NCBI GenBank assembly: GCA_002709695.1
Contig: PAQF01000026.1
Span: 93,646-157,645 of the forward strand
From: Candidatus Poribacteria bacterium
Lineage (GTDB): Bacteria > Poribacteria > WGA-4E > UBA9662
DNA length: 64,000 nucleotides
Direction of reading: 5' to 3'
Made by a program: the position numbers and the translations under genes. Of the stretch, positions 1 through 64,000 are shown one piece after another. How positions within the stretch are numbered: the first letter of the stretch is position 1; each line of letters opens with the position of its first letter. The notes under the pieces were generated by a model, which did not search any database, was not told the DNA's origin, and was given only the letters and a program-made list of their open reading frames with translations.

Positions 1-284
1 TCAATACTTCGATTCCACCGGGAAATGGACTTGTACATCTGAATAAATCCCGCTCCCGTCCCAAACAAAAAACCAATTATTAATCCAAGCTGCTGATTGC
101 CGAACTGACTACCAAGCCATTTCCCCGAAAACGTCCCTATCACGATTGCTAAGACAAGCGTCAACCCAATTGCACTCAGATCTCCAACACTAACCAGCGC
201 AGATTGACGCGCAATAATTGAATAAGGATGCTTCTCTTTGACCTCCGATTCTTGAGAACTGTCTGGTATGCTCGCGTCATCCAT
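1..284 (-). CDS. AtpZ/AtpI-family protein, partial (C-terminus beyond window)
   Basis: The reading frame opens with ATG at 282-284, only 3 nt after the nuoN stop, and runs off the left edge, so the C-terminus is not visible. The visible 94 codons give a short acidic/polar N-terminus, then a transmembrane hairpin: one helix rich in Ala/Ile/Val/Gly, a short loop with GKWLG, and a second helix with GFLFGTGAG, followed by a basic stretch. This is the layout of the AtpZ/AtpI family (putative F0F1-ATPase accessory, Mg2+ handling and c-ring assembly). In many bacteria it precedes atpI-atpB, so an ATP synthase operon probably continues to the left. This gene is not in standard ORF lists because it is truncated. 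Family assignment is from fold pattern and context, moderately sure. Confidence 0.7.
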   Translation of the reverse strand, partial: MDDASIPDSSQESEVKEKHPYSIIARQSALVSVGDLSAIGLTLVLAIVIGTFSGKWLGSQFGNQQLGLIIGFLFGTGAGFIQMYKSISRWNRSI

Positions 285-287
285 ATG

Positions 288-1739
288 TTACTTTATCACT
301 GAAACCATCACACTATTCTTAATCGCTTCTTGTACCGGGTTCAAAATCTGCGAAGGTAATATCCCGAGAAGCAAAACACCTGCAGTCGCAAGTATCAAAG
401 CAACAACCAGATAACCAGAATACGGAAGAACTTTCAATTCAACTCTTCGTTCCTTCATATACAGAGTTACCACAACTCGCAAATAGTAATACGCTGATAT
501 AGCAGTATTAATAGCAGCGATAACCACCAGCCAAATTCTACCTGACTCAACAGCTGAACGAAAAACATAAAACTTACTTATAAAACCCGCAGTTGGTGGG
601 AAGCCAGCCAGTGAAAACATCATCACTGACAAAAATATCGCCAGAACCGGCTTTTGGAAACCGAGCCCAGCATAATCAGCAATCTCAAACGTATCCCCAT
701 CATCGGTTTTGGTTAGAATAATGGCCCCGAAAGCTCCTACGTTCATAATACAATAAACCAAGAGATAAAACGTCGCACTGGACACCCCATTTTGACTACC
801 CGCAGCCAAAGCCACGAGAACATAACCAGCATGAGCAATACTGGAATAGGCAAGCATACGCTTAATATTACGCTGTGCTACAGCAGCTAAATTCCCAACC
901 GTCATCGTTAAAGCAGCCAATATAGTAATTGCAAGAATCCAATCATTTTCCAAACTACCGAACGACTCAATAAAAACTCGAAAGAAAGCAGAGAAACCAG
1001 CGGCTTTAGGACCTGCGGCAATAAATGCAGTCACTGAAGTTGGTGACCCATCATAAACATCCGGCGCCCATTGATGAAACGGAACCAGACCAACCTTGAA
1101 ACCGAAACCCACAATAAGCAAAAACATACCAACAATAACCAACATGTTGTTGGAGAACTGACCGGAGGCAATTTTTGCAAGATCAGTAGTCCCAGTCCCT
1201 CCATAAATCAAGGCAATTCCATAGAGAAAAAAGCAACTGGAGAAAGCTCCCAGAAGCAAATACTTCATCCCAGCTTCGCTTGAATAAGAATTAGTTCGAA
1301 AATAACCTGCTAATACGTAAAGGGGTAATGACATCAGCTCCAAACCCAAGAAAACCATGACAAGATCATTAGCTCCTGCCATCAACATCATGCCAAAAGT
1401 TGAGAGAAGCATCAACAAATAGTATTGTCCCTGGCGCAAATCTTGTCTACCAAGGTAACTGAGAGAAATAAGCGATACCAAAATCAACGAAACAAAAAAG
1501 ATCAGGTTAAAAAACAAAGAATACTGATCAATCCTTAACATACCAGAAAACTCAGTGGTCGAAACCAAACCAGCAGTAAGCATGTTAACCGACACAATAC
1601 TGGCAACTAACGAACCAAGGATTGTCAACCAAGCCAGTCCCCGTTTCGATAAGCTGTCGATCATATCATATATCAACACAAGGATAAAGGTTACGATAAT
1701 AACCAGATATGGCATTAACAGTTGCCAATTTATTTCCAT
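288..1739 (-). CDS. nuoN: NADH-quinone oxidoreductase subunit N
   Basis: Proton-pumping antiporter-like membrane subunit of complex I, 483 residues with about 14 predicted membrane helices; length is normal for NuoN. The Mrp-antiporter signature is seen in the middle (lysine-bearing GFKVGLVPFHQWAPDVY around residues 210-230) and the conserved RMLAYSSIAHAGY segment around residue 295. It is the last Nuo gene of the operon, separated from nuoM by an inserted nhaD-type gene, and followed after 3 nt by an atpZ-like gene, implying co-transcription of respiratory and ATP synthase genes. Identification is secure. Confidence 0.97.
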   Translation of the reverse strand: MEINWQLLMPYLVIIVTFILVLIYDMIDSLSKRGLAWLTILGSLVASIVSVNMLTAGLVSTTEFSGMLRIDQYSLFFNLIFFVSLILVSLISLSYLGRQDLRQGQYYLLMLLSTFGMMLMAGANDLVMVFLGLELMSLPLYVLAGYFRTNSYSSEAGMKYLLLGAFSSCFFLYGIALIYGGTGTTDLAKIASGQFSNNMLVIVGMFLLIVGFGFKVGLVPFHQWAPDVYDGSPTSVTAFIAAGPKAAGFSAFFRVFIESFGSLENDWILAITILAALTMTVGNLAAVAQRNIKRMLAYSSIAHAGYVLVALAAGSQNGVSSATFYLLVYCIMNVGAFGAIILTKTDDGDTFEIADYAGLGFQKPVLAIFLSVMMFSLAGFPPTAGFISKFYVFRSAVESGRIWLVVIAAINTAISAYYYLRVVVTLYMKERRVELKVLPYSGYLVVALILATAGVLLLGILPSQILNPVQEAIKNSVMVSVIK

Positions 1740-1779
1740 CTATAAACTCCGTTGTATCTCACTCTTTTACAATCTCAGA

Positions 1780-3345
1780 CTAGAGAAAAAATACAAATGT
1801 AACAATCACAAAAATTGGAAGCAAAATCAAACCGGACCATAGCATGTAACCAAAGAAACTCGGCATACGAATATCCTGACTCTCAGCAATAGCCTTAACC
1901 ATAAAATTGGGTGCGTTACCGATATAGGTATTTGCTCCCATAAATACAGCACCACACGATATCGCCGTAAGGTAATTAACAAAAGTCTGATACCTAGGAT
2001 CTTTGGATAAATCAAAACCTGAAGCGAGAATTTCAGGCAAAATCTCTTCACTCATATGAAGTTTTCCAAGCCCAGTATTAAAAAATGTGAGATAGGTAGG
2101 GGCGTTATCAAGAAAGCTTGAAAGACCACCTGTAATCCAAAAATAGTGTATAGGTTGCTCAACCACAGATACTAGACTGCTTAAAGCACCATCAGTACCC
2201 GCTTGTAAAATCTTCAGGGCAGGAATGATTGTTATAAAAATACCAGCAAAAAGCTTACCAACCTCTTCAATAGGAAACCATGTAAAGCCATTTGCTTGAC
2301 GCAACTCATCAGAAACCGGGGTAAACCTCAACGACAGTAAACCACAGAAAATAATTATCACTTCACGAGCTAGATTCTGTAATGGGAGATGGACACCAAA
2401 AACATTGAAATCCTTGCCGGGTTTCCACGTACCACTCATCAAAACTGCACCCATTACCCCAAGGAGAAAAACCGAGTTGAAGACTCCATCTACACGTAAA
2501 GGCTCACTTGTCCCATCATCAGGGACTTGACCTCCCTCTCGTTTAAACATTATGGAATCAAAAACGAAGAATATAACCAGTACAAACACACTGACAAACA
2601 CCATATGCGGCAGAAGAGTCATTGTCCAGAAGAAAGGAACCCCATGCAAGAAACCAAGGAATAATGGAGGATCACCAAGTGGCGTCAACGAGCCGCCAAT
2701 ATTACTCACTAAGAAAATAAAGAAGACAATCAGGTGGACTTTGCTCTGCCGATACGCATTAGCACGAATCATCGGACGGATCAGCAACATCGACGCCCCA
2801 GTCGTACCAACCCAAGAAGCAATTGCAGTTCCAATCAGCAAAATTAAAGTATTAACGGTTGGTGTTCCACGTAACGTACCACGAACAAGAATCCCGCCAG
2901 CAACAGTGTAAAGCCCCCACAAAAGAACAATAAACGGAATGTAGTCTAGCAAATAAATATGTAAAATATCATATACGCCTTTATCCCTAAAAACAATCAG
3001 ATAAGGAATACAAAAAATCAATGCCCAAGCTAGCGAGACTTTACCATAATGATGATGCCAGAAGTGCTCTGCCACTAGTGGAGCAATCGCAATCGAAAGA
3101 AGAATACCAACAAAAGGTATAACCGACCATAAAGGCAACGAACCACCATCAACACCGTGATGTCCACCGTGACCTTGATCATGGTGCTCATCATTCGACG
3201 CGTGATGTTCAGTTTCATGCCCACCTTGAAGAGCCTGCCCCTCACTCCCCTCTTCAGCTGAATAAACAAATGGAGCAAAAATCAACGAAATAGCAACAAC
3301 AAAAACAGTAACTCCGTGTCTAATCGAAAACAATTTCATATACAA
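1780..3345 (-). CDS. NhaD-type Na+/H+ antiporter inside the nuo operon
   Basis: 521-residue secondary transporter of the ArsB/NhaD permease superfamily. A signal-like N-terminus (about residues 1-29) is followed by an exported-looking linker with eight histidines between roughly residues 42 and 70, then about 11-12 membrane helices. NhaD-like signatures are visible: TGASMLLIRPMIRAN, GGSLTPLGDPPLFLGF and SFLDNAPTYLTFFN, the last two being the paired half-helix motifs of this family. The gene lies between nuoM (5 nt gap) and nuoN (40 nt gap). From memory, Rhodothermus marinus has an nhaD-like gene in the same place (between nqo13 and nqo14), so the position is probably meaningful: Na+ or H+ antiport coupled to complex I. 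The start could also be the ATG two codons inside (3339). The His-rich linker may bind Zn2+ or sense pH, which is inference. Confidence 0.88.
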   Translation of the reverse strand: MYMKLFSIRHGVTVFVVAISLIFAPFVYSAEEGSEGQALQGGHETEHHASNDEHHDQGHGGHHGVDGGSLPLWSVIPFVGILLSIAIAPLVAEHFWHHHYGKVSLAWALIFCIPYLIVFRDKGVYDILHIYLLDYIPFIVLLWGLYTVAGGILVRGTLRGTPTVNTLILLIGTAIASWVGTTGASMLLIRPMIRANAYRQSKVHLIVFFIFLVSNIGGSLTPLGDPPLFLGFLHGVPFFWTMTLLPHMVFVSVFVLVIFFVFDSIMFKREGGQVPDDGTSEPLRVDGVFNSVFLLGVMGAVLMSGTWKPGKDFNVFGVHLPLQNLAREVIIIFCGLLSLRFTPVSDELRQANGFTWFPIEEVGKLFAGIFITIIPALKILQAGTDGALSSLVSVVEQPIHYFWITGGLSSFLDNAPTYLTFFNTGLGKLHMSEEILPEILASGFDLSKDPRYQTFVNYLTAISCGAVFMGANTYIGNAPNFMVKAIAESQDIRMPSFFGYMLWSGLILLPIFVIVTFVFFL

Positions 3346-3350
3346 TTCTC

Positions 3351-4910
3351 TTATTCGTGTGAATTCAAATCCATCGTCTTTAAGTCAGCAGAGGTTCCAA
3401 CCAGACCCAAGACACTTTTAGATGAATCTTTCGTATTCAAAATAACAATGTTATTAACCGATTTCTCTATTTTGCTTAAGAACGGTTTAGGGTATACACC
3501 AATCCAAATGATAAACACAATTATAGGAACCAGCACAGCTATTTCCCGTATACTCAAATCTTTCAATTCCTGATTCTTTGGATTATCAAGTTTGCCAAAC
3601 ATCACTCGCTGAAACATCCACAGCATATATACTGCTGCGAAGACAACACCCGAAGTTGCAATCACCACATAAATTCTTGAGAATTTGCCCGAAACGAAAC
3701 TTCCAAGAAGAATCATGAACTCACCTACAAAACCATTCAACCCTGGTAATCCGATGGAGGAAAGAGTAGCAATCATGAAAAAAACAGCAAAAACTGGCAT
3801 CGACTTGGATAGACCGCCAAAATCCGCAATCATCCGTGTATGACGCCGCTCGTAAATCATACCAACAATCAAGAACAACGCCCCAGTACTCAGGCCATGG
3901 TTTACCATCTGTAAGATTGCTCCCTGCAAACCTTGATGGTTAAGCGCAAAAAGCCCCAATATGACAAACCCCAAATGGCTAACACTAGAATAAGCAACCA
4001 GCTTTTTTAGATCCGGCTGAACCATCGCCACCAAAGCACCATACACAATGCCAATTACCGATAGCGTTACAACTAAAGGCGTATAAGCAACTACACCTGC
4101 CGGAAATAATGGCAAACAAAAACGAACAATACCATAGGTCCCCATTTTCAGCAAAACGCCAGCAAGAATCACGCTACCCGCAGTTGGCGCTTCAACGTGT
4201 GCATCAGGCAACCAAGTATGGAAAGGAAACAACGGCACCTTAATAGCAAAAGCGATGAAAAACGCCAGAAACAGTAATTTTTGCCTTTCCGGAGCAATAG
4301 AACCAGCCAAACCATAAAGTTGCAATAAATCAAAACTATTATTATTCTGAAAATAAAGGTACATAATCCCAACAAGCATCAACGCACTACCCACCATCGT
4401 ATAAAGCACAAACTTAATCGTGGCATAAATACGTCTTCTTCCTCCCCAAATACCAATTAGGAAGTACATTGGTATCAGGATAGACTCCCAAAACACGAAA
4501 AATAGGAACATATCCAGTGCACAAAACACACCAATCATAGCAGTTTCAAGTGCCAAAAGCGCGATCATAAATCCAGATATACTTTTTTCCACAGAATTCC
4601 ACGATGCCAAAATACAAATCGGCATTAGAAAAGTCGTCAGTAAGACTATCCAAAGTGAGATACCATCAATCCCAATTTGGTACTTGATTCCCAACCCTTC
4701 AATCCACTGAATATCGGTATAATACTTCATTCCTGCATTCTCAGGAACCAAATCAAAGTTCAAATAAAGCGAAACCGAAATAACAAAAGTGAGGAGCGAA
4801 ACCAGAAAAGCAATCCCTTTCAGAGCAGAATCTCCCAAGTTAATACACTTGGCAGCCGCAACTAGAAATGCTCCTAATAATGGAAGGAAAATAATAATTG
4901 TAAGCAACAA
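3351..4910 (-). CDS. nuoM: NADH-quinone oxidoreductase subunit M
   Basis: Antiporter-like membrane subunit of complex I, 519 residues, about 14 helices, normal length. The diagnostic run FAIKVPLFPFHTWLPDAHVEA is present in the middle (around residues 220-240), as is the conserved glutamate-containing ALETAMIGVF/FVFWESILIPMYFLIG region around residues 120-150 and KKLVAYSSVSHLGFV around residue 300. It starts 8 nt after the nuoL stop and ends 5 nt before the nhaD-type gene, so all are translated from one transcript. Identification is secure. Confidence 0.97.
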   Translation of the reverse strand: MLLTIIIFLPLLGAFLVAAAKCINLGDSALKGIAFLVSLLTFVISVSLYLNFDLVPENAGMKYYTDIQWIEGLGIKYQIGIDGISLWIVLLTTFLMPICILASWNSVEKSISGFMIALLALETAMIGVFCALDMFLFFVFWESILIPMYFLIGIWGGRRRIYATIKFVLYTMVGSALMLVGIMYLYFQNNNSFDLLQLYGLAGSIAPERQKLLFLAFFIAFAIKVPLFPFHTWLPDAHVEAPTAGSVILAGVLLKMGTYGIVRFCLPLFPAGVVAYTPLVVTLSVIGIVYGALVAMVQPDLKKLVAYSSVSHLGFVILGLFALNHQGLQGAILQMVNHGLSTGALFLIVGMIYERRHTRMIADFGGLSKSMPVFAVFFMIATLSSIGLPGLNGFVGEFMILLGSFVSGKFSRIYVVIATSGVVFAAVYMLWMFQRVMFGKLDNPKNQELKDLSIREIAVLVPIIVFIIWIGVYPKPFLSKIEKSVNNIVILNTKDSSKSVLGLVGTSADLKTMDLNSHE

Positions 4911-4918
4911 AAACTACC

Positions 4919-6823
4919 TCACGAATAAATGAATAAATAATATCCTAAAAACAACACAATACCAATAACCATTGACAATATATAGGATTGCACAACCCCG
5001 GTTTGAATATACCTTAGTAAACCACCGACGCCACGTGTAAAAAGTGCAACCCCACCCACACACAGGAAGTCAATAACAACCACATCTACGATCCTCCATA
5101 ACCCATATTGCGATAGACCTTTTATGGGTTTAACAAAGACAGTATCATATATTTCGTCGATATAATATTTGTTAGTTAACAACTCCATTGGAAAATTCTC
5201 AGGCTCATCTTTTGGAGAACTTTTGCTGTAAAGAATATAAGCTGATATAATCCCAAAGGTAGCAACAATTGTTGAAACCAACATAAATGGGAAGGAGGAA
5301 CTAGCCTGTTCTTGATGTTTAGTAACATGAAACACATCACCTAAAAAATGATGGAATGCACTATCATGCCCGCCCCACCCTAAAATTAAACCAATAAACA
5401 AAGACGGAACGGCCAACACTACTAAGGGTACCCACATAACAGGTGGAGATTCATGCAGATGGGCTTCGACATGCGGCTCCACCCGAGACTGCCCATGAAA
5501 AGTAACGAAGATTAACCGAAACATGTAAAAGGCTGTCAATGCTGCGGTCACCAAACCGAGGAAGAAAACTGCGTGATATCCGCCATCCCAGGCCGAATGT
5601 AAAATTTCATCTTTGCTCCAAAAGCCACTTAATCCTGGGAAACCAGCAATCGCTAATGCTCCAGCCAAAAATGTCCAATAAGTAACAGGTAACTTCGACT
5701 TCAAGCCACCCATTTTCCGCATATCCAATTCATTGGACATTGCATGCATGACACTTCCTGCAGCTAAAAACATTAACCCTTTAAAAAAGGCATGAGTCAC
5801 TAAATGAAAAACACCCGAAACATAAGCACCAACACCTACTCCAACCATCATATAACCCAATTGACTTACAGTGGAATAGGCCAGCACCCGTTTGATATCA
5901 TTTGCTGTTATTGCCATCGTAGCTGCCAATAATGCAGTTAAAACACCAATCCAAGCGACGTAAACCCCCGTTTCAGCAAGAGCAAACAAAACTGAAGATC
6001 TAGCAATCATATAAACTCCAGCAGTGACCATCGTAGCGGCATGAATCAATGCACTAACAGGCGTTGGTCCTTCCATTGCATCAGGCAACCAAACATAGAG
6101 AGGGATTTGCGCCGATTTCCCGATGGCACCAACAAACAAAAGCAGTGTTGCAATTTTCAGCGTATTCTCCCCAAAAACCTTTACGTAATGTCCCGTCTCT
6201 GCATCGTGAAAGATTTTCTCAAATCCAAAGGAACCGAAGGCAGCAAACAACGTAAATATCCCAAGCAAAAAACCAAAATCACCAATTCGATTAACAATAA
6301 AAGCTTTCTTACCAGCATCAGATGCGGACTTCTTTTCATACCAAAAACCAATCAGTAAATAGGAACAGAGGCCTACACCTTCCCAACCAATAAACATCAT
6401 GACATAGTTATTGGCTAAAACAAGGATAAGCATTGAAAACACAAACAAATTAAGATATGAAAAATAGCGTGCATACCCGTGGTCGTCGTGCATATAACCA
6501 ATCGAATACACATGGATTAAAAATCCAACCCCAGTAATTACCAACAACATAACCAAGGTTAAAGAGTCAACACGAATACCAATCTCGACCGAAAGATCAC
6601 CAGCAGAAATCCATTCATACAAAGAGCTGTCAAAATAAGAAACATCACCATGTTCTGCCTTATTGTTAACTTCAGAAAACAATAATACAGAACAAACTAA
6701 GGATATTAGGATAGCCACACAAGCAATCACACTACTTACTTTCCCTATCAACTTACCAAAAACCCCATTGATGAGAAAGCCAACTAGCGGTGAAATCAGA
6801 AGCAAAATTATCGTTGACGACAT
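4919..6823 (-). CDS. nuoL: NADH-quinone oxidoreductase subunit L
   Basis: The largest antiporter-like subunit of complex I (634 residues), distal end of the membrane arm. Seen: FIGWEGVGLCSYLLIGFW near residue 145, KSAQIPLYVWLPDAMEGPTPV near residue 230 and KRVLAYSTVSQLGYM near residue 310, all hallmark NuoL segments with the pumping Glu and Lys residues. The C-terminal third holds the amphipathic lateral helix and a last anchor helix, which accounts for the greater length than NuoM/N. A histidine-rich loop (HVEAHLHESP, then GGHDSAFHHF) is present around residues 455-500. Operon position between nuoK and nuoM is canonical. Confidence 0.97.
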   Translation of the reverse strand: MSSTIILLLISPLVGFLINGVFGKLIGKVSSVIACVAILISLVCSVLLFSEVNNKAEHGDVSYFDSSLYEWISAGDLSVEIGIRVDSLTLVMLLVITGVGFLIHVYSIGYMHDDHGYARYFSYLNLFVFSMLILVLANNYVMMFIGWEGVGLCSYLLIGFWYEKKSASDAGKKAFIVNRIGDFGFLLGIFTLFAAFGSFGFEKIFHDAETGHYVKVFGENTLKIATLLLFVGAIGKSAQIPLYVWLPDAMEGPTPVSALIHAATMVTAGVYMIARSSVLFALAETGVYVAWIGVLTALLAATMAITANDIKRVLAYSTVSQLGYMMVGVGVGAYVSGVFHLVTHAFFKGLMFLAAGSVMHAMSNELDMRKMGGLKSKLPVTYWTFLAGALAIAGFPGLSGFWSKDEILHSAWDGGYHAVFFLGLVTAALTAFYMFRLIFVTFHGQSRVEPHVEAHLHESPPVMWVPLVVLAVPSLFIGLILGWGGHDSAFHHFLGDVFHVTKHQEQASSSFPFMLVSTIVATFGIISAYILYSKSSPKDEPENFPMELLTNKYYIDEIYDTVFVKPIKGLSQYGLWRIVDVVVIDFLCVGGVALFTRGVGGLLRYIQTGVVQSYILSMVIGIVLFLGYYLFIYS

Positions 6824-6842
6824 AAAATCCCCTTCAACTCAA

Positions 6843-7142
6843 CTACCCCTTCATCGACTTAATTTCATCCACATTGACAGTATCATGGTTTTTAAACACG
6901 CTAACGATGATTGCTAATCCAATCGCGACTTCAGCCGCAGCAACCGTCATAACGAAAAAAACGATTACTTGTCCAGAAGAATCCCCTAATTCCCGAGAGA
7001 AAGCAACAAACAACAAATTAGCCGCATTCAACATTATCTCAATACACATAAAAATAATAATCGCGTTCCTGCGAACCAATACACCTATAACTCCAATAGT
7101 GAAAAGGAGCACACTTAAAACCATGTAGTACGGTAGTAACAT
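6843..7142 (-). CDS. nuoK: NADH-quinone oxidoreductase subunit K
   Basis: 99-residue membrane subunit of complex I with three helices. The two membrane glutamates needed for proton transfer are visible: in [13 protein letters not shown] (helix 2, near residue 36) and in [14 protein letters not shown] (helix 3, near residue 70). The length is normal. A 60-nt gap separates it from nuoJ, the widest spacing among the membrane-arm genes, without an obvious hairpin. The nuoL start lies 19 nt downstream. Confidence 0.97.
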
Positions 7143-7202
7143 ATTCTATTTAAATAACCTAAAACAACCTAACTAATTTCGTCCTTTTAACTGACCACAA
7201 CC

Positions 7203-7850
7203 CTATGCAGTTTCTTGTGGATCTCTATTAACAATAGTAATAACACCAATAAGAGCCGCAATAAGTATAAATGAGGTCACTTCAAAAGGAAGAACAAACT
7301 TACTGAACAACAAAGTCCCTATTCGTTCAGTTTTTCCCATTTCACTATGAACTAATCCAATTACTTGAACACTGGTCAAATTTGAGATTGAGGTACCTTC
7401 GCCATACAATTTCTCAACTGAACTTTTAATATCTTCATCGCTCATTTTGAAATCGTCCTTCAACCTTTGAATAACAACATCAAGACTTTGATCCTTTATG
7501 ACACCTCCATTTTGGTCAACATACCGAGCAACCGTAATTCCTTCAATAACCAGTAAAGCAGCTAACAAAAACACGAAGATCTTGATCGCACCAACATTCT
7601 GACGTACTGTATCCTGAAGACTCCCCAAATTCAAAAGCATAATCACAAACAAAAAAAGCACCATAATGGCACCTGCATAGACAATTATCTGAACAGCTGC
7701 AACAAAATGGGCACCAAGTGCGATAAACAAACCCGCTTGCGAAAAGAAGGTCAAAATCAAAGCTAGCGCACTGTGAATTGGATTTTTAAAAGCTATAACG
7801 CATATTGCGGAGCAAATCGCTACTAAGCCAAAAATTACCAATAACACCAT
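7203..7850 (-). CDS. nuoJ: NADH-quinone oxidoreductase subunit J
   Basis: 215-residue membrane subunit of complex I. Helices 1-4 are typical, including the conserved helix-3 segment QIIVYAGAIMVLFLFVIMLLN with its pi-bulge glycine region. Between helix 4 and the final helix there is a long, soluble, charged segment (about residues 110-175), rich in Asp/Lys and predicted helical, so the protein is longer than the roughly 165-185 residues usual for NuoJ. The gene starts only 20 nt after nuoH ends, which leaves no room for nuoI, the gene that normally sits between nuoH and nuoJ. Confidence 0.95.
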   Translation of the reverse strand: MVLLVIFGLVAICSAICVIAFKNPIHSALALILTFFSQAGLFIALGAHFVAAVQIIVYAGAIMVLFLFVIMLLNLGSLQDTVRQNVGAIKIFVFLLAALLVIEGITVARYVDQNGGVIKDQSLDVVIQRLKDDFKMSDEDIKSSVEKLYGEGTSISNLTSVQVIGLVHSEMGKTERIGTLLFSKFVLPFEVTSFILIAALIGVITIVNRDPQETA

Positions 7851-7870
7851 AACAAGGACTTTTCCTGAAT

Positions 7871-9079
7871 TTATCGGGTCATAAAACTTGGAGATTCACC
7901 ACTCAAAATGTCTAAATCGTCTTCTATAACAACCTTAGTTTTTTTTCTCATTGACACCAGAGTCGTAACAACCGAAGCAACAACTACAGCAGAAATAAAA
8001 TTTAAGATACCAACCCATAACCTAGATTCACTAACTAACCACACAACAGCTGTTACCACAATCGACGTCAATGCAATCGGCAACAACACCTTCCAACCAA
8101 GGTTCATCAATTGATCATAGCGAAAACGAGGTAGTGACCAACGAACCCAAATAAAGAAGAAAAGGAAAAATGCTGTTTTAACAAATACGATGATAAACGA
8201 AAGCACCCCACCAATCAACGTTCCCGAATCAACTAGTTTTTCTAACCCTGGGAAATACCATCCACCCAAGAAAAGGACAACCACTACCACTGAGCCAACT
8301 ATCATGTGCATATATTCCGCCATAAAATACATGGCAAACTTCATACTACTATATTCTGTATGATAGCCACCAACAAGCTCTTGCTCTGCTTCAGCGAGAT
8401 CAAAAGGTAAACGGTTAGTTTCTGCAAAAACAGAAATGGTAAAAACCAAAAAAGCAGGAAAATGCGTCAGAAAATTCCAGTGTAGAAAACCAGATTGTGC
8501 CAAGACAATCTCTCTTAGTCTCAGCGACTCACTCAACATCAACACACCAACAATTGAAAGCCCAAGTGACAATTCGTAGCTAACCATCTGGGCTGACGCC
8601 CGTAGTCCACCAAGAAACGAATATTTATTATTAGAAGCCCATGCACCAAGTACCACTCCATAAACCCCAAGCGATGTAATGGCTAAAATATAAAGGATCC
8701 CAATATCAATGTCAGCAATCTGCAGGGGAATTTTGTATTCTTGACCACCCCATGACACTGGAATTTCATTCCCAAAAGGAACAACTGCACAGGTAATTAA
8801 AGCTGGAATCAAAATAATGGCCGGCGCGATGATATAAACAATTTTGTCAACGTGCTCCGGTATAAGATCCTCTTTGAGTAAAAATTTTATTCCATCAGCA
8901 ATTGGTTGCAGTAGTCCCTGCGGTCCCACACGATTCGGCCCATAACGATCTTGAATCCAGGCGCTAACTCTACGCTCTGCCCAGATCATTCCCATCACCC
9001 CAATAAGTAGCATATGCACAATTACCAGAATCTTGATGATAGAGCTAATAAGAAGTAAGTTTAAAGGCAAATTTTCCAT
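7871..9079 (-). CDS. nuoH: NADH-quinone oxidoreductase subunit H
   Basis: 402-residue heel subunit of complex I that forms the quinone chamber at the junction with the peripheral arm. Characteristic stretches seen: RRVSAWIQDRYGPNRVGPQG (around residue 37), LRASAQMVSYELSLGLSIVG (around residue 160) and ETNRLPFDLAEAEQELVGGY (around residue 220), with the glutamates of the E-channel. The C-terminus carries an additional membrane segment and a charged cytosolic tail, making it longer than the roughly 325 residues of the E. coli protein. It is the first gene after the terminator-like hairpin at 9121-9151, so it may be transcribed at a different level from nuoA-G. Confidence 0.96.
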   Translation of the reverse strand: MENLPLNLLLISSIIKILVIVHMLLIGVMGMIWAERRVSAWIQDRYGPNRVGPQGLLQPIADGIKFLLKEDLIPEHVDKIVYIIAPAIILIPALITCAVVPFGNEIPVSWGGQEYKIPLQIADIDIGILYILAITSLGVYGVVLGAWASNNKYSFLGGLRASAQMVSYELSLGLSIVGVLMLSESLRLREIVLAQSGFLHWNFLTHFPAFLVFTISVFAETNRLPFDLAEAEQELVGGYHTEYSSMKFAMYFMAEYMHMIVGSVVVVVLFLGGWYFPGLEKLVDSGTLIGGVLSFIIVFVKTAFFLFFFIWVRWSLPRFRYDQLMNLGWKVLLPIALTSIVVTAVVWLVSESRLWVGILNFISAVVVASVVTTLVSMRKKTKVVIEDDLDILSGESPSFMTR

Positions 9080-9120
9080 ATTTTTCTAATGCTATCCCAC
9101 TCAATCTTCACAAACAAAAA

Positions 9121-9151
9121 GCGAGCAAAGTGCCAGATTGTCTTCGCTCGC
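9121..9151 (-). terminator. Terminator-like hairpin between nuoG and nuoH
   Basis: Read on the minus strand: a stem GCGAGCGAAG pairs with CTTTGCTCGC (6 bp, one mismatch, 3 bp), with a loop of about 11 nt, and is followed directly by TTTTTGTTTG. This is the shape of a rho-independent terminator on the transcribed strand of the nuo operon, in the 95-nt nuoG-nuoH gap. It may act as a partial terminator or as an mRNA stabiliser that sets different levels of the peripheral and membrane arms. Structure seen; function inferred. Confidence 0.65.
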
Positions 9152-9174
9152 ACTCAAACTATTAACCATCATAC

Positions 9175-10821
9175 TCAGGTACTAATCAAAATACCTTGGT
9201 CACCAATTTGCTGATGATTCGCATCCTTATAACCAGCAACTTTTTCAGCTATTTCCAGCGCGATTTCGCCAACGAAATTATAATCGATATCACCACCAAG
9301 TTTCTTAACAAGCTGCTGAATGATCTCCCAGTCAGGCTGTGCTTGCCCTGGGGCACTAATAGATTTCCGGATGCGCTGTACCCACCCTTGCGAGTTAGTA
9401 AAACAACCATCCTTCTCAGCAAAAGTTGCTCCCGGCAATACAATATCAGCCAATTCAGACACTTCAGACAACAAAACATCCTGAACCACCAAAAAACCAA
9501 TTTTTTCTAAAACATCACATTCAGTTTCATCAATAGGCCTCTCAGGAGTTCCATTTACCAGATAAACAAACTCCTTGCCCGACAAACCAGTCCAGAGCGG
9601 CTCACCTTCCAACACCTCGTTTTCTCCCTGACACAGCATGTCCTTGGCACCACGGGTATTTGGATTCTTATCAGCTTCAATGGTGAACTTTGGATACACA
9701 TATTCATCACCCAAATTCCTGCCAAATATTCCAACGGTGCCAACATCAAGCTGATCTGCAAGTTTTCGGAGAAGATAATTCTCTTCGTTGGTAATTTGGG
9801 AGGACCCAACAATAGCCATCGACTCAGAATCAACTGCGGATAATTTCTCTAAAATCATGCCGAACGCATCAGCCCAGGACGTTGGCACCAAACTGCCATC
9901 AACACGCTTCATAGGTGTTTGAAGACGATCTTCACTATTCACATAATGATAACCCAAACGCCCATCATCACACATCCAATGCTGATTAATATGTTCATGA
10001 TAACGTGGTTTTAGACGATATACACCATCATCCTTGAAATCCAAGGTAATATTACAACCAACACTACACCCAGCACAAACAGTATTCACAGTCTTCATGA
10101 ACCAAGGACGTGATTTAAACAAAAAATCCTTACTCTTCAAAGCCCCCACAGGACATATATCAACAACATTTCCAGATAATTTATTATCCAGTAGTTGGGT
10201 TGGTGTCCCATCGTGCTTTCTAGGAATATCAATTTCGTTCTTCGATCCACGGTGGACGATACCTAACTCGCCAGTACCTGTCACTTCATCGCAAAACCGA
10301 ATACAGCGGGTACACACAATACAACGAGTCGAATAGAGAAGAACCTCTGGCCCAAGATCCTTCTTGGGTGGAATATTCTTCACCTCAATATATCGACTTG
10401 TCCCACGACCATGGTTAAAACTAAAATCTTGCAATTTACATTCACCTGCTTGGTCACAAACAGGACAATCAAGCGGGTGGTGAATCAGTAAAAACTCCAA
10501 GATATTCTCACGAGCCTGCTTGACACGCGGGGAATCTGTGCGAACGATAAAGTCATACTTACCGTCCAGCTTTCTGTCTTCTGGCGCTGTCCTCACCGTT
10601 GTGGTACATCCCGTAGCAAGCTGCCGAGCAGGAACAATCTTACCAGCTGGAGGGAAAAACTCATGAGGTTCAACTAAACACATCCGGCAATTAGCCGGTC
10701 GAGATAGGCCCGAATGAAAACAGTAATGAGGAACTTCAATACCAACCTGTTGAGCAACCTGAATGATATTCATCCCATCTTCCACTTCAAGCTCAAGGTC
10801 ATTTAACTTGATAAATGCCAT
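9175..10821 (-). CDS. nuoG: NADH-quinone oxidoreductase subunit G (short form)
   Basis: Iron-sulfur subunit of the NADH-oxidising arm. All cluster ligands can be followed: [2Fe-2S] C34, C45, C48, C72; His-ligated [4Fe-4S] H115, C119, C122, C128; [4Fe-4S] C167, C170, C173 with C223; a fourth N7-type cluster C249, C252, C256, C284. N7 is found in bacterial NuoG but lost from mitochondria. The molybdopterin-oxidoreductase-like domain after residue 290 is cut down, so the protein is 548 residues, against about 900 in E. coli and about 780 in Thermus. DIVLPGATFAEKDGCFTNSQG near residue 460 is the remaining conserved part of that fold. Start ATG has a fair ribosome site (AAAGGT). A phyH-type gene lies 29 nt upstream. 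Confidence 0.95.
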   Translation of the reverse strand: MAFIKLNDLELEVEDGMNIIQVAQQVGIEVPHYCFHSGLSRPANCRMCLVEPHEFFPPAGKIVPARQLATGCTTTVRTAPEDRKLDGKYDFIVRTDSPRVKQARENILEFLLIHHPLDCPVCDQAGECKLQDFSFNHGRGTSRYIEVKNIPPKKDLGPEVLLYSTRCIVCTRCIRFCDEVTGTGELGIVHRGSKNEIDIPRKHDGTPTQLLDNKLSGNVVDICPVGALKSKDFLFKSRPWFMKTVNTVCAGCSVGCNITLDFKDDGVYRLKPRYHEHINQHWMCDDGRLGYHYVNSEDRLQTPMKRVDGSLVPTSWADAFGMILEKLSAVDSESMAIVGSSQITNEENYLLRKLADQLDVGTVGIFGRNLGDEYVYPKFTIEADKNPNTRGAKDMLCQGENEVLEGEPLWTGLSGKEFVYLVNGTPERPIDETECDVLEKIGFLVVQDVLLSEVSELADIVLPGATFAEKDGCFTNSQGWVQRIRKSISAPGQAQPDWEIIQQLVKKLGGDIDYNFVGEIALEIAEKVAGYKDANHQQIGDQGILIST

Positions 10822-10850
10822 TACAGTACCTTTCTCATATCAACTATTAT

Positions 10851-11711
10851 TTAGCCTTCGCGATGAGGCCGAACAACTGTCTCGCCATCATCCTCAATTA
10901 AAGGTCGATTATAAATGTAGGGAGGTTCCAAAACAGACCGCTGGGCTTCAGTAAGTTCATCCACCCATTCAGGGAACTCAGTATCATAATACCCACCAGC
11001 AAAGTGCAAGTACTTCGGTGAATACCTAATGAGTAAAGATCTTCGCTCCCGAACCTTAGACGACCAAGGGATAGTACCATGGAGTGTGGATTCACTAAAG
11101 ATAACCAGATCACCCGCTTTGCAGGGAATATTGTAGACAACGTTTTTATCAATCTCCCATTCCCTCACTTTTTGCGGACAAGAAAAATTAGCTTTGTGGC
11201 TACCAGGAATTACACAAAGCCCTCCATCACCTTCAAAAACATCTGCTAACTGGTATTGCAAAACAACCATCCCACAACGCATCTGACCATTTCTATAAGT
11301 ATAATATTGGGCACCATCAAAGCGACGATCTGTAGATCCATGAATTACCAATCCTTCAGTCCCATAATCAGAGGTCAAAATAAACGGCGAATGGTCAAGT
11401 CGCCAACCACGACCATGAAATGTATTTAGGTAAGGAATTGCCTTAGTATGAACAATGAGATCACGAAACGGTTGGCAATGCGGTTTTGGCCAACTCAGCA
11501 TACCAGAATACATTCCGCGCTTGTGTGTTCCCCCTAGTGTTTTGGATCCCGCGATGTTGGAATTACCATCCGCTCCACGACGATCAACGCTAGCATCAAC
11601 AGCCGTATTCAAGCAATCAAGCTCATCCTGGCTGAGAAACCCTGGAACAACAAGAAACCCCTGAAGATCAAAGAGAAACTTCTCTCGATCAGTCATTTCA
11701 GCCAAAGCCAT
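10851..11711 (-). CDS. PhyH-family (phytanoyl-CoA dioxygenase-like) protein within the nuo operon
   Basis: 286-residue protein of the Fe(II)/2-oxoglutarate dioxygenase PhyH family. The family core is clear: GDGGLCVIPGSHKANF (about residues 161-176), then GDLVIFSESTLHG with H211 as the distal iron ligand, and an arginine-rich RERRSLLIR that would hold 2-oxoglutarate. The first ligand motif is not a canonical HxD; it reads H124-G-S-T-D followed by FDGAQYY, the form I associate with the large poribacterial/planctomycete PhyH subfamily. The gene lies between nuoF (8 nt) and nuoG (29 nt) on the same strand, so it must be carried on the complex I transcript. The substrate is unknown; nothing ties it biochemically to complex I. 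No signal peptide. Confidence 0.85.
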   Translation of the reverse strand: MALAEMTDREKFLFDLQGFLVVPGFLSQDELDCLNTAVDASVDRRGADGNSNIAGSKTLGGTHKRGMYSGMLSWPKPHCQPFRDLIVHTKAIPYLNTFHGRGWRLDHSPFILTSDYGTEGLVIHGSTDRRFDGAQYYTYRNGQMRCGMVVLQYQLADVFEGDGGLCVIPGSHKANFSCPQKVREWEIDKNVVYNIPCKAGDLVIFSESTLHGTIPWSSKVRERRSLLIRYSPKYLHFAGGYYDTEFPEWVDELTEAQRSVLEPPYIYNRPLIEDDGETVVRPHREG

Positions 11712-11719
11712 AAATTCAA

Positions 11720-13192
11720 TTATCCCTGCATGATCTGTGGTATGATCCGCTGTTGATAAGCGTAATTCTCTTCTGGTTTAACAGTAGCTTCATCAACTGA
11801 CAACACCGTGCATTTGCCATCTCGAATACAGGCTTCAAACTCCGGGCGAAATTTCCGAAGATAACTAACAGCAGGCCACGAAACCGCTATTCCAAACACA
11901 CAAATTGTGTCCCAAGTCATAGTATCAACATTAGCAATATTGTTGGCAACGTTTTCAAGCAATTCAAGGTCTTCATAGACCTCTTCTATTTCCCCCGTAT
12001 CTCCCCACCGACCACTTTCAGTGATACCAAACCTAGGCCGTTCAATTTTCGTCTGTCTACCACCACCAGTTGCAATTCTCTTAACAATATCTCTTACCCA
12101 TGGAGTTCCATTCCGACAAGGCGTACACTGACCACAGGATTCATGAGCATAAAATTCCATAATATTTAACAACGAATCCACAATCGAACGAGTCTCATTC
12201 AATACAATAATTCCACCAGAACCAAGCATTGTCTTTGCCAAAGTCAGCGAGGTGAAATCCATCCGAGTGTCAAGCTCATAATCAGTTAAAATTGGTGCAG
12301 AGCTACCACCTGGAATCACAGCTTTTATCCTCTCACCTTTAACACCACCAGCAACCTCAATTAGCTCACTACAAGTCAAGCCGAGTTCAAGTTCATAAAC
12401 CCCTGGGTCCTTCACGTCCCCACTAACACAGTAAAGCTTGGTACCAGTATTAGGATCAGGCTTAGGTGGATCAAACCGCGCATCACCATAAGTCACTCCC
12501 ATATTGGTGTACCATTCAATTCCTTGATCAACAATAAAGGGAATATTACATAAAGTTTCGACATTATTGACTACAGTCGGTTTAGAAAAAACTCCAGAGA
12601 CTGCAGGGAATGGAGGTTTAACTCGAGGCTGGCCTCGTTTGCCTTCGAGTGACTCGATCAATCCAGTTTCCTCCCCACATATATAGGCACCAGCACCAGG
12701 ATGGGTATATATCTCGAGGCCAAAACCTGACCCCAAAATATCTTCACCTAGATAGCCATGGCTGCGTGCTTCTTCGATTGCTTGATCAAGCATTTTCTTT
12801 CCTAGCGTAAACTCGCCCCGAACGTAAACATAGCACGAATGAATTCCCAAAGCGTAACAGGAAATTAATATTCCCTCAACCAGTAGGTGTGGTATCCTCT
12901 CCAATATGTAGCGGTTGCTAAAAGTTCCCGGCTCACTCTCATCAGCATTACAACATAAATAACGAGGCTCTATATCTCTAGGTACAAAACTCCACTTTAG
13001 GCCCGTAGAGAAACCAGCACCACCACGGCCTTTTAACCCTGACTGTAAAACCATGTCGGAAATTTCCTCAGGCGGGAGTTCTTTCAGCGCCTTCTCAAAA
13101 CGTTGATAACCACCATATTGACGAAAGACATCAAACATGCAAATATCAGGCACATCCAAATGCTCGTATATAATCCTTTTTTCCTGTATCAT
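11720..13192 (-). CDS. nuoF: NADH-quinone oxidoreductase subunit F
   Basis: NADH- and FMN-binding subunit of complex I. The nucleotide-binding glycine-rich run GLKGRGGAGFSTGLKW (near residue 55) and GAGAYICGEETGLIESLEG (near residue 165) are present, as is the [4Fe-4S] motif ESCGQCTPCRNG (near residue 350). The fourth ligand lies in TICVFGIAVSWP, where most homologues read CALGDAAA. Between these, an insertion of about 25-30 residues (rich in Gly, Arg and Glu, from ATGGGRQTK to EVYEDL) makes the protein 490 residues, against about 440 in E. coli. The start overlaps closely with the end of nuoE (6 nt gap). Confidence 0.96.
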   Translation of the reverse strand: MIQEKRIIYEHLDVPDICMFDVFRQYGGYQRFEKALKELPPEEISDMVLQSGLKGRGGAGFSTGLKWSFVPRDIEPRYLCCNADESEPGTFSNRYILERIPHLLVEGILISCYALGIHSCYVYVRGEFTLGKKMLDQAIEEARSHGYLGEDILGSGFGLEIYTHPGAGAYICGEETGLIESLEGKRGQPRVKPPFPAVSGVFSKPTVVNNVETLCNIPFIVDQGIEWYTNMGVTYGDARFDPPKPDPNTGTKLYCVSGDVKDPGVYELELGLTCSELIEVAGGVKGERIKAVIPGGSSAPILTDYELDTRMDFTSLTLAKTMLGSGGIIVLNETRSIVDSLLNIMEFYAHESCGQCTPCRNGTPWVRDIVKRIATGGGRQTKIERPRFGITESGRWGDTGEIEEVYEDLELLENVANNIANVDTMTWDTICVFGIAVSWPAVSYLRKFRPEFEACIRDGKCTVLSVDEATVKPEENYAYQQRIIPQIMQG

Positions 13193-13198
13193 GTTTTC

Positions 13199-13699
13199 CT
13201 ACATCTCTTCTAAACTATTCAGAATTTCATCAACCTTTTCCGGTGTAAGATTTTTGTAAAGATCATCATTAACCATAACGACGGGAGCCACATCACAAGA
13301 AGCAAGACATTCCGACTTCATCAGCGTAAACCTTCCATCAGTTGTCGTTCCTTTTGAAAGATCTTTCTCGGCAGCCACATCTACACCAAGTTTCTCTTTT
13401 AAATACTCAAGGACTTTTTTACAATCCCTCAATGCACACGGCAATGTGTGACAAACGCGAATGACATACTTGCCTACCGGTTCCTCAAAAAACATCGGGT
13501 AAAAAGTTACCACGTCTTTGACCTTCATTACTGAAACCTCCAACACCTCAGCAACGCAATCCATAACCTCCTCTGTAATATACCCATTCTGCTGTTGTGC
13601 TAAGTGCAAAGTCGGAAGCATAGCAGCCTCTTTGACCGGATAACACTTTATGAGATTTTCCAGTTTCGGTCTGTTTTCCTCAGAAAACTCAAATGCCAT
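13199..13699 (-). CDS. nuoE: NADH-quinone oxidoreductase subunit E
   Basis: 166-residue thioredoxin-fold [2Fe-2S] subunit of the complex I NADH-dehydrogenase module. The four cluster cysteines are seen as CHTLPC (residues about 103-108) and ECLASC (about residues 145-150). The N-terminal helical part begins with the family-like KLENLIKCYPVKEAAMLPTL. The length is normal. It lies between nuoD (42 nt) and nuoF (6 nt). Confidence 0.96.
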   Translation of the reverse strand: MAFEFSEENRPKLENLIKCYPVKEAAMLPTLHLAQQQNGYITEEVMDCVAEVLEVSVMKVKDVVTFYPMFFEEPVGKYVIRVCHTLPCALRDCKKVLEYLKEKLGVDVAAEKDLSKGTTTDGRFTLMKSECLASCDVAPVVMVNDDLYKNLTPEKVDEILNSLEEM

Positions 13700-13741
13700 T
13701 TACTTACCTCAAAATATCAAATATTGTGAAATCTTGTAAGA

Positions 13742-14941
13742 CTAACGGTCCAGTTCACCCGCGATAATGTTTAAGCTACCAAGAACAGCAACTACATCAG
13801 ACACCATTCCCCCACGAATTAAGTGGTCAAAAGCTTGAAAATGGAAAAAGCTTGGAGGACGCACCCTCACGCGATAAGCCGTCCCACTACCATCACTGAC
13901 AATATAAAATCCAAGCTCGCCATTTGGAGATTCAGTTGCACAATAAATTTCACCGACAGGCGGCTGAATACCGTGACCATCCATGATAATTTTGAAATGG
14001 TGAATTAACCCTTCGATATGGCCATAGGTCTCCTGCTTCGACGGCAAGCTGATTTTGTGGCTCTCTACGTTAATTGGACCATCCGGTAAATTGTCCAGTG
14101 CTTGGGTTACAATTCGACAGCTTTGAATCATTTCCTCCATACGAACAAGATAACGATCGTAAGCATCCCCATTAGATCCAACGGGTACATCAAAATCAAA
14201 TTCATCGTAAGACGAATACGGTTCAATTTTGCGTAAATCTCGATCAACACCAGTTGCTCGGAGGCATGGCCCCGTGTAACCGTAGTTGATCGCATACTCC
14301 GAGCTAATTTGACCAACATCTTTAGTCCGATCCATCCAAATTCGGTTCTTGGTCAACAAAGTATGAATCTCTTTCAGTTTTTTAGGAAAATCTCTGATGA
14401 ACGATCGAACATCGTTTTCAAAACCAGGATATAGATCTCGAAGTAATCCACCTACACGTGTATAACTAGTCGTTAAGCGCGCACCCGTTGTGTCTTCAAA
14501 AATTTTGTAGAGCTTTTCACGCTGCTGGAAACCATAAAGAAACACTGAGAATGCCCCCAAATCCAAGGCTGATGTTCCCAACCAAATCAAATGATCGGCA
14601 ATACGAGACAATTCGGCCATAATGACGCGAACATATTGACCACGTTTCGGCAATTCCATACCAAACAATTTCTCAACAGCCAAGGCATATCCAAAATTAT
14701 TCGATAAGGGTGACAAATAATTCATTCGATCAGTCACAACAATGTACTGATTGTAATCAAGATGCTCACCAAGCTTTTCGAATCCGGTGTGAAGATACCC
14801 AAGATGCGGAGTCGCTTTCAGGACAGTTTCACCATCCAACTCCAAAACAATTCGGAGCGTCCCATGTGTCGCAGGGTGTTGAGGCCCAAAACTTAACGTC
14901 ATAGGCTCGCCAGTAGTTGAACGATCAACAGGCTTTGACAT
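13742..14941 (-). CDS. nuoD: NADH-quinone oxidoreductase subunit D
   Basis: 49-kDa-type subunit, 399 residues, that builds the quinone-reducing pocket with NuoB. The N-terminal loop LSFGPQHPATHGTLR carries the His pair that contacts the quinone head group, and the C-terminus ends in the conserved GSLNIIAGELDR. It is a stand-alone NuoD, not fused to NuoC as in E. coli. ATG is preceded by a strong AAGGAGAGG ribosome site, 23 nt after the nuoC stop. Confidence 0.97.
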   Translation of the reverse strand: MSKPVDRSTTGEPMTLSFGPQHPATHGTLRIVLELDGETVLKATPHLGYLHTGFEKLGEHLDYNQYIVVTDRMNYLSPLSNNFGYALAVEKLFGMELPKRGQYVRVIMAELSRIADHLIWLGTSALDLGAFSVFLYGFQQREKLYKIFEDTTGARLTTSYTRVGGLLRDLYPGFENDVRSFIRDFPKKLKEIHTLLTKNRIWMDRTKDVGQISSEYAINYGYTGPCLRATGVDRDLRKIEPYSSYDEFDFDVPVGSNGDAYDRYLVRMEEMIQSCRIVTQALDNLPDGPINVESHKISLPSKQETYGHIEGLIHHFKIIMDGHGIQPPVGEIYCATESPNGELGFYIVSDGSGTAYRVRVRPPSFFHFQAFDHLIRGGMVSDVVAVLGSLNIIAGELDR

Positions 14942-14964
14942 AAGTTCCTCTCCTTAGCTTGGTC

Positions 14965-15522
14965 TTAGACATTTTCACGTCCAAAATTAAATTTTTCGCG
15001 TTCTCCACGACCGCGGAGCGGATAGTCTTTGCGAAGCGGGAAACCTTCAAAATCATCCGGCATTAAAATCCGACGCAAATCGGGATGTCCATCGAAATTT
15101 ATGCCAAACATATCATAGATCTCACGTTCCAACCAATTGGCACTATTCCAGAGGGCAACCACAGACTTTATAGTGAAGTCTTTCTCACTAACCGGTACTT
15201 TGACACGTAAACGCTCGTTTGTCAAAAAGGCATTAAGATGATAAACAACCATGTATCTCGCATAACCATACTCTATTAACACATCTTCCATCTGGGAGTA
15301 GTCAATTGCAGTTACATCAACGAGAAAATCATAAGACAGGTTGAAATCTACCTTCAAAAACTCAAGGACCTGAAACGAAGCATCTTTATCAACAACCACA
15401 CTTAGCTCACCCCGTTGATCAATAACAGTAAGAATATGATCCGAGAATCTTTCCCTTAACTGCTGAATGACTATTGGTTCCGGAGGTTCGACAACTTCAG
15501 CATCAGTTTGCTCTTCACTCAT
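14965..15522 (-). CDS. nuoC: NADH-quinone oxidoreductase subunit C
   Basis: 185-residue 30-kDa-type subunit. The diagnostic C-terminal signature is present: ANWLEREIYDMFGINFDGHPDLRRI with PDDFEGFPLRKDYPL (about residues 130-170). The first 20 residues are acidic and poorly conserved in this family. It is separated from nuoB by 17 nt. Part of the connecting module of complex I between the NADH arm and the membrane. Confidence 0.97.
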   Translation of the reverse strand: MSEEQTDAEVVEPPEPIVIQQLRERFSDHILTVIDQRGELSVVVDKDASFQVLEFLKVDFNLSYDFLVDVTAIDYSQMEDVLIEYGYARYMVVYHLNAFLTNERLRVKVPVSEKDFTIKSVVALWNSANWLEREIYDMFGINFDGHPDLRRILMPDDFEGFPLRKDYPLRGRGEREKFNFGRENV

Positions 15523-15539
15523 AAACCCAACTATCCCAT

Positions 15540-16058
15540 TTAACCTAATGTTGCCTGTGAAATTTCTTCTCTCTTAGCCATTCGAGCCACAGAAACTGTT
15601 TCGTCACCAATCAACTTCTGAATCTGCATAACAGCATCGATTAGATCTTCAGGTCGAGGTGGACAACCCGGAACATAAACGTCAACCGGAATAAACTGAT
15701 CTACACCTTGGACAAGCGTATAGGTATCAAATACACCACCACAGGAAGCACATGCTCCCATAGATATCACCCATTTTGGTTCAGGCATCTGGTCGTAAAT
15801 TTTCCGCAGAACTGGCATCATCTTAATCGATATGCGTCCTGATACAATCATAAGATCAGACTGACGAGGTGAAAAGCGAATAGCTTCCGCACCAAATCGT
15901 GAAAGATCGAACTTCGTGGCCAAAGTAGCCATCATTTCAATAGCACAGCAAGCTGTACCAAAGGGCATCGGCCAAAGCGAGTTTTTACGCCCCCAATTCA
16001 CAACTTTATCAATAGTCGTTGTGATAAAACTGTCTCCAAGCTTACTTTCTAATCCCAT
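15540..16058 (-). CDS. nuoB: NADH-quinone oxidoreductase subunit B
   Basis: 172-residue subunit carrying cluster N2, the last [4Fe-4S] before quinone. Ligands are seen in [11 protein letters not shown] (adjacent cysteine pair), MGACASCGG and [15 protein letters not shown] chose the ATG at 16058 (MGLESKLG) because AAGGCGG stands 6-12 nt upstream; an in-frame codon further up (16079) would lengthen the overlap with nuoA and lacks such a site. With this choice the gene overlaps the end of nuoA by 10 nt, suggesting translational coupling. Confidence 0.96.
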
Positions 16059-16420
16059 GATAATCCGCCTTTCTTCCAAGCATAAATATACCCTATGAGT
16101 AAAATGCCGATAAATACCAACATCTCTATTAGAATAAAACTGCCCATCCCATCCTTGATAAACTTCTTAAATACCAACGCCCAAGGATACAAAAAAATCG
16201 CCTCTATATCAAAAATGATGAACAACATTGCGATAAGATCGAAACGAATCGAAAATCTTTGCCGAGTATTACCAACCGGTTGCACACCAGATTCATAAAC
16301 AGATAGCTTCGATTTATTCGGTTCTCGGGGACCCAACAGGTGAGTAGCAGACAAGTTAATAGCCGCAAAAATAACAGAAAAAACGATCAAAAGCAAAACA
16401 GGCAGGTAATCAATAAGCAT
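16049..16420 (-). CDS. nuoA: NADH-quinone oxidoreductase subunit A
   Basis: Small three-helix membrane subunit, first gene of the operon. The conserved loop after helix 1, [19 protein letters not shown], and helix 2 with the acidic [15 protein letters not shown] are diagnostic; the Tyr-Glu-Ser-Gly loop shapes the quinone chamber entrance. I start at ATG 16420 (123 residues); a TTG four codons upstream (16432) is the alternative. Neither has a strong ribosome site. A promoter lies about 100 nt upstream. Confidence 0.95.
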
Positions 16421-16453
16421 TATCGCTTGCAATTTGGGAATTTAATTACAAAC

Positions 16454-16476
16454 CTAGCTAGAGCCACCCTAGCTAA
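16454..16476 (-). promoter_or_regulatory. Hairpin in the nuo leader
   Basis: A perfect 7-bp inverted repeat (TAGCTAG / CTAGCTA, loop of 7 nt) lies in the leader between the predicted nuo transcription start and nuoA. No T-run follows it on the transcribed strand, so it is not a terminator by itself; a leader structure affecting translation or stability is possible. Structure seen; role unknown. Confidence 0.4.
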
Positions 16477-16529
16477 GAGCAAAAAAACCCTAATTTCCTA
16501 AATCTTCCTTGAGAGTGAAAACGGACCCA

Positions 16530-16559
16530 ATTGTCTCACATGCAAATGCATTGTGTCAA
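16530..16559 (-). promoter_or_regulatory. Sigma70-type promoter of the nuo operon
   Basis: On the minus strand TTGACA (16559-16554), an 18-nt spacer and GACAAT (16535-16530). The predicted start is near 16523, giving a leader of about 100 nt before nuoA. The spacer contains the perfect inverted repeat ATGCA-TT-TGCAT (16540-16551), placed where a repressor or activator could contact the promoter. Confidence 0.72.
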
Positions 16560-16676
16560 GTCTTTTTTCCATGTTTCACATTAAAATGAAAACTGATGAT
16601 ATACTTTAAAGATAGTAACATGAAAACTAACATGTTAAGAAAATAAACGATTAAAGCTCAGGGGCACCATATATAG

Positions 16677-17939
16677 ATGGATAAATTGATTATCCAAGGC
16701 GGACGGAGACTTAGCGGTACAGTATCAGTTAGTGGTTCCAAGAACGCAGCGTTGCCAATCATAGTAGCAGCAACAATATTAACCGAACAACCAAGTACCC
16801 TTCGGAACGTTCCAGACCTAATGGATCTGGAAACTTTATGCCACGTTTTGGAAGGATTAGGAGCACGACTACAATTTGAAAAGGGAACGCTATCAATTGA
16901 GCCCATTGACCAAAAAACTTACCAAACTCCCTATGATCTTGTCAGGAAAATGCGTGCCTCCATATATGTTCTAGGCCCTTTAGTTACTAAACTAGGACAA
17001 GCAAAGGTTTCATTTCCTGGCGGATGCGCGATTGGCCCACGACCAGTAGACCTACACCTCAAAGGCCTTGAAGCACTAGGTACAACCATTGAGATCGAAG
17101 GCGGGTATATCCTAGCTAAAGCTAACCAGCTTATTGGTACAGAAATCGGGCTTAAAGGAACCAACGGATCAAGTGTTGGAGCAACAGCAAACATTATGAT
17201 GGCCGCTGTCCTAGCAAAAGGCACAACCACCATTCGAGATGCGGCTTGCGAACCAGAGATTGAGGACCTAGCCAATTTTCTAAATGAAATGGGAGCACAA
17301 GTGTCTGGTGCAGGAACTGCTACCATTACGATTCATGGAACCAAAGAATTAAACGGTGTAGACTATACTATTATTCCCGACCGGATAGAAGCAGGAACTT
17401 TTATGGTTGCAGGTGCAATCACCAAGGGAAATATTTTTATCAGCAATGCCATTCCAAAACACATGGAAGCGTTAACAGAAACTCTCTGTCAAATTGGGGT
17501 ACAGCTGGATTGGCAGGATAAAGGCGTCCATATTACAACACCTAACCTACTTGCCCCAGTTAACGTTAGCACCGGTGTTTACCCCAAATTCCCAACCGAT
17601 ATGCAAGCCCAAATCATGGGACTAATGGCCTTGACGCCAGGAAAGAGTATAATTACCGAATCTATATTTCCTGACCGATTCATGCATGTCAGCGAACTCA
17701 ACCGTATGGGAGCGAAAATCTCCGTTGAGGGGAACAATGCACTTATCTATGGAGTAAACAGCCTCAGTGGAGCCCCAGTCATGGCATCAGACTTACGCGC
17801 AGGTGCGGTACTAATACTAGCTGGTATGGCCGCCATAGGCGAAACAGTTATCTCACGCATCTATCACATTGACCGAGGCTACGAAAAAATTGAGGACAAA
17901 TTGACTAATATCGGAGCAGATATTGTAAGACAAAAATGA
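16677..17939 (+). CDS. murA: UDP-N-acetylglucosamine 1-carboxyvinyltransferase
   Basis: First committed step of peptidoglycan synthesis: transfers enolpyruvate from PEP to UDP-GlcNAc in the cytoplasm. 420 residues, normal length. The substrate lysine-asparagine pair is at GSKNAAL (K22, N23), and the fosfomycin-target cysteine is present as C117 in FPGGCAIGPRPVDLH, so the enzyme should be fosfomycin-sensitive at that residue. The C-terminus shows the EPSP-synthase-fold repeats. It ends at TGA, showing that TGA is a normal stop here. hisD follows after 16 nt. A TATACT at 16600-16605 could be its -10 box, but no good -35 is at the right distance. Confidence 0.97.
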   Translation: MDKLIIQGGRRLSGTVSVSGSKNAALPIIVAATILTEQPSTLRNVPDLMDLETLCHVLEGLGARLQFEKGTLSIEPIDQKTYQTPYDLVRKMRASIYVLGPLVTKLGQAKVSFPGGCAIGPRPVDLHLKGLEALGTTIEIEGGYILAKANQLIGTEIGLKGTNGSSVGATANIMMAAVLAKGTTTIRDAACEPEIEDLANFLNEMGAQVSGAGTATITIHGTKELNGVDYTIIPDRIEAGTFMVAGAITKGNIFISNAIPKHMEALTETLCQIGVQLDWQDKGVHITTPNLLAPVNVSTGVYPKFPTDMQAQIMGLMALTPGKSIITESIFPDRFMHVSELNRMGAKISVEGNNALIYGVNSLSGAPVMASDLRAGAVLILAGMAAIGETVISRIYHIDRGYEKIEDKLTNIGADIVRQK

Positions 17940-17955
17940 AAGTTGGAAGTCACTT

Positions 17956-19254
17956 ATGATAAAAATTGTTGAACACAATTCAGAATCATCAAAGAAATTA
18001 ATAAGAAAATTAGAACTCCGAAGTCAGTTTGAAAACGAACCTATTCTGATAACAGTTCGAGAAATTCTCGCAGACGTTCGCAAAACTGGTGACAACGCCG
18101 TAATTAAATACACACGCAAATTTGATGCGCCAGATATGCCTCTTCAACACCTTCAGGTCAGCGACCAAGAAATCGACCTCGCTTACTCAAAAGTTGAAGA
18201 CAACTTTTTAGACGCAATCAGACTAGCTAAATCAAATATTGAGAAGTTTCACCGAAAACAACTGCGTAACTCTTGGATAACTACAGAAACGAATGGCACT
18301 ATTTTAGGCCACCTGATTCGGCCACTTCACCGAGTTGGTGTATGTGTACCCTCAGTGAGCCAGCTACTTGTTTCATCATTGATCATGAATGTTGTACCTG
18401 CAAAGGTAGCAGGAGTAGAAGAAATTGCGGTATTCATGGGCCCAAAAGCAGACGGAACTATTGATCGACACATGCTGACTACAGCAGCAGAGTGCGGCAC
18501 ACGTGAAATCTACAAATGCGGTGGAGCACAAGCCATCGCAGCTATGGCTTACGGCACAAATACCATTGCAAAAGTAGATAAAGCCGTAGGGCCAGGAAAC
18601 CTGTACGTCCAAATCGCTAAGAAAGAAGTACATGGTTTAATAGACATTGATAAAATCGCTGGTCCAAGCGAAGTTTTAGTCATTGCAGATGAACATGCTA
18701 ATCCATCACACATCGCTGCTGACCTTATATCTCAAGCCGAACACGGTGAGGATTCTTCTGCAATTTTAGTAACGACCTCAAAGGAAATCGCCCAGAAAGT
18801 TGAGTCACAGATTACCTCTCAAATAGCCAATCTCCCTCGTCAAAAAGAAATAACCGGTGCTTTTGAAAACCATGGTGTGGCCTTTGTCGTTGAAAATCTT
18901 GACCAAGCGATAAGCTTAGCAAACCATATCGCACCTGAACACCTTGAGCTAGATGTTGCCGAACCATGGCAATGGCTCGGCAAAATCCGAAATGCTGGGG
19001 CTATCATGATCGGAAAGTTCACACCAGAGTCAGTTGGCGATTACATTGCCGGACCAAATCATATTTTACCAACAGGTGGAACAGCAAAATATGCATCACC
19101 GCTAAGTGTAGATGACTTTATCAAAAAAACTAGCTTGATCCATTACACCAAAACAGCTCTAAAAGAAGTCACACCTGCTGTTACCAAACTAGCCGATGTC
19201 GAAGGACTCAAAGGGCACGCAGCAGCAATGGAAGTGCGATTCGACACAGATTAG
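17956..19254 (+). CDS. hisD: Histidinol dehydrogenase
   Basis: Last two oxidation steps of histidine synthesis (L-histidinol to L-histidine, NAD+, Zn2+). 432 residues, normal length. Seen: KVDKAVGPGNLYVQIAKKEVHG (NAD-side motif), the zinc and catalytic region SQAEHGEDSSAILVT and the C-terminal GPNHILPTGGTAKYASPLSV. It sits directly behind murA; other his genes are not in the window, so the pathway is dispersed. Pairing of murA with early or late his genes occurs in several phyla, with no known functional link. Confidence 0.97.
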   Translation: MIKIVEHNSESSKKLIRKLELRSQFENEPILITVREILADVRKTGDNAVIKYTRKFDAPDMPLQHLQVSDQEIDLAYSKVEDNFLDAIRLAKSNIEKFHRKQLRNSWITTETNGTILGHLIRPLHRVGVCVPSVSQLLVSSLIMNVVPAKVAGVEEIAVFMGPKADGTIDRHMLTTAAECGTREIYKCGGAQAIAAMAYGTNTIAKVDKAVGPGNLYVQIAKKEVHGLIDIDKIAGPSEVLVIADEHANPSHIAADLISQAEHGEDSSAILVTTSKEIAQKVESQITSQIANLPRQKEITGAFENHGVAFVVENLDQAISLANHIAPEHLELDVAEPWQWLGKIRNAGAIMIGKFTPESVGDYIAGPNHILPTGGTAKYASPLSVDDFIKKTSLIHYTKTALKEVTPAVTKLADVEGLKGHAAAMEVRFDTD

Positions 19255-19337
19255 CCTCCTAACATAAACCAACATGTAATTTATTTTAGCTCTGAGAAAA
19301 TAACTAACTTATAGGATCAAGATCTCTTTAACATTTG

Positions 19338-22169
19338 CTATTTCAAAATAACCATTTTCTTCATGGCATCGTAATCTGAAGTCGTCAACCGATAAAAGTA
19401 CACACCGCTTGATACTGATTCACCCAATTGATTTTTGCCATCCCAGTAAATTGCCTGGCTAGTAGCAGTGTAAAAACCTATCTTTTTGTGCCCAAGATTA
19501 ATGGTGCGGATAATCTTCCCTTCGAAGTCGTAAAGCCTCAACGTCACCGAAGTTGGTTGCGCCAGCTGAAACGGGATCCAAGTCTCCGGGTTAAAAGGAT
19601 TCGGATAATTCGAAAGCAATTGCGTTTGGCGTGGTTGTCCACCAAATTCACCCGTTTTGACTTTAGCATGAGACGATATCTTCAAACCTGAATCGGGTTG
19701 AACAGAAAAAGGTTCTGGTTCGACTTCTAAACCAAAATCGACATAATCAAAAATGAACACAGCTCCTGCATCATTTCCCGCATCATCATCCCCATGAATT
19801 CCAATGATAATCTTCTCTCCACTGATCCCTAACGTACTGCCAAAACGATCGTACGGCATCGACCCTTCTGAAATTGTGGCTAGAATGGCAGGAGACCAAA
19901 ACTCTCCCACTCGAGCGAAGGAATAAACTGAACCAGTACTCGGGATGGGAGGCTCATCCTTATCCTCTATCAGACTATGGTCAGGCGCACCAACGACAAC
20001 TGCCAAATCATTCAAGGCAACAGAAAGGCCAAAATGGGCTTCCACGCCGGGTTCATCAGCAATAAATTTGGTTTGTTGTGACCAATTCCCTTTCTGGCGA
20101 ACAAAAGCATAGGCCGAACCGGCGTCGAGTGCCGCTCCTATTTCAGGTTCAGCAATATCATCTAACCAAGCACCAATAATAGCAGTATCTTTTTCAGTAG
20201 CAACAGCAATACCAAATTGATCTCCTATGGCCGCATCAGCTGCTATTAATTTGGCCTGTTGAACCCATTGGTCTCCTTGCTTAACAAAAACATAAGCGGC
20301 TCCAGCATTAGTACCAACAATGTCATTCTTCGGTGCTCCAACAATAACAGTCTGCTGGTGTATAGCAACTGAATAACCAAAAGCATCTCCTGGTGTCGAA
20401 TCATTCGCTTCCAACTTAGCCTGCTGACGCCAAGTTGCGTTGTCACGAACAAAAACAAACGCTGCACCAGTTTCCTGGTTAGTCCCATGCGCACCCACAA
20501 CCACCATATCTCCATCAATAGCTAAAGAATAACCAAACAAATCTCCTGTACCTTGTCCAATGATCTTAGCTTGCTGGCTCCAAACATCCGAGGTCTTAGC
20601 AAAAAGGTATGCTGCCCCGGAATCAATCCCAGCATCATCCATACCATGGGCACCAACAAGAATGGTGTTTTTATCAACTGCAACAGCATGTCCAAACTGT
20701 GCACCAATAGCAGCATCATCAGCCGTCAAAACCGATTGCTTATCCCACCGAGTCTCACCCTTATCATCAGTTAAACTGGTATATACATAAACTGATCCGG
20801 TGTTGATCCCACGCCTATCATCCTGCCTAGAGCCCACAACTGCCATTTTGTCAGCGATTGCCACTGAATAACCAAATTGGTCTTCTGATGAACTGACTGT
20901 ATCTATCAATTTAACTTGTTTGACCCACTTTTCGCCTTGTTTGGTGTAAATATAAGCAGCTCCCGATTCCGGCCCACCAGCACTATTATCAGGAGACCCA
21001 ACGACTGCAGTATCACCATCTAGGGCCACCGCATAACCAAGATCATCTCCCTCTATTGCATCATGAGGTAAAAGTTTCTGAATCAGTCCCCATCGATCTC
21101 CACGTTTCCGATAAATATAGGCAGCTCCCGTGGACCCACGCTCATCGTCCTCATCAATTACGCTATTATCATCCCCAGGGGAACCAACGATAATTGTTCG
21201 ATTTTGCAAAGCAATAGATTCACCAAAATTGTTGCCAGATCGAGTCGTTAGTGCAGCCCCAGTCTGACGCCAAATATTATCTTGATAATGGAAAAAATAT
21301 ACCGCTCCATTTCCCGCTGCTCCACCCTTTGGAACTCCTACGGCGAATATCTCTCCATTAGTCTTCACTGTGTGACCAAAATTGTGCTTCTCACGTGTAC
21401 TCAGTCCAATAACTTTGGCTTCCTGCTTCCAAGAGCCACCACTTCTTCGAAACACATACACGGCACCAGAATCACTATTAACCCCTTTGCCATCTTCTCT
21501 GATAGCACCAACAACAGCCAAATTGCCACTAATTGCAACTGAAGACCCAAACCAATCGAACGAGTCTCCGTCATCTGCAACCAATTTGGCTTGTTGTGTC
21601 CAGCCATTTCTCTGGCGGGCAAAGACATAGGCTGCACCTGAGTCCCCTTTCGGTGCATTAGCAGAATAGGCTCCAACAATTAGGCTCTTTCCATCAAAAT
21701 CCACCGCATTACCAAAACGATCATTTTCCTCTGTATCATTTGCATTCACATTCGGCTGACGAATCCATTCATCACCGCTACGAGTATAAACAAACACAGT
21801 ACCATGATCATTAGAAATTTTACTGTACCTTGGCATTCCAACAACTAACGTGTCCCCGCTAAGTGCAATTGCCTTTCCGAATTCGTCGTCCGGATTGAGA
21901 TCTTCCGGAATAATCTTGGCCTTCTCTACCCAACCTACCTCTTCACGAGAGAAAACAAAAATCGCTCCAGCGTCTTTACCTGCCGCGCTGTCATCATCCG
22001 GCACTCCCACCATAACGATTTGACCACTTGTTACCACACTCTTGCCCATATGATCATCAAGCACCGATTCAACCAGAATTTTAGTATCTTCCGCCTTTAC
22101 CCAACCAACAACACCAACAAAAATAGAGACAAGGAATATCCCAAGCGGAAATTTTCTTTTCGTTAACAC
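19338..22169 (-). CDS. Secreted FG-GAP repeat protein with C-terminal sorting/FlgD-Ig-like domain
   Basis: 943-residue exported protein. Start GTG at 22169 has GGAG just upstream. Residues 1-26 form a signal peptide ending in VKA. Then follow about 14 tandem repeats of about 50-60 residues, each with an FG(x)5-7(A/V)(L/I) turn, a GD..VVGA(P) core and a D-G-A(A)Y(V)F strand: an FG-GAP/integrin-alpha-like propeller series, probably two seven-bladed propellers. The last 90 residues begin NYPNPFNPETWIPFQL and end in MKKMVILK, a FlgD-Ig-like/type IX-like sorting domain that I recognise as very common in Poribacteria. Role: surface or secreted, binding unknown ligands. Converges on hisD without a clear terminator between them. 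Confidence 0.88.
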   Translation of the reverse strand: MLTKRKFPLGIFLVSIFVGVVGWVKAEDTKILVESVLDDHMGKSVVTSGQIVMVGVPDDDSAAGKDAGAIFVFSREEVGWVEKAKIIPEDLNPDDEFGKAIALSGDTLVVGMPRYSKISNDHGTVFVYTRSGDEWIRQPNVNANDTEENDRFGNAVDFDGKSLIVGAYSANAPKGDSGAAYVFARQRNGWTQQAKLVADDGDSFDWFGSSVAISGNLAVVGAIREDGKGVNSDSGAVYVFRRSGGSWKQEAKVIGLSTREKHNFGHTVKTNGEIFAVGVPKGGAAGNGAVYFFHYQDNIWRQTGAALTTRSGNNFGESIALQNRTIIVGSPGDDNSVIDEDDERGSTGAAYIYRKRGDRWGLIQKLLPHDAIEGDDLGYAVALDGDTAVVGSPDNSAGGPESGAAYIYTKQGEKWVKQVKLIDTVSSSEDQFGYSVAIADKMAVVGSRQDDRRGINTGSVYVYTSLTDDKGETRWDKQSVLTADDAAIGAQFGHAVAVDKNTILVGAHGMDDAGIDSGAAYLFAKTSDVWSQQAKIIGQGTGDLFGYSLAIDGDMVVVGAHGTNQETGAAFVFVRDNATWRQQAKLEANDSTPGDAFGYSVAIHQQTVIVGAPKNDIVGTNAGAAYVFVKQGDQWVQQAKLIAADAAIGDQFGIAVATEKDTAIIGAWLDDIAEPEIGAALDAGSAYAFVRQKGNWSQQTKFIADEPGVEAHFGLSVALNDLAVVVGAPDHSLIEDKDEPPIPSTGSVYSFARVGEFWSPAILATISEGSMPYDRFGSTLGISGEKIIIGIHGDDDAGNDAGAVFIFDYVDFGLEVEPEPFSVQPDSGLKISSHAKVKTGEFGGQPRQTQLLSNYPNPFNPETWIPFQLAQPTSVTLRLYDFEGKIIRTINLGHKKIGFYTATSQAIYWDGKNQLGESVSSGVYFYRLTTSDYDAMKKMVILK

Positions 22170-22351
22170 CTACTCCACCTCACAAATCTTTCATAAATTC
22201 AATTTTTTAATACGAGACTCAAAAACACGAAACTCAAAAACATCTCCATGAAAACCCTACTGATAGGCAATATAAACATCACTAAATGACCAAAACATTT
22301 GCAAAAAAAAAACAAATGGTACAAAATCAAAAACAACTAGAAGCTAGTAAT

Positions 22352-22392
22352 AAGGAACGAATTCTACCAAACAAAAGGAACGAATTCTACCA
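22352..22392. repeat. 18-nt perfect tandem direct repeat
   Basis: AAGGAACGAATTCTACCA occurs twice, at 22352-22369 and 22375-22392, with 23-nt periodicity (about two helical turns). It lies about 165 nt upstream of the promoter at 22556. It could be a binding-site pair for a regulator or a slippage duplication; I cannot decide from one example. Confidence 0.7.
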
Positions 22393-22555
22393 TAAATAAC
22401 TTTTATAAGTAAATACTTAATTAAGACAGCTAAAATACAAATCACGAACAACCACATCAAACGCTCAAATTTCATTGTGTTCCCAAACGATTACTCAACT
22501 TAACCTAAACTAGCCAATTAACGAGAGATCTTTACTATTTCTTAGATTACCTCAA

Positions 22556-22584
22556 TTGACCACCTTTATTGTTTCTGTTACAAT
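22556..22584 (+). promoter_or_regulatory. Sigma70-type promoter for the Gfo/Idh/MocA gene
   Basis: TTGACC (22556-22561), 17-nt spacer, TACAAT (22579-22584). Start of transcription expected near 22591, giving a leader of about 40 nt with AAGGAAA ahead of the ATG at 22633. Confidence 0.8.
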
Positions 22585-22632
22585 CAAATTTGGATGTCAT
22601 TCTACAAGCAAAAACAAACTAAGGAAATCTAA

Positions 22633-23865
22633 ATGGATAAGGTAAGAATAGGGTTAGTTGGGTGTGGAGGAATGGGGACACGTCATCTCTATGGCTTGAA
22701 GGAGCTAGCCCATACCCCTTTCAATAATGTTGAGCTATGTGCTGTCTGCGATATTCGTCGGGAAAATGCCGAGTTGGCGGCAAAAGAAGCTGAACGGCTG
22801 TTAGGAACCCGCCCACAGATTTTCACTGATCTAGAGGAAATGGTTCAAACAGTTCCAGATTTAACGGCTGTAGACGTGGTAACCGACCCTTCAGTACATC
22901 ATCAAGTAGTATGCCAAGCGCTAGATTTAGGAATGCATGTCATGGTAGAAAAACCGATGGCTATTACTGTCCGAGCCTGCCATAAAATGATCGAAGCAGC
23001 TAAACGGAATAATCGCAAGTTGTCAGTAGCGGAAAACTATCGAAGAGATGCTTCTGCCCGCTTAGTTAATCACCTCTTGAAGACTGGGTCCATTGGTATC
23101 CCCTACATGGCATTTTTCCATTCGCTCAGTGGAAACAATACCATTTTTATCACCCCCTGGAGGCATCTAAAGGATAAAGGAGGGCCTATCATCGACATGG
23201 GGGTTCATTTCACCGACTTAATTCGTTATCAACTAGGTAATATTGAAGAGGTCTACGGTGACGTTCGATTAATTGAACCTGTAAGAAAAAAACAAGAAAG
23301 CATTGGTGATAACTACGCCTTCTATCAGGAAAGGTTCAAGGCAATGGAATCGGAAGTGCCAGCTACTGCTGAAGATAATTCAATCGCTATATTCAAGATG
23401 GAGAATGGCACAACTGTCAGCTGGATTGTTGGCCTAGGTGGACATGGCAATTACGGAGGCCAGATGATTCTGGGAACTAAAGGTGTGTTGAAAAGTTTCG
23501 GCACTCGTGGAGGCCAAGCCACTATGCAGTTAGCAGAACAAGCCGAGATGGGACACCAAGAGATTTTAACAGTCATAGACGACTTCCACCTGGAGCCACT
23601 TGCAGAATACTTCTTTCCTAATCGAATTGCAACAGATAACGTCGATTGGAAAATCATAGCACTTGAATATTACGAATTGGCTGAGGCTATACTGAATGAT
23701 CGCCAAATTGAAGTTGATGGTGTTGAAGGAATGAAAGATGTAGCAGCTGTCTACGCAATTTTTGAGTCAGCTAATGCAGGACGAACAGTTAAAATGCAAG
23801 AAGTGGAAAATTGCCAAGTATACGATTATCAAAAGGAAATCGATGAAATATTAGAAATCAACTAA
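22633..23865 (+). CDS. Gfo/Idh/MocA-family oxidoreductase
   Basis: 410-residue NAD(P)-dependent sugar or inositol dehydrogenase-like protein. The Rossmann dinucleotide motif is GLVGCGGMGTRH at residues 7-18; the family EKP motif is in MVEKPMAITV near residue 104, its lysine being catalytic; the DMGVHFTDLIRY segment near residue 195 carries the substrate-side Asp and His. An insertion after residue 220 (rich in charged residues) is longer than in small family members. First gene of a plus-strand group with an aldo/keto reductase (47 nt away), a D-2-hydroxyacid dehydrogenase and a sugar kinase, suggesting carbohydrate degradation. The exact substrate cannot be read from the sequence. No signal peptide. 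Confidence 0.92.
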   Translation: MDKVRIGLVGCGGMGTRHLYGLKELAHTPFNNVELCAVCDIRRENAELAAKEAERLLGTRPQIFTDLEEMVQTVPDLTAVDVVTDPSVHHQVVCQALDLGMHVMVEKPMAITVRACHKMIEAAKRNNRKLSVAENYRRDASARLVNHLLKTGSIGIPYMAFFHSLSGNNTIFITPWRHLKDKGGPIIDMGVHFTDLIRYQLGNIEEVYGDVRLIEPVRKKQESIGDNYAFYQERFKAMESEVPATAEDNSIAIFKMENGTTVSWIVGLGGHGNYGGQMILGTKGVLKSFGTRGGQATMQLAEQAEMGHQEILTVIDDFHLEPLAEYFFPNRIATDNVDWKIIALEYYELAEAILNDRQIEVDGVEGMKDVAAVYAIFESANAGRTVKMQEVENCQVYDYQKEIDEILEIN

Positions 23866-23912
23866 GATGATTTTTGAAAGTCATATACCTTAAATCTGTC
23901 AAGGAGGACTGA

Positions 23913-24890
23913 ATGGAATACCAAAATCTCGGTAGAACCGGCATCAAAGTGTCTAGAATTTGCCTAGGCACAGCCTTTCGCGGCCAACAAGAAGAAAAAA
24001 CTTGCATAGATGTCATCAATCAAGCCATAGACCTAGGATGCAATTTCATCGACACTGCCCTCTATGGTGAAGGAAGATCAGAGACCTTTGTAGGCAAAGC
24101 TTTAAAAGGAAAACGGGATGACATTGTAATATGCACCAAAGTCATTGGTTCTATTGGCAAAAGCCCTAACCACACAGGACTTTCCCGATTGAATCTTACA
24201 CGCGCAGTTGAAGACAGTTTAAGACGACTTCAAACCGATCACATCGATCTCTACCTACTACATGCATTTGACGCCCAAACTCCCTTGGAAGAAACTCTCA
24301 GTACTCTGAATGATATGGTACGACAAGGAAAGGTTCGCTACATCGGCTGCAGTAATTTCCGAGCTTGGAAAATAATGGAGGCCCTTTGGATCTCTGATGT
24401 TCGAAACCTAGAGGCATTTATCTGTATCCAAAACCAGTATAATCTGATCAACCGACACGAATTAGAACCCGACTTGATGCCTCTGTGCAAGGAACTTGGC
24501 TTAGGTATTATGACTTATAGCCCGCTGGCAATCGGTTTGTTGAGTGGACGTTTTCGTCGTGGACAGAAGCCACCAGCAAATACACCTTGGAGTAAGGACA
24601 AACTCCAAGGTCTAAGCCCAGGAAAATACAATTTTGAAGAAGCTATGACCGAACAAGTAGATAAAATCGTACAAACACTAATTAGCATTGGCGAAAGACG
24701 CAATAAAACTCCTGCTCAGGTCGCCATAGCGTGGCTACTTGATCATAAAAACGTCACTCCAATCTTGGGAGCAGATCTTCCCGATCATGTGGATGAGATT
24801 TTCGGCGCTCTAGACTATAAACTAGACTCAGACGAACGTGCTATCCTAGACGAGGTATCGCATCCAAAAGTAACAAGAAAATATGCTTAA
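23913..24890 (+). CDS. Aldo/keto reductase
   Basis: 325-residue (beta/alpha)8 NADPH-dependent reductase. Catalytic tetrad positions can be followed: the Asp/Tyr pair in FIDTALYGEGRSE (near residue 50), the lysine in VICTKV (near residue 77) and the His in LYLLHAFD (near residue 112). The phosphate-binding tail is APAQVAIAWLL-type with TPILGA. A perfect ribosome site, AAGGAGG, lies 7 nt before ATG. In context with the preceding Gfo/Idh/MocA gene it probably reduces or oxidises a sugar-derived carbonyl in the cytoplasm. Confidence 0.93.
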   Translation: MEYQNLGRTGIKVSRICLGTAFRGQQEEKTCIDVINQAIDLGCNFIDTALYGEGRSETFVGKALKGKRDDIVICTKVIGSIGKSPNHTGLSRLNLTRAVEDSLRRLQTDHIDLYLLHAFDAQTPLEETLSTLNDMVRQGKVRYIGCSNFRAWKIMEALWISDVRNLEAFICIQNQYNLINRHELEPDLMPLCKELGLGIMTYSPLAIGLLSGRFRRGQKPPANTPWSKDKLQGLSPGKYNFEEAMTEQVDKIVQTLISIGERRNKTPAQVAIAWLLDHKNVTPILGADLPDHVDEIFGALDYKLDSDERAILDEVSHPKVTRKYA

Positions 24891-24974
24891 AAATCATGAT
24901 GTCATACAGTATCTGATAAAGCATGCTAAAATGCGATTGATCAATTCCTCAAACAACAGCGGAAGGGTAAGTAC

Positions 24975-26030
24975 TTGGCAACAAATTCTTCTCCTAAAGT
25001 TCTGCTAGTCTGCAATCAGGGAATTTATGATGCCTATGTCGACCCTAAGGAAGTACATAGGCTCAAAAAATTCGCTACCTGGGACTGGCTCTCTTACGAG
25101 GGACACAACCCAGACAAAGAATCTCAAGTTGCAAAATTCCTAGCTGCCATTCATAGCATGGACGGCCTCATCATCAGCCATGGTTCTCCCATAATAAACG
25201 CCCAAATAATGGACGCGGCTCCAAACTTAAAAATTATTGGAGAATTAGAGGATGATCGTTTTGCCAATCGTATTGACTTAAAAGAAGCTTGGAAACGAAA
25301 CATCTGCACAGTAGACACAACTAATGGATCATCTTATCCTGTATCCGAATGGGCTTTGGCGTTAATTCTGATTTCACTGCGTAACGCCGGATTCCAATTC
25401 CGTCGTATCATCGCTGGTCATACCAACATGGATCCAGACACATTCAAATACGCAGGTGGTTTGCTAGCAAAAAAACGAGTCGGCCTAATTGGCTGTGGAC
25501 ATATGGGCCGACATTTAGTGAAACACCTACAACCATTCGAAACAGAAATCTGGGTGTATGATCCATATCTACCAAGCGAGATGGCCGAATCTCTGGGATT
25601 TCTACTGACTTCGCTAGAAAATATCTTGTCAAAATGCCAAGTGATTGTCTGCTTGGCACCTTTAACACCAAAGACTCGCGGAATGATCGGGGAGAATGAA
25701 CTCAATCTTATACCGTCAGGCACAGTATTGGTGAATGTCTCACGGGGAGCTATCATTAACTCCCAAGCACTAATTAAAAGACTAAAGCGCGGCGACATCA
25801 TAGCAGGTTTAGATGTTTTCGATCCAGAACCCATTCCACCTGACAGTGAAATAATACATCTCCCTAACGTTTTTATAACACCGCATTCCGCTTATTTTAC
25901 GGGCAACCAATATCGGGAGTCGTTTGGACTGATGGTAGATGAACTAGACCGTTTCTTTCACGGCCATGAAACTTACTTCAATCTAACACCCCGTTCGCTG
26001 GCTAACCGACGCGGAATTGATTCAGATTAA
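24975..26030 (+). CDS. D-2-hydroxyacid dehydrogenase (NAD-binding)
   Basis: 351 residues of the D-isomer-specific 2-hydroxyacid dehydrogenase family (phosphoglycerate/glyoxylate reductase-like). NAD motif GLIGCGHMGRHL near residue 167; substrate arginine in NVSRGAIINSQAL near residue 253; glutamate in DVFDPEPIP near residue 278; catalytic His in PHSAYFT near residue 301. Translation begins with TTG at 24975, preceded by GGAAGGG; no ATG fits the N-terminal beta strand VLLVCNQG. Substrate not determinable. Likely part of the same catabolic group as its neighbours although an 84-nt gap precedes it. Confidence 0.9.
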   Translation: MATNSSPKVLLVCNQGIYDAYVDPKEVHRLKKFATWDWLSYEGHNPDKESQVAKFLAAIHSMDGLIISHGSPIINAQIMDAAPNLKIIGELEDDRFANRIDLKEAWKRNICTVDTTNGSSYPVSEWALALILISLRNAGFQFRRIIAGHTNMDPDTFKYAGGLLAKKRVGLIGCGHMGRHLVKHLQPFETEIWVYDPYLPSEMAESLGFLLTSLENILSKCQVIVCLAPLTPKTRGMIGENELNLIPSGTVLVNVSRGAIINSQALIKRLKRGDIIAGLDVFDPEPIPPDSEIIHLPNVFITPHSAYFTGNQYRESFGLMVDELDRFFHGHETYFNLTPRSLANRRGIDSD

Positions 26031-26183
26031 AAAGTCTTCACAGCAACTAAACAACTGAAAAACCTAGTCTAGATAATAGCTACCTATGCCTACAATCTGA
26101 GCAAACACATTACACTAATGTTCATGTACAACCAGTACAGTAGAATCACCTGACACCAGTGAAGAGGAAACAACTACATTAGT

Positions 26184-26193
26184 ATACATGTAT
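26184..26193. promoter_or_regulatory. Perfect 10-bp palindrome upstream of the kinase promoter
   Basis: ATACATGTAT is self-complementary and ends 15 nt before the -35 box at 26209. A dimeric regulator could bind here; only position and symmetry support this. Confidence 0.35.
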
Positions 26194-26208
26194 GCGGAGG
26201 TTGCCCGA

Positions 26209-26237
26209 TTGACAGAAATTACTCGCACTGATATAAT
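26209..26237 (+). promoter_or_regulatory. Full-consensus sigma70 promoter of the sugar kinase gene
   Basis: TTGACA (26209-26214), a 17-nt spacer and TATAAT (26232-26237): both hexamers match the consensus exactly. Start of transcription expected near 26244, about 36 nt before the ATG at 26280. Confidence 0.88.
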
Positions 26238-26279
26238 CCTTAAATATATACGAAACATACAGAATAATTGGAAAGTAGA

Positions 26280-27215
26280 ATGGGAGAGAAGAAAACGAAG
26301 ATTGTGGTTGTCGGAAGTTTCATGATGGACTTAGTGATCAAAGCCGAAAGACGACCAAGAACAGGAGAAACCCTAATCGGCGAAAGTTTTGGCATGTTTG
26401 TCGGTGGCAAAGGATGTAATCAAGCTATCATCGCATCCCGTCTTGGTGCAGATGTCACAATGGTTGGACGCCTAGGTGAAGATCTTTTTGGCGATAGTTT
26501 TATGAAAACGCTAAAAGAAGAAAAAATTGAGAGTCGTTTCGTGGTGAGGGATGCGGAAATTGGCACCGGAGTAGGGTCTCCGGTAATTGACGCCCAAGGC
26601 GATAACAGCATTATCGCAATCCCACTTGCGAACATGCGCTTAAGTACTGAGGACATAGATCACGCTGAGTCTGCGCTTACCGAAGCGGACATCCTACTTT
26701 TACAACTCGAAGTTCCAATTGAAGCCTCACTTCAAGCAGCGAAAATCGTCAAATCACACGGAGGCAGAGTGATCTTAAATCCCGCTCCAGCCCTTGAAAT
26801 CCCTGATAACTTTCTTGACTACGTCGATCTACTGACACCAAATGAAACTGAAACTGAGTTTTTTACCGGTATCAAAGTAGTAAATCAAAATACAGCCGTG
26901 CAAGCTGCCAAAATCCTGATCGGCAAAGGGGTAAAAGCTGTAATACTTACACTCGGAGATCAAGGGGCATTACTTTTAACAAATGAAATTACGAAAGCCA
27001 TTCCAGCCTATGAAGTAGATGTGGTCGACACAACCGCTGCGGGTGACGCATTTTCTGGAGCCTTGGCTGTCGCTTTAGCACGCGGAGACTCAATTGAATC
27101 TGCGATTGTTTTTGCTAACGCAGCAGGTGCTTTGGCAACCACAACATTAGGAGCAGCCCCCTCTATGGCCACAGACGAACAAATTAGTCGATTCCTAGCG
27201 GAACGAAAGAGTTAA
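26280..27215 (+). CDS. Ribokinase-like PfkB-family sugar kinase
   Basis: 311-residue cytoplasmic kinase. Substrate motif GGKGCNQAIIASRLGA near residue 38 and the C-terminal PfkB signature DTTAAGDAFSGALA near residue 245, whose aspartate is the catalytic base; the ATP-side TLGDQGA is near residue 220. The composition and length fit ribokinase (D-ribose 5-phosphorylation), but other furanose or nucleoside substrates are possible. I start at ATG 26280 because GGAAAG lies at the right distance; an in-frame TTG at 26268 overlaps that ribosome site. Confidence 0.88.
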   Translation: MGEKKTKIVVVGSFMMDLVIKAERRPRTGETLIGESFGMFVGGKGCNQAIIASRLGADVTMVGRLGEDLFGDSFMKTLKEEKIESRFVVRDAEIGTGVGSPVIDAQGDNSIIAIPLANMRLSTEDIDHAESALTEADILLLQLEVPIEASLQAAKIVKSHGGRVILNPAPALEIPDNFLDYVDLLTPNETETEFFTGIKVVNQNTAVQAAKILIGKGVKAVILTLGDQGALLLTNEITKAIPAYEVDVVDTTAAGDAFSGALAVALARGDSIESAIVFANAAGALATTTLGAAPSMATDEQISRFLAERKS

Positions 27216-27348
27216 ATGGTTTATATAAAAAAATTAAGGTTTCTTTACCAACTACTTTAATGTATACTTCAAGCTTAATATATACCCTATCAATTTAAAC
27301 AAGATTTTGCACACTTCAACAAATAAAATTCCAAATACAATAAATAGA

Positions 27349-29001
27349 ATGGATATCAGGTCAATTTCTGCTCATTGTTTCCTGTGGGTTACGATTCTAT
27401 TTTTGACGATTTCAATCAGCAACCCCACTTGGCCGAATTCACCAGTCAGTTATTATCAGGACATCCAACCAATTTTACAACGCAGTTGCCAAGGGTGCCA
27501 CCAACCTAGTCAGGCTCGAGGAGACTTGGTTCTGACTTCCTATACAGATTTTCAACGAGGAGGATCCGAGGGAAAAGCTTTTATAGCAGGAGAACCAAAT
27601 CAAAGCTTAGTTCTTGACTTGATTTCCGGAGACCCACCTTCTATGCCAATGGACAGTGACCCACTGACGCAAGCCGAAATCGAGCTTTTTCGTCGTTGGA
27701 TTATTGAGGGAGCAGTCAACGACACACCAAAAGTGGATTCTGATCCAACCATGAAACCACCTCAATACACAATTCCACCGCTGATTTCTTCCTTAGCTTA
27801 CTCTCCCAATGGCGGCATTCTAGCAGTTTCCGGCTACCGTGAGGTACTCTTACACAAAGCAGATGGTTCCAAACTGTTAACTAGATTACTGGGAAAATCT
27901 GATAGAATCGAATCCATCGTTTATGGAACTAACAATAATATGCTGGTCGCTGTAGGAGGAACACCCGCCAGATTCGGTGAAGTGCAAATCTGGGATACTA
28001 ATGCAAATAAGCTGATTCATTCATTACAATCAACATTTGACACAATCTATGGGGCATCACTATCGCCTGACAATAGCCTTCTCGCCTTTGGCTGCACTGA
28101 CGAAACAGCACGTATAATTTCAATCGAAGATCAAAAAGAACTGGTACGTTTTGATAACCATAGTGACTGGGTTTTGGGTACGGTGTTTACCACTGATGGG
28201 AGTCATTTTGTTACCGGAGCCCGGGACACAGCGTTAAAACTGACTGAGGTTAAGAGCGGATCTTTCGTTGACGATATTAACGCTAGTAATAAAGGATCAG
28301 GACCAATCCACAAAATCGCACGCCACCCAAAGTTGGACCAAGTTTTATCTGGAGGTGAAGACAGGATTCCTCGACTCTACAGGATTTTCCGCCAAAAGCG
28401 ACGTGATGTTGGTAATACCGACTTCAACTTGATCCGTGCCTTCGAGCGTCAATCAGATGTAATAAATGCGATTGCCTTCAATACCGACGGATCACAAATC
28501 GCTGTAGGCGCTGTGGGTGGCGAAGTTCGGATATACAAAGTAGCAGATGGCAACCGTATTGCCACCCTTAATGCTGACTCAACCGCCGTGTTCGCTATAG
28601 CCTTTCATCCAGAAAAAGACCAAGTTGCAACCGGCGGATTTGACGGTCAAATCCGAATATTCAATCCGAACACCGGGAACCTGATCAAAGAATTTATACC
28701 AGTTCCCCTTGATTCTGTGCTAACAGGTGCAAAGAAAACGGGAAAAAAAGTAGAAATTGCTAGAGAAAAAGATAATGGCGTTGAAGCCACAACAGAAATA
28801 AAATTAGCCGTTAGCGGTATGACCTGAGGTGCTTGTGTTGCTAAAGTGCAGGATGCACTTGCTAAGGTATCTGGAGTAATTGATGTGAATGTTTCATTGC
28901 CCAACAATGCCATTTTACAATTACAAGAAACGCAGGTTACAATTGACGAATTACTTGCCGTCGTCAAGGCAACTGGTTTCAGTGCAGAAATTCAGAATTG
29001 A
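27349..29001 (+). CDS. Predicted selenoprotein: secreted cytochrome c/WD40 protein with C-terminal Sec-HMA domain
   Basis: 550 codons from ATG 27349 (an in-frame TTG at 27307 adds 14). In order: signal peptide (about 1-30); planctomycete-type cytochrome with heme motif CQGCH (residues 47-51) and a PSMPM methionine; a WD40 propeller of about six blades (130-460); a Lys/Glu-rich linker; and an HMA metal-binding domain (483-550). A TGA at 28825-28827 interrupts the frame at codon 493, exactly where the first cysteine of the HMA motif GMTCxxC belongs: GMT-TGA-GAC, followed by VAKVQDALAKVSGV and ending in GFSAEIQN before the true TGA stop at 28999-29001. The first beta strand lies before the TGA and the helix after it, so the domain is split by it. 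With the SECIS-like hairpin 23 nt downstream, selenocysteine insertion is the best reading. The alternative is a nonsense mutation removing the HMA domain. First gene of an operon with DUF1549/DUF1553, DUF1501 and PPC proteins. selA/selB/selC are not in the window. Confidence 0.85.
28825..28860 (+). promoter_or_regulatory. Bacterial SECIS-like element (TGA plus hairpin)
   Basis: TGA at 28825-28827, then 16 nt to a perfect 7-bp stem AAGTGCA (28844-28850) / TGCACTT (28854-28860) with loop GGA (28851-28853). The loop starts 23 nt after the TGA, within the 16-37 nt range of the published bacterial SECIS model, and has G in its first two positions as that model requires. The hairpin lies inside the coding frame, as it does in known bacterial selenoprotein genes. 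Confidence 0.78.
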
Positions 29002-29052
29002 TTTTTTTACTATCAATACATAATTGCATGTTTTTGTACGTGAGGTGAATCC

Positions 29053-31539
29053 GTGAAAGTACCAATGTCCCTGTTGGGGATCTTATTAATCTTAACCCTC
29101 AACACATATTCCAATGTTAACGCTAATTCCGCACACCCAGAAGCTAATATCAGGATTCCTAAAATTACCCAGTTAAAATCTATACCTGAAGCACTAGTTC
29201 TTGATGGGAAAAATGATGTTCGAAGTATAACAGTTTCCGGATTGACATCAGATGGGCATTGGATTGATCTATCGAAGGAAGCAAGTTTTACAACCAACGA
29301 TAACAAAGTTAAGATTGATAATAACGGTCATGTTCATCCTGTTGAAGCTGGTTGGACGAGCATCAAAATTGTGTTTCGCCACCATTCCATTGACTTATCG
29401 GTAAACGTAGAGAATATTGATACACAACCCATCAGTTTCGTCCGTGACGTAATGCCCGCCATCAGTAAAGTTGGCTGTAACGCTGGTACCTGTCACGGCG
29501 CAGCTGATGGCAAAAATGGATTTAAACTTTCCTTGCGCGGGTACGATCTCGATCTCGATTACCAAACACTAATCACAGATTTATCAGGCCGCCGTCTTAA
29601 TCGAGCCAGACCATCACAGAGCCTCATGCTACTTAAACCCACACAGGGAGTTCCACACGGAGGAGGTCAAGTCTTAGAAGCCAATTCACGTCATTACAAG
29701 ACTTTCCATCAATGGATTGTTGAAGGAGTAAAATCCGACGTGAATACAACTAAGCGAGTTTCTCGTCTTGAGGTTATCCCAAATACGACAGAAATTCATT
29801 TACCTGGTATGACACAACAATTAATCGTCATTGCCCACTATCCTGATGGCACATCTCGAGAAGTAACAAGTAATGCAATATATACTAGTACACTCTCAGA
29901 TGTAGCGACAGTATCAGATTCGGGATTTGTCACTGCTGTGCGACGTGGGGAAGCAGTCATACTAGTTCGATACGAAAGCCTATACAGCACCAGCGAAATA
30001 CTTGTCATTGGAGACAGATCCGGATTTAAGTGGGAAGAAACAACTCAATATAATTACATTGATGAATTAGTTCATGACAAACTAAAGCGTGTCCGTATCT
30101 TACCATCAGCTCTTTGCACTGATGCTGAATTTATTCGGCGTGTATATCTTGACTTAACCGGTATGCCACCAACACCAAGTCAAATTCAAATATTTTTGGA
30201 AGATCAAACAGATTCAAAACAGAAACGCGACGGATTAATCGATCATCTAATAGGTCAACCCGAATACATTGAGCACTGGACGCATAAATGGGCTGACTTA
30301 CTGCAATGTAATCGCAAGTTTCTCGGGGAAAAGGGCGTTTGGCTTTTCCGAAAATGGATTCATGATTCTGTAGCTAAAAACAAACCTTATGATAAATTCG
30401 TTCGTGACCTGCTACTATCCTCTGGTAGTACCTACCAGAATCCAGCGGCAAACTACCATCTGGTGACAACCGACAAAACTACCTATCAACCGGATGTAGC
30501 AATTGAAAATGCAACGCAGCTTTTCTTAGGTATTAGATTTGCCTGTGCGAAATGTCACGATCATCCTTTTGAAAAATGGACACAAAACCAATACTATGAA
30601 CTCGGATCCTACTTTAGTGAAGTTAGTGTTAAAAGAGGCCAACTTCCTGGAGAGCAGATCGTTTATAACAACTATAATGTTAACGGTGGTGTAAAACACC
30701 CAAAAACTGGGGGAATTGTACCAGCTAATGTGCCATTTGGCTCAGCGGAAAAAATCGGAGTTGATCCGCGCGAATCCGTTACCAACTGGTTAGTTTCAAA
30801 AGACAATCCCTGGTTCGCAAAATCCCTAGTTAATCGCGTCTGGAGTTACTTCTTAGGGCGAGGTATTGTTGAGCCAGTTGACGACATAAGATCAAGCAAT
30901 CCACCCAGCAATGCAAAATTACTTGAAGCCCTAACTAAAGATTTTATAGAAAGTGGTTTTGACCTAAGACATTTAATGCATACAATCACCAAATCTCGAA
31001 CATACCAGCAAAGTATCAAAACAAATCGTTGGAACCAAGAAGACGAGATCAATTTTTCGCACGCAATTCCTAGAAGATTAACCGCAGAACAAATGCTAGA
31101 TGCAGTTTCTATAGCAACAGGAAGCCAACCAAATTTTTCAGGTGTTCCCGAAGGATTTCGTGCGGTTCAGTTGCCTGATAGTAGCCTCGATGATGGAGGG
31201 TTCCTGAAACTTTTCGGTCGCCCCGAACGCGAATCAGCCTGCGAATGTGCAAGAACAACACAGGTCAGTTTATCACATGCTCTCAACCTAATTAATGGAC
31301 CAACTATCGCAAGTGCTATTAATGATCCAAAAGGTCGTATCGCCCAACTAACAGAGCAACAAATTGACAATCGAATTTTAGTTAAAAAAATCTACCTAGC
31401 TTCACTTTGCCGCACGCCAAGTGAAGCTGAATTAATCAACGCAGTTGAACACATTTCGAAAGCAGAGTCCCAAGTCGGAGGTGCTCAGGATCTTCTATGG
31501 GCATTGATCAACAGTCCCTCATTTCTATTCAACCGATAA
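29053..31539 (+). CDS. Secreted DUF1549/DUF1553 planctomycete-type cytochrome protein with Ig-like domains
   Basis: 828 residues; GTG start with GAGGTG upstream. Signal peptide 1-24; a Big2-like Ig domain (about 30-125); a cytochrome-like segment with the heme-type motif CNAGTCH (CX4CH) near residue 142; a second Big2 domain (about 235-315); DUF1549 (about 345-545), which has a canonical heme motif CAKCHDHPF; and DUF1553 (about 590-800) with NPWFAKSLVNRVWSYFLGRG. It lacks the usual membrane anchor. In planctomycetes this family is always next to DUF1501 and is thought to act in the periplasm on polysaccharide or redox substrates; its reaction is not established. It follows the selenoprotein-like gene by 51 nt and likely shares its mRNA. 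Confidence 0.92.
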   Translation: MKVPMSLLGILLILTLNTYSNVNANSAHPEANIRIPKITQLKSIPEALVLDGKNDVRSITVSGLTSDGHWIDLSKEASFTTNDNKVKIDNNGHVHPVEAGWTSIKIVFRHHSIDLSVNVENIDTQPISFVRDVMPAISKVGCNAGTCHGAADGKNGFKLSLRGYDLDLDYQTLITDLSGRRLNRARPSQSLMLLKPTQGVPHGGGQVLEANSRHYKTFHQWIVEGVKSDVNTTKRVSRLEVIPNTTEIHLPGMTQQLIVIAHYPDGTSREVTSNAIYTSTLSDVATVSDSGFVTAVRRGEAVILVRYESLYSTSEILVIGDRSGFKWEETTQYNYIDELVHDKLKRVRILPSALCTDAEFIRRVYLDLTGMPPTPSQIQIFLEDQTDSKQKRDGLIDHLIGQPEYIEHWTHKWADLLQCNRKFLGEKGVWLFRKWIHDSVAKNKPYDKFVRDLLLSSGSTYQNPAANYHLVTTDKTTYQPDVAIENATQLFLGIRFACAKCHDHPFEKWTQNQYYELGSYFSEVSVKRGQLPGEQIVYNNYNVNGGVKHPKTGGIVPANVPFGSAEKIGVDPRESVTNWLVSKDNPWFAKSLVNRVWSYFLGRGIVEPVDDIRSSNPPSNAKLLEALTKDFIESGFDLRHLMHTITKSRTYQQSIKTNRWNQEDEINFSHAIPRRLTAEQMLDAVSIATGSQPNFSGVPEGFRAVQLPDSSLDDGGFLKLFGRPERESACECARTTQVSLSHALNLINGPTIASAINDPKGRIAQLTEQQIDNRILVKKIYLASLCRTPSEAELINAVEHISKAESQVGGAQDLLWALINSPSFLFNR

Positions 31540-31603
31540 AAGGAATTCACTCAAACACTCTAGCAATATATTAAGGAATAAGGAGCCAAAAGGAGAACAA
31601 CAA

Positions 31604-33049
31604 ATGTTATCTATTCCCGGAAAAAAAGCACAATTATGTGATGGGGTTTCTAGGCGAGAGTTTCTTAGGGTTGGAGGTGCCGCAATGCTTGGCATGAGCC
31701 TACCGCAAATTTTAGCACTCCAAGCCAGAGCAAATACAATTGTTACACCTTCTCAAACGCTTAACGGTTTTGGCAAAGCAAAGTCAGTAATCTTGATGTT
31801 TTTACAGGGTGGCCCCAGTCACATAGATATCTGGGATCCTAAACCGGATGCCCCCTCAAATGTACGTGGTGAGTTCAAACCAATTAAGACAAACGTTCCC
31901 GGTATCTGGTTATCTGAAACTATGCCGCGTTTGGCAAAACAAATGGATAAAGCAACATTAATTCGTTCTGTCAGTTATACACCTGTGGGTCTTTTTAATC
32001 ATACTGCTGCAATGTACCAAATGGTGACAGGATCTACACCAGATAAGGTTTCTCCTTCTGGACAATTAGATCCACCTTCACCTAAAGATCACCCCAATGT
32101 TGCTTCTCATGTGGCCAAATTTCTCCCACCCGAAGTCCCAATGCTAGCTGGAGTTCAATTGCCACGTCCACTACAGGAAAGTAACATTATTGGAAAAGGC
32201 GGTACAGGTGGATTTCTGGGGCGAGCTTACGATCCATACTTTTTCTTTCAGGACCCAAATGAGGAAGTGAAGCTAGACGAATTCAGTCTTAGGGAAGAAA
32301 TTCCTGCTGCGCGCCTGAAACGCCGGGCGAACCTCCTTGAAACGATCAACGCTTCAATGCCGGAACTTGAAAAAGTGGCTGATTCTTATGCTCTAAACGA
32401 ATATTATGAAAAAGCCTATGATCTAATACTTTCCGAACGTGCCAGAAACGCGTTCGATCTAACACAAGAAACAGATGCGATGCGTGACCGTTATGGTCGC
32501 CACACCTTTGGTCAAAGTGTATTGCTAGCACGCCGACTGATTGAAGCAGGCACCCGTTTTGTCCAAGTGAATTGGCCATCAGTAGCAAACGGAGATCCCA
32601 ACACAACAGCGTGGGACACTCATGCAGCCAATTTTGGTCCACTAAGAAATTTACACTGTCCAAAACTAGATAGTGCAGTCTCCTCATTATTGGACGATCT
32701 AGACCAACGCGGGTTATTAGAGGAAACGCTTGTTCTTGCTATCGGTGAATTCGGCAGGTCCCCCCGGCTAGGTGTAAGTACTTCAGGTAACAGTAATTCC
32801 CCTGATGGGCGGGATCATTGGCCATATTGTTATACTGGACTAATTGCTGGTGCAGGTATCCAAGGAGGACAAGTCTATGGAAAATCAGACGCAACTGGTT
32901 CGACACCGTTGGAAGACCCTGTACACCCAAGAGATATTCTTGCCACGGTTTACCATACTTTGGGAATTAATCCCAAAACAGAGGTCTTTAACCATCTTGA
33001 TCAACCAAGAGAGTTGGTTAGCGGTGAACCAGTCCTAGGGCTTTTTTAG
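31604..33049 (+). CDS. DUF1501 family protein, Tat-exported
   Basis: 481 residues of the DUF1501 family (alkaline-phosphatase/sulfatase-fold relatives). The N-terminus has a twin-arginine signal, SRREFLRVGGAAMLGM (about residues 19-34), so it is exported folded, probably with metals. Family marks are seen: LMFLQGGPSHIDIWDPKPDAP near residue 68, WDTHAANFG near residue 335 and GEFGRSPRLG near residue 378, plus GRDHWPYCYT. AAGGAG is 8 nt before ATG. It is the standard partner of the preceding DUF1549/DUF1553 protein. The enzymatic reaction is unknown. Confidence 0.93.
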   Translation: MLSIPGKKAQLCDGVSRREFLRVGGAAMLGMSLPQILALQARANTIVTPSQTLNGFGKAKSVILMFLQGGPSHIDIWDPKPDAPSNVRGEFKPIKTNVPGIWLSETMPRLAKQMDKATLIRSVSYTPVGLFNHTAAMYQMVTGSTPDKVSPSGQLDPPSPKDHPNVASHVAKFLPPEVPMLAGVQLPRPLQESNIIGKGGTGGFLGRAYDPYFFFQDPNEEVKLDEFSLREEIPAARLKRRANLLETINASMPELEKVADSYALNEYYEKAYDLILSERARNAFDLTQETDAMRDRYGRHTFGQSVLLARRLIEAGTRFVQVNWPSVANGDPNTTAWDTHAANFGPLRNLHCPKLDSAVSSLLDDLDQRGLLEETLVLAIGEFGRSPRLGVSTSGNSNSPDGRDHWPYCYTGLIAGAGIQGGQVYGKSDATGSTPLEDPVHPRDILATVYHTLGINPKTEVFNHLDQPRELVSGEPVLGLF

Positions 33050-33063
33050 CCATACACCATAGA

Positions 33064-35409
33064 ATGAAAAATTCCATAAGAAAAATCCCGCTCTTGTACT
33101 ATGCCTTACTGTGCTTGGTAAATCCAATTCATTTAATCCAAGCACAGGCAATTCCTCAACTCACCTCCATTGCACCAATTTCCGGCCAACGAGGCACAAC
33201 AGTCGAAGTAATCTTGCAAGGCCAAAACTTAGATCAGGTAACGGAATTTCTGTTTAGTGGTTCAGGAATTTCTGCCGAAATTAAAAATGCTGACTCCCAA
33301 CCACTTGTTCAATTCAATGGACAGGGAATATCAGGAAAGATACCAACAGACGCTCGCCTCACCATCCAGCTTACAATAGCCCCATCTACCCCAGTCGGCT
33401 CCCAAAACCTTCGTCTTGCGGCAAAAAATGGCGTATCCAACCCAAAGCGTTTCATTGTCAGCGACCTACCAGAGATTACCGAAACTGAACCTAACTCAAC
33501 AATTGCTCAAGCTAATATCCTAATACTACCCACCGTCGTTAATGGTACCATCACAAGCTCGGACGATCTTGATTTGTTCCAGTTTCCAGCGAAAAAAAAT
33601 CAGCGAATAATATGCGATGTGCACGCATCCAGAATTGGATCTCCACTAGATTCCTTACTCACCCTCTTCGATCCTGCAGGTAAGGAAATTACCAGTGAAG
33701 ATATCAGCAACGGCTTGGATTCTTTAATCGATTATACTATCCCAGTCTCAGGTAACTATGTATTACAAATCCGCGATTTACGTTATAAAAGTGGCAACAA
33801 TTTCTTTTACCGCATCAGGATTGGAGAGCTACCTTATCTAGACACTATCTTTCCACTTGGAGGTAGGCGTGATACAGAGAGCACCGTTTCTATCACCGGT
33901 CGGAACCTTGGGTCGATTAAATCGATTCAAATGTCAATTTCACCGGATACACCAGTTGGAAATCAGAAATTACGCGTCGTCAACGCGAGCGGAATCTCAA
34001 CAAACCCTCATGATTTCGTCGCTGGAGACCTTAAAGAGACACTTGAAAAAGAACCAAATAACGGAGCGGAACAAGCAAATAACGTTGAAATACCTGCTGT
34101 TATTAATGGACAGATTAACCTCGAAAACGATATTGATTGTTTCACCTTCCAAGCAACTTCAACAACACGACTTATTTTCGAAGTTAACGCACAAAGACTG
34201 GGTTCGCAACTAGACGCCTTCCTATCCCTGTTTGATTCCACAGGAAAACAACTAACTGTGAGCGACGATGTTATCGGAGCAGAAGCCCGAATCGATTTCA
34301 GTTTTCCAAAAGAAGACAAATACACAATTTCAATTCGGGACCTCAACAATCAGAGTGGAACGAACTTCCCTTATCGGCTCAGTATTGCATCGTTACGACC
34401 AGACTTTGGATTGACTATCACACCTGAAAATCCCCGTGTTCCTCGAGGAGGAACAACAAACTTAACAGTTTCTGTTAACCGAATTGACGAGTTCCGTGAA
34501 GCTATCAGCTTATATTTCTCCGGATTTCCGCAAGATTTTGATATAAGTCAGGTTCTCATTAGCCCAGATCAAATACAAACCCAAGTAACCATTACCGCAC
34601 CGAAATCAGCAAATTTGGGTTTGATTGAAGCTATGGCTTGGGGACGCGGATCAATTCACCACAACCTAGTTGAACGGAAGTCTAACCCAATATACTTGAC
34701 TGTGATAGATAATCCAAAATATATTTTAAAAACAGCAGACCTTAGTGTACACGTAGTACAAGGTAAATCAGTGGAACTCCACGTTTTGGCAATTCGAGAG
34801 GAGAAATTTAATAAACTGATTAACCTCTCTGTAGTTGGTCTGCCAGCAAATATGAGCGCCTCAAAAACCTCAATTAAAAAAGGAGAAAACCATACGGTTC
34901 TCACACTAGCTGCAGCTAATTTTGGCCAAGGGCGCATCGGACTCGATCTGGTAACACGGTTACCCTCAGCAGGAACCCACCAAATTGTGGTGGCGGGGAC
35001 AGCTCTAGTCAATAACGAAACTCATGCTCAATCAGCCATTGCAATTCCGCTCATAATAGCGGAAGCCCCTTTTGTGCTGAACGTTGCTCCTGTGAGGCAA
35101 AGTTTTCTATTCCCAAAATCGACAGACACTAATACCCCCATAGAAATCAACGCTGAAATCATTATCGATGTCGTTCGTCAGGGAGGATTCACTGATAAAA
35201 TAGACCTATTCCCTATTGGGTTCCCCGAAGGCCTGACAGGACACCTGCCAAGTATCCCCTCTCAAGAAACGAGATCTAAGATTACATTAACTGCAACTGA
35301 GAAGATAAAACTGGGTTCTTATGATATCAAATTTTCAGGTAGAGCAACTGTCAATAATCAACTCTTCGAACAGGAAACGCCAAGAATCACCATAAAAATT
35401 ATTGATTAA
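33064..35409 (+). CDS. Secreted TIG/PPC-domain protein of the cytochrome operon
   Basis: 781 residues with a signal peptide (about 1-28, ending IQAQA). An IPT/TIG Ig-like domain (about 30-130) precedes a PPC (bacterial pre-peptidase C-terminal) domain opening with ETEPNSTIAQAN (about 140-255). Then a shortened TIG and a second PPC opening with EKEPNNGAEQAN (about 260-440). The C-terminal half is made of three or four beta-sandwich repeats without a clear family. No catalytic motif is seen. It starts 14 nt after DUF1501, and such PPC proteins are regular members of this operon type, probably as cell-surface binding partners. Confidence 0.85.
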   Translation: MKNSIRKIPLLYYALLCLVNPIHLIQAQAIPQLTSIAPISGQRGTTVEVILQGQNLDQVTEFLFSGSGISAEIKNADSQPLVQFNGQGISGKIPTDARLTIQLTIAPSTPVGSQNLRLAAKNGVSNPKRFIVSDLPEITETEPNSTIAQANILILPTVVNGTITSSDDLDLFQFPAKKNQRIICDVHASRIGSPLDSLLTLFDPAGKEITSEDISNGLDSLIDYTIPVSGNYVLQIRDLRYKSGNNFFYRIRIGELPYLDTIFPLGGRRDTESTVSITGRNLGSIKSIQMSISPDTPVGNQKLRVVNASGISTNPHDFVAGDLKETLEKEPNNGAEQANNVEIPAVINGQINLENDIDCFTFQATSTTRLIFEVNAQRLGSQLDAFLSLFDSTGKQLTVSDDVIGAEARIDFSFPKEDKYTISIRDLNNQSGTNFPYRLSIASLRPDFGLTITPENPRVPRGGTTNLTVSVNRIDEFREAISLYFSGFPQDFDISQVLISPDQIQTQVTITAPKSANLGLIEAMAWGRGSIHHNLVERKSNPIYLTVIDNPKYILKTADLSVHVVQGKSVELHVLAIREEKFNKLINLSVVGLPANMSASKTSIKKGENHTVLTLAAANFGQGRIGLDLVTRLPSAGTHQIVVAGTALVNNETHAQSAIAIPLIIAEAPFVLNVAPVRQSFLFPKSTDTNTPIEINAEIIIDVVRQGGFTDKIDLFPIGFPEGLTGHLPSIPSQETRSKITLTATEKIKLGSYDIKFSGRATVNNQLFEQETPRITIKIID

Positions 35410-35454
35410 CAACTTACACAAGAACGTCCCTATCTAGTAGATCTACGATCGATT

Positions 35455-36330
35455 TCAGATTGTACTAATCGCATTAAGTAAAGTTTCACCGATATCTGCA
35501 GGACTTTCAGCGACAGCAATGTTGGCAGATTCCAAAGCTTTAATCTTCTCAGCAGCTGTCCCCTTCCCACCAGATATGATTGCTCCTGCGTGTCCCATCC
35601 GTTTCCCTTTAGGTGCTGTTTGACCAGCAATAAAGCCAGCCACTGGCTTACTCATATGCTCTTTAATATATGTAGCCGCAGCCTCCTCAGCCGTTCCGCC
35701 AATTTCGCCTATCATGATTACAGCTTCAGTCTGATCGTCTGCTTCGAAAAGCTCCAAGACATCGACAAAACTCGTGCCATTTACAGGGTCACCTCCAATG
35801 CCAACACACGTCGACTGACCAAGCCCCAACTGTGTAACTTGATGAACGGCTTCGTAAGTTAATGTCCCACTCCTAGAAACAATACCAACATGGCCAGAAT
35901 TATGAATGTAACCAGGCATAATGCCAATTTTGCATTTTCCAGGGGTTATAACTCCCGGACAATTAGGACCAATTAAGCGCGACTGCTTGCCTTCCATGTA
36001 GCGTTTCACGTTCACCATATCCAACACAGGAATTCCTTCAGTAATACAAACGATCAATTCTACTTCCGAGTCAACGGCCTCCATAATTGCATCAGCGGCA
36101 AACGTTGCGGGTACATATATCATCGTTGCATTCGCACCGGTCTCAGACATAGCTTGATGAACAGTATCAAAAACAGGAATCCCTTCGAAGTTTTCTTTCC
36201 CTTTTCCCGGCGTTACACCACCAACAATGTTAGTTCCATACTCCAAACATTTCAAAGTATGAAAACTCCCAGCACGACCTGTAATTCCCTGTACGATCAA
36301 CTTAGTATTATTATCAACCAGAATACTCAT
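35455..36330 (-). CDS. sucD: Succinyl-CoA ligase, alpha subunit
   Basis: TCA-cycle enzyme (succinyl-CoA + ADP/GDP + Pi to succinate + CoA + NTP). 291 residues, normal length. CoA-binding [11 protein letters not shown] near residue 16, [20 protein letters not shown] near residue 122 and the phosphorylated histidine in [17 protein letters not shown] near residue 247. It is separated from its partner sucC by pgk, an unusual order; 19 nt lie between pgk and sucD. Confidence 0.97.
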
Positions 36331-36349
36331 TTATATCCTCTTTCCACTA

Positions 36350-37534
36350 TTACTTGTCTGTAAGTGAAGCAATACCTGGCAAGATCCTACCCTCAATCAA
36401 CTCAAGTGATGCTCCTCCGCCAGTTGAAATATGGGTAATTTGGCTCGAAACACTTGCTTTATGAACTGCAGCGACACAATCACCACCACCTATAATACTC
36501 GTAGCATTTGACGCAGCTATCCGTTTAGCAAGCTCCATAGTCCCTGTAGCAAACTGATCGAATTCGTATACACCAACAGGGCCATTCCAAAACACCGTTT
36601 GGGCGGAATTGATGATCTGTCCAAAGTACTCTACTGTCTCCGAACCTATATCAAAACCTTCCCAATCTTCAGGGATTTGACTGCTTTTAACAGTTTGTGA
36701 TTCCGTCTCAGGCGAAAATTCTCTGCCTACAACGTTATCAATTGGCAAATGAATCGTAACCCCTTGCCTCTGGGCCTTATCAAGCAAATCCTGAGCAAAG
36801 TCAAGCATCTCTGGTTCAACAATCGATTTCCCAATTTCCATACCTTTTGACTTAAAGAAAGTGTAAGCCATACCACCACCAATAATCAACTCATCAACTT
36901 GGTTAATCAGATTTTCAATAACGGTGATCTTATCAGACACTTTTGCACCACCAATGATCGCAATAAAAGGTCTATCTGGATCATTTACGATTTTAGTAAG
37001 GTAACGAATCTCCTGTTCCATGAGAAATCCAGCTACATTCTGATCAAAATAATGTGTCACTCCTTCTGTCGATGCATGTGCGCGATGAGCAGTCCCAAAT
37101 GCATCATTGACATAAATATCTGCTAGAGAGGCTAGTTCTTGGGCAAAAATAGGGTCATTTTCGGTTTCTTCCTCATAGAAACGTATATTTTCTAGTAACA
37201 AAACATCGCCAGCAGAAAGCTCTGACAAAACCGCTTGAACTTCGACCCCAATGCAATCAACAGTATGCTTAACTCTCTGCCCAAGAAGCTGGCTCAATCG
37301 CTCCGCTAACGGGAAGGTTGACAATTTGGCATCAAACCCCTTCGGTCGACCCAGATGAGTGACTAAAACAACTTTTGCCCCACTCCCCATCAGTTGGAGA
37401 ATAGTCGGCAACGCAGCTTGAATCCGAGTGTCATCAATGATCCGAGTTCCATCCATCGGCACATTGAAGTCAACGCGAGCAAGTACAAACTTTCCGCTTA
37501 CATCAACATCGGATAACCCAATTTTCTCACCCAT
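36350..37534 (-). CDS. pgk: Phosphoglycerate kinase
   Basis: Glycolysis/gluconeogenesis enzyme, 394 residues from ATG 37534 (MGEKIGLSD), which has AAGGAG 8 nt upstream; a longer reading would overlap sucC. Seen: VDFNVPM with the substrate Arg-Asp region near residue 23, LGRPKG near residue 62, GGAKVSDKI near residue 200, nucleotide GPVGVYEFDQFA and GGGDCVAAVHK near residue 365, where most homologues have Thr or Ser for the Cys. It begins 13 nt after sucC and is followed by sucD, so glycolytic and TCA genes share one transcript. Confidence 0.96.
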   Translation of the reverse strand: MGEKIGLSDVDVSGKFVLARVDFNVPMDGTRIIDDTRIQAALPTILQLMGSGAKVVLVTHLGRPKGFDAKLSTFPLAERLSQLLGQRVKHTVDCIGVEVQAVLSELSAGDVLLLENIRFYEEETENDPIFAQELASLADIYVNDAFGTAHRAHASTEGVTHYFDQNVAGFLMEQEIRYLTKIVNDPDRPFIAIIGGAKVSDKITVIENLINQVDELIIGGGMAYTFFKSKGMEIGKSIVEPEMLDFAQDLLDKAQRQGVTIHLPIDNVVGREFSPETESQTVKSSQIPEDWEGFDIGSETVEYFGQIINSAQTVFWNGPVGVYEFDQFATGTMELAKRIAASNATSIIGGGDCVAAVHKASVSSQITHISTGGGASLELIEGRILPGIASLTDK

Positions 37535-37547
37535 TTGAGGAACTCCT

Positions 37548-38723
37548 TCATCTATTTTCAGCAGCCAAAACGACTTTTCTAGCAGCCTCAGCGAGTCCAT
37601 TAGCTGAGATCAAATCCAGACCAGAATCAGCCAGAAGTTTCCGACCAAGTTCAGCATTTGTACCTTCAAGCCTAATAACTAATGGAACCTGCAGATCAAC
37701 TTGGTTAACCGCCTCTATGATACCGTTTGCAATTACATCACATTGCACAATACCTCCGAAGATGTTAACAAGTACTGCTTCAACTTTCTTATCACTCAAA
37801 ATTAAACGAAAGGCATTAGACACAGCTTCCGTTGTAACAGAACCCCCAACATCGAGGAAATTTGCAGGTTCAGCTCCATACAATTTAATCACGTCCATAG
37901 TCGACATAGCCAAACCAGCACCATTAACCATACAGCCGATAGTTCCATCCAAACTGATATAATTCAACCCATACTGCTTTGCTTCAAGTTCCCTTGAGTC
38001 TTCTTCATACTGATCACGCATAGCTTCGATATCTGCATGCCGATGCAACGCATTATCATCAAAATTCATTTTAGCATCAAGAGCCACAATATCATGCTGA
38101 TCTCCATTCTTCACAATTGCTAGCGGATTAATCTCAGCCAGAGAGCAGTCAGACTTAACAAAAGCATCATACAATCTCATGATTAGTCGTGTCGCAGCAC
38201 CCACAAGATCTACGGGCACGCTCAGTCCAAATATGATTTTACGTGCTTGGAATGCCTGTAACCCAACAGCAGGATCAACTGACTCTCTTATAATCTTCTC
38301 TGGTGTTTCCGATGCAACTGTTTCAATGTCAACACCGCCTTCTTGGCTGGCCATAATTGTGATACGAGACGATTCACGATCAACAACCATACCCAGATAG
38401 AGCTCATTTTCAATCTCACTCGCTTCGGCCACGAGAACCTTTCGCACGAACTTACCTTCAGCACCCGTTTGCGGCGTGACGAGTTGCATTCCAAGGATCG
38501 ATTCTGCCTGAATCCTAACTTCTTTTGGATTTTCTGCCAACTTAACTCCGCCACCCTTACCACGCCCACCAGCGTGGATCTGTGCCTTGATGACGAACAA
38601 ATCTGACCCAAGCTCTTTAGCGATCAATTCAGCTTCTTCAGGAGTTTCAGCCATACCTCCCCGAGGCACGTTAACACCATGCGATTCCAAGATCTCTTTT
38701 GCCTGAAATTCATGTACGTTCAT
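37548..38723 (-). CDS. sucC: Succinyl-CoA ligase, beta subunit
   Basis: 391 residues with the ATP-grasp fold. The N-terminus [17 protein letters not shown] is family-typical, and AAGGAT lies 8 nt upstream of this ATG, so I prefer it to the longer frame from 38792. Also seen: [15 protein letters not shown] (nucleotide loop, near residue 45), LAEINPLAI near residue 195 and [17 protein letters not shown] near residue 315, the contact to SucD. Upstream on the same strand lies a secreted protein gene 80 nt away. Confidence 0.97.
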
Positions 38724-38802
38724 TATAATATCCTTGCGAGTTTTTAAGGGGCTAACATGACCAACTGAATCTTCCAACATAACAGCTGGCATTTATACAA
38801 GC

Positions 38803-39501
38803 TTATGGTTGCTTGATTTGGCTCCATCGAGTGGCCAATTTCATTGATAGATCTACAGCAGTAGTTGGCCCATTGGCATCGTAAACCACCAAATCACCAA
38901 AAGCCGCTGACGTACCAAACAAAGAGAGACCTATCCGCCCATTTGTCGGCCCCTCTTTGACTTCAAATCCTTTCTTGCCATCAAAGTAACCTACAGTCTT
39001 TTCAGGACTAACCTCAATCTTTATTTGGTACCATTTATTGTTTTCAACTGTCTTTCCTGCCGTCGCGTCAATTATATTTGAATTTTTCCCTTTGACTCTT
39101 TTTCGTAACACAGATCTGGTATTACCCCAACCAGCAATATTCCAATCATAAAAAGTCATACTGTTACGGTCACCTTTGACTGCAGGAACTTTGTTATCTG
39201 CACCAATGCCAAAAACAATATCCCATCCCTCCTTACCACCTAATTTCATCGCTTTCAGTTCCAAAGTGTATTGCGACCACTCTGGATCCCAGTGTATGGC
39301 TTTGACAAAACTGGACAAAAAGGCATCGGTAGTACTCTGGACATACTGCCCATTTTTAACTCCCCATTTGCCAGCGCCTACTTCCCAACGATTGGCCCCC
39401 TTCGAAAAATCGTCTGAAAAGAGTGTCTTGGCAAAGCTCAATGTTCCACTACAAACCACAAATATCAATAATAAGGTAAGTGTAACCAACTTATGTTGCA
39501 C
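38803..39501 (-). CDS. Secreted concanavalin-like (LamG/DUF1080-like) protein
   Basis: 232 residues; GTG start with AAAGGA upstream. Signal peptide 1-24 (ending SFA). The body reads as one jelly-roll lectin or glucanase-like domain: FSDDFSKGANRWEVGAGKWGVKNGQYVQ opens it, NNKWYQIKIEVSPEKTVGYFDGKK gives the typical middle strands, and GRIGLSLFGTSAAFGDLVVY closes it. The order of these motifs is that of DUF1080/LamG-like domains. No catalytic residues can be assigned; carbohydrate binding is likely but inferred. It lies between hppA and sucC. Confidence 0.72.
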   Translation of the reverse strand: MQHKLVTLTLLLIFVVCSGTLSFAKTLFSDDFSKGANRWEVGAGKWGVKNGQYVQSTTDAFLSSFVKAIHWDPEWSQYTLELKAMKLGGKEGWDIVFGIGADNKVPAVKGDRNSMTFYDWNIAGWGNTRSVLRKRVKGKNSNIIDATAGKTVENNKWYQIKIEVSPEKTVGYFDGKKGFEVKEGPTNGRIGLSLFGTSAAFGDLVVYDANGPTTAVDLSMKLATRWSQIKQP

Positions 39502-39629
39502 GGATGTCGTCCTTTCCGATAAACTAAATTAACTCAACCCCAATCAATATTGAACTTAAGCCGATATAACCACTTGACAATTTCCTGCCGCCTACCGAGG
39601 ATTTTTCTAAACAGCATTTAAAAACTGAT

Positions 39630-41879
39630 CTAATGATTCATTAGGGTACCAATCAAATCTCCATATTTGGCGATAAGCCCAGCAAATACAACTGATACCA
39701 TAGACATCAATTTAATCAAAATATTAAGTGATGGCCCAGATGTATCCTTGAAGGGATCACCAACCGTATCCCCAACAACAGTAGCTTTATGTGCTTCAGA
39801 TCCCTTACCACCAAATTCACCTGTTTCAACCAGTTTTTTCGCATTGTCCCATGCTCCACCAGCATTTGCCATCATAATTGCCAATACAAACCCAGACGCT
39901 AAACCTCCAGCTAACAAACCAAGCACACCTGCAACACCAAAGAGGAGTCCAGTAATTACCGGAACAACAATAGCGATGATTGAAGGCAAAATCATTTCTC
40001 GTTGAGCATCACGTGTTGAAATGGCAACACACCGGGCATAATCTGGTTTTTCTTCATACTTCATAATACCGGGTCGTTCTTTAAATTGTCGACGAACCTC
40101 TGCTACCATAGACCCCGCAGCGCGACCAACCGCCTTCATCGTCAGTGCACAGAAATAGAAAGCCATTACTGCACCGAGGAACAATCCAATTAAAACTTTT
40201 GGGTTCATCAATGTTGCATCATAGTAGGACATAAACTGAGGAATGGTGACTTTCGCAGTTTCAACCGGTTCAACAACACCCGGGATCTTTAAAGTAGTCT
40301 TGCCAACTAAGTGAATTAAACTATATCTAATTTCTTCGAGGTAAGCAGCAAGAAGGGCCAATGCTGTCAATGCAGCTGAACCGATGGCAAATCCTTTACC
40401 TGTAGCAGCTGTCGTATTACCCAGTGAATCAAGCTGATCCGTACGGTTGCGAACTTCGGAATCCAGCTTCGCCATCTCAGCATTACCACCAGCATTATCA
40501 GCTATTGGACCATAAGCGTCAGTGGCAAGTGTTATACCCAGTGTCGCCAACATCCCAACAGCAGCGATCCCAACGCCATAAAGTCCCATCAATGTACTGC
40601 CATCTGGCCCACTAGCGGGAAGATAGAAACTCACGCCAACCGCGATGATGATAGTGATTACCGGAATAGCGGTTGATTCCATTCCTACACCAATTCCTTC
40701 AATAATCACGGTTGCCGGACCTGTTCCTGCTTGTTTGGCAATCCCTCTTGTTGGTTCATAATCGTGAGAAGTATAATATTCTGTAGCTTTCCCAATAATC
40801 AACCCAGCAGCTAAGCCGGCAATAATCGCTCCCCAAATATGCCAAGCATTTGGCAAATCAAGATAGCTGAGAGCAAAAAACGATAACACTGCTATTCCCA
40901 ATGAACTAATGTTAATACCAAAGTTTAGAGAACTCATTAATTGCTTCATGGAAGCACCTTCTTTGGTACGAACAAGGTAAATTCCAAGGATAGACAAGAA
41001 CACACCAATACCAGCAATAATCATAGGGGCTGAAAGATATTTAAGTTGAAGCGCAAGGTTATCTGGATCCACCGCTGACACCGTTGCTACACCAAGGGCT
41101 GCGGTAGCTAGAATTGATCCTGCATAGGATTCATAAAGATCCGCTCCCATTCCAGCAACATCACCAACGTTGTCACCTACATTATCAGCAATAGTTGCCG
41201 GGTTTCTAGGATCATCCTCTGGAATTCCAGCTTCAACTTTTCCGACCAAGTCAGCACCAACATCAGCCGCTTTAGTGTAGATGCCACCTCCAACACGAGC
41301 AAATAACGCTTGAGTTGATGCCCCCATACCAAAGCTCAACATGATAACAGTAATCTGCGGTAGTGGATTTGATCCCCCCCAAAAGGTGCTGGGGAAGTAA
41401 TAGTATAAAGCTAAAAACCAAACTGTGATATCTAACAGGGCAAACCCTACAACAACCAGTCCCATCACAGCTCCTGCACGAAATGAAATCCGTAACCCTT
41501 GATTAAGACTACTTTGGGCAGCACACGCAGTTCGTGCTGAAGCATTAGTAGCGGTTTTCATCCCTAAAAACCCACATAAACCAGAAAAGAAACCACCCGT
41601 CAAGAAAGCAAACGGTACGATCTCATTTTGAGCATGTAGTACAAAAGCCATAAACAAAAAGATGACACACAATATAACGAAAACAATCCCAACAACCTTG
41701 TATTGCTGCTTGAGATAAGCCATAGCACCATCCCGAACTGCTTGTGCAATCTCAACCATGGTTGGTGTGCCTTCACTTTGCCCAACAACTTCACGGTAAA
41801 AGATAAAAGCAAAAATTAGAGAAATGACTGATCCAATTGGTGCTATCCACCACGCTAGTGGTAAAGCAGGTAAATCCAT
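39630..41879 (-). CDS. hppA: K+-dependent membrane-bound pyrophosphatase (H+ or Na+ pumping)
   Basis: 749 residues, about 16 membrane helices. It hydrolyses cytoplasmic PPi and pumps ions. The active-site loops are intact: DVGADLVGKVEAGIPEDD with DDPRNPATIADNVGDNVGD near residue 225, DAYGPIADNAGGNAEM near residue 460, and DTVGDPFKDTSGPS near residue 705. The motif GNTTAATGKG near residue 487 has Ala where K+-independent enzymes have Lys, so by the known rule this is the K+-dependent type. Which ion is pumped is not settled by this motif. AAGGAG precedes ATG. Together with the NhaD-type protein this hints at sodium-linked energetics. Confidence 0.95.
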   Translation of the reverse strand: MDLPALPLAWWIAPIGSVISLIFAFIFYREVVGQSEGTPTMVEIAQAVRDGAMAYLKQQYKVVGIVFVILCVIFLFMAFVLHAQNEIVPFAFLTGGFFSGLCGFLGMKTATNASARTACAAQSSLNQGLRISFRAGAVMGLVVVGFALLDITVWFLALYYYFPSTFWGGSNPLPQITVIMLSFGMGASTQALFARVGGGIYTKAADVGADLVGKVEAGIPEDDPRNPATIADNVGDNVGDVAGMGADLYESYAGSILATAALGVATVSAVDPDNLALQLKYLSAPMIIAGIGVFLSILGIYLVRTKEGASMKQLMSSLNFGINISSLGIAVLSFFALSYLDLPNAWHIWGAIIAGLAAGLIIGKATEYYTSHDYEPTRGIAKQAGTGPATVIIEGIGVGMESTAIPVITIIIAVGVSFYLPASGPDGSTLMGLYGVGIAAVGMLATLGITLATDAYGPIADNAGGNAEMAKLDSEVRNRTDQLDSLGNTTAATGKGFAIGSAALTALALLAAYLEEIRYSLIHLVGKTTLKIPGVVEPVETAKVTIPQFMSYYDATLMNPKVLIGLFLGAVMAFYFCALTMKAVGRAAGSMVAEVRRQFKERPGIMKYEEKPDYARCVAISTRDAQREMILPSIIAIVVPVITGLLFGVAGVLGLLAGGLASGFVLAIMMANAGGAWDNAKKLVETGEFGGKGSEAHKATVVGDTVGDPFKDTSGPSLNILIKLMSMVSVVFAGLIAKYGDLIGTLMNH

Positions 41880-41907
41880 TCTGTAGTTCTCCTTAAATGT
41901 TCTATTT

Positions 41908-43251
41908 TTAAAAACTATTCGATTTTTGCAACAGTTTCAATGCTTCACCAGCAAGATAAATCGACCCTGCAACACAAACAAGATCTGACTTATATGCAGT
42001 CGCTTGGGCGACCTGAATTGCTTGACAAACGGAAGAAATAGCACGCATTGGCTTGGGTGAGAGATTCGACCACGTGCCGACAATTTCGTCTGCTCGACAC
42101 ACACGCGGATTATCAAATACTTGTGTTGCGATAATTTCATCAGCAACTGAAACCACAATTTTACCAATCGCCTGCAAATCTTTATCCTTCATCAGGCCAA
42201 TGACTACAATCAACCTATCATAACAAAACAATTCTTGAATTGTTTTCCAAAGTGCTTCAAATGAAGCAGGTGAATGTGCACTATCAATGAGAATCCTTGC
42301 TCGGCTTTCAATCAACTGCAACCGTCCAATCAAACTAACTTTTCTCACTCCTTCAAAAACCAAAGCCCGTTCGAAATCCGACGCCATTGTTTCCTTAATA
42401 ATCTTTTCAGCACAACAGATCGCCAGTGCAACGTTAATCAACTGATGCGCACCGATCAATGGAACAAAAAGATTTGTATATAGCTGATCCTTTGATTGAA
42501 AATCAAAAAACTGTCCATTTAGACTCTGGCTATTCTGTTGAATATGTTCTGTACTCACCCAATACACTGAAGACGCTCGATCAACCGCAGTTTTCTCAAA
42601 TACAGATTGAACCTGAATCGGCTGTGGGGCAATTATTACAGGACGATTCGCCTTGATAATCTCTGCTTTTTCTTCAGCAATTTCTTTTAATGTTTCCCCT
42701 AATATCTTAGTGTGCTCAAGACTAATCTGCGTTATAACACTAATAACAGGATCAACAATATTGGTCGCATCAAGCCGGCCACCAAGCCCAACTTCAACAA
42801 CAGCAAAATCAACCTTTTGGTCAGCAAAATAAAAGAACGCAAGTGCTGTATAAATCTCGAAAAACGAAATTTTACCAAACGGGCCTGCTGAAACTGATTC
42901 AATCGCTGGCTTGATTAGAGTCAAACAACGCACGAAATCTACTTCTGAAATCATTTCAGCATCAATTTGACATCGCTCGCGGGGAGTAACAAAGTGAGGC
43001 GACGTAAACAGCCCTGTCTGGTAACCAACCTGTGTAAGAATTGAAGCGATTATTGTCGCGGTGGTACCTTTTCCTTTGCTACCAGCAACATGGATAATCT
43101 TGAATTGCAGATGGGGATTCTCAAGTTTCTCAAGTAACTGTGCGATTCGATCAAGATTATAAAGACGAGCATCTCTTGAAAAATTCGGGCTTTTTTCAGT
43201 ATTTAGGAACGTTTGAATATAATCTGTCGCAGCGTCGTAACTCAACATCAA
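41908..43251 (-). CDS. folC: Folylpolyglutamate synthase/dihydrofolate synthase
   Basis: 447 residues of the Mur-ligase family; adds glutamate to folates in the cytoplasm. The P-loop is HVAGSKGKGTTATIIASIL near residue 54, the FTSPHFVTPRERCQID omega-loop near residue 78, VGLGGRLDATNIV near residue 151 and LIDSAHSPASFEAL near residue 315. Located between glyA (18 nt) and hppA (28 nt). The pairing with glyA fits one-carbon metabolism: polyglutamylated tetrahydrofolate is the substrate of GlyA. Confidence 0.95.
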   Translation of the reverse strand: MMLSYDAATDYIQTFLNTEKSPNFSRDARLYNLDRIAQLLEKLENPHLQFKIIHVAGSKGKGTTATIIASILTQVGYQTGLFTSPHFVTPRERCQIDAEMISEVDFVRCLTLIKPAIESVSAGPFGKISFFEIYTALAFFYFADQKVDFAVVEVGLGGRLDATNIVDPVISVITQISLEHTKILGETLKEIAEEKAEIIKANRPVIIAPQPIQVQSVFEKTAVDRASSVYWVSTEHIQQNSQSLNGQFFDFQSKDQLYTNLFVPLIGAHQLINVALAICCAEKIIKETMASDFERALVFEGVRKVSLIGRLQLIESRARILIDSAHSPASFEALWKTIQELFCYDRLIVVIGLMKDKDLQAIGKIVVSVADEIIATQVFDNPRVCRADEIVGTWSNLSPKPMRAISSVCQAIQVAQATAYKSDLVCVAGSIYLAGEALKLLQKSNSF

Positions 43252-43269
43252 AAAATTATAACCTACAGA

Positions 43270-44520
43270 TTAATTATCCTCATAAACAGGAAATGCCCGA
43301 CAAAGCTCTTGGACCTTTTCGCGAACGCGTTTCCTTGAACCAACTCTCTGACGTTGCTTAATAGTTTCGCTTATAAAATCAGCAATCATAACCATCTCAG
43401 GTTCCTTCATCCCCCGTGAAGTAATCATCGGTGTTCCTAATCGAATACCACTCGTACTGTTAGCAGATCTCTTATCAAATGGAATTGTATTCTTGTTAAC
43501 AATAATACCAGCTTCCTCAAGATAATTCGCGGCCTGTCGTCCACTCAACTTATCAGAAATCGAAGTTAAATCAATAAGCATCAAATGGTTGTCAGTTCCG
43601 CCACTCACTAGACGGAAACCATTCCCCATTAATTGATCTGCTAGTGTTTTTGCATTTCTTACAACCTGTGATTGATATTCTCTAAATTCGGATTGGAGGG
43701 CCTCTTTAAAAGCAACAGCTCTTGCCGCAATAGCATGCATGAATGGCCCACCTTGAAGGCCAGGAAAAATAGCGCGATCTATATCTTTAGCATATTCACT
43801 TTTGCACATAATGATTGCACCACGTGGGCCACGTAGCGTCTTATGAGTTGTGGTGGAAACCACATGACTATAAGGTATTGGATCAGGATGAACTTTCCCT
43901 GCTATTAACCCTGAAATATGAGCAATATCAGCAAGAAGATACGCATCAACCGAATCTGATATCTTTCGCCACTCCGAGAAATCTAGTACTCTTGGATAAG
44001 CACTAGCACCAACAATAATCATCTTAGGCCGATGTTCCTTGGCTAACTCAGCAACATAATCCAAATCTACAAGTTCAGTATCTGGACTAACACCGTAATG
44101 GACAATATTGTAATAGGAACCAGAGAAATTTTGTGGGAGCCCATGGGACAGATGGCCACCGTGATCAAGCTTCATACTCAGAATCGTATCTCCAGGTTTT
44201 AGTAAAGCCTGATAAATAGCCATATTCGCTTGCGTGCCGGCGTGTGGTTGAACATTAACATGCTCAGCACCGAAAAGGTCTTTAGCCCGTTCAATAGCCA
44301 AAGTCTCAATCTTATCGCAAGGCAAGCAACCATTATAATAACGCTGATAAGGGTAACCTTCAGCGTATTTATTAGCTAAAACTGTGGCTTGCGCCTGCAT
44401 AACCGCCTTACTAGCATAGTTCTCAGATGGAATAAGCGTTAAGGAACTCTGCTGCCGAGCCAAATCCTCATTCGCAATTTCAAAAACCTGAGGATCAAAT
44501 TCTGGAAGGGAACTATTCAT
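43270..44520 (-). CDS. glyA: Serine hydroxymethyltransferase
   Basis: 416 residues, PLP enzyme converting serine and tetrahydrofolate to glycine and 5,10-methylene-THF. Seen: [19 protein letters not shown] near residue 27, the PLP lysine in [18 protein letters not shown] near residue 225, and [17 protein letters not shown] near residue 360. Length normal. It heads the minus-strand run glyA-folC-hppA; a TATAAT (44570-44565) on the minus strand may be its -10 box but the -35 is weak and no clear ribosome site is visible. Confidence 0.97.
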
Positions 44521-45222
44521 TACAATTTCATTAGTAACAATTTAAATTTATTTAAAGCAAGCGTATTATATAAACCCAATCTGCCTTTACAGAAGAACTG
44601 ATTGTAGCATAGCCTTTTGGTACGTTGCAAGCCAAATTCCTCATGAATATCTCTATCATATAATGGGCGAATAAAAAACATCACAAACTAAAGAACGAAA
44701 TGATGAGAATTATCCAAATTTTATTCGGGTGCCAAAAATCAATAGAGCGATTGTCGCTTACACTACACATCACGTTCTATACGGCTGAAACCCTCTATCC
44801 TACAGCGACTGTTCGAGATCATTCTCCACTAGATCAACCCAGCCCACTTAATGGGATCCAACATAATCAAAGAAATTTAGGATTTAAACAACTCGAAATC
44901 AGGCGAGTAAGGTCACCGAAATCGGTCTAGATAGCATTCACAAATGCACATGAAGATTAACCGTGTACAATGATAGCAAATCAGTAATTGACGACACAGG
45001 TCTTTTCACTTACTATGGAATAACTTTCTCACAAAAGTCATGAGACACTAAGAATAAATCAAATCAGTCTAGCTTGATTTCCCACTAAATACTCCTCGTA
45101 AATGCTCAACTTTACACAAGCATCATTTAATCAGAAAGTCTCAATTTTCTCCCACGCGAATATCAAATCAAATCAGTGTGTTATGAATATTGAAAGTAGA
45201 TGTGACGTAACGAGAAAACATT
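44521..45222. other. 702-nt intergenic region
   Basis: Lies between the divergent glyA and the restriction relic. It contains a possible minus-strand -10 box (TATAAT, 44570-44565) for glyA. A 76-codon open frame at 44700-44930 lacks ribosome site, family resemblance and normal codon pattern, and I do not call it. No tRNA, riboswitch or IS end was recognised. The unusual length next to a decayed restriction locus suggests leftover DNA from a deletion. Confidence 0.5.
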
Positions 45223-46680
45223 ATGTTGAATCCAAACAGTGAAAATCAACCAGTCCAACTACCTATTACCCACACTTTAGAAACCTTAGGTTGGCAACAT
45301 CGTAATTGCTTCGATGAGTTTGAAAGCAACCAAAGTCACTTGGGCAGAGAAAACAAATCGGAAGTGGTCTTGAAAAACAGGTTGCGCTCAGCCATGGAGA
45401 AGTTGAACCCTCAGACTCCAACTTTAGCTATCAATACAGCTATTGAAAAATTAATACAGAACCATGCATCCCAAAACATAATGGAAGTCAACCATCAAAT
45501 CCATCAAATGCTGAAAGACGGAATTAAGGTTAACCTACAAGACCCAGAAACCAATACAGAAACTACGCAAATCGTCCATATCGTAAACTGGCCCCAACCT
45601 GAACAGAACGACCTGTTTCTTGCATCACAGTTTTGGGTATCTGGAGATCTATACAGCCGTTGCCTTAACGGAGTCGGATTTGTTAATGGCTTACCATTAT
45701 TTTTGTTTGAGTTCAAGAACCTCACTCAAAATCTGCGAACCAATTACAACGAAAGTATAACCGACTACAAAGACAGCATCCCTCAACTGTTTTGGTATAA
45801 TACCCTAATTTTCTTCTCCAACGGTGAAAACAGTTGTATAGGCAATCTTACTACTCATAAGAGACATCTCATTGAATGGAAACATAATACCAACACCAAA
45901 GATGAAACAGAAGAAGTTTCCCTGCACACTCTTCTGGAAAAAGTCTGTGCGCCTGAACGTCTACTAGACATTATCGAGAATCTCAACCTACACAATGCCT
46001 TGATAGGCAATAACACTCGTCGCATCCAAATTCTAGAAGACATGGCACAAACCATCTATCAGGAATGGTTCATTCATCTTCGCTTTCCCAATCACGAGAA
46101 TGTCAAAATGGTGGACTCAGAATTGGGGAAGATTCCCGAGAACTGGGAGATAAAAAAATTAGGAGAGGTCTCGATAAATCACAATCACAAAAGAAAACCG
46201 CTATCTAAAACACAAAGAACGCAAATAGAAGGCTCTTATCCTTACTATGGCTCAGATAACATATTAGATTATGTAAACGTCTACCAGTTTGATGGTAATT
46301 ATCTACTACTTGGAGCAAATGGCACTGTGGAGACAACAGAAGGCCACCCTATTTTACAGCGTCCATGTGGTAGGTTTTGGGCCAGCGACCATGCACACGT
46401 TCTAACAGGACAAGGTACCATCTCAACGAACCTTTTGTACATGTATCTTTCTAATATTCAAATTGCACCTTATATCACAGACTCAGCAAGATCCACAATA
46501 ACCCAAGCCAATCTTAACCAAATTTTAATAATTGTTCCATCTAAGAACGTTTTGGATTGTTTCAACCCTATCATCGATGACATTTTTCGACTGGCTCAGA
46601 ATCTTACCGAAAGAAACAAGAAACTGGTAGAAACCCGCGACATGTTCATCCCTAAGCTAATATCAGAGAAAATCAATTAG
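45223..46680 (+). CDS. Chimeric type I restriction relic: HsdR N-terminus fused to HsdS C-terminus
   Basis: 485 residues in one frame. Residues 1 to about 255 match the N-terminal nuclease region of HsdR: SEVVLKNRLRSAMEKLNP, FVNGLPLFLFEFKN and LLEKVCAPERLLDIIEN. From about 260 the protein is the second half of HsdS: the central conserved helix NNTRRIQILEDMAQTIYQEWF, then a target-recognition domain (ENWEIKKLGEV to the final coiled coil). HsdM, the HsdR helicase and the first HsdS domain are missing, so a deletion joined the two genes in frame near 45980-46010. In the nuclease motif the usual RPD is C147-L148-N149, so the metal-binding Asp has become Asn; E163 and K165 remain. It cannot be a working restriction enzyme. 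It might bind DNA or simply be decaying. No hsd partner is present nearby. Confidence 0.8.
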   Translation: MLNPNSENQPVQLPITHTLETLGWQHRNCFDEFESNQSHLGRENKSEVVLKNRLRSAMEKLNPQTPTLAINTAIEKLIQNHASQNIMEVNHQIHQMLKDGIKVNLQDPETNTETTQIVHIVNWPQPEQNDLFLASQFWVSGDLYSRCLNGVGFVNGLPLFLFEFKNLTQNLRTNYNESITDYKDSIPQLFWYNTLIFFSNGENSCIGNLTTHKRHLIEWKHNTNTKDETEEVSLHTLLEKVCAPERLLDIIENLNLHNALIGNNTRRIQILEDMAQTIYQEWFIHLRFPNHENVKMVDSELGKIPENWEIKKLGEVSINHNHKRKPLSKTQRTQIEGSYPYYGSDNILDYVNVYQFDGNYLLLGANGTVETTEGHPILQRPCGRFWASDHAHVLTGQGTISTNLLYMYLSNIQIAPYITDSARSTITQANLNQILIIVPSKNVLDCFNPIIDDIFRLAQNLTERNKKLVETRDMFIPKLISEKIN

Positions 46681-46843
46681 AGTAATCTGAACATCAAAGT
46701 TGAAAAAAGCTTAGTTTAGATAATCTTAATTTAAAATCCAATCTAGATAGAAAACAACTAAATATTTTCAACTACCAGTCATCAGAAACACTACCTGAAA
46801 CAAAATTAAAGATAAAATGGCTCTAAAAAAAGGAAACATATTG

Positions 46844-48763
46844 CTATCTCCAACCACCTATCATATCTCGTTCCAAGTCAGAACCGACGCGTTGGATTAA
46901 CCCATCCCAATCTCCAAGCTTTTCCTGTCTAAACAATCTCACCGTCTGATACCATGGCGTGCTTTCTTTCTCCAACATCCACCGCCAATCCGGACGAGAC
47001 GATAACAAAACCCAAACCTTTTTGCCTAATCCTCCTGACATATGTACGGTTGTATTCGAAGTAGATACAATCAAATCTAGTGACGATACTTGGGCCGCAA
47101 AACCATCTAAATCACTCAATGGATCTATCTGTTCATCTATATACATAGAGTAACCAGTCATAGCCGCATATGCCTCAATTTCTTCTCTGATATCTCCATA
47201 TTGTAAATTAACAAAATAACAATCCTCTTGAGATAGGATAGGCGACCAGTGTGTCAAAGGAGCATTCTTTGTTTGAGCTCTTCTTTTATCGATACCTGTA
47301 CTTTTCCAAGAAATGCCAACTAGCAGTTTATTACCTGCTAAATCCCGATATTTTTCCTGTAAACACCTAACCTGATTCGGACAAGCTTGTAAATACGATC
47401 CCTGCGCCAAAAGAAAAGCATCCTCATCTACTCTCAGCCATTGCCCTAAACTCCCCATTGGAATCTGGTAATCAATAGCAAGATCTAGTAATTTGGGATT
47501 AGCCGGATCTTCCCGTGGAACAAACTGAATAGACGGAAAAGACCGATGCAATAGAGGAACTAGCCGTTTATCACATTCAACAATAATGCTTGAATTCATT
47601 TTCAAGAGGGTCGGAAGCATACTTGCCAACATAATTTCGTCACCAATCCCTTGTTCAGCCCAAACAAGAATAGTTTTTCCATTCAGATCCGAACCATTCC
47701 AGAACTCCTGAGGAAAATCTCGCTTATTGAGAAAAAAACCGAGACCTTTACATTTCAACCGCCATTCATATTCCCTCCAGCCACTACTGAAGTCACCCTG
47801 CAACAATAAAACCAACCCTAAATTATTGTGAGCTTCACTGTAATCTGGATTAATCCTTAAAGCACTCTGATATGCCAGAACAGCATCCTCTAACTTTCCT
47901 TGCTCCTTTAGAGTATTACCAAGATTATTGTATGCTTCACTGTAATCAGGGTTGATTTCCAACGCACGTGAGTACGATTGGATCGCTTGATCTAATTCCC
48001 CCTGCTCTTTTAATGAAATACCAAGATTATTGTATGCTTCACTGTAATCAGGGTTGATTTCCAACGCACGTGAGTACGATTGGATCGCTTGATCTAATTC
48101 CCCCTGCTCTTGTAACGCAAGACCAAGATTATAAAACGCCTCACCATAATTAGAATTAATTTCTAACGCGCGATGATATACTTTGATTGCTTGATCTAAT
48201 TTTTTCTGCTTCTGTAGGATGGTACCAAGGCTATTATATATTTCGGCATCCTCTGAATTAATTTCGATCGCTCGCTGATAGGTCTGAATAGCATTATCAA
48301 ACTCACCCTGCTTCTTTTGCGCAGCACCTAAATTGTAGTATATTCTGGCATCCTTTGAATTAATCTCGATCGCTTTATGATAGGCTTCAATAGATTTATC
48401 CAATTCTCCTCGCGTCTGTAATGCATTACCCAAATTATTATAAACGTCTGAATCATTGGGATTGATTTCGATCGCTCTATGGTAAGCCTCAATAGATTTA
48501 TCCAATTCTCCCTGATCTTGCCACACGAGACCCAAGTTAATATAAAATATATGCTGATGTGAGTCGACTTCTATAGCCTTGGTAATTAAAGTAACGGCAA
48601 CTTCATACCTTCCAACTTGATAAGCAAGAAAACCCAGCAAATTTAATGCATCCGCATTTCTGGGCGAGATTTTCAGCACCTGTTGGTATATTTGCTCAGC
48701 TCTTTGCAATTGGCCTGATTGATGGAAGACAATTGCTTCTTGTAATTTTCGATCGACATCCAT
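46844..48763 (-). CDS. TPR-repeat glycosyltransferase-like protein
   Basis: 639 residues, no signal peptide. About ten tetratricopeptide repeats of 34 residues fill residues 5-345 (typical A-x-YNNLGxxLKEQGELDQAIQSY). The C-terminal 280 residues resemble GT9/ADP-heptose-transferase-like domains attached to TPRs: GKTILVWAEQGIGDEIMLASMLP near residue 362, then a Rossmann-like half with LVGISWKSTG near residue 480 and LDLIVSTSNTTVHMSGGLGKKVW near residue 570. Probable role is glycosylation of proteins or surface glycans; acceptor unknown. The gene contains a 92-nt perfect internal DNA duplication (47918-48009 and 48020-48111). Confidence 0.82.
   Translation of the reverse strand: MDVDRKLQEAIVFHQSGQLQRAEQIYQQVLKISPRNADALNLLGFLAYQVGRYEVAVTLITKAIEVDSHQHIFYINLGLVWQDQGELDKSIEAYHRAIEINPNDSDVYNNLGNALQTRGELDKSIEAYHKAIEINSKDARIYYNLGAAQKKQGEFDNAIQTYQRAIEINSEDAEIYNSLGTILQKQKKLDQAIKVYHRALEINSNYGEAFYNLGLALQEQGELDQAIQSYSRALEINPDYSEAYNNLGISLKEQGELDQAIQSYSRALEINPDYSEAYNNLGNTLKEQGKLEDAVLAYQSALRINPDYSEAHNNLGLVLLLQGDFSSGWREYEWRLKCKGLGFFLNKRDFPQEFWNGSDLNGKTILVWAEQGIGDEIMLASMLPTLLKMNSSIIVECDKRLVPLLHRSFPSIQFVPREDPANPKLLDLAIDYQIPMGSLGQWLRVDEDAFLLAQGSYLQACPNQVRCLQEKYRDLAGNKLLVGISWKSTGIDKRRAQTKNAPLTHWSPILSQEDCYFVNLQYGDIREEIEAYAAMTGYSMYIDEQIDPLSDLDGFAAQVSSLDLIVSTSNTTVHMSGGLGKKVWVLLSSRPDWRWMLEKESTPWYQTVRLFRQEKLGDWDGLIQRVGSDLERDMIGGWR
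47918..48111. repeat. Perfect 92-nt internal duplication (102-nt TPR unit)
   Basis: Bases 47918-48009 recur without change at 48020-48111, offset 102 nt, i.e. exactly one 34-residue TPR. Synonymous sites are also identical, so the duplication or a gene-conversion event is recent; flanking repeats are visibly diverged. Confidence 0.9.
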
Positions 48764-49121
48764 TCAAGTTTTTTCACTATGGCAAACTAATCCTGTTGCA
48801 TCCATTGAAAATTGAGCAATTCAATAGTCAAACCTAGCAAGTTATCGTTTAATACAGAGAATAAACCATAATTTGGCTAATTTAAGGCGATTGTGCTAGT
48901 AGGGCTAAACTGACCGCAACACTGCCACACTGCATTAAGTTGGCCCATTGAACTATTGAGGATTTGCTTTTTGCTCCAAGCAATTTGAGCGAATTTAACT
49001 AAGTGTATAAAATAATTTCCAATTACCGAAATCCATCAGCCCTAAAGCAAAAGCGAGTAGATACATTGCGATCTATTTAAATTGATTACTAATCGGCTAT
49101 TTGAGGACGAGTTAAGATGAT
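48764..49121. other. 358-nt intergenic region
   Basis: Between two minus-strand genes. I see a TTGACT on the minus strand close to the TPR gene but no matching -10 box, short inverted repeats around TTGCTT/AAGCAA near 48965-48987, and no coding frame or RNA gene. Nothing else recognised. Confidence 0.4.
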
Positions 49122-50939
49122 TTACTTCCCAATCTGAGTAATCCCCTCACCTTCCTTAATTACAATCCGCTGATTAACTTCAATATCAGTGAATCGTTCG
49201 ATCTCCCCAGTCAACCACTCGACTTCAAGCCAATCAACTAACAAGTGACTTCCTAACCCAAATTCCGCTATTAAGCTATTAAACGACATGTAGCTTGACC
49301 CAGCCATGATCTCACGCAGTTGATTCATGTTTCCTGACTGAAGCCGTATTTTCGAGCCTATCCCATCTCGATTACCAGACGTGCCAATCAACCTGACATG
49401 GAGCCAATTATATGACCGTGCTTCGTTTCGCAGTAAAACGGCTTGTTCATGATTGTTAACAACAAAGATATCAACATCTCCATCATTATCATAATCTCCA
49501 AAGGCTGCCCCGCGCCCAACGTACAATGGCATCGAAGCAAGTCCTGAGACTTCGCTCACATCAGCAAAAACTCCTTCTCCTTCATTACGAAAAAGTTGAT
49601 CTTGCTGCGCAATTAGGTACTGCGGTTGGTCGAGTTTCTGGAACGAGCTACCGTTTGCAATAAAAATATCTAAGTCACCATCATTATCATAATCAAAAAA
49701 ATCCGTTCCCCAACCAATATACTCTAGACTTTCCTCACCCAACGCAGCCCCATATGATTCATCAACAAGGCGAATAAACGTTTCTTCACTTTGGTTACCC
49801 ATAGTTGGAAAAATAAGGTCGTTTTCTTCCACCCAAAGATTTCTATATAACGCGTTTTCTTCATCAATCCAGTGACTCATAAAAAGATCTAAATCCTGAT
49901 CACCATCATAATCGCCGCTCGTTAGTCCCATCGACCCGCGAAAATCGGCAGCCCAAGATGCTTCACTGATATCTTCAAATGTACCATCCCCATTGTTTCG
50001 ATAAACAAAATTGGGAGATGTGTCATTAGCTACATACAGATCAAGATCACCATCTAAATCGAGATCAGAGAAGATTACCTGCAAACTTCTACCACCATGG
50101 GCTTCAACACCAAGTTCAGCGGTTACATCAGCAAATGTACCATCCCCATTGTTCCGATATAAGACATTATCCTGTGGAGCAAAGATGTGTGGATTTAGCG
50201 CACTCGGAACTGGTTTACCTGCCTGCATCGATTCCTCCTGCATAGCCCCTAACTCGCTCAAATCATATTCAACATAATTGCACACATATAAGTCCAAATT
50301 CCCATCATTATCATAATCACCAAAAGCAGCCCCAGTACTCCAAAGCAAATCACCAACACCTGCATCCAAGGTAACGTTTGTAAAACTGCCATTTCCAGTG
50401 TTTCTATAAAGCACATTTTGGCCATAATTGGTGACATAAAGATCAAGATCACCATCATTATCGTAATCACCGAAAATACAACCCATTCCGTACCCTTGAT
50501 CACCTACGTTTGTTTCAACCGTAACATCAGTAAAAGTACCATTCCCATTGTTTCGGTAAAGCACATTTCTTGCTGACATATCGGTAAGTTTCTGGGCAAG
50601 AGGCCCTGGATTATTAACAATATAAAGGTCCAGGTCTCCATCACCATCGTAGTCGGCAAAACCAGCCCCAGACCCCATATCCTCCGGTAGTAACGAAGTA
50701 CGAGGACCTCGAGAATGTGTAAAGTTGATTCCCGTTGAGGTAACACGTTTGAAAGCAACCTCATCTGAACCCACCTCCTGAAGATCAATTTGTCCAGATA
50801 CAACCACCTGATGGGCGAAAAAAATGAAAAGGATTGCTTGACATAGATAAAAAGGATTGCCGGTAATCCTAGAATTTGATTTTTGTAACAAAAACTGCCC
50901 ATCCCCTTTTTGGAGCATGATTCGAATAGTCATGTCCAA
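49122..50939 (-). CDS. FG-GAP/VCBS repeat protein with ASPIC/UnbV C-terminal domain
   Basis: 605 residues. A hydrophobic segment around residues 28-48 serves as a signal or anchor, so a shorter start is possible. Seven or so FG-GAP/VCBS repeats follow, each with a calcium-binding-like loop such as FADYDGDGDLDLYIVN, FGDYDNDGDLDLYVTN or FGDYDNDGDVDIFVVN (Asp at positions 1, 3, 5). The last 100 residues are the ASPIC/UnbV domain: WLHVRLIGTSGNRDGIGSKIRL, REIMAGSSYMSFNSL, HFGLG-type AEFGLGSHLLVD and WLTGEIERF. Secreted or surface calcium-binding propeller; ligand unknown. The DNA is repetitive because of the DNDGDLD loops. Confidence 0.88.
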   Translation of the reverse strand: MDMTIRIMLQKGDGQFLLQKSNSRITGNPFYLCQAILFIFFAHQVVVSGQIDLQEVGSDEVAFKRVTSTGINFTHSRGPRTSLLPEDMGSGAGFADYDGDGDLDLYIVNNPGPLAQKLTDMSARNVLYRNNGNGTFTDVTVETNVGDQGYGMGCIFGDYDNDGDLDLYVTNYGQNVLYRNTGNGSFTNVTLDAGVGDLLWSTGAAFGDYDNDGNLDLYVCNYVEYDLSELGAMQEESMQAGKPVPSALNPHIFAPQDNVLYRNNGDGTFADVTAELGVEAHGGRSLQVIFSDLDLDGDLDLYVANDTSPNFVYRNNGDGTFEDISEASWAADFRGSMGLTSGDYDGDQDLDLFMSHWIDEENALYRNLWVEENDLIFPTMGNQSEETFIRLVDESYGAALGEESLEYIGWGTDFFDYDNDGDLDIFIANGSSFQKLDQPQYLIAQQDQLFRNEGEGVFADVSEVSGLASMPLYVGRGAAFGDYDNDGDVDIFVVNNHEQAVLLRNEARSYNWLHVRLIGTSGNRDGIGSKIRLQSGNMNQLREIMAGSSYMSFNSLIAEFGLGSHLLVDWLEVEWLTGEIERFTDIEVNQRIVIKEGEGITQIGK

Positions 50940-50975
50940 TCTACTAATTGCAACAACCCTTGGCCAAACAACAAA

Positions 50976-53396
50976 TTAAATCGGCTTTATGATCATCTTT
51001 ATTTTTGTTCCCTTAGGTGGAACGACATCGCTATTAACCCGAAAAGTCCGATCATCGGTACCATCAACAAATGGATGATTAAAGATCGAATCCGGATCAC
51101 GATAAAGTGCAATTACATTGTGAAAAAGCTGTGCAGTAAATTGATTGTTCACAATTCGAGCGCCAGTCATAATCCAATCCGTAAGCTGCATAGGCTCATC
51201 GGTAATTGAATTCCAAACCAATTCCTCAGCATGACGACGAACCGTTTGACCTTGAAGTTGCCATTCAACCGATATCTTAGCTAAATCACCTTCGGGAGAG
51301 TGAGGATCTCCCTGTACTGTTAAATTCATACCAGGCTTCATACCCAAACGCAACAGAGCAACCTGAATATGAATTGGCTCAGCTTCCAGCACAATCAAAC
51401 TTTCATGTGTCTTACCCAATTTCCCACTCGCAAAGAACTCAAGAATCGTATTGTTATTAACAATATTGATTGTACCGTTGATGATTACTTCCCGCTCACT
51501 TGTTTCGACCAACACATTACCAACCTGATAAAGGCTATCACTCAACCTTTGGACCTGAGCAGTTGGATCAATTGCCTCCGCTGATTTAGGGCGAATCTTT
51601 ATACTTTGCGAAATGCTGTTATTGCTACGATCAATATCTTCAATCTGTTGTTGAGGATCAATAATAACGTATATCTGATGATTACCCATTTTCTTAGCTA
51701 TCCAATCAACCGACACCGTTGTTTCACCAAGATTTGGCGTAAAAATGACATGCTGGCTCGCAATCGGATCCCCCTTGCGAGCCAGATCTCCATCAAAGAA
51801 ATCGATTTCTCCAATGACATCAAGAGGTAAACCCGTATTTGTAACAGTTACACTCAGTCGCATCGGTTCTCCAACACGAGGAGAAGGAGGAGAAACACGC
51901 AAACTCCGGTTAACAAGACCTAGATTAGGCTTACTAGATTTAGGTATTGACCGTGTAAGAAACATCAAAGCGAAACAGGTAGTTGGAAAGTAAGCATAGG
52001 AATCAACCCACTGACCATTCGCTTGCTGTTCGACTACTAGCATATCCGCAATTTCCTGATACCAATCATGACCAAGCAATTGATCCAATCTCGGTGGAAT
52101 ATCAGCAAAACGTTGTAACGAAAGCAAATAATAATAATGCCAAGAAAGAGCACCTGGATTACGAGTGAGTGTCCAATATTTTTTTATCCATGCCAGCCCT
52201 TTTTGAATCTGCGGATCTTCTGTTGAAACACCACATGCACGTAGAGCCCACAACCCTGTTGCCGTCATACTACCATAAACACCATCTGCCCACGGAGACC
52301 CATTGTCAACCAAATTGTAAAGCCAACCACCGGTTTGGGTCTGATTGCGCCGTATCCATTTTTCCGCACGGATCCACGTCTCCTGAGGTATTTCCAATCC
52401 CCATTGCTTTGCCGCATAGAGCGAGTAAATGACCATATTCATATGTGCACCATCGGCCGTGGCACCATATCCCCAACCACCATCATCACGAGAGTCGGAA
52501 AACTCGTTGTTCTCTCCCAATAGCTGTTTTGCAACAATCTGATCTACTGCAAATTGGGCGCGCTGTCGGTACTTCTGATCATCAGTCGCCACTAGAACAG
52601 GTAATATAATAGCGAATTGATATACAGCGAAATTATTCCAATCCTGAGTTATCAGGAAATCCAAACCCTCTTGAACAACAACATCCTCAACTGTAACCCC
52701 CGCAGACAAGAGTGCAAGTAATCCAATCGCCGTTTCTTGACGACTATCTTCGCCAAAATCCCATGCAGAACCAGGGATTAAATCCTCTGGTAACCCCTTT
52801 AGAGTCGAACCACAAATGACACAACCCATGACTATTTGATTCTCTACACCACACTGCAGACACAGTCGACTGTGCCTACCACGCTGGGATTTAATCCACT
52901 CTACGCCACGATCAATTGCATGTTGAATTTGTTCAGGTGTAGCATGCGGAAACTGACGAGGTGATGCGACCAACGAAGCAAAAATAACGTTATCAGTCAA
53001 ATCTGATTCACGAATATACTTCTCGCTGTTCTCAGGGTTAATTACTGCATAAATATCAGTGGAACCCGCAGGAGGTCTCCATCGAGCTTTAATCGTCTTT
53101 ATTTGATTAACATCTAGCCCAATGAGAACTTGTCGACACATAATTCGCAGAGGACTTTCTTTTGGATTTCCTTCAAATAAAGTTACTACAAGATCTTCAT
53201 TAAGAGTAGGAGAAGCTTTCCCTATATTCTGCACGTTGATCGAAATAGTGATTTCCTCTCCTTCAACAGGGTAAGGATTGGAAAAATTGATACCGTTTGG
53301 AATCCCTCTAAAATTTGGCAACAAAACACTATCAGTTTGAGAATAAACACCAACAGCAAAGAAAAACAATACCCAGAAAATACTATATTTACCCAT
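50976..53396 (-). CDS. Secreted CARDB - alpha/alpha-toroid - CARDB protein with zinc-ribbon-like insert
   Basis: 806 residues. Signal peptide 1-19; first CARDB adhesion domain (about 25-140, with YIRESDLTDN); a prenyltransferase/squalene-cyclase-like alpha/alpha toroid (about 150-470; repeats with Gly-Gly-Trp such as DDGGWGYGA and QTGGWLY); second CARDB (about 480-600, ending DIDRSNNSISQSI); and a beta-rich C-terminus that reads as oxidoreductase- or Ig-like but is unassigned. At the toroid start there is C179-x2-C182-x9-C192-x2-C195, a zinc-ribbon pattern, surprising in an exported protein. No cyclase DxDD motif is seen, so binding rather than terpene cyclisation is likely. Confidence 0.75.
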   Translation of the reverse strand: MGKYSIFWVLFFFAVGVYSQTDSVLLPNFRGIPNGINFSNPYPVEGEEITISINVQNIGKASPTLNEDLVVTLFEGNPKESPLRIMCRQVLIGLDVNQIKTIKARWRPPAGSTDIYAVINPENSEKYIRESDLTDNVIFASLVASPRQFPHATPEQIQHAIDRGVEWIKSQRGRHSRLCLQCGVENQIVMGCVICGSTLKGLPEDLIPGSAWDFGEDSRQETAIGLLALLSAGVTVEDVVVQEGLDFLITQDWNNFAVYQFAIILPVLVATDDQKYRQRAQFAVDQIVAKQLLGENNEFSDSRDDGGWGYGATADGAHMNMVIYSLYAAKQWGLEIPQETWIRAEKWIRRNQTQTGGWLYNLVDNGSPWADGVYGSMTATGLWALRACGVSTEDPQIQKGLAWIKKYWTLTRNPGALSWHYYYLLSLQRFADIPPRLDQLLGHDWYQEIADMLVVEQQANGQWVDSYAYFPTTCFALMFLTRSIPKSSKPNLGLVNRSLRVSPPSPRVGEPMRLSVTVTNTGLPLDVIGEIDFFDGDLARKGDPIASQHVIFTPNLGETTVSVDWIAKKMGNHQIYVIIDPQQQIEDIDRSNNSISQSIKIRPKSAEAIDPTAQVQRLSDSLYQVGNVLVETSEREVIINGTINIVNNNTILEFFASGKLGKTHESLIVLEAEPIHIQVALLRLGMKPGMNLTVQGDPHSPEGDLAKISVEWQLQGQTVRRHAEELVWNSITDEPMQLTDWIMTGARIVNNQFTAQLFHNVIALYRDPDSIFNHPFVDGTDDRTFRVNSDVVPPKGTKIKMIIKPI

Positions 53397-53462
53397 TAAC
53401 CATTCACCAGCTTAAATTCGCAGACATTTTTGTAATGTAAGTCTGCAATCTTGCCATAGGGT

Positions 53463-54434
53463 CTATTGAATTGGCCAATGATCAACAGAAACATAGGAAG
53501 GCTGGAATATAGGATTACCAATCATCTTCTGCCCTTGGGAGGAAAACTTGATAACTTCTCCGGTGAATGATTGCCCCAGTTGATCTGCAGCCCACACAGT
53601 ACCATCCTTTGGGTTCACACTTATAAACATAACTACTACTCCCGCAGGTTCCTCTACCAACTTAGAACCATCGGATGAAAGTTTCACCAAAGTATTATTG
53701 CTAGAAACTAGCCAAACGCTATCATCAGCATTAACACAGGGAGAAATCGGCATATCAATATCTGTAATACGCAACAATTCTTGACCATCTGAGTTAAGTT
53801 TTACAATAACGTTGCCTCGTGGATCAGCAGCCCAAGCATTGCCTGTTTTTGAATTTACAGAAACATATTTAGGTTCTTTCAATGTAGTATAAGGCACTGT
53901 AAGTAACGTTCCTTCTGCACTATAACGCGAGACCTTCTGCCCTCTAGAATCTGTTACCCAACAACTCCCATCAGCAGTATTGACAGAAACATCTGGTTCA
54001 TAGACACCTTTAATGGTAGCTAGAATTGTATTCCCATCAGCTGACACTTTATTGATCACATCTATTCCCCCTCCCCAAACAGTGCCATCAACCGGGTTAA
54101 TCGATAATTTCTGAGGGCGCCACCCTTTTACCGTAACAGGTTTAAAATCTCCTGTTTCAGTATCATATCTATAAACGGTGTTCGCTGCCTTAACTGCTAT
54201 CCAGACGACACCGGTTTTTGGATCAACTTCTACCGCCTCGACTTGGCTCACATCAGGAATGGTAATTGTATTTGGAAATGCCTTTCCATCATTTGAATCG
54301 ACTTTCCAAATCGTGTCACCTCCAGAAACGACCCAACACTCATTGTTATATGCAGCTTGCAATTCGCTATTTACAATAAAAATTAACATTCCACTTAAAG
54401 CTACTAACATTAGAACGAACAGATTCTTCAACAT
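53463..54434 (-). CDS. Secreted NHL/SMP-30-like beta-propeller protein
   Basis: 323 residues from ATG 54434 (MLKNLFVLMLVALSG), which starts an ordinary signal peptide and is preceded by a G-run; a longer reading from 54503 has no leader-like start. The mature part has about six propeller blades of 40-45 residues, each carrying a phrase like SVNPVDGTVWGG, SVNTADGSCWVTD or SVNSKTGNAWAADPRGN (D/N-x-G-x-(V/A)-W). This is the NHL/Virginiamycin-lyase-like six-bladed propeller pattern. No catalytic residues assigned. Upstream, the divergent permease gene starts only about 110 nt away, so the two promoters lie together. Confidence 0.72.
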   Translation of the reverse strand: MLKNLFVLMLVALSGMLIFIVNSELQAAYNNECWVVSGGDTIWKVDSNDGKAFPNTITIPDVSQVEAVEVDPKTGVVWIAVKAANTVYRYDTETGDFKPVTVKGWRPQKLSINPVDGTVWGGGIDVINKVSADGNTILATIKGVYEPDVSVNTADGSCWVTDSRGQKVSRYSAEGTLLTVPYTTLKEPKYVSVNSKTGNAWAADPRGNVIVKLNSDGQELLRITDIDMPISPCVNADDSVWLVSSNNTLVKLSSDGSKLVEEPAGVVVMFISVNPKDGTVWAADQLGQSFTGEVIKFSSQGQKMIGNPIFQPSYVSVDHWPIQ

Positions 54435-54507
54435 AACTATATTCCCCCCCAATTTTGTTCCTTGATTGAAATCACATACCTGTATGCTATTCTTAAGTGA
54501 CAATGAC

Positions 54508-54536
54508 TTGTCTAGTCAATTCAAATCGCTTATAAT
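54508..54536 (+). promoter_or_regulatory. Sigma70-type promoter directly abutting the permease start codon
   Basis: TTGTCT (54508-54513), 17-nt spacer, consensus TATAAT (54531-54536). Only 9 nt separate the -10 box from the ATG at 54546, so transcription should start at or within about 3 nt of the ATG: a leaderless mRNA. Confidence 0.75.
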
Positions 54537-54545
54537 ACCGTTCCC

Positions 54546-55265
54546 ATGCTTGCTATTATCATAAAAGACCTGCACTTGTATACTTCTAACCGGTCAAAGT
54601 ATAGACTGATCCAATTTTCAATTGTTTTACTAACTTCAGCTATATTTTTTATTGCAACCATCGAATACTTTTCCACCACCCGAACAAACCCACAAATAGA
54701 CGCAGGACACAATATTTTTACGATTCTTGTGTCTACACTATTTATAACTATTACTGGAGTTATTACACCAATCTTTGCGATTGAATCTATCCAAGATGAA
54801 CGACACAACACGAACTTCGACTTACTTCATCTCTCGAGATTGTCGACAGTCCAAATACTACTTGGCAAACTAACCGCCATATTATTAGCATCGTTTACCC
54901 TAACACTTATGACTGCTCCAATCTTCATACTATCAACCTATATGAATGAATTTAAGCTAAGAGATTTGTTAACCTGTAGCATGGTATTTCTGTCGGCAAA
55001 CATACTCTTTATACTAATTAGTTTTGGTCTTGCACTTAGACTTAATGAAAATATTTTGTCATGTAGCTATGGAACAATTCTCGCTATTATATTACTGCCA
55101 CTAGCTACTCCCAAACCTATTTGGTGGATTAGTCCGTTGGCTATTCTAATAGAGGTAGTAAAACTAGAAAACAACCCCAAGGTATGGTTGAATATCGGTG
55201 GGCATTTTGTGGTTGCGTTACTGCTCTTTATTCTAATAAAACAACGATTAGCTTCTAAAGCGTAG
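54546..55265 (+). CDS. ABC-2-type transporter permease-like membrane protein (orphan)
   Basis: 239 residues with six predicted membrane helices and a short basic N-terminus. After helix 2 the stretch FAIESIQDERHNTNFDLLHLSRLSTVQILLGKLTA has the ABC-2 permease pattern (E-R-x-x-x-T-x-x-L-L-x-x-(T/S)-x-x-x-I-x-x-G-K), the loop that docks on the ATPase. Family: ABC-2/NatB-like export permease. No ATP-binding subunit gene is in the neighbourhood, which is unusual as these are nearly always paired. No ribosome site is visible and the promoter predicts a leaderless mRNA. Confidence 0.8.
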   Translation: MLAIIIKDLHLYTSNRSKYRLIQFSIVLLTSAIFFIATIEYFSTTRTNPQIDAGHNIFTILVSTLFITITGVITPIFAIESIQDERHNTNFDLLHLSRLSTVQILLGKLTAILLASFTLTLMTAPIFILSTYMNEFKLRDLLTCSMVFLSANILFILISFGLALRLNENILSCSYGTILAIILLPLATPKPIWWISPLAILIEVVKLENNPKVWLNIGGHFVVALLLFILIKQRLASKA

Positions 55266-55321
55266 GAATCAGTTTGGGGTTATATAGCACGTCCCCCAGT
55301 GCAATCCGAAGGAACATTCGA

Positions 55322-56296
55322 CTAACGCCCAAAATGAAAACAGTTCTTAATAACGTCCAACCATCTTTGGGAATGTACTTCTAAACCAAGTTGACCAAAA
55401 TGCACGCCGTCATAACGGTATTTCACACCAACTAAATCATCGGTAGTTGGCCCTTCAAACGCTACCCCCCGCTCAACCAACTCCTTTTGGCCTGCTAGAA
55501 TTTCCGCTTGTTTGTCCACATGATCCTCTCCATGAAAAGAAACCTGCGCCACGATCCAAGGCAAATTCAAATTGGCATCCTTATGTGATTGATTAATTAT
55601 TTTTTTCATACCTCTCGTATAAGAATCTGCAGATGTGCCAGCAATAGTATCAGATTCACCTTGGTGCCATAACACAGCACGTGCACCAGTTGGAGACAAG
55701 GAAGAAATAGCCCACCGAATACGGGAATAAAGCGAACCTTCAATATCTGGATCCCACTGGCCAACCGCAGTTCCTCCCACCCCAACAGAGACAAAACCAA
55801 TCGGCAAGTCAATTTCCCTGACCATTAGATCTCCTAGTAGAGGCCATGGTGTTCCACCCTCAGCAGTCGCTATAGGCTGTGGATCATCTGCAGTTTGCCA
55901 GCCATTTTCTCCGAGGGCAACGATTCTATCATCTTCCACGTTCTGCCGAGGATATCCATGGTTAGCAGAATTCGACTGTCCTGCGGTAATCCAGACTTCA
56001 CCAACTCCAACCCTATTAACATCAGTTTTCGCTAAGATTTCCCCATTGGAAACAGCATGAAACTGCAAATGATACCATCCTCCTGCAGCAAGCTCTATGA
56101 TAGTTAAAAAAGATTGATCCTCACCCACATCAATCGTAAACGACCTCTGTAACTTACCCTCTATTGACGCAAAAACCTCAATGTGAGTAGCTTCGCCTTT
56201 ACAGGAACCAGAAACCTTGATATTAGCTTTCTGCTTGACATTTTGCTGAAAAACAGCACGCTCTACCGGTGTATCAACTACAATAAAATTACCCAT
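55322..56296 (-). CDS. SASA-family carbohydrate acetylesterase
   Basis: 324 residues, SGNH-type hydrolase of the sialate-O-acetylesterase/acetylxylan-esterase (DUF303) family. Block I GQSNS gives the catalytic Ser108; the block WHQGESD supplies the conserved Gln-Gly-Glu region; the C-terminal DGVHFGQLG gives the Asp/His of the triad. About 100 residues of Ig-like beta sandwich precede the catalytic part, in which the family often carries an added domain. No obvious signal peptide. Likely removes O-acetyl groups from sugars; precise substrate unknown. Confidence 0.87.
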   Translation of the reverse strand: MGNFIVVDTPVERAVFQQNVKQKANIKVSGSCKGEATHIEVFASIEGKLQRSFTIDVGEDQSFLTIIELAAGGWYHLQFHAVSNGEILAKTDVNRVGVGEVWITAGQSNSANHGYPRQNVEDDRIVALGENGWQTADDPQPIATAEGGTPWPLLGDLMVREIDLPIGFVSVGVGGTAVGQWDPDIEGSLYSRIRWAISSLSPTGARAVLWHQGESDTIAGTSADSYTRGMKKIINQSHKDANLNLPWIVAQVSFHGEDHVDKQAEILAGQKELVERGVAFEGPTTDDLVGVKYRYDGVHFGQLGLEVHSQRWLDVIKNCFHFGR

Positions 56297-56368
56297 TAAG
56301 GCCTCAAACTATTGTTAAAAACTTGCCCACCTTTATTTTATAATAGAAAATTTGGTGACCCAAGGATG

Positions 56369-57523
56369 CTAATTTATTGTAATGGACATTGCACAACGAA
56401 AACCAATACTAAACTGTGATTCGGTTGGTATCAATTGACTCCGAGCAGAACATTTCAATTCATTTTGATGGCTGTACCACGAACCTCCACGAACAACTCG
56501 TTTCAGGGGAAATTCGGACTCAGACTCAACATTTACCGGATTTTTTTCCGCTGCTGAACTGTAAAAATTGGCACTATATATATCCGCAACCCATTCGGCC
56601 ACGTTTCCAGCCATATTGTAAATATGATAAGGGCTTTGACCTGATGGATACTCACTTATTGGTTCAGCCTCACCACGATGTTTATTATAATTCGCTCTTA
56701 ACCAGTCAATGTCCTCACCCCAAGGATAGGTCCGACCGTCATACCCTCGGGCGGCTTTCTCCCATTCTGCTTCCGTTGGCAACCGTTTCCCAGCCCATTC
56801 AGCATAGGCATTCGCACCAAACCAAGACACCTCAACTACCGGGTGATTCAGGTAACCATCAGCCACCCGATACATTCCACCAAACCATACAATCTGAACA
56901 TCCTTATCCTCAAGATCAATAAGCAAATTGCCATTCTGATCCATAACACGACCAACATCATTTAGAAATCTGGCAAACTCAAGATTTGTCACTTCATATT
57001 TATCAATAAAAAAGGGATCCAATTCAATATCCCGCTCGGGTTGCTGATCAAGAGCTCCATCAACATCTCCCATTATAAAACGACGAGCTGGAATGAGCAC
57101 CATACCTTCTGGAAGTTCAGCAACAGTTATCCTTACGCGGTAACTTGCGCTATTGACGTTTGGCTGATCTTTGATTGCGTCCCAGACAATCTGTTTGGAT
57201 TTCCCACCTTCAATACCGTTGCCTACATCACCCATCAAACTATTTAACCCTATCGGGACATCGTAAGTTCGGCCGTTATTATCCGAGATTTCGACGGCAA
57301 CTGATAATAAATCGTCCTGTTTGTCTTCAATATCGAAGTTGATTTCCAACTTACCATCTTCACGTTGCAAAACATCTAGATTTGTAACTACAGGATTAGT
57401 ATTAGCAAAAACACAACAGGCTAACGAACCAAGTACCAACACAATCATAACCTTGGCCTTCAAATACTCCATGCACAAGAGCCTCCATAAAATTCTCAAC
57501 ATGTTTATTTTATCACAGGTCAT
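56369..57523 (-). CDS. SUMF1/FGE-fold protein, secreted, lacking one active-site cysteine
   Basis: 384 residues. A signal/anchor segment (about 20-40) and an Ig/fibronectin-like domain (45-145) precede the formylglycine-generating-enzyme sulfatase domain (about 150-384): EVTNLEFARFLN, VEVSWFGANAYAEWAGKRLPTEAEWEKAARG, MAGNVAEWVADIY, VVRGGSWYSHQ and GFRCA. In real FGE two cysteines do the chemistry (human C336 and C341). Here ELKCSARSQ keeps the second, but the position five before it is Gln, so sulfatase activation is doubtful. No sulfatase gene lies nearby. The N-terminus could begin later, at MEYLKAKV (57469). Probably a binding or otherwise repurposed SUMF1-fold protein. Confidence 0.83.
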   Translation of the reverse strand: MTCDKINMLRILWRLLCMEYLKAKVMIVLVLGSLACCVFANTNPVVTNLDVLQREDGKLEINFDIEDKQDDLLSVAVEISDNNGRTYDVPIGLNSLMGDVGNGIEGGKSKQIVWDAIKDQPNVNSASYRVRITVAELPEGMVLIPARRFIMGDVDGALDQQPERDIELDPFFIDKYEVTNLEFARFLNDVGRVMDQNGNLLIDLEDKDVQIVWFGGMYRVADGYLNHPVVEVSWFGANAYAEWAGKRLPTEAEWEKAARGYDGRTYPWGEDIDWLRANYNKHRGEAEPISEYPSGQSPYHIYNMAGNVAEWVADIYSANFYSSAAEKNPVNVESESEFPLKRVVRGGSWYSHQNELKCSARSQLIPTESQFSIGFRCAMSITIN

Positions 57524-57570
57524 TTTGATTTGACACCATTTTATACTTAATGCACACCTTGGTGCAACCG

Positions 57571-57599
57571 TTCACATTAGCAATGAGATATGTTATAAT
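57571..57599 (+). promoter_or_regulatory. Extended -10 promoter for the MFS/spermidine-synthase-like gene
   Basis: TTCACA (57571-57576), 17-nt spacer, TGTTATAAT with the TG of an extended -10 and consensus TATAAT (57594-57599). The start of transcription near 57606 rules out the TTG at 57605 as initiator and supports ATG 57656. Confidence 0.78.
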
Positions 57600-57655
57600 A
57601 TGGCTTGAATTATGGAATTCAAGCCCTCCAACATTCATCTAAAAAGTGTTTAATT

Positions 57656-60600
57656 ATGAGGCAAACTGTCGCCATCATTTTTTTCCTCTCCGGTGCGAGT
57701 GGTTTAATATACCAGATAATCTGGACACGACAACTTACTCTCCTATTCGGCAGCACCGTTCTGGCTATAAGCACCGTTTTAACTGCATTCATGGCAGGAC
57801 TTGCGCTTGGTAGTGTATACTTTGGGAAATTAGCCGACCGTCATAGCTCTCCGATACGATTGTACGCAATTTTAGAGATATTAATTGGTGTCTACGCCCT
57901 AATATTCCCGCTACTTCTCCTTATATTAAAGGCATCCTATATTCTGATTTACCGATCATTCAATGCTGAATTTTACTCACTTACACTGGTTCGGTTTGCT
58001 ATATCTTTCCTGATAGTTTTAATCCCAACAACTCTTATGGGTGGAACATTACCAACCATAAGTAAATTTGTAGTTAAAGAAATAGGGAACAGAGGCCGTC
58101 GTATTGGTTTTTTTTATGCAGTCAATACATTTGGCGCTGCGATAGGAACAATCGCGACAGGGTTCATTTGCATTCAATATCTTGGCATCCAAAACACAAT
58201 TTTTCTAGCCGTAGCCATAAATTTTTTCGTCGCACTCGTGGCATTTCTGATTGACCGGCATCCAAAGAGAAGCCAAGCAAATGTAAATTTCAACCCAACT
58301 CCAGAAACGAAGGACTTAGGACGAGATCCCATTTGGAAATTTGTGTTGCTGGCCTTTGGTGTCTCGGGATTTTGCTCTTTAGCATATGAAGTCCTATGGA
58401 CACGCATCCTTGTATTCTTCCTAGGGAGCACAACTTACGCGTTCTCAACGATCTTAGCTGCTTTTCTGCTTGGTATTGCACTTGGTAGTTATATTTTTGC
58501 AAAAATTGTAGATCGGTCCAAATCACTCGTCAGTTTGTTAGGCTTGGTTCAAATTAGCATTGGGTTATCCTCCATATTGCTGATGCCTATATTCAACAAA
58601 TTACTTGACGTCATACTTATATTCCAAGGCTTGCCAGGTGGACGATTTTGGACTTTCCTTGTATGCTTGCTTATGATGGGTGTTCCAGCAACACTTATGG
58701 GAGCATGTTTTCCTATAGTCACAAGAATCTATGTAGACAATAAGAATCGAATCGGACAAAATATTGGTGAAGCTTATTCTACTAACACAATAGGATCAAT
58801 CTTAGGATCATTCTCCGCAGGGTTCGTTCTCATACCACTGATTGGAATTCGACCATCAATTGCCCTAGTAGTTACTCTTAACGTGCTTGTTGGCTGTACA
58901 CTCGTTTTCCTTAGTAAATTAAGATCTCAGGTTTTTGAGGGTATAGCAATCGGCGGTTCAATCGTTACGATGGCAGCTGTCATTATGACACTAGCCTGGT
59001 CAAACACTCCACTTTTTCTTAACAGCGCAATTTTCCAAGTACAACGTCCGGGAGATAAACTAGTCGATTATACCGAAGGCATCGACGCCTCAATCACCAC
59101 ACTCAAGGATGATGCTGGTGTATACCGACTCTACGTTGATACAAACCAAGCTGCTGACGCCTCACGTTGGGATTCACCCTCACATCGTGTAATTGCGCAC
59201 CTTCCGCTTCTGTTGCATTCGGCCCCAAGAAGCGCATTGGTAGTTGGATTCGGAATGGGCTTAACGTCACATTCCATCACTCAACATGGAGTCAAAATTG
59301 ATGCCATCGAAATTTCAGAAGGCGTAATCAAAGCCGCCAAAAATCATTTTACACCTATCAACAATAATGTATTTGAAAACCCATTATTCAATTACCAAAT
59401 TAATGATGGCCGAAACTATATTTTAATGACCGAAAAAAGATACGACATGATTTCAACAGGAATTATCCATCCGCTTGTCAGCGCCGGCAGCTCAAATATC
59501 TACACAGCAGATTTTTATCAACTGTGCAAACGAATCCTAAATGATGATGGAATCATGTGTCAATGGGTCCCCTTACATAGAATGCCCGAAGATCATCTAA
59601 AGATGGTTGTGAGAACATTTATTCAAGTATTTCCACACACGACCCTTTGGTATAAATTTACGCCAGATTTCATTATTCTCATTGGAACAAATCAAAAGCT
59701 GAAAATTAATTATAAAGATTTTATGGCCCGGTCAAATATCCCCAGCATTCGACAGGGATTAGAATTCGACAACCTTGATGGTATGTCGCTACTGGACGCC
59801 TTCATGATGGGTGAAGACGCGGTACGTAACTATGCTGCAAAAGGAAAAATACACACAGACAACCGGCCATATCTTGAGTTTTTCAATGCCAAAAGTTTGG
59901 ATCGAACCACACAGAGAAACGTTGAAGGACTATCAAAACACCGACAACGAGTTACACCATGGTTAGCTAACTACGGCCAAACATTTGATGAAAAAAAACA
60001 GATCCGATCCCAAATTAACCGCTACTTTTCAGCCACGCAAAAATTGATCACAGGTCAGATCGCCTATGCTGGAAGGAATTACACGAAAGCAGGTCAAGTA
60101 CTTGGAGAAGCATTCTCCTCAAACAAAGATGATATGACCATTCGATACAATCTACAGGTAGTCCTTGGCCTAACAGAAGAAAATCAACAGGAAGAAATAA
60201 CGCAACTTGAAAAACAACTTAAACAGAAACTAAGGCAAAATCCAAAAGACCCAAAAGCGCACTTCCAACTAGCGATTATCTATGAAATGCAAGGTCAGCT
60301 AGACAAATCGTCGGACGCAGCAGAAGAATCCCTCAAATACAACCCAAACCAATTGGAACTTTATCTCTTTCTTGGACCACTATATGAACGGCAAGAAAAG
60401 ATCGATCGGGCACTAGAAGTTTACGAAAGGCTTGAAAAAATAGCCGATGAATTACCACCAGAGATATTGGGTGTTATGGCTTCTATTTACCACATGGAAG
60501 GTCTTGCCGATAAAGCAATCAAATACGCTGAAAAAGCATTCGCGTCTTCACCTGATTCTTGGAAGGTAAATCATCTACTGGGTAATATTCATCTTGATCG

Positions 60601-60808
60601 GAAACACGAGAAAAAAGCAATTCAGTTTTATCTCAAAGCCATCGAATTAGCGCCTAATGTTGTACCACCTCTGATAAGTTTAGCCCAATTGCATTTCTCA
60701 CAACAACAATATGATCAAGCTTTGCAATCTATAAACCAAGCTATAAAATTAATACCAGAAGACCAGAGTTTAAAAGAACTACGTCAACAAATATGGGACG
60801 CTATGTAA
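57656..60808 (+). CDS. Fused MFS-like / spermidine synthase-like / TPR membrane protein
   Basis: 1050 residues from ATG 57656. Residues 1-470 form about 12-14 membrane helices of the MFS-like half, duplicated (SGASGLIYQIIWTRQL... repeated as GVSGFCSLAYEVLWTRIL with STVLTAFMAGLALGS / STILAAFLLGIALGS). Residues about 480-740 are a methyltransferase/spermidine-synthase-fold domain (VVGFGMGLTSHS, EISEGVI, NDGRNY). The usual D-(S/T/L)-x-(D/E)-P active-site segment reads ISTGIIHPL, so aminopropyl transfer is unlikely. The last 230 residues are about six TPRs. Fused MFS/spermidine synthases are widespread in environmental phyla with unknown function. The protein is probably in the inner membrane. 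It starts a plus-strand run leading into aspS (41 nt). Confidence 0.87.
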   Translation: MRQTVAIIFFLSGASGLIYQIIWTRQLTLLFGSTVLAISTVLTAFMAGLALGSVYFGKLADRHSSPIRLYAILEILIGVYALIFPLLLLILKASYILIYRSFNAEFYSLTLVRFAISFLIVLIPTTLMGGTLPTISKFVVKEIGNRGRRIGFFYAVNTFGAAIGTIATGFICIQYLGIQNTIFLAVAINFFVALVAFLIDRHPKRSQANVNFNPTPETKDLGRDPIWKFVLLAFGVSGFCSLAYEVLWTRILVFFLGSTTYAFSTILAAFLLGIALGSYIFAKIVDRSKSLVSLLGLVQISIGLSSILLMPIFNKLLDVILIFQGLPGGRFWTFLVCLLMMGVPATLMGACFPIVTRIYVDNKNRIGQNIGEAYSTNTIGSILGSFSAGFVLIPLIGIRPSIALVVTLNVLVGCTLVFLSKLRSQVFEGIAIGGSIVTMAAVIMTLAWSNTPLFLNSAIFQVQRPGDKLVDYTEGIDASITTLKDDAGVYRLYVDTNQAADASRWDSPSHRVIAHLPLLLHSAPRSALVVGFGMGLTSHSITQHGVKIDAIEISEGVIKAAKNHFTPINNNVFENPLFNYQINDGRNYILMTEKRYDMISTGIIHPLVSAGSSNIYTADFYQLCKRILNDDGIMCQWVPLHRMPEDHLKMVVRTFIQVFPHTTLWYKFTPDFIILIGTNQKLKINYKDFMARSNIPSIRQGLEFDNLDGMSLLDAFMMGEDAVRNYAAKGKIHTDNRPYLEFFNAKSLDRTTQRNVEGLSKHRQRVTPWLANYGQTFDEKKQIRSQINRYFSATQKLITGQIAYAGRNYTKAGQVLGEAFSSNKDDMTIRYNLQVVLGLTEENQQEEITQLEKQLKQKLRQNPKDPKAHFQLAIIYEMQGQLDKSSDAAEESLKYNPNQLELYLFLGPLYERQEKIDRALEVYERLEKIADELPPEILGVMASIYHMEGLADKAIKYAEKAFASSPDSWKVNHLLGNIHLDRKHEKKAIQFYLKAIELAPNVVPPLISLAQLHFSQQQYDQALQSINQAIKLIPEDQSLKELRQQIWDAM

Positions 60809-60849
60809 AAGCGAATTTTTCTATGTTTCAAATTTAGAGGAAGGAAAAA

Positions 60850-62619
60850 ATGCAAGAAATGAAACGATCACATTATTGTGGCGAGTTGCGACTCGCCAAC
60901 GCTGGGCAAACAGCGAAATTAACCGGTTGGGTTATGCGACGCCGTGACCATGGAGGAGTAATTTTCGTTGATCTCCGGGATAAATCGGGAATCACACAGG
61001 TTGTATTTGATCCAATGATTGATCAAATAGCTCATGAATTGGCTAACCAAATCCGGAATGAATTTGTATTATACGTTAGCGGAGAAATCCGCAACCGAGG
61101 TGAAGGAGCAACAAACCCAAATTTACCAACCGGTGAAATTGAAATTGCTGTAGATCAACTTGAAATACTGAACACGGCACACACACCCCCCTTCCTTGTT
61201 GAAGACGATATAAACGTTGCAGAAGAGGTCAGGCTTAAACATAGATATCTTGATTTACGACGACCTAAAATGCAGAGAGCACTGCTGACAAGACATAAAG
61301 CGATGTTGGCATGCAGAAACTATATGAACGAACAAGGTTTTATAGAAGTTGAAACACCAATTCTAATGAACAGCACACCAGAAGGAGCCCGTGACGTGCT
61401 TGTACCAAGTCGTTTGAATCATGGTCAATTTTACGCTCTACCACAATCACCACAACAATTCAAACAAATTTTAATGATGAGCGGAGTCGACAGATATTTT
61501 CAAATTCCCAAGTGTTTTCGAGACGAGGATACCCGTGCTGATCGTCAGCTAGAATTCACACAAATTGATTACGAAATGTCGTTTGCTACACAGGATGATG
61601 TTATTGAAGTCACTGAAGGATTAATGAAACGGATTTTTGAAGAAGCTGGTGACATCCCTGTTACTGTTCCATTCAATCGAATGTCATACGCAGAAGCAAT
61701 TTCCAGATTCGGATCAGACAAACCCGATACACGTTTCGACATGGAGCTTTGTGACCTCTCCGACTTGGTAGCTAATTGTGATTTTAAAGTTTTCTCGAAC
61801 GTCGTAAGTAACGATGGACAAGTGAAAGGGATTGCAGTTCCTGATGGAGCCAACAAATTCTCACGTCGAGATATTGATGCACTAACCGATCTAGTAGCTG
61901 TTTACCAAGCCAAAGGATTAGCCTGGATTAAGGTTACAGAAGAAGGCTTTGATTCTGGAATTGTTAAGTTTTTTACTGAGGAAACTCTCAATGCTATTGC
62001 AGAACGAATGAAAGCCACACCAGGGGATTTAATGTTATTTGTTGCTGACACCCCCAAAATCGTCGCTGATTCACTTTCCAACTTACGCTTGCACCTTGGT
62101 CGAAATCTAGATCTGATTGATCAGAATCGATATGACTTTCTGTGGGTTGTTGATTTCCCATTATTTGAGTGGAATGCAGAAGAGAATCGTTATGAACCAG
62201 CTCACCACCTTTTTACAGCACCTACCGATGACAGTATTCCACTACTCGACACTGACCCCAGTAAAGCCCAATCACAACACTACGATTTGGTCATCAATGG
62301 AAATGAAGTCGCAAGCGGAAGTGTTAGAATCCATCAGTGGGAGATTCAGCAAAAGATTTTAGAAAACCTGAAAATTTCACCTGAAGAAGTAAAATCAAGA
62401 TTCGGATACTTTATTGAAGCATTGCAATACGGCACCCCTCCACACGCCGGTATTGCCCCAGGGCTAGACCGCCTGGTAATGTTAATGCTAGGGGAAGAAA
62501 ACATCCGTGAAGTTATCGCTTTTCCAAAAACACAACGGGGTGCTTGCCTGATGACCGGGGCACCTTCCGATGTTACTGATTTCCAATTGGCAGAGTTATC
62601 AATCAAAATTGACACATAA
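60850..62619 (+). CDS. aspS: Aspartyl-tRNA synthetase
   Basis: 589 residues, bacterial-type class IIb enzyme. N-terminal OB-fold anticodon domain (WVMRRRDHGGVIFVDLRD, residues 27-44), motif 2 FRDEDTRADRQLEFTQIDYEMSF near residue 217, a GAD insertion domain (about 290-420) and motif 3 GLDRLVMLMLGEENIREVIAFPK near residue 540. AGAGGAAGGAAA gives a strong ribosome site before ATG. Whether it is discriminating or also charges tRNA-Asn cannot be judged here. Confidence 0.97.
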   Translation: MQEMKRSHYCGELRLANAGQTAKLTGWVMRRRDHGGVIFVDLRDKSGITQVVFDPMIDQIAHELANQIRNEFVLYVSGEIRNRGEGATNPNLPTGEIEIAVDQLEILNTAHTPPFLVEDDINVAEEVRLKHRYLDLRRPKMQRALLTRHKAMLACRNYMNEQGFIEVETPILMNSTPEGARDVLVPSRLNHGQFYALPQSPQQFKQILMMSGVDRYFQIPKCFRDEDTRADRQLEFTQIDYEMSFATQDDVIEVTEGLMKRIFEEAGDIPVTVPFNRMSYAEAISRFGSDKPDTRFDMELCDLSDLVANCDFKVFSNVVSNDGQVKGIAVPDGANKFSRRDIDALTDLVAVYQAKGLAWIKVTEEGFDSGIVKFFTEETLNAIAERMKATPGDLMLFVADTPKIVADSLSNLRLHLGRNLDLIDQNRYDFLWVVDFPLFEWNAEENRYEPAHHLFTAPTDDSIPLLDTDPSKAQSQHYDLVINGNEVASGSVRIHQWEIQQKILENLKISPEEVKSRFGYFIEALQYGTPPHAGIAPGLDRLVMLMLGEENIREVIAFPKTQRGACLMTGAPSDVTDFQLAELSIKIDT

Positions 62620-62654
62620 ACATATTATTCAACACAAAATAAAGGAGAAAAGCA

Positions 62655-63869
62655 ATGAGTGACATTAGATACGATATTTTGGCAAATGACCTAGAAAAAC
62701 AAGGGCTAAATGTAGACGAGATTAGAAATAACCTAAAAAAGCAACACATTGAAACACCTTCATGGGGGTATGGAAATTCTGGAACACGTTTCGGCGTTTT
62801 CCATCAAGAAGGTGCTGCCCGGAACGCAGCGGAACGACTCGAAGATGCAGCAACTGTACATAAATACACGGGGGTATCCCCCACAGTTGCTCTCCATATT
62901 CCATGGGATCAAACAGACAATTGGGATGGCCTCCAACAGTATGCGGCCGAACTTGGCATTGGTATTGGTGCCATTAACCCAAATGTTTTTCAAGACCAAA
63001 TTTACAAGTTGGGCAGTGTTTGCAATCCTGATTCATCAATTCGTCGAACAGCTATTGACCATATGCTTGAATGTGTCGACATAATGAATATAACGGGCTC
63101 AAAAGACTTAAGTTTATGGTTCGCTGATGGCACCAACTTCCCTGGACAAGGCGATTTCAGGCAAAGAAAACATTGGATGGAAGAAGCATTAAAAGAAATT
63201 TGCGACGCACTAAACGATAACCAACGAATGCTAATCGAATATAAATTCTTTGAACCTGGATTCTACCATACAGACTTGACTGATTGGGGGACGGCCTACG
63301 TAATGGCCAAAAAATTAGGTAGTAAAGCGCAGGTGCTTATTGATCTAGGACACCATCCTCTTGGCATCAACATCGAATTTATTGTTGCTTATTTAATTGA
63401 TGAGAATAAGCTTGGTGGGTTCCATTTCAACTGCAAGAAATTTGCCGATGACGACCTGACCGTGGGTTCCATAAATCCGCAGGAACTTTTTCTGATCTAT
63501 AACGAACTTGTGGCAGCCGAACTAGATCCAGAAGTAGAAACTGATATCGCTTATATGATCGATCAAAGCCACAACCTTAAACCAAAGGTCGAAGCCAGCA
63601 TCCAATCAGTTTGCAATCTCCAAACAGCCTATGCTAAAGCTTTAATTGTTGATCGCGAATCACTAGCTGAGGCACAGGCAGCAGGTGAAATCATTGATGC
63701 CGAGCAGATTCTACAACGTGCGGCAGAAACTGATGTGCGCCCTTTATTAGAACAGGTTCGATTAGAAATGAACCTAGATCCCAACCCTTTAACTGCCTAT
63801 CGTAAAAGCGGATACTTTGAGAAAATCAGCAAAGCTCGAGTCGGTGGCGAAAGTCAAGGATGGGCTTAA
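62655..63869 (+). CDS. rhaI: L-rhamnose isomerase, RhaI-type
   Basis: 404 residues, TIM-barrel sugar isomerase of the RhaI family (related to xylose isomerase, distinct from E. coli RhaA). Seen: [16 protein letters not shown] near residue 36, [15 protein letters not shown] near residue 80, [16 protein letters not shown] near residue 152, [20 protein letters not shown] near residue 194 with the metal Glu and catalytic His, [10 protein letters not shown] near residue 230 and [17 protein letters not shown] near residue 256. It probably converts rhamnose to rhamnulose in the cytoplasm; RhaI-group enzymes can also act on other aldoses. AAAGGAGAAA lies before ATG; 35 nt follow aspS. Confidence 0.88.
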
Positions 63870-63875
63870 ACAACT

Positions 63876-64000
63876 ATGAAAAACATGTCCTTTGATCGCT
63901 TGGTGGATGTTGTTGCTACATTACGTAGCGACAACGGATGCCCTTGGGATCTCGCCCAAACTCATGAATCACTGAAGACGGATTTAATTGAGGAAGCATA
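63876..64000 (+). CDS. mazG: MazG-type nucleoside triphosphate pyrophosphohydrolase, partial
   Basis: The frame opens at ATG 63876, 6 nt after the rhaI stop, and runs off the right edge. The 41 visible codons contain the family N-terminal signature LRSDNGCPWDLAQTHESLK followed by LIEEA, the beginning of the MazG helical metal-binding EExxE motif. The rest lies outside, so completeness cannot be judged. Likely house-cleaning dNTP/NTP pyrophosphatase. Confidence 0.88.
   Translation, partial: MKNMSFDRLVDVVATLRSDNGCPWDLAQTHESLKTDLIEEA

Follow-up and report, generated by a model that had tools for sequence, protein, structure and literature searches.

Is the TGA at codon 493 of a haem-c/WD40 gene from a Candidatus Poribacteria bacterium a stop codon, or is it read as Sec? 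The gene lies in a stretch of 64,000 nucleotides (the window). By translation, its frame runs through 492 codons to the TGA, and another 57 sense codons separate this TGA from the closing one (Table 1). Relatives were taken from the same order and class, giving 68 loci, 65 of which carry a heavy-metal-associated (HMA) domain. Among these 65 poribacterial loci, which are phylogenetically non-independent and come mostly from two genera, codon 493 was TGA in 62, TGT in 2 and TGC in 1, and never TAA or TAG. The initial annotation had proposed that the frame continues past the TGA into an HMA domain and that the TGA replaces the first Cys of the motif GMTCxxC. The first proposal was confirmed by translation, by a match to the Pfam model PF00403 and by the 62 loci with TGA, and the second is supported by the three relatives with a Cys codon at this position.

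For the Pfam search, Cys was written in place of TGA 493. The HMA match covered residues 486-544 of the read-through protein, with 43.5 bits versus a gathering cut-off of 24.8. The first beta strand and GMT precede the TGA, and the second cysteine and the remainder of the domain lie past it; VSGVIDVNVSLPNNAILQLQETQVTIDELLAVVK is an example of a peptide stretch at or past residue 493 in the predicted read-through product. Both metal ligands of GMxCxxC, with Sec for the first, were present as GM-T/S-U/C-xx-C in 65/65 HMA-bearing loci. By sequence, the nearest solved relatives of the domain were HMA domains of copper ATPases, CopZ-type chaperones and MerP. An AlphaFold2 model of the read-through protein (mean pLDDT, 75) contained a complete beta-alpha-beta-beta-alpha-beta HMA fold at residues 481-549 (pLDDT, 81-89), and in the predicted structure this fold was complete only when the sequence past TGA 493 was included. 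The modelled propeller resembled solved seven-bladed structures, and the haem-c region was modelled poorly (pLDDT, <50 at residues 46-104). In the alignment of relatives, CQGCH at residues 47-51 of PSCyt1 was invariant, and from this CxxCH we infer haem attachment. The haem-c motif and the signal-like N-terminus together suggest that the protein is probably exported.

Table 1. Features of the putative selenoprotein locus and its downstream neighbours (window positions)
Feature	Position	Strand	Remarks
Putative selenoprotein gene	27349..29001	+	550 aa: signal-like N-terminus, PSCyt1 haem-c, seven-bladed WD40 propeller, linker, C-terminal Sec-HMA
PSCyt1 cytochrome-c domain with CxxCH	27484..27651	+	Residues 46-101 (Pfam match at 47-101); alignment
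WD40 propeller	27784..28695	+	Pfam WD40 repeats at residues ~146-449; best structural matches are seven-bladed propellers
HMA domain	28804..28980	+	Residues 486-544; GMT-Sec-GAC
In-frame TGA, predicted Sec codon 493	28825..28827	+	62 TGA, 3 TGT/TGC, 0 TAA/TAG
SECIS-type hairpin AAGUGCA-GGA-UGCACUU	28844..28860	+	Starts 16 bases past TGA; invariant G opens apical loop
True stop codon	28999..29001	+	TGA here; most relatives TAG or TAA
PSCyt2 (DUF1549)-PSD1 (DUF1553) protein	29053..31539	+	Downstream, operon-like
DUF1501 protein	31604..33049	+	Downstream, operon-like
PPC-domain protein	33064..35409	+	Downstream

The presence of Sec genes in the genome had been named as a check on the initial proposal. 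We searched the host genome (G000, a 5.2-Mb Ca. Poribacteria draft, 96% complete with 2.9% contamination) by family, and SelA, SelB, SelD and tRNA-Sec were all found. The tRNA-Sec (70.6 bits, anticodon TCA) follows the SelB match at a distance of 18 bases, SelA was matched at 2.8e-173, and SelD (1.8e-107) contains a TGA within its frame near the N-terminus. Since SelD is often itself a selenoprotein, this TGA serves as an internal positive control. Indeed, SelD (contig C48:8595-9515), with KTCGUAAKVSP, looks like a selenoprotein itself and has a stable hairpin with a GGUC loop 3' of its TGA. The arrangement with the tRNA-Sec gene directly after SelB (contig C82:26341-28341) is repeated in three genomes that carry Cys at codon 493 (G014, G016 and G021).

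The sequence downstream of TGA 493 also contains a SECIS-type hairpin, a cis element that was absent from the initial description. Bacterial SECIS elements are hairpins that follow closely on the UGA and have a small apical loop containing a G (PMC1088965), and the hairpin found here has this position and this loop. Among the 252 conserved degenerate columns of 61 TGA forms, a single codon was used only at V500 (GTG), Q501 (CAG) and A503 (GCA), all of which fall inside the hairpin. The five inner pairs form in 79/79 distinct Sec-HMA genes, paralogues included, the first loop base is G in all of them, and in 6/79 the loop-adjacent pair is changed on both sides from A-U to G-C. In 46 distinct hairpins, 96.6% of cells were paired, compared with at most 48% when the partners were slid. 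Ten double-change cells were counted versus a shuffle mean of 2.5, a covariation that rests on two pairs because 4/7 stem pairs never vary.

The HMA search of the host genome gave four matches, two of them with a TGA: the WD40 gene and a gene on contig C13 (107304-107651, minus strand) whose lipoprotein-like product has 116 residues. In this second Sec-HMA gene, with its TGA within the frame, the hairpin GAGUGCG-GUC-CGCACUC is intact. Its metal loop, GMT-U-GIS-C, is one residue longer than U-xx-C, a feature shared with locus L101. Relatives of the small protein were found across the whole order, nearly all with one TGA. Moreover, in several Poribacteria genomes we observed tandem pairs of small lipoprotein-like Sec-HMA genes with a TGA in both (L102, L104, L110 and L115-L119). 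A partial-looking second copy of the WD40/Sec-HMA gene itself (query residues 336-547) was seen just 3' of the full gene in one genome (L071; G068 contig C53), with its own TGA.

We then considered the three poribacterial relatives with Cys at codon 493. Loss of the Sec machinery was rejected as the origin of these forms, since SelB and tRNA-Sec are both present in 3/3 of their genomes, where the small paralogues retain the TGA; no SelA was detected in one of these genomes, G021, a fragmented draft. Exchange to or from Cys therefore occurred in genomes that use Sec. On the tree, two changes are required whichever direction of Sec/Cys exchange is labelled, with weak support for the key forks. 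Where Cys stands at codon 493, the hairpin loop has a missing or changed GG in 3/3, and 2/3 have a weaker stem; coming from three sequences that are also under coding constraint, this difference in the hairpin is supportive only.

These observations bear on the possibility that UGA 493 is passed by a near-cognate tRNA or by leaky termination, so that the longer isoform would contain no Sec. Conservation of the frame would be expected from such read-through alone as well. However, the complete Sec machinery, the synonymous constraint on the downstream SECIS-type hairpin, the alternation of Sec with Cys in particular, at the site of a metal ligand, and the recurrence of this arrangement in the paralogues all argue against it, and we consider it very improbable.

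Still less probable is that TGA 493 is a real stop and that the 57 codons past it are a remnant or untranslated, through pseudogenization or a sequencing error. Standard annotation would close the gene at this TGA, and the upstream PSCyt1-WD40 part alone is a full protein in other phyla. Indeed, PSCyt1-WD40 proteins of Verrucomicrobia, Acidobacteria and Armatimonadota share about 41-51% identity over residues ~30-460, several of them with the same neighbours; outside Poribacteria, they finish after the propeller, and the HMA domain was present in 0/22 examined. The same-class loci L058, L082 and L085 likewise lack an HMA domain and encode proteins that finish at the propeller. However, close relatives, whose frames might have ended before the HMA domain, either keep the TGA or carry Cys, and the absence of TAA and TAG from codon 493 also speaks against a stop. 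The TGA-bearing families f1 and f3 are well separated, at about 51-56% identity. Past the TGA, differences by codon position were 0.19/0.16/0.47, and dN was lower than dS in 12/13 pairs compared, the remaining pair being identical; the HMA stretch downstream of the TGA is, by these sequence comparisons, under purifying selection. A sequencing error, which the initial annotation had raised, is excluded because the TGA recurs at codon 493 across dozens of independent assemblies, including several single-contig chromosomes.

As had been pointed out initially, TGA is an ordinary stop elsewhere: it ends 5 other long ORFs in the window, one of them murA-like with its end at 17939, and TAA, TAG and TGA are all in use. 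Genome-wide reassignment of TGA was thus rejected. The real stops of the 65 HMA-bearing loci were 41 TAG, 20 TAA and 4 TGA. One match scored with a single TGA, in genome G080, turned out to end at an ordinary stop and to lack an HMA domain. An internal start that would yield the HMA domain as a protein of its own, with TGA 493 as the stop between two genes, is as improbable as an untranslated remnant: these genomes do hold stand-alone HMA proteins, but most stand-alone relatives carry the TGA themselves, the first beta strand and GMT lie upstream of TGA 493 in the same frame, in agreement with the initial annotation, and in the alignment the domain is continuous, with Cys at 493 in three relatives.

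Because of the TGA conservation, the Sec machinery, the hairpin, the Sec/Cys exchange and the predicted fold, we consider it very probable that the gene encodes a selenoprotein in which UGA 493 is read as Sec. In the mechanism that we propose, the hairpin located 16 nt past UGA 493 would recruit SelB with Sec-tRNA-Sec; the UGA would be decoded as Sec and not as a stop, and the ribosome would go on to complete the HMA domain at the C-terminus, whose metal loop would read Sec-x-x-Cys. Besides this Sec-HMA domain, the product would have a seven-bladed propeller and a single c-type haem, and would probably be exported. Its selenolate-thiolate pair would most likely be an extracytoplasmic binding site for a soft metal ion, Cu(I) or Hg(II). 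Gene prediction that ends every frame at TGA would lose the HMA domain, and public annotations are therefore probably truncated.

The genomic neighbourhood was inspected with regard to function. Window positions 27349-35409 hold an operon-like set of PSCyt1-WD40, PSCyt2-PSD1, DUF1501 and PPC genes, some of which also adjoin the WD40 homologue in Verrucomicrobia, Acidobacteria and Armatimonadota; by eye, the next gene reads as a sulfatase instead in many f3 genomes. The putative metal-binding protein may have some relation to the adjoining PSCyt2-PSD1/DUF1501 proteins. Among the neighbouring genes inspected, no Mer or Cop genes flank the WD40/Sec-HMA gene, and by eye no recognisable metal-resistance operon and no Mer or Cop genes lie beside seven small-paralogue loci. 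The metal role thus has no support from genomic context. We nevertheless favour metal binding, with some reserve, as the primary role of the Sec-Cys pair, because codon 493 is a metal ligand position of an intact HMA fold.

The main competing view concerns function only: in a selenoprotein read as proposed, the Sec-Cys pair could be a redox centre (a selenenylsulfide) rather than mainly a metal site. Characterised selenoproteins are mostly redox enzymes, the haem-c motif could exchange electrons, and the lack of flanking metal-resistance genes fits as well. However, in the HMA loop codon 493 has the place of the first metal ligand, and the HMA fold is preserved in full, which makes this a plausible but less probable role than metal binding. 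A more specific scheme seems unlikely: a new kind of selenoenzyme, exported, whose c-type haem and Sec-Cys pair work together, for example in redox chemistry of bound Hg or Cu or in a selenol-haem electron relay, with DUF1549/DUF1553/DUF1501 partners.

The haem-c/WD40/Sec-HMA gene is retained in most genomes of one Poribacteria order, alongside the small lipoprotein-like paralogues. This suggests that these bacteria may employ selenium outside the cytoplasm, in dealing with metals or in redox processes. Poribacteria are a phylum of many sponge symbionts, and such a use of selenium is a testable link to sponge biology. The predicted protein also adds an architecture to the known selenoproteins and offers a new handle on PSCyt/DUF1501 gene clusters.

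Sec in HMA-type proteins is already known, in MerP-like proteins, UxxU_metal_bind, a MerT/CopZ fusion and an E1-E2 ATPase. The initial annotation had mentioned Sec forms of MerP/HMA-type proteins from marine metagenomes, correctly so (PMC2398784; PMC13188914): Sec-containing MerP/mercuric transport proteins, together with a Sec E1-E2 ATPase, were reported from ocean metagenomes in the GOS survey (PMC2398784). It named no example of a fusion to a haem-c domain and a WD40 propeller, and the literature that we searched likewise gave no precedent for a Sec-HMA domain fused to PSCyt1 haem-c and WD40. In these sources, the main texts of mostly open papers, we found no report of selenoproteins from Poribacteria or of WD40/cytochrome selenoproteins. 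Neither the 2026 prokaryotic selenoprotein catalogue (PMC13188914) nor any model of NCBIfam 20.0 includes the architecture.

Four known systems come closest, one of them being the PSCyt1-WD40 proteins of other phyla described above. NF041115 (UxxU_metal_bind) is likewise of HMA type with Sec in the metal-binding loop; it gave 43.5 bits with residues 481-548 and 62.2 bits with the small paralogue, both below its curated cut-off of 95. However, it describes a 74-position stand-alone family with UxxU, whereas in the poribacterial protein the motif is UxxC and the domain is C-terminal to the haem-c and WD40 parts. NF045683 (MerT_CopZ_Se) and the GOS MerP forms also have Sec in MerP/CopZ-type proteins, one of them in a multi-domain fusion, but they are a membrane transporter fusion or stand-alone proteins, without haem-c or propeller, and NF045683 scored 16.8 bits on the poribacterial protein versus a curated cut-off of 375. 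Finally, the Sec-containing E1-E2 cation-transporting ATPase shares the motif UxxC with the poribacterial protein, but it is a P-type ATPase and not a probably exported haem-c/WD40 protein (PMC13188914).
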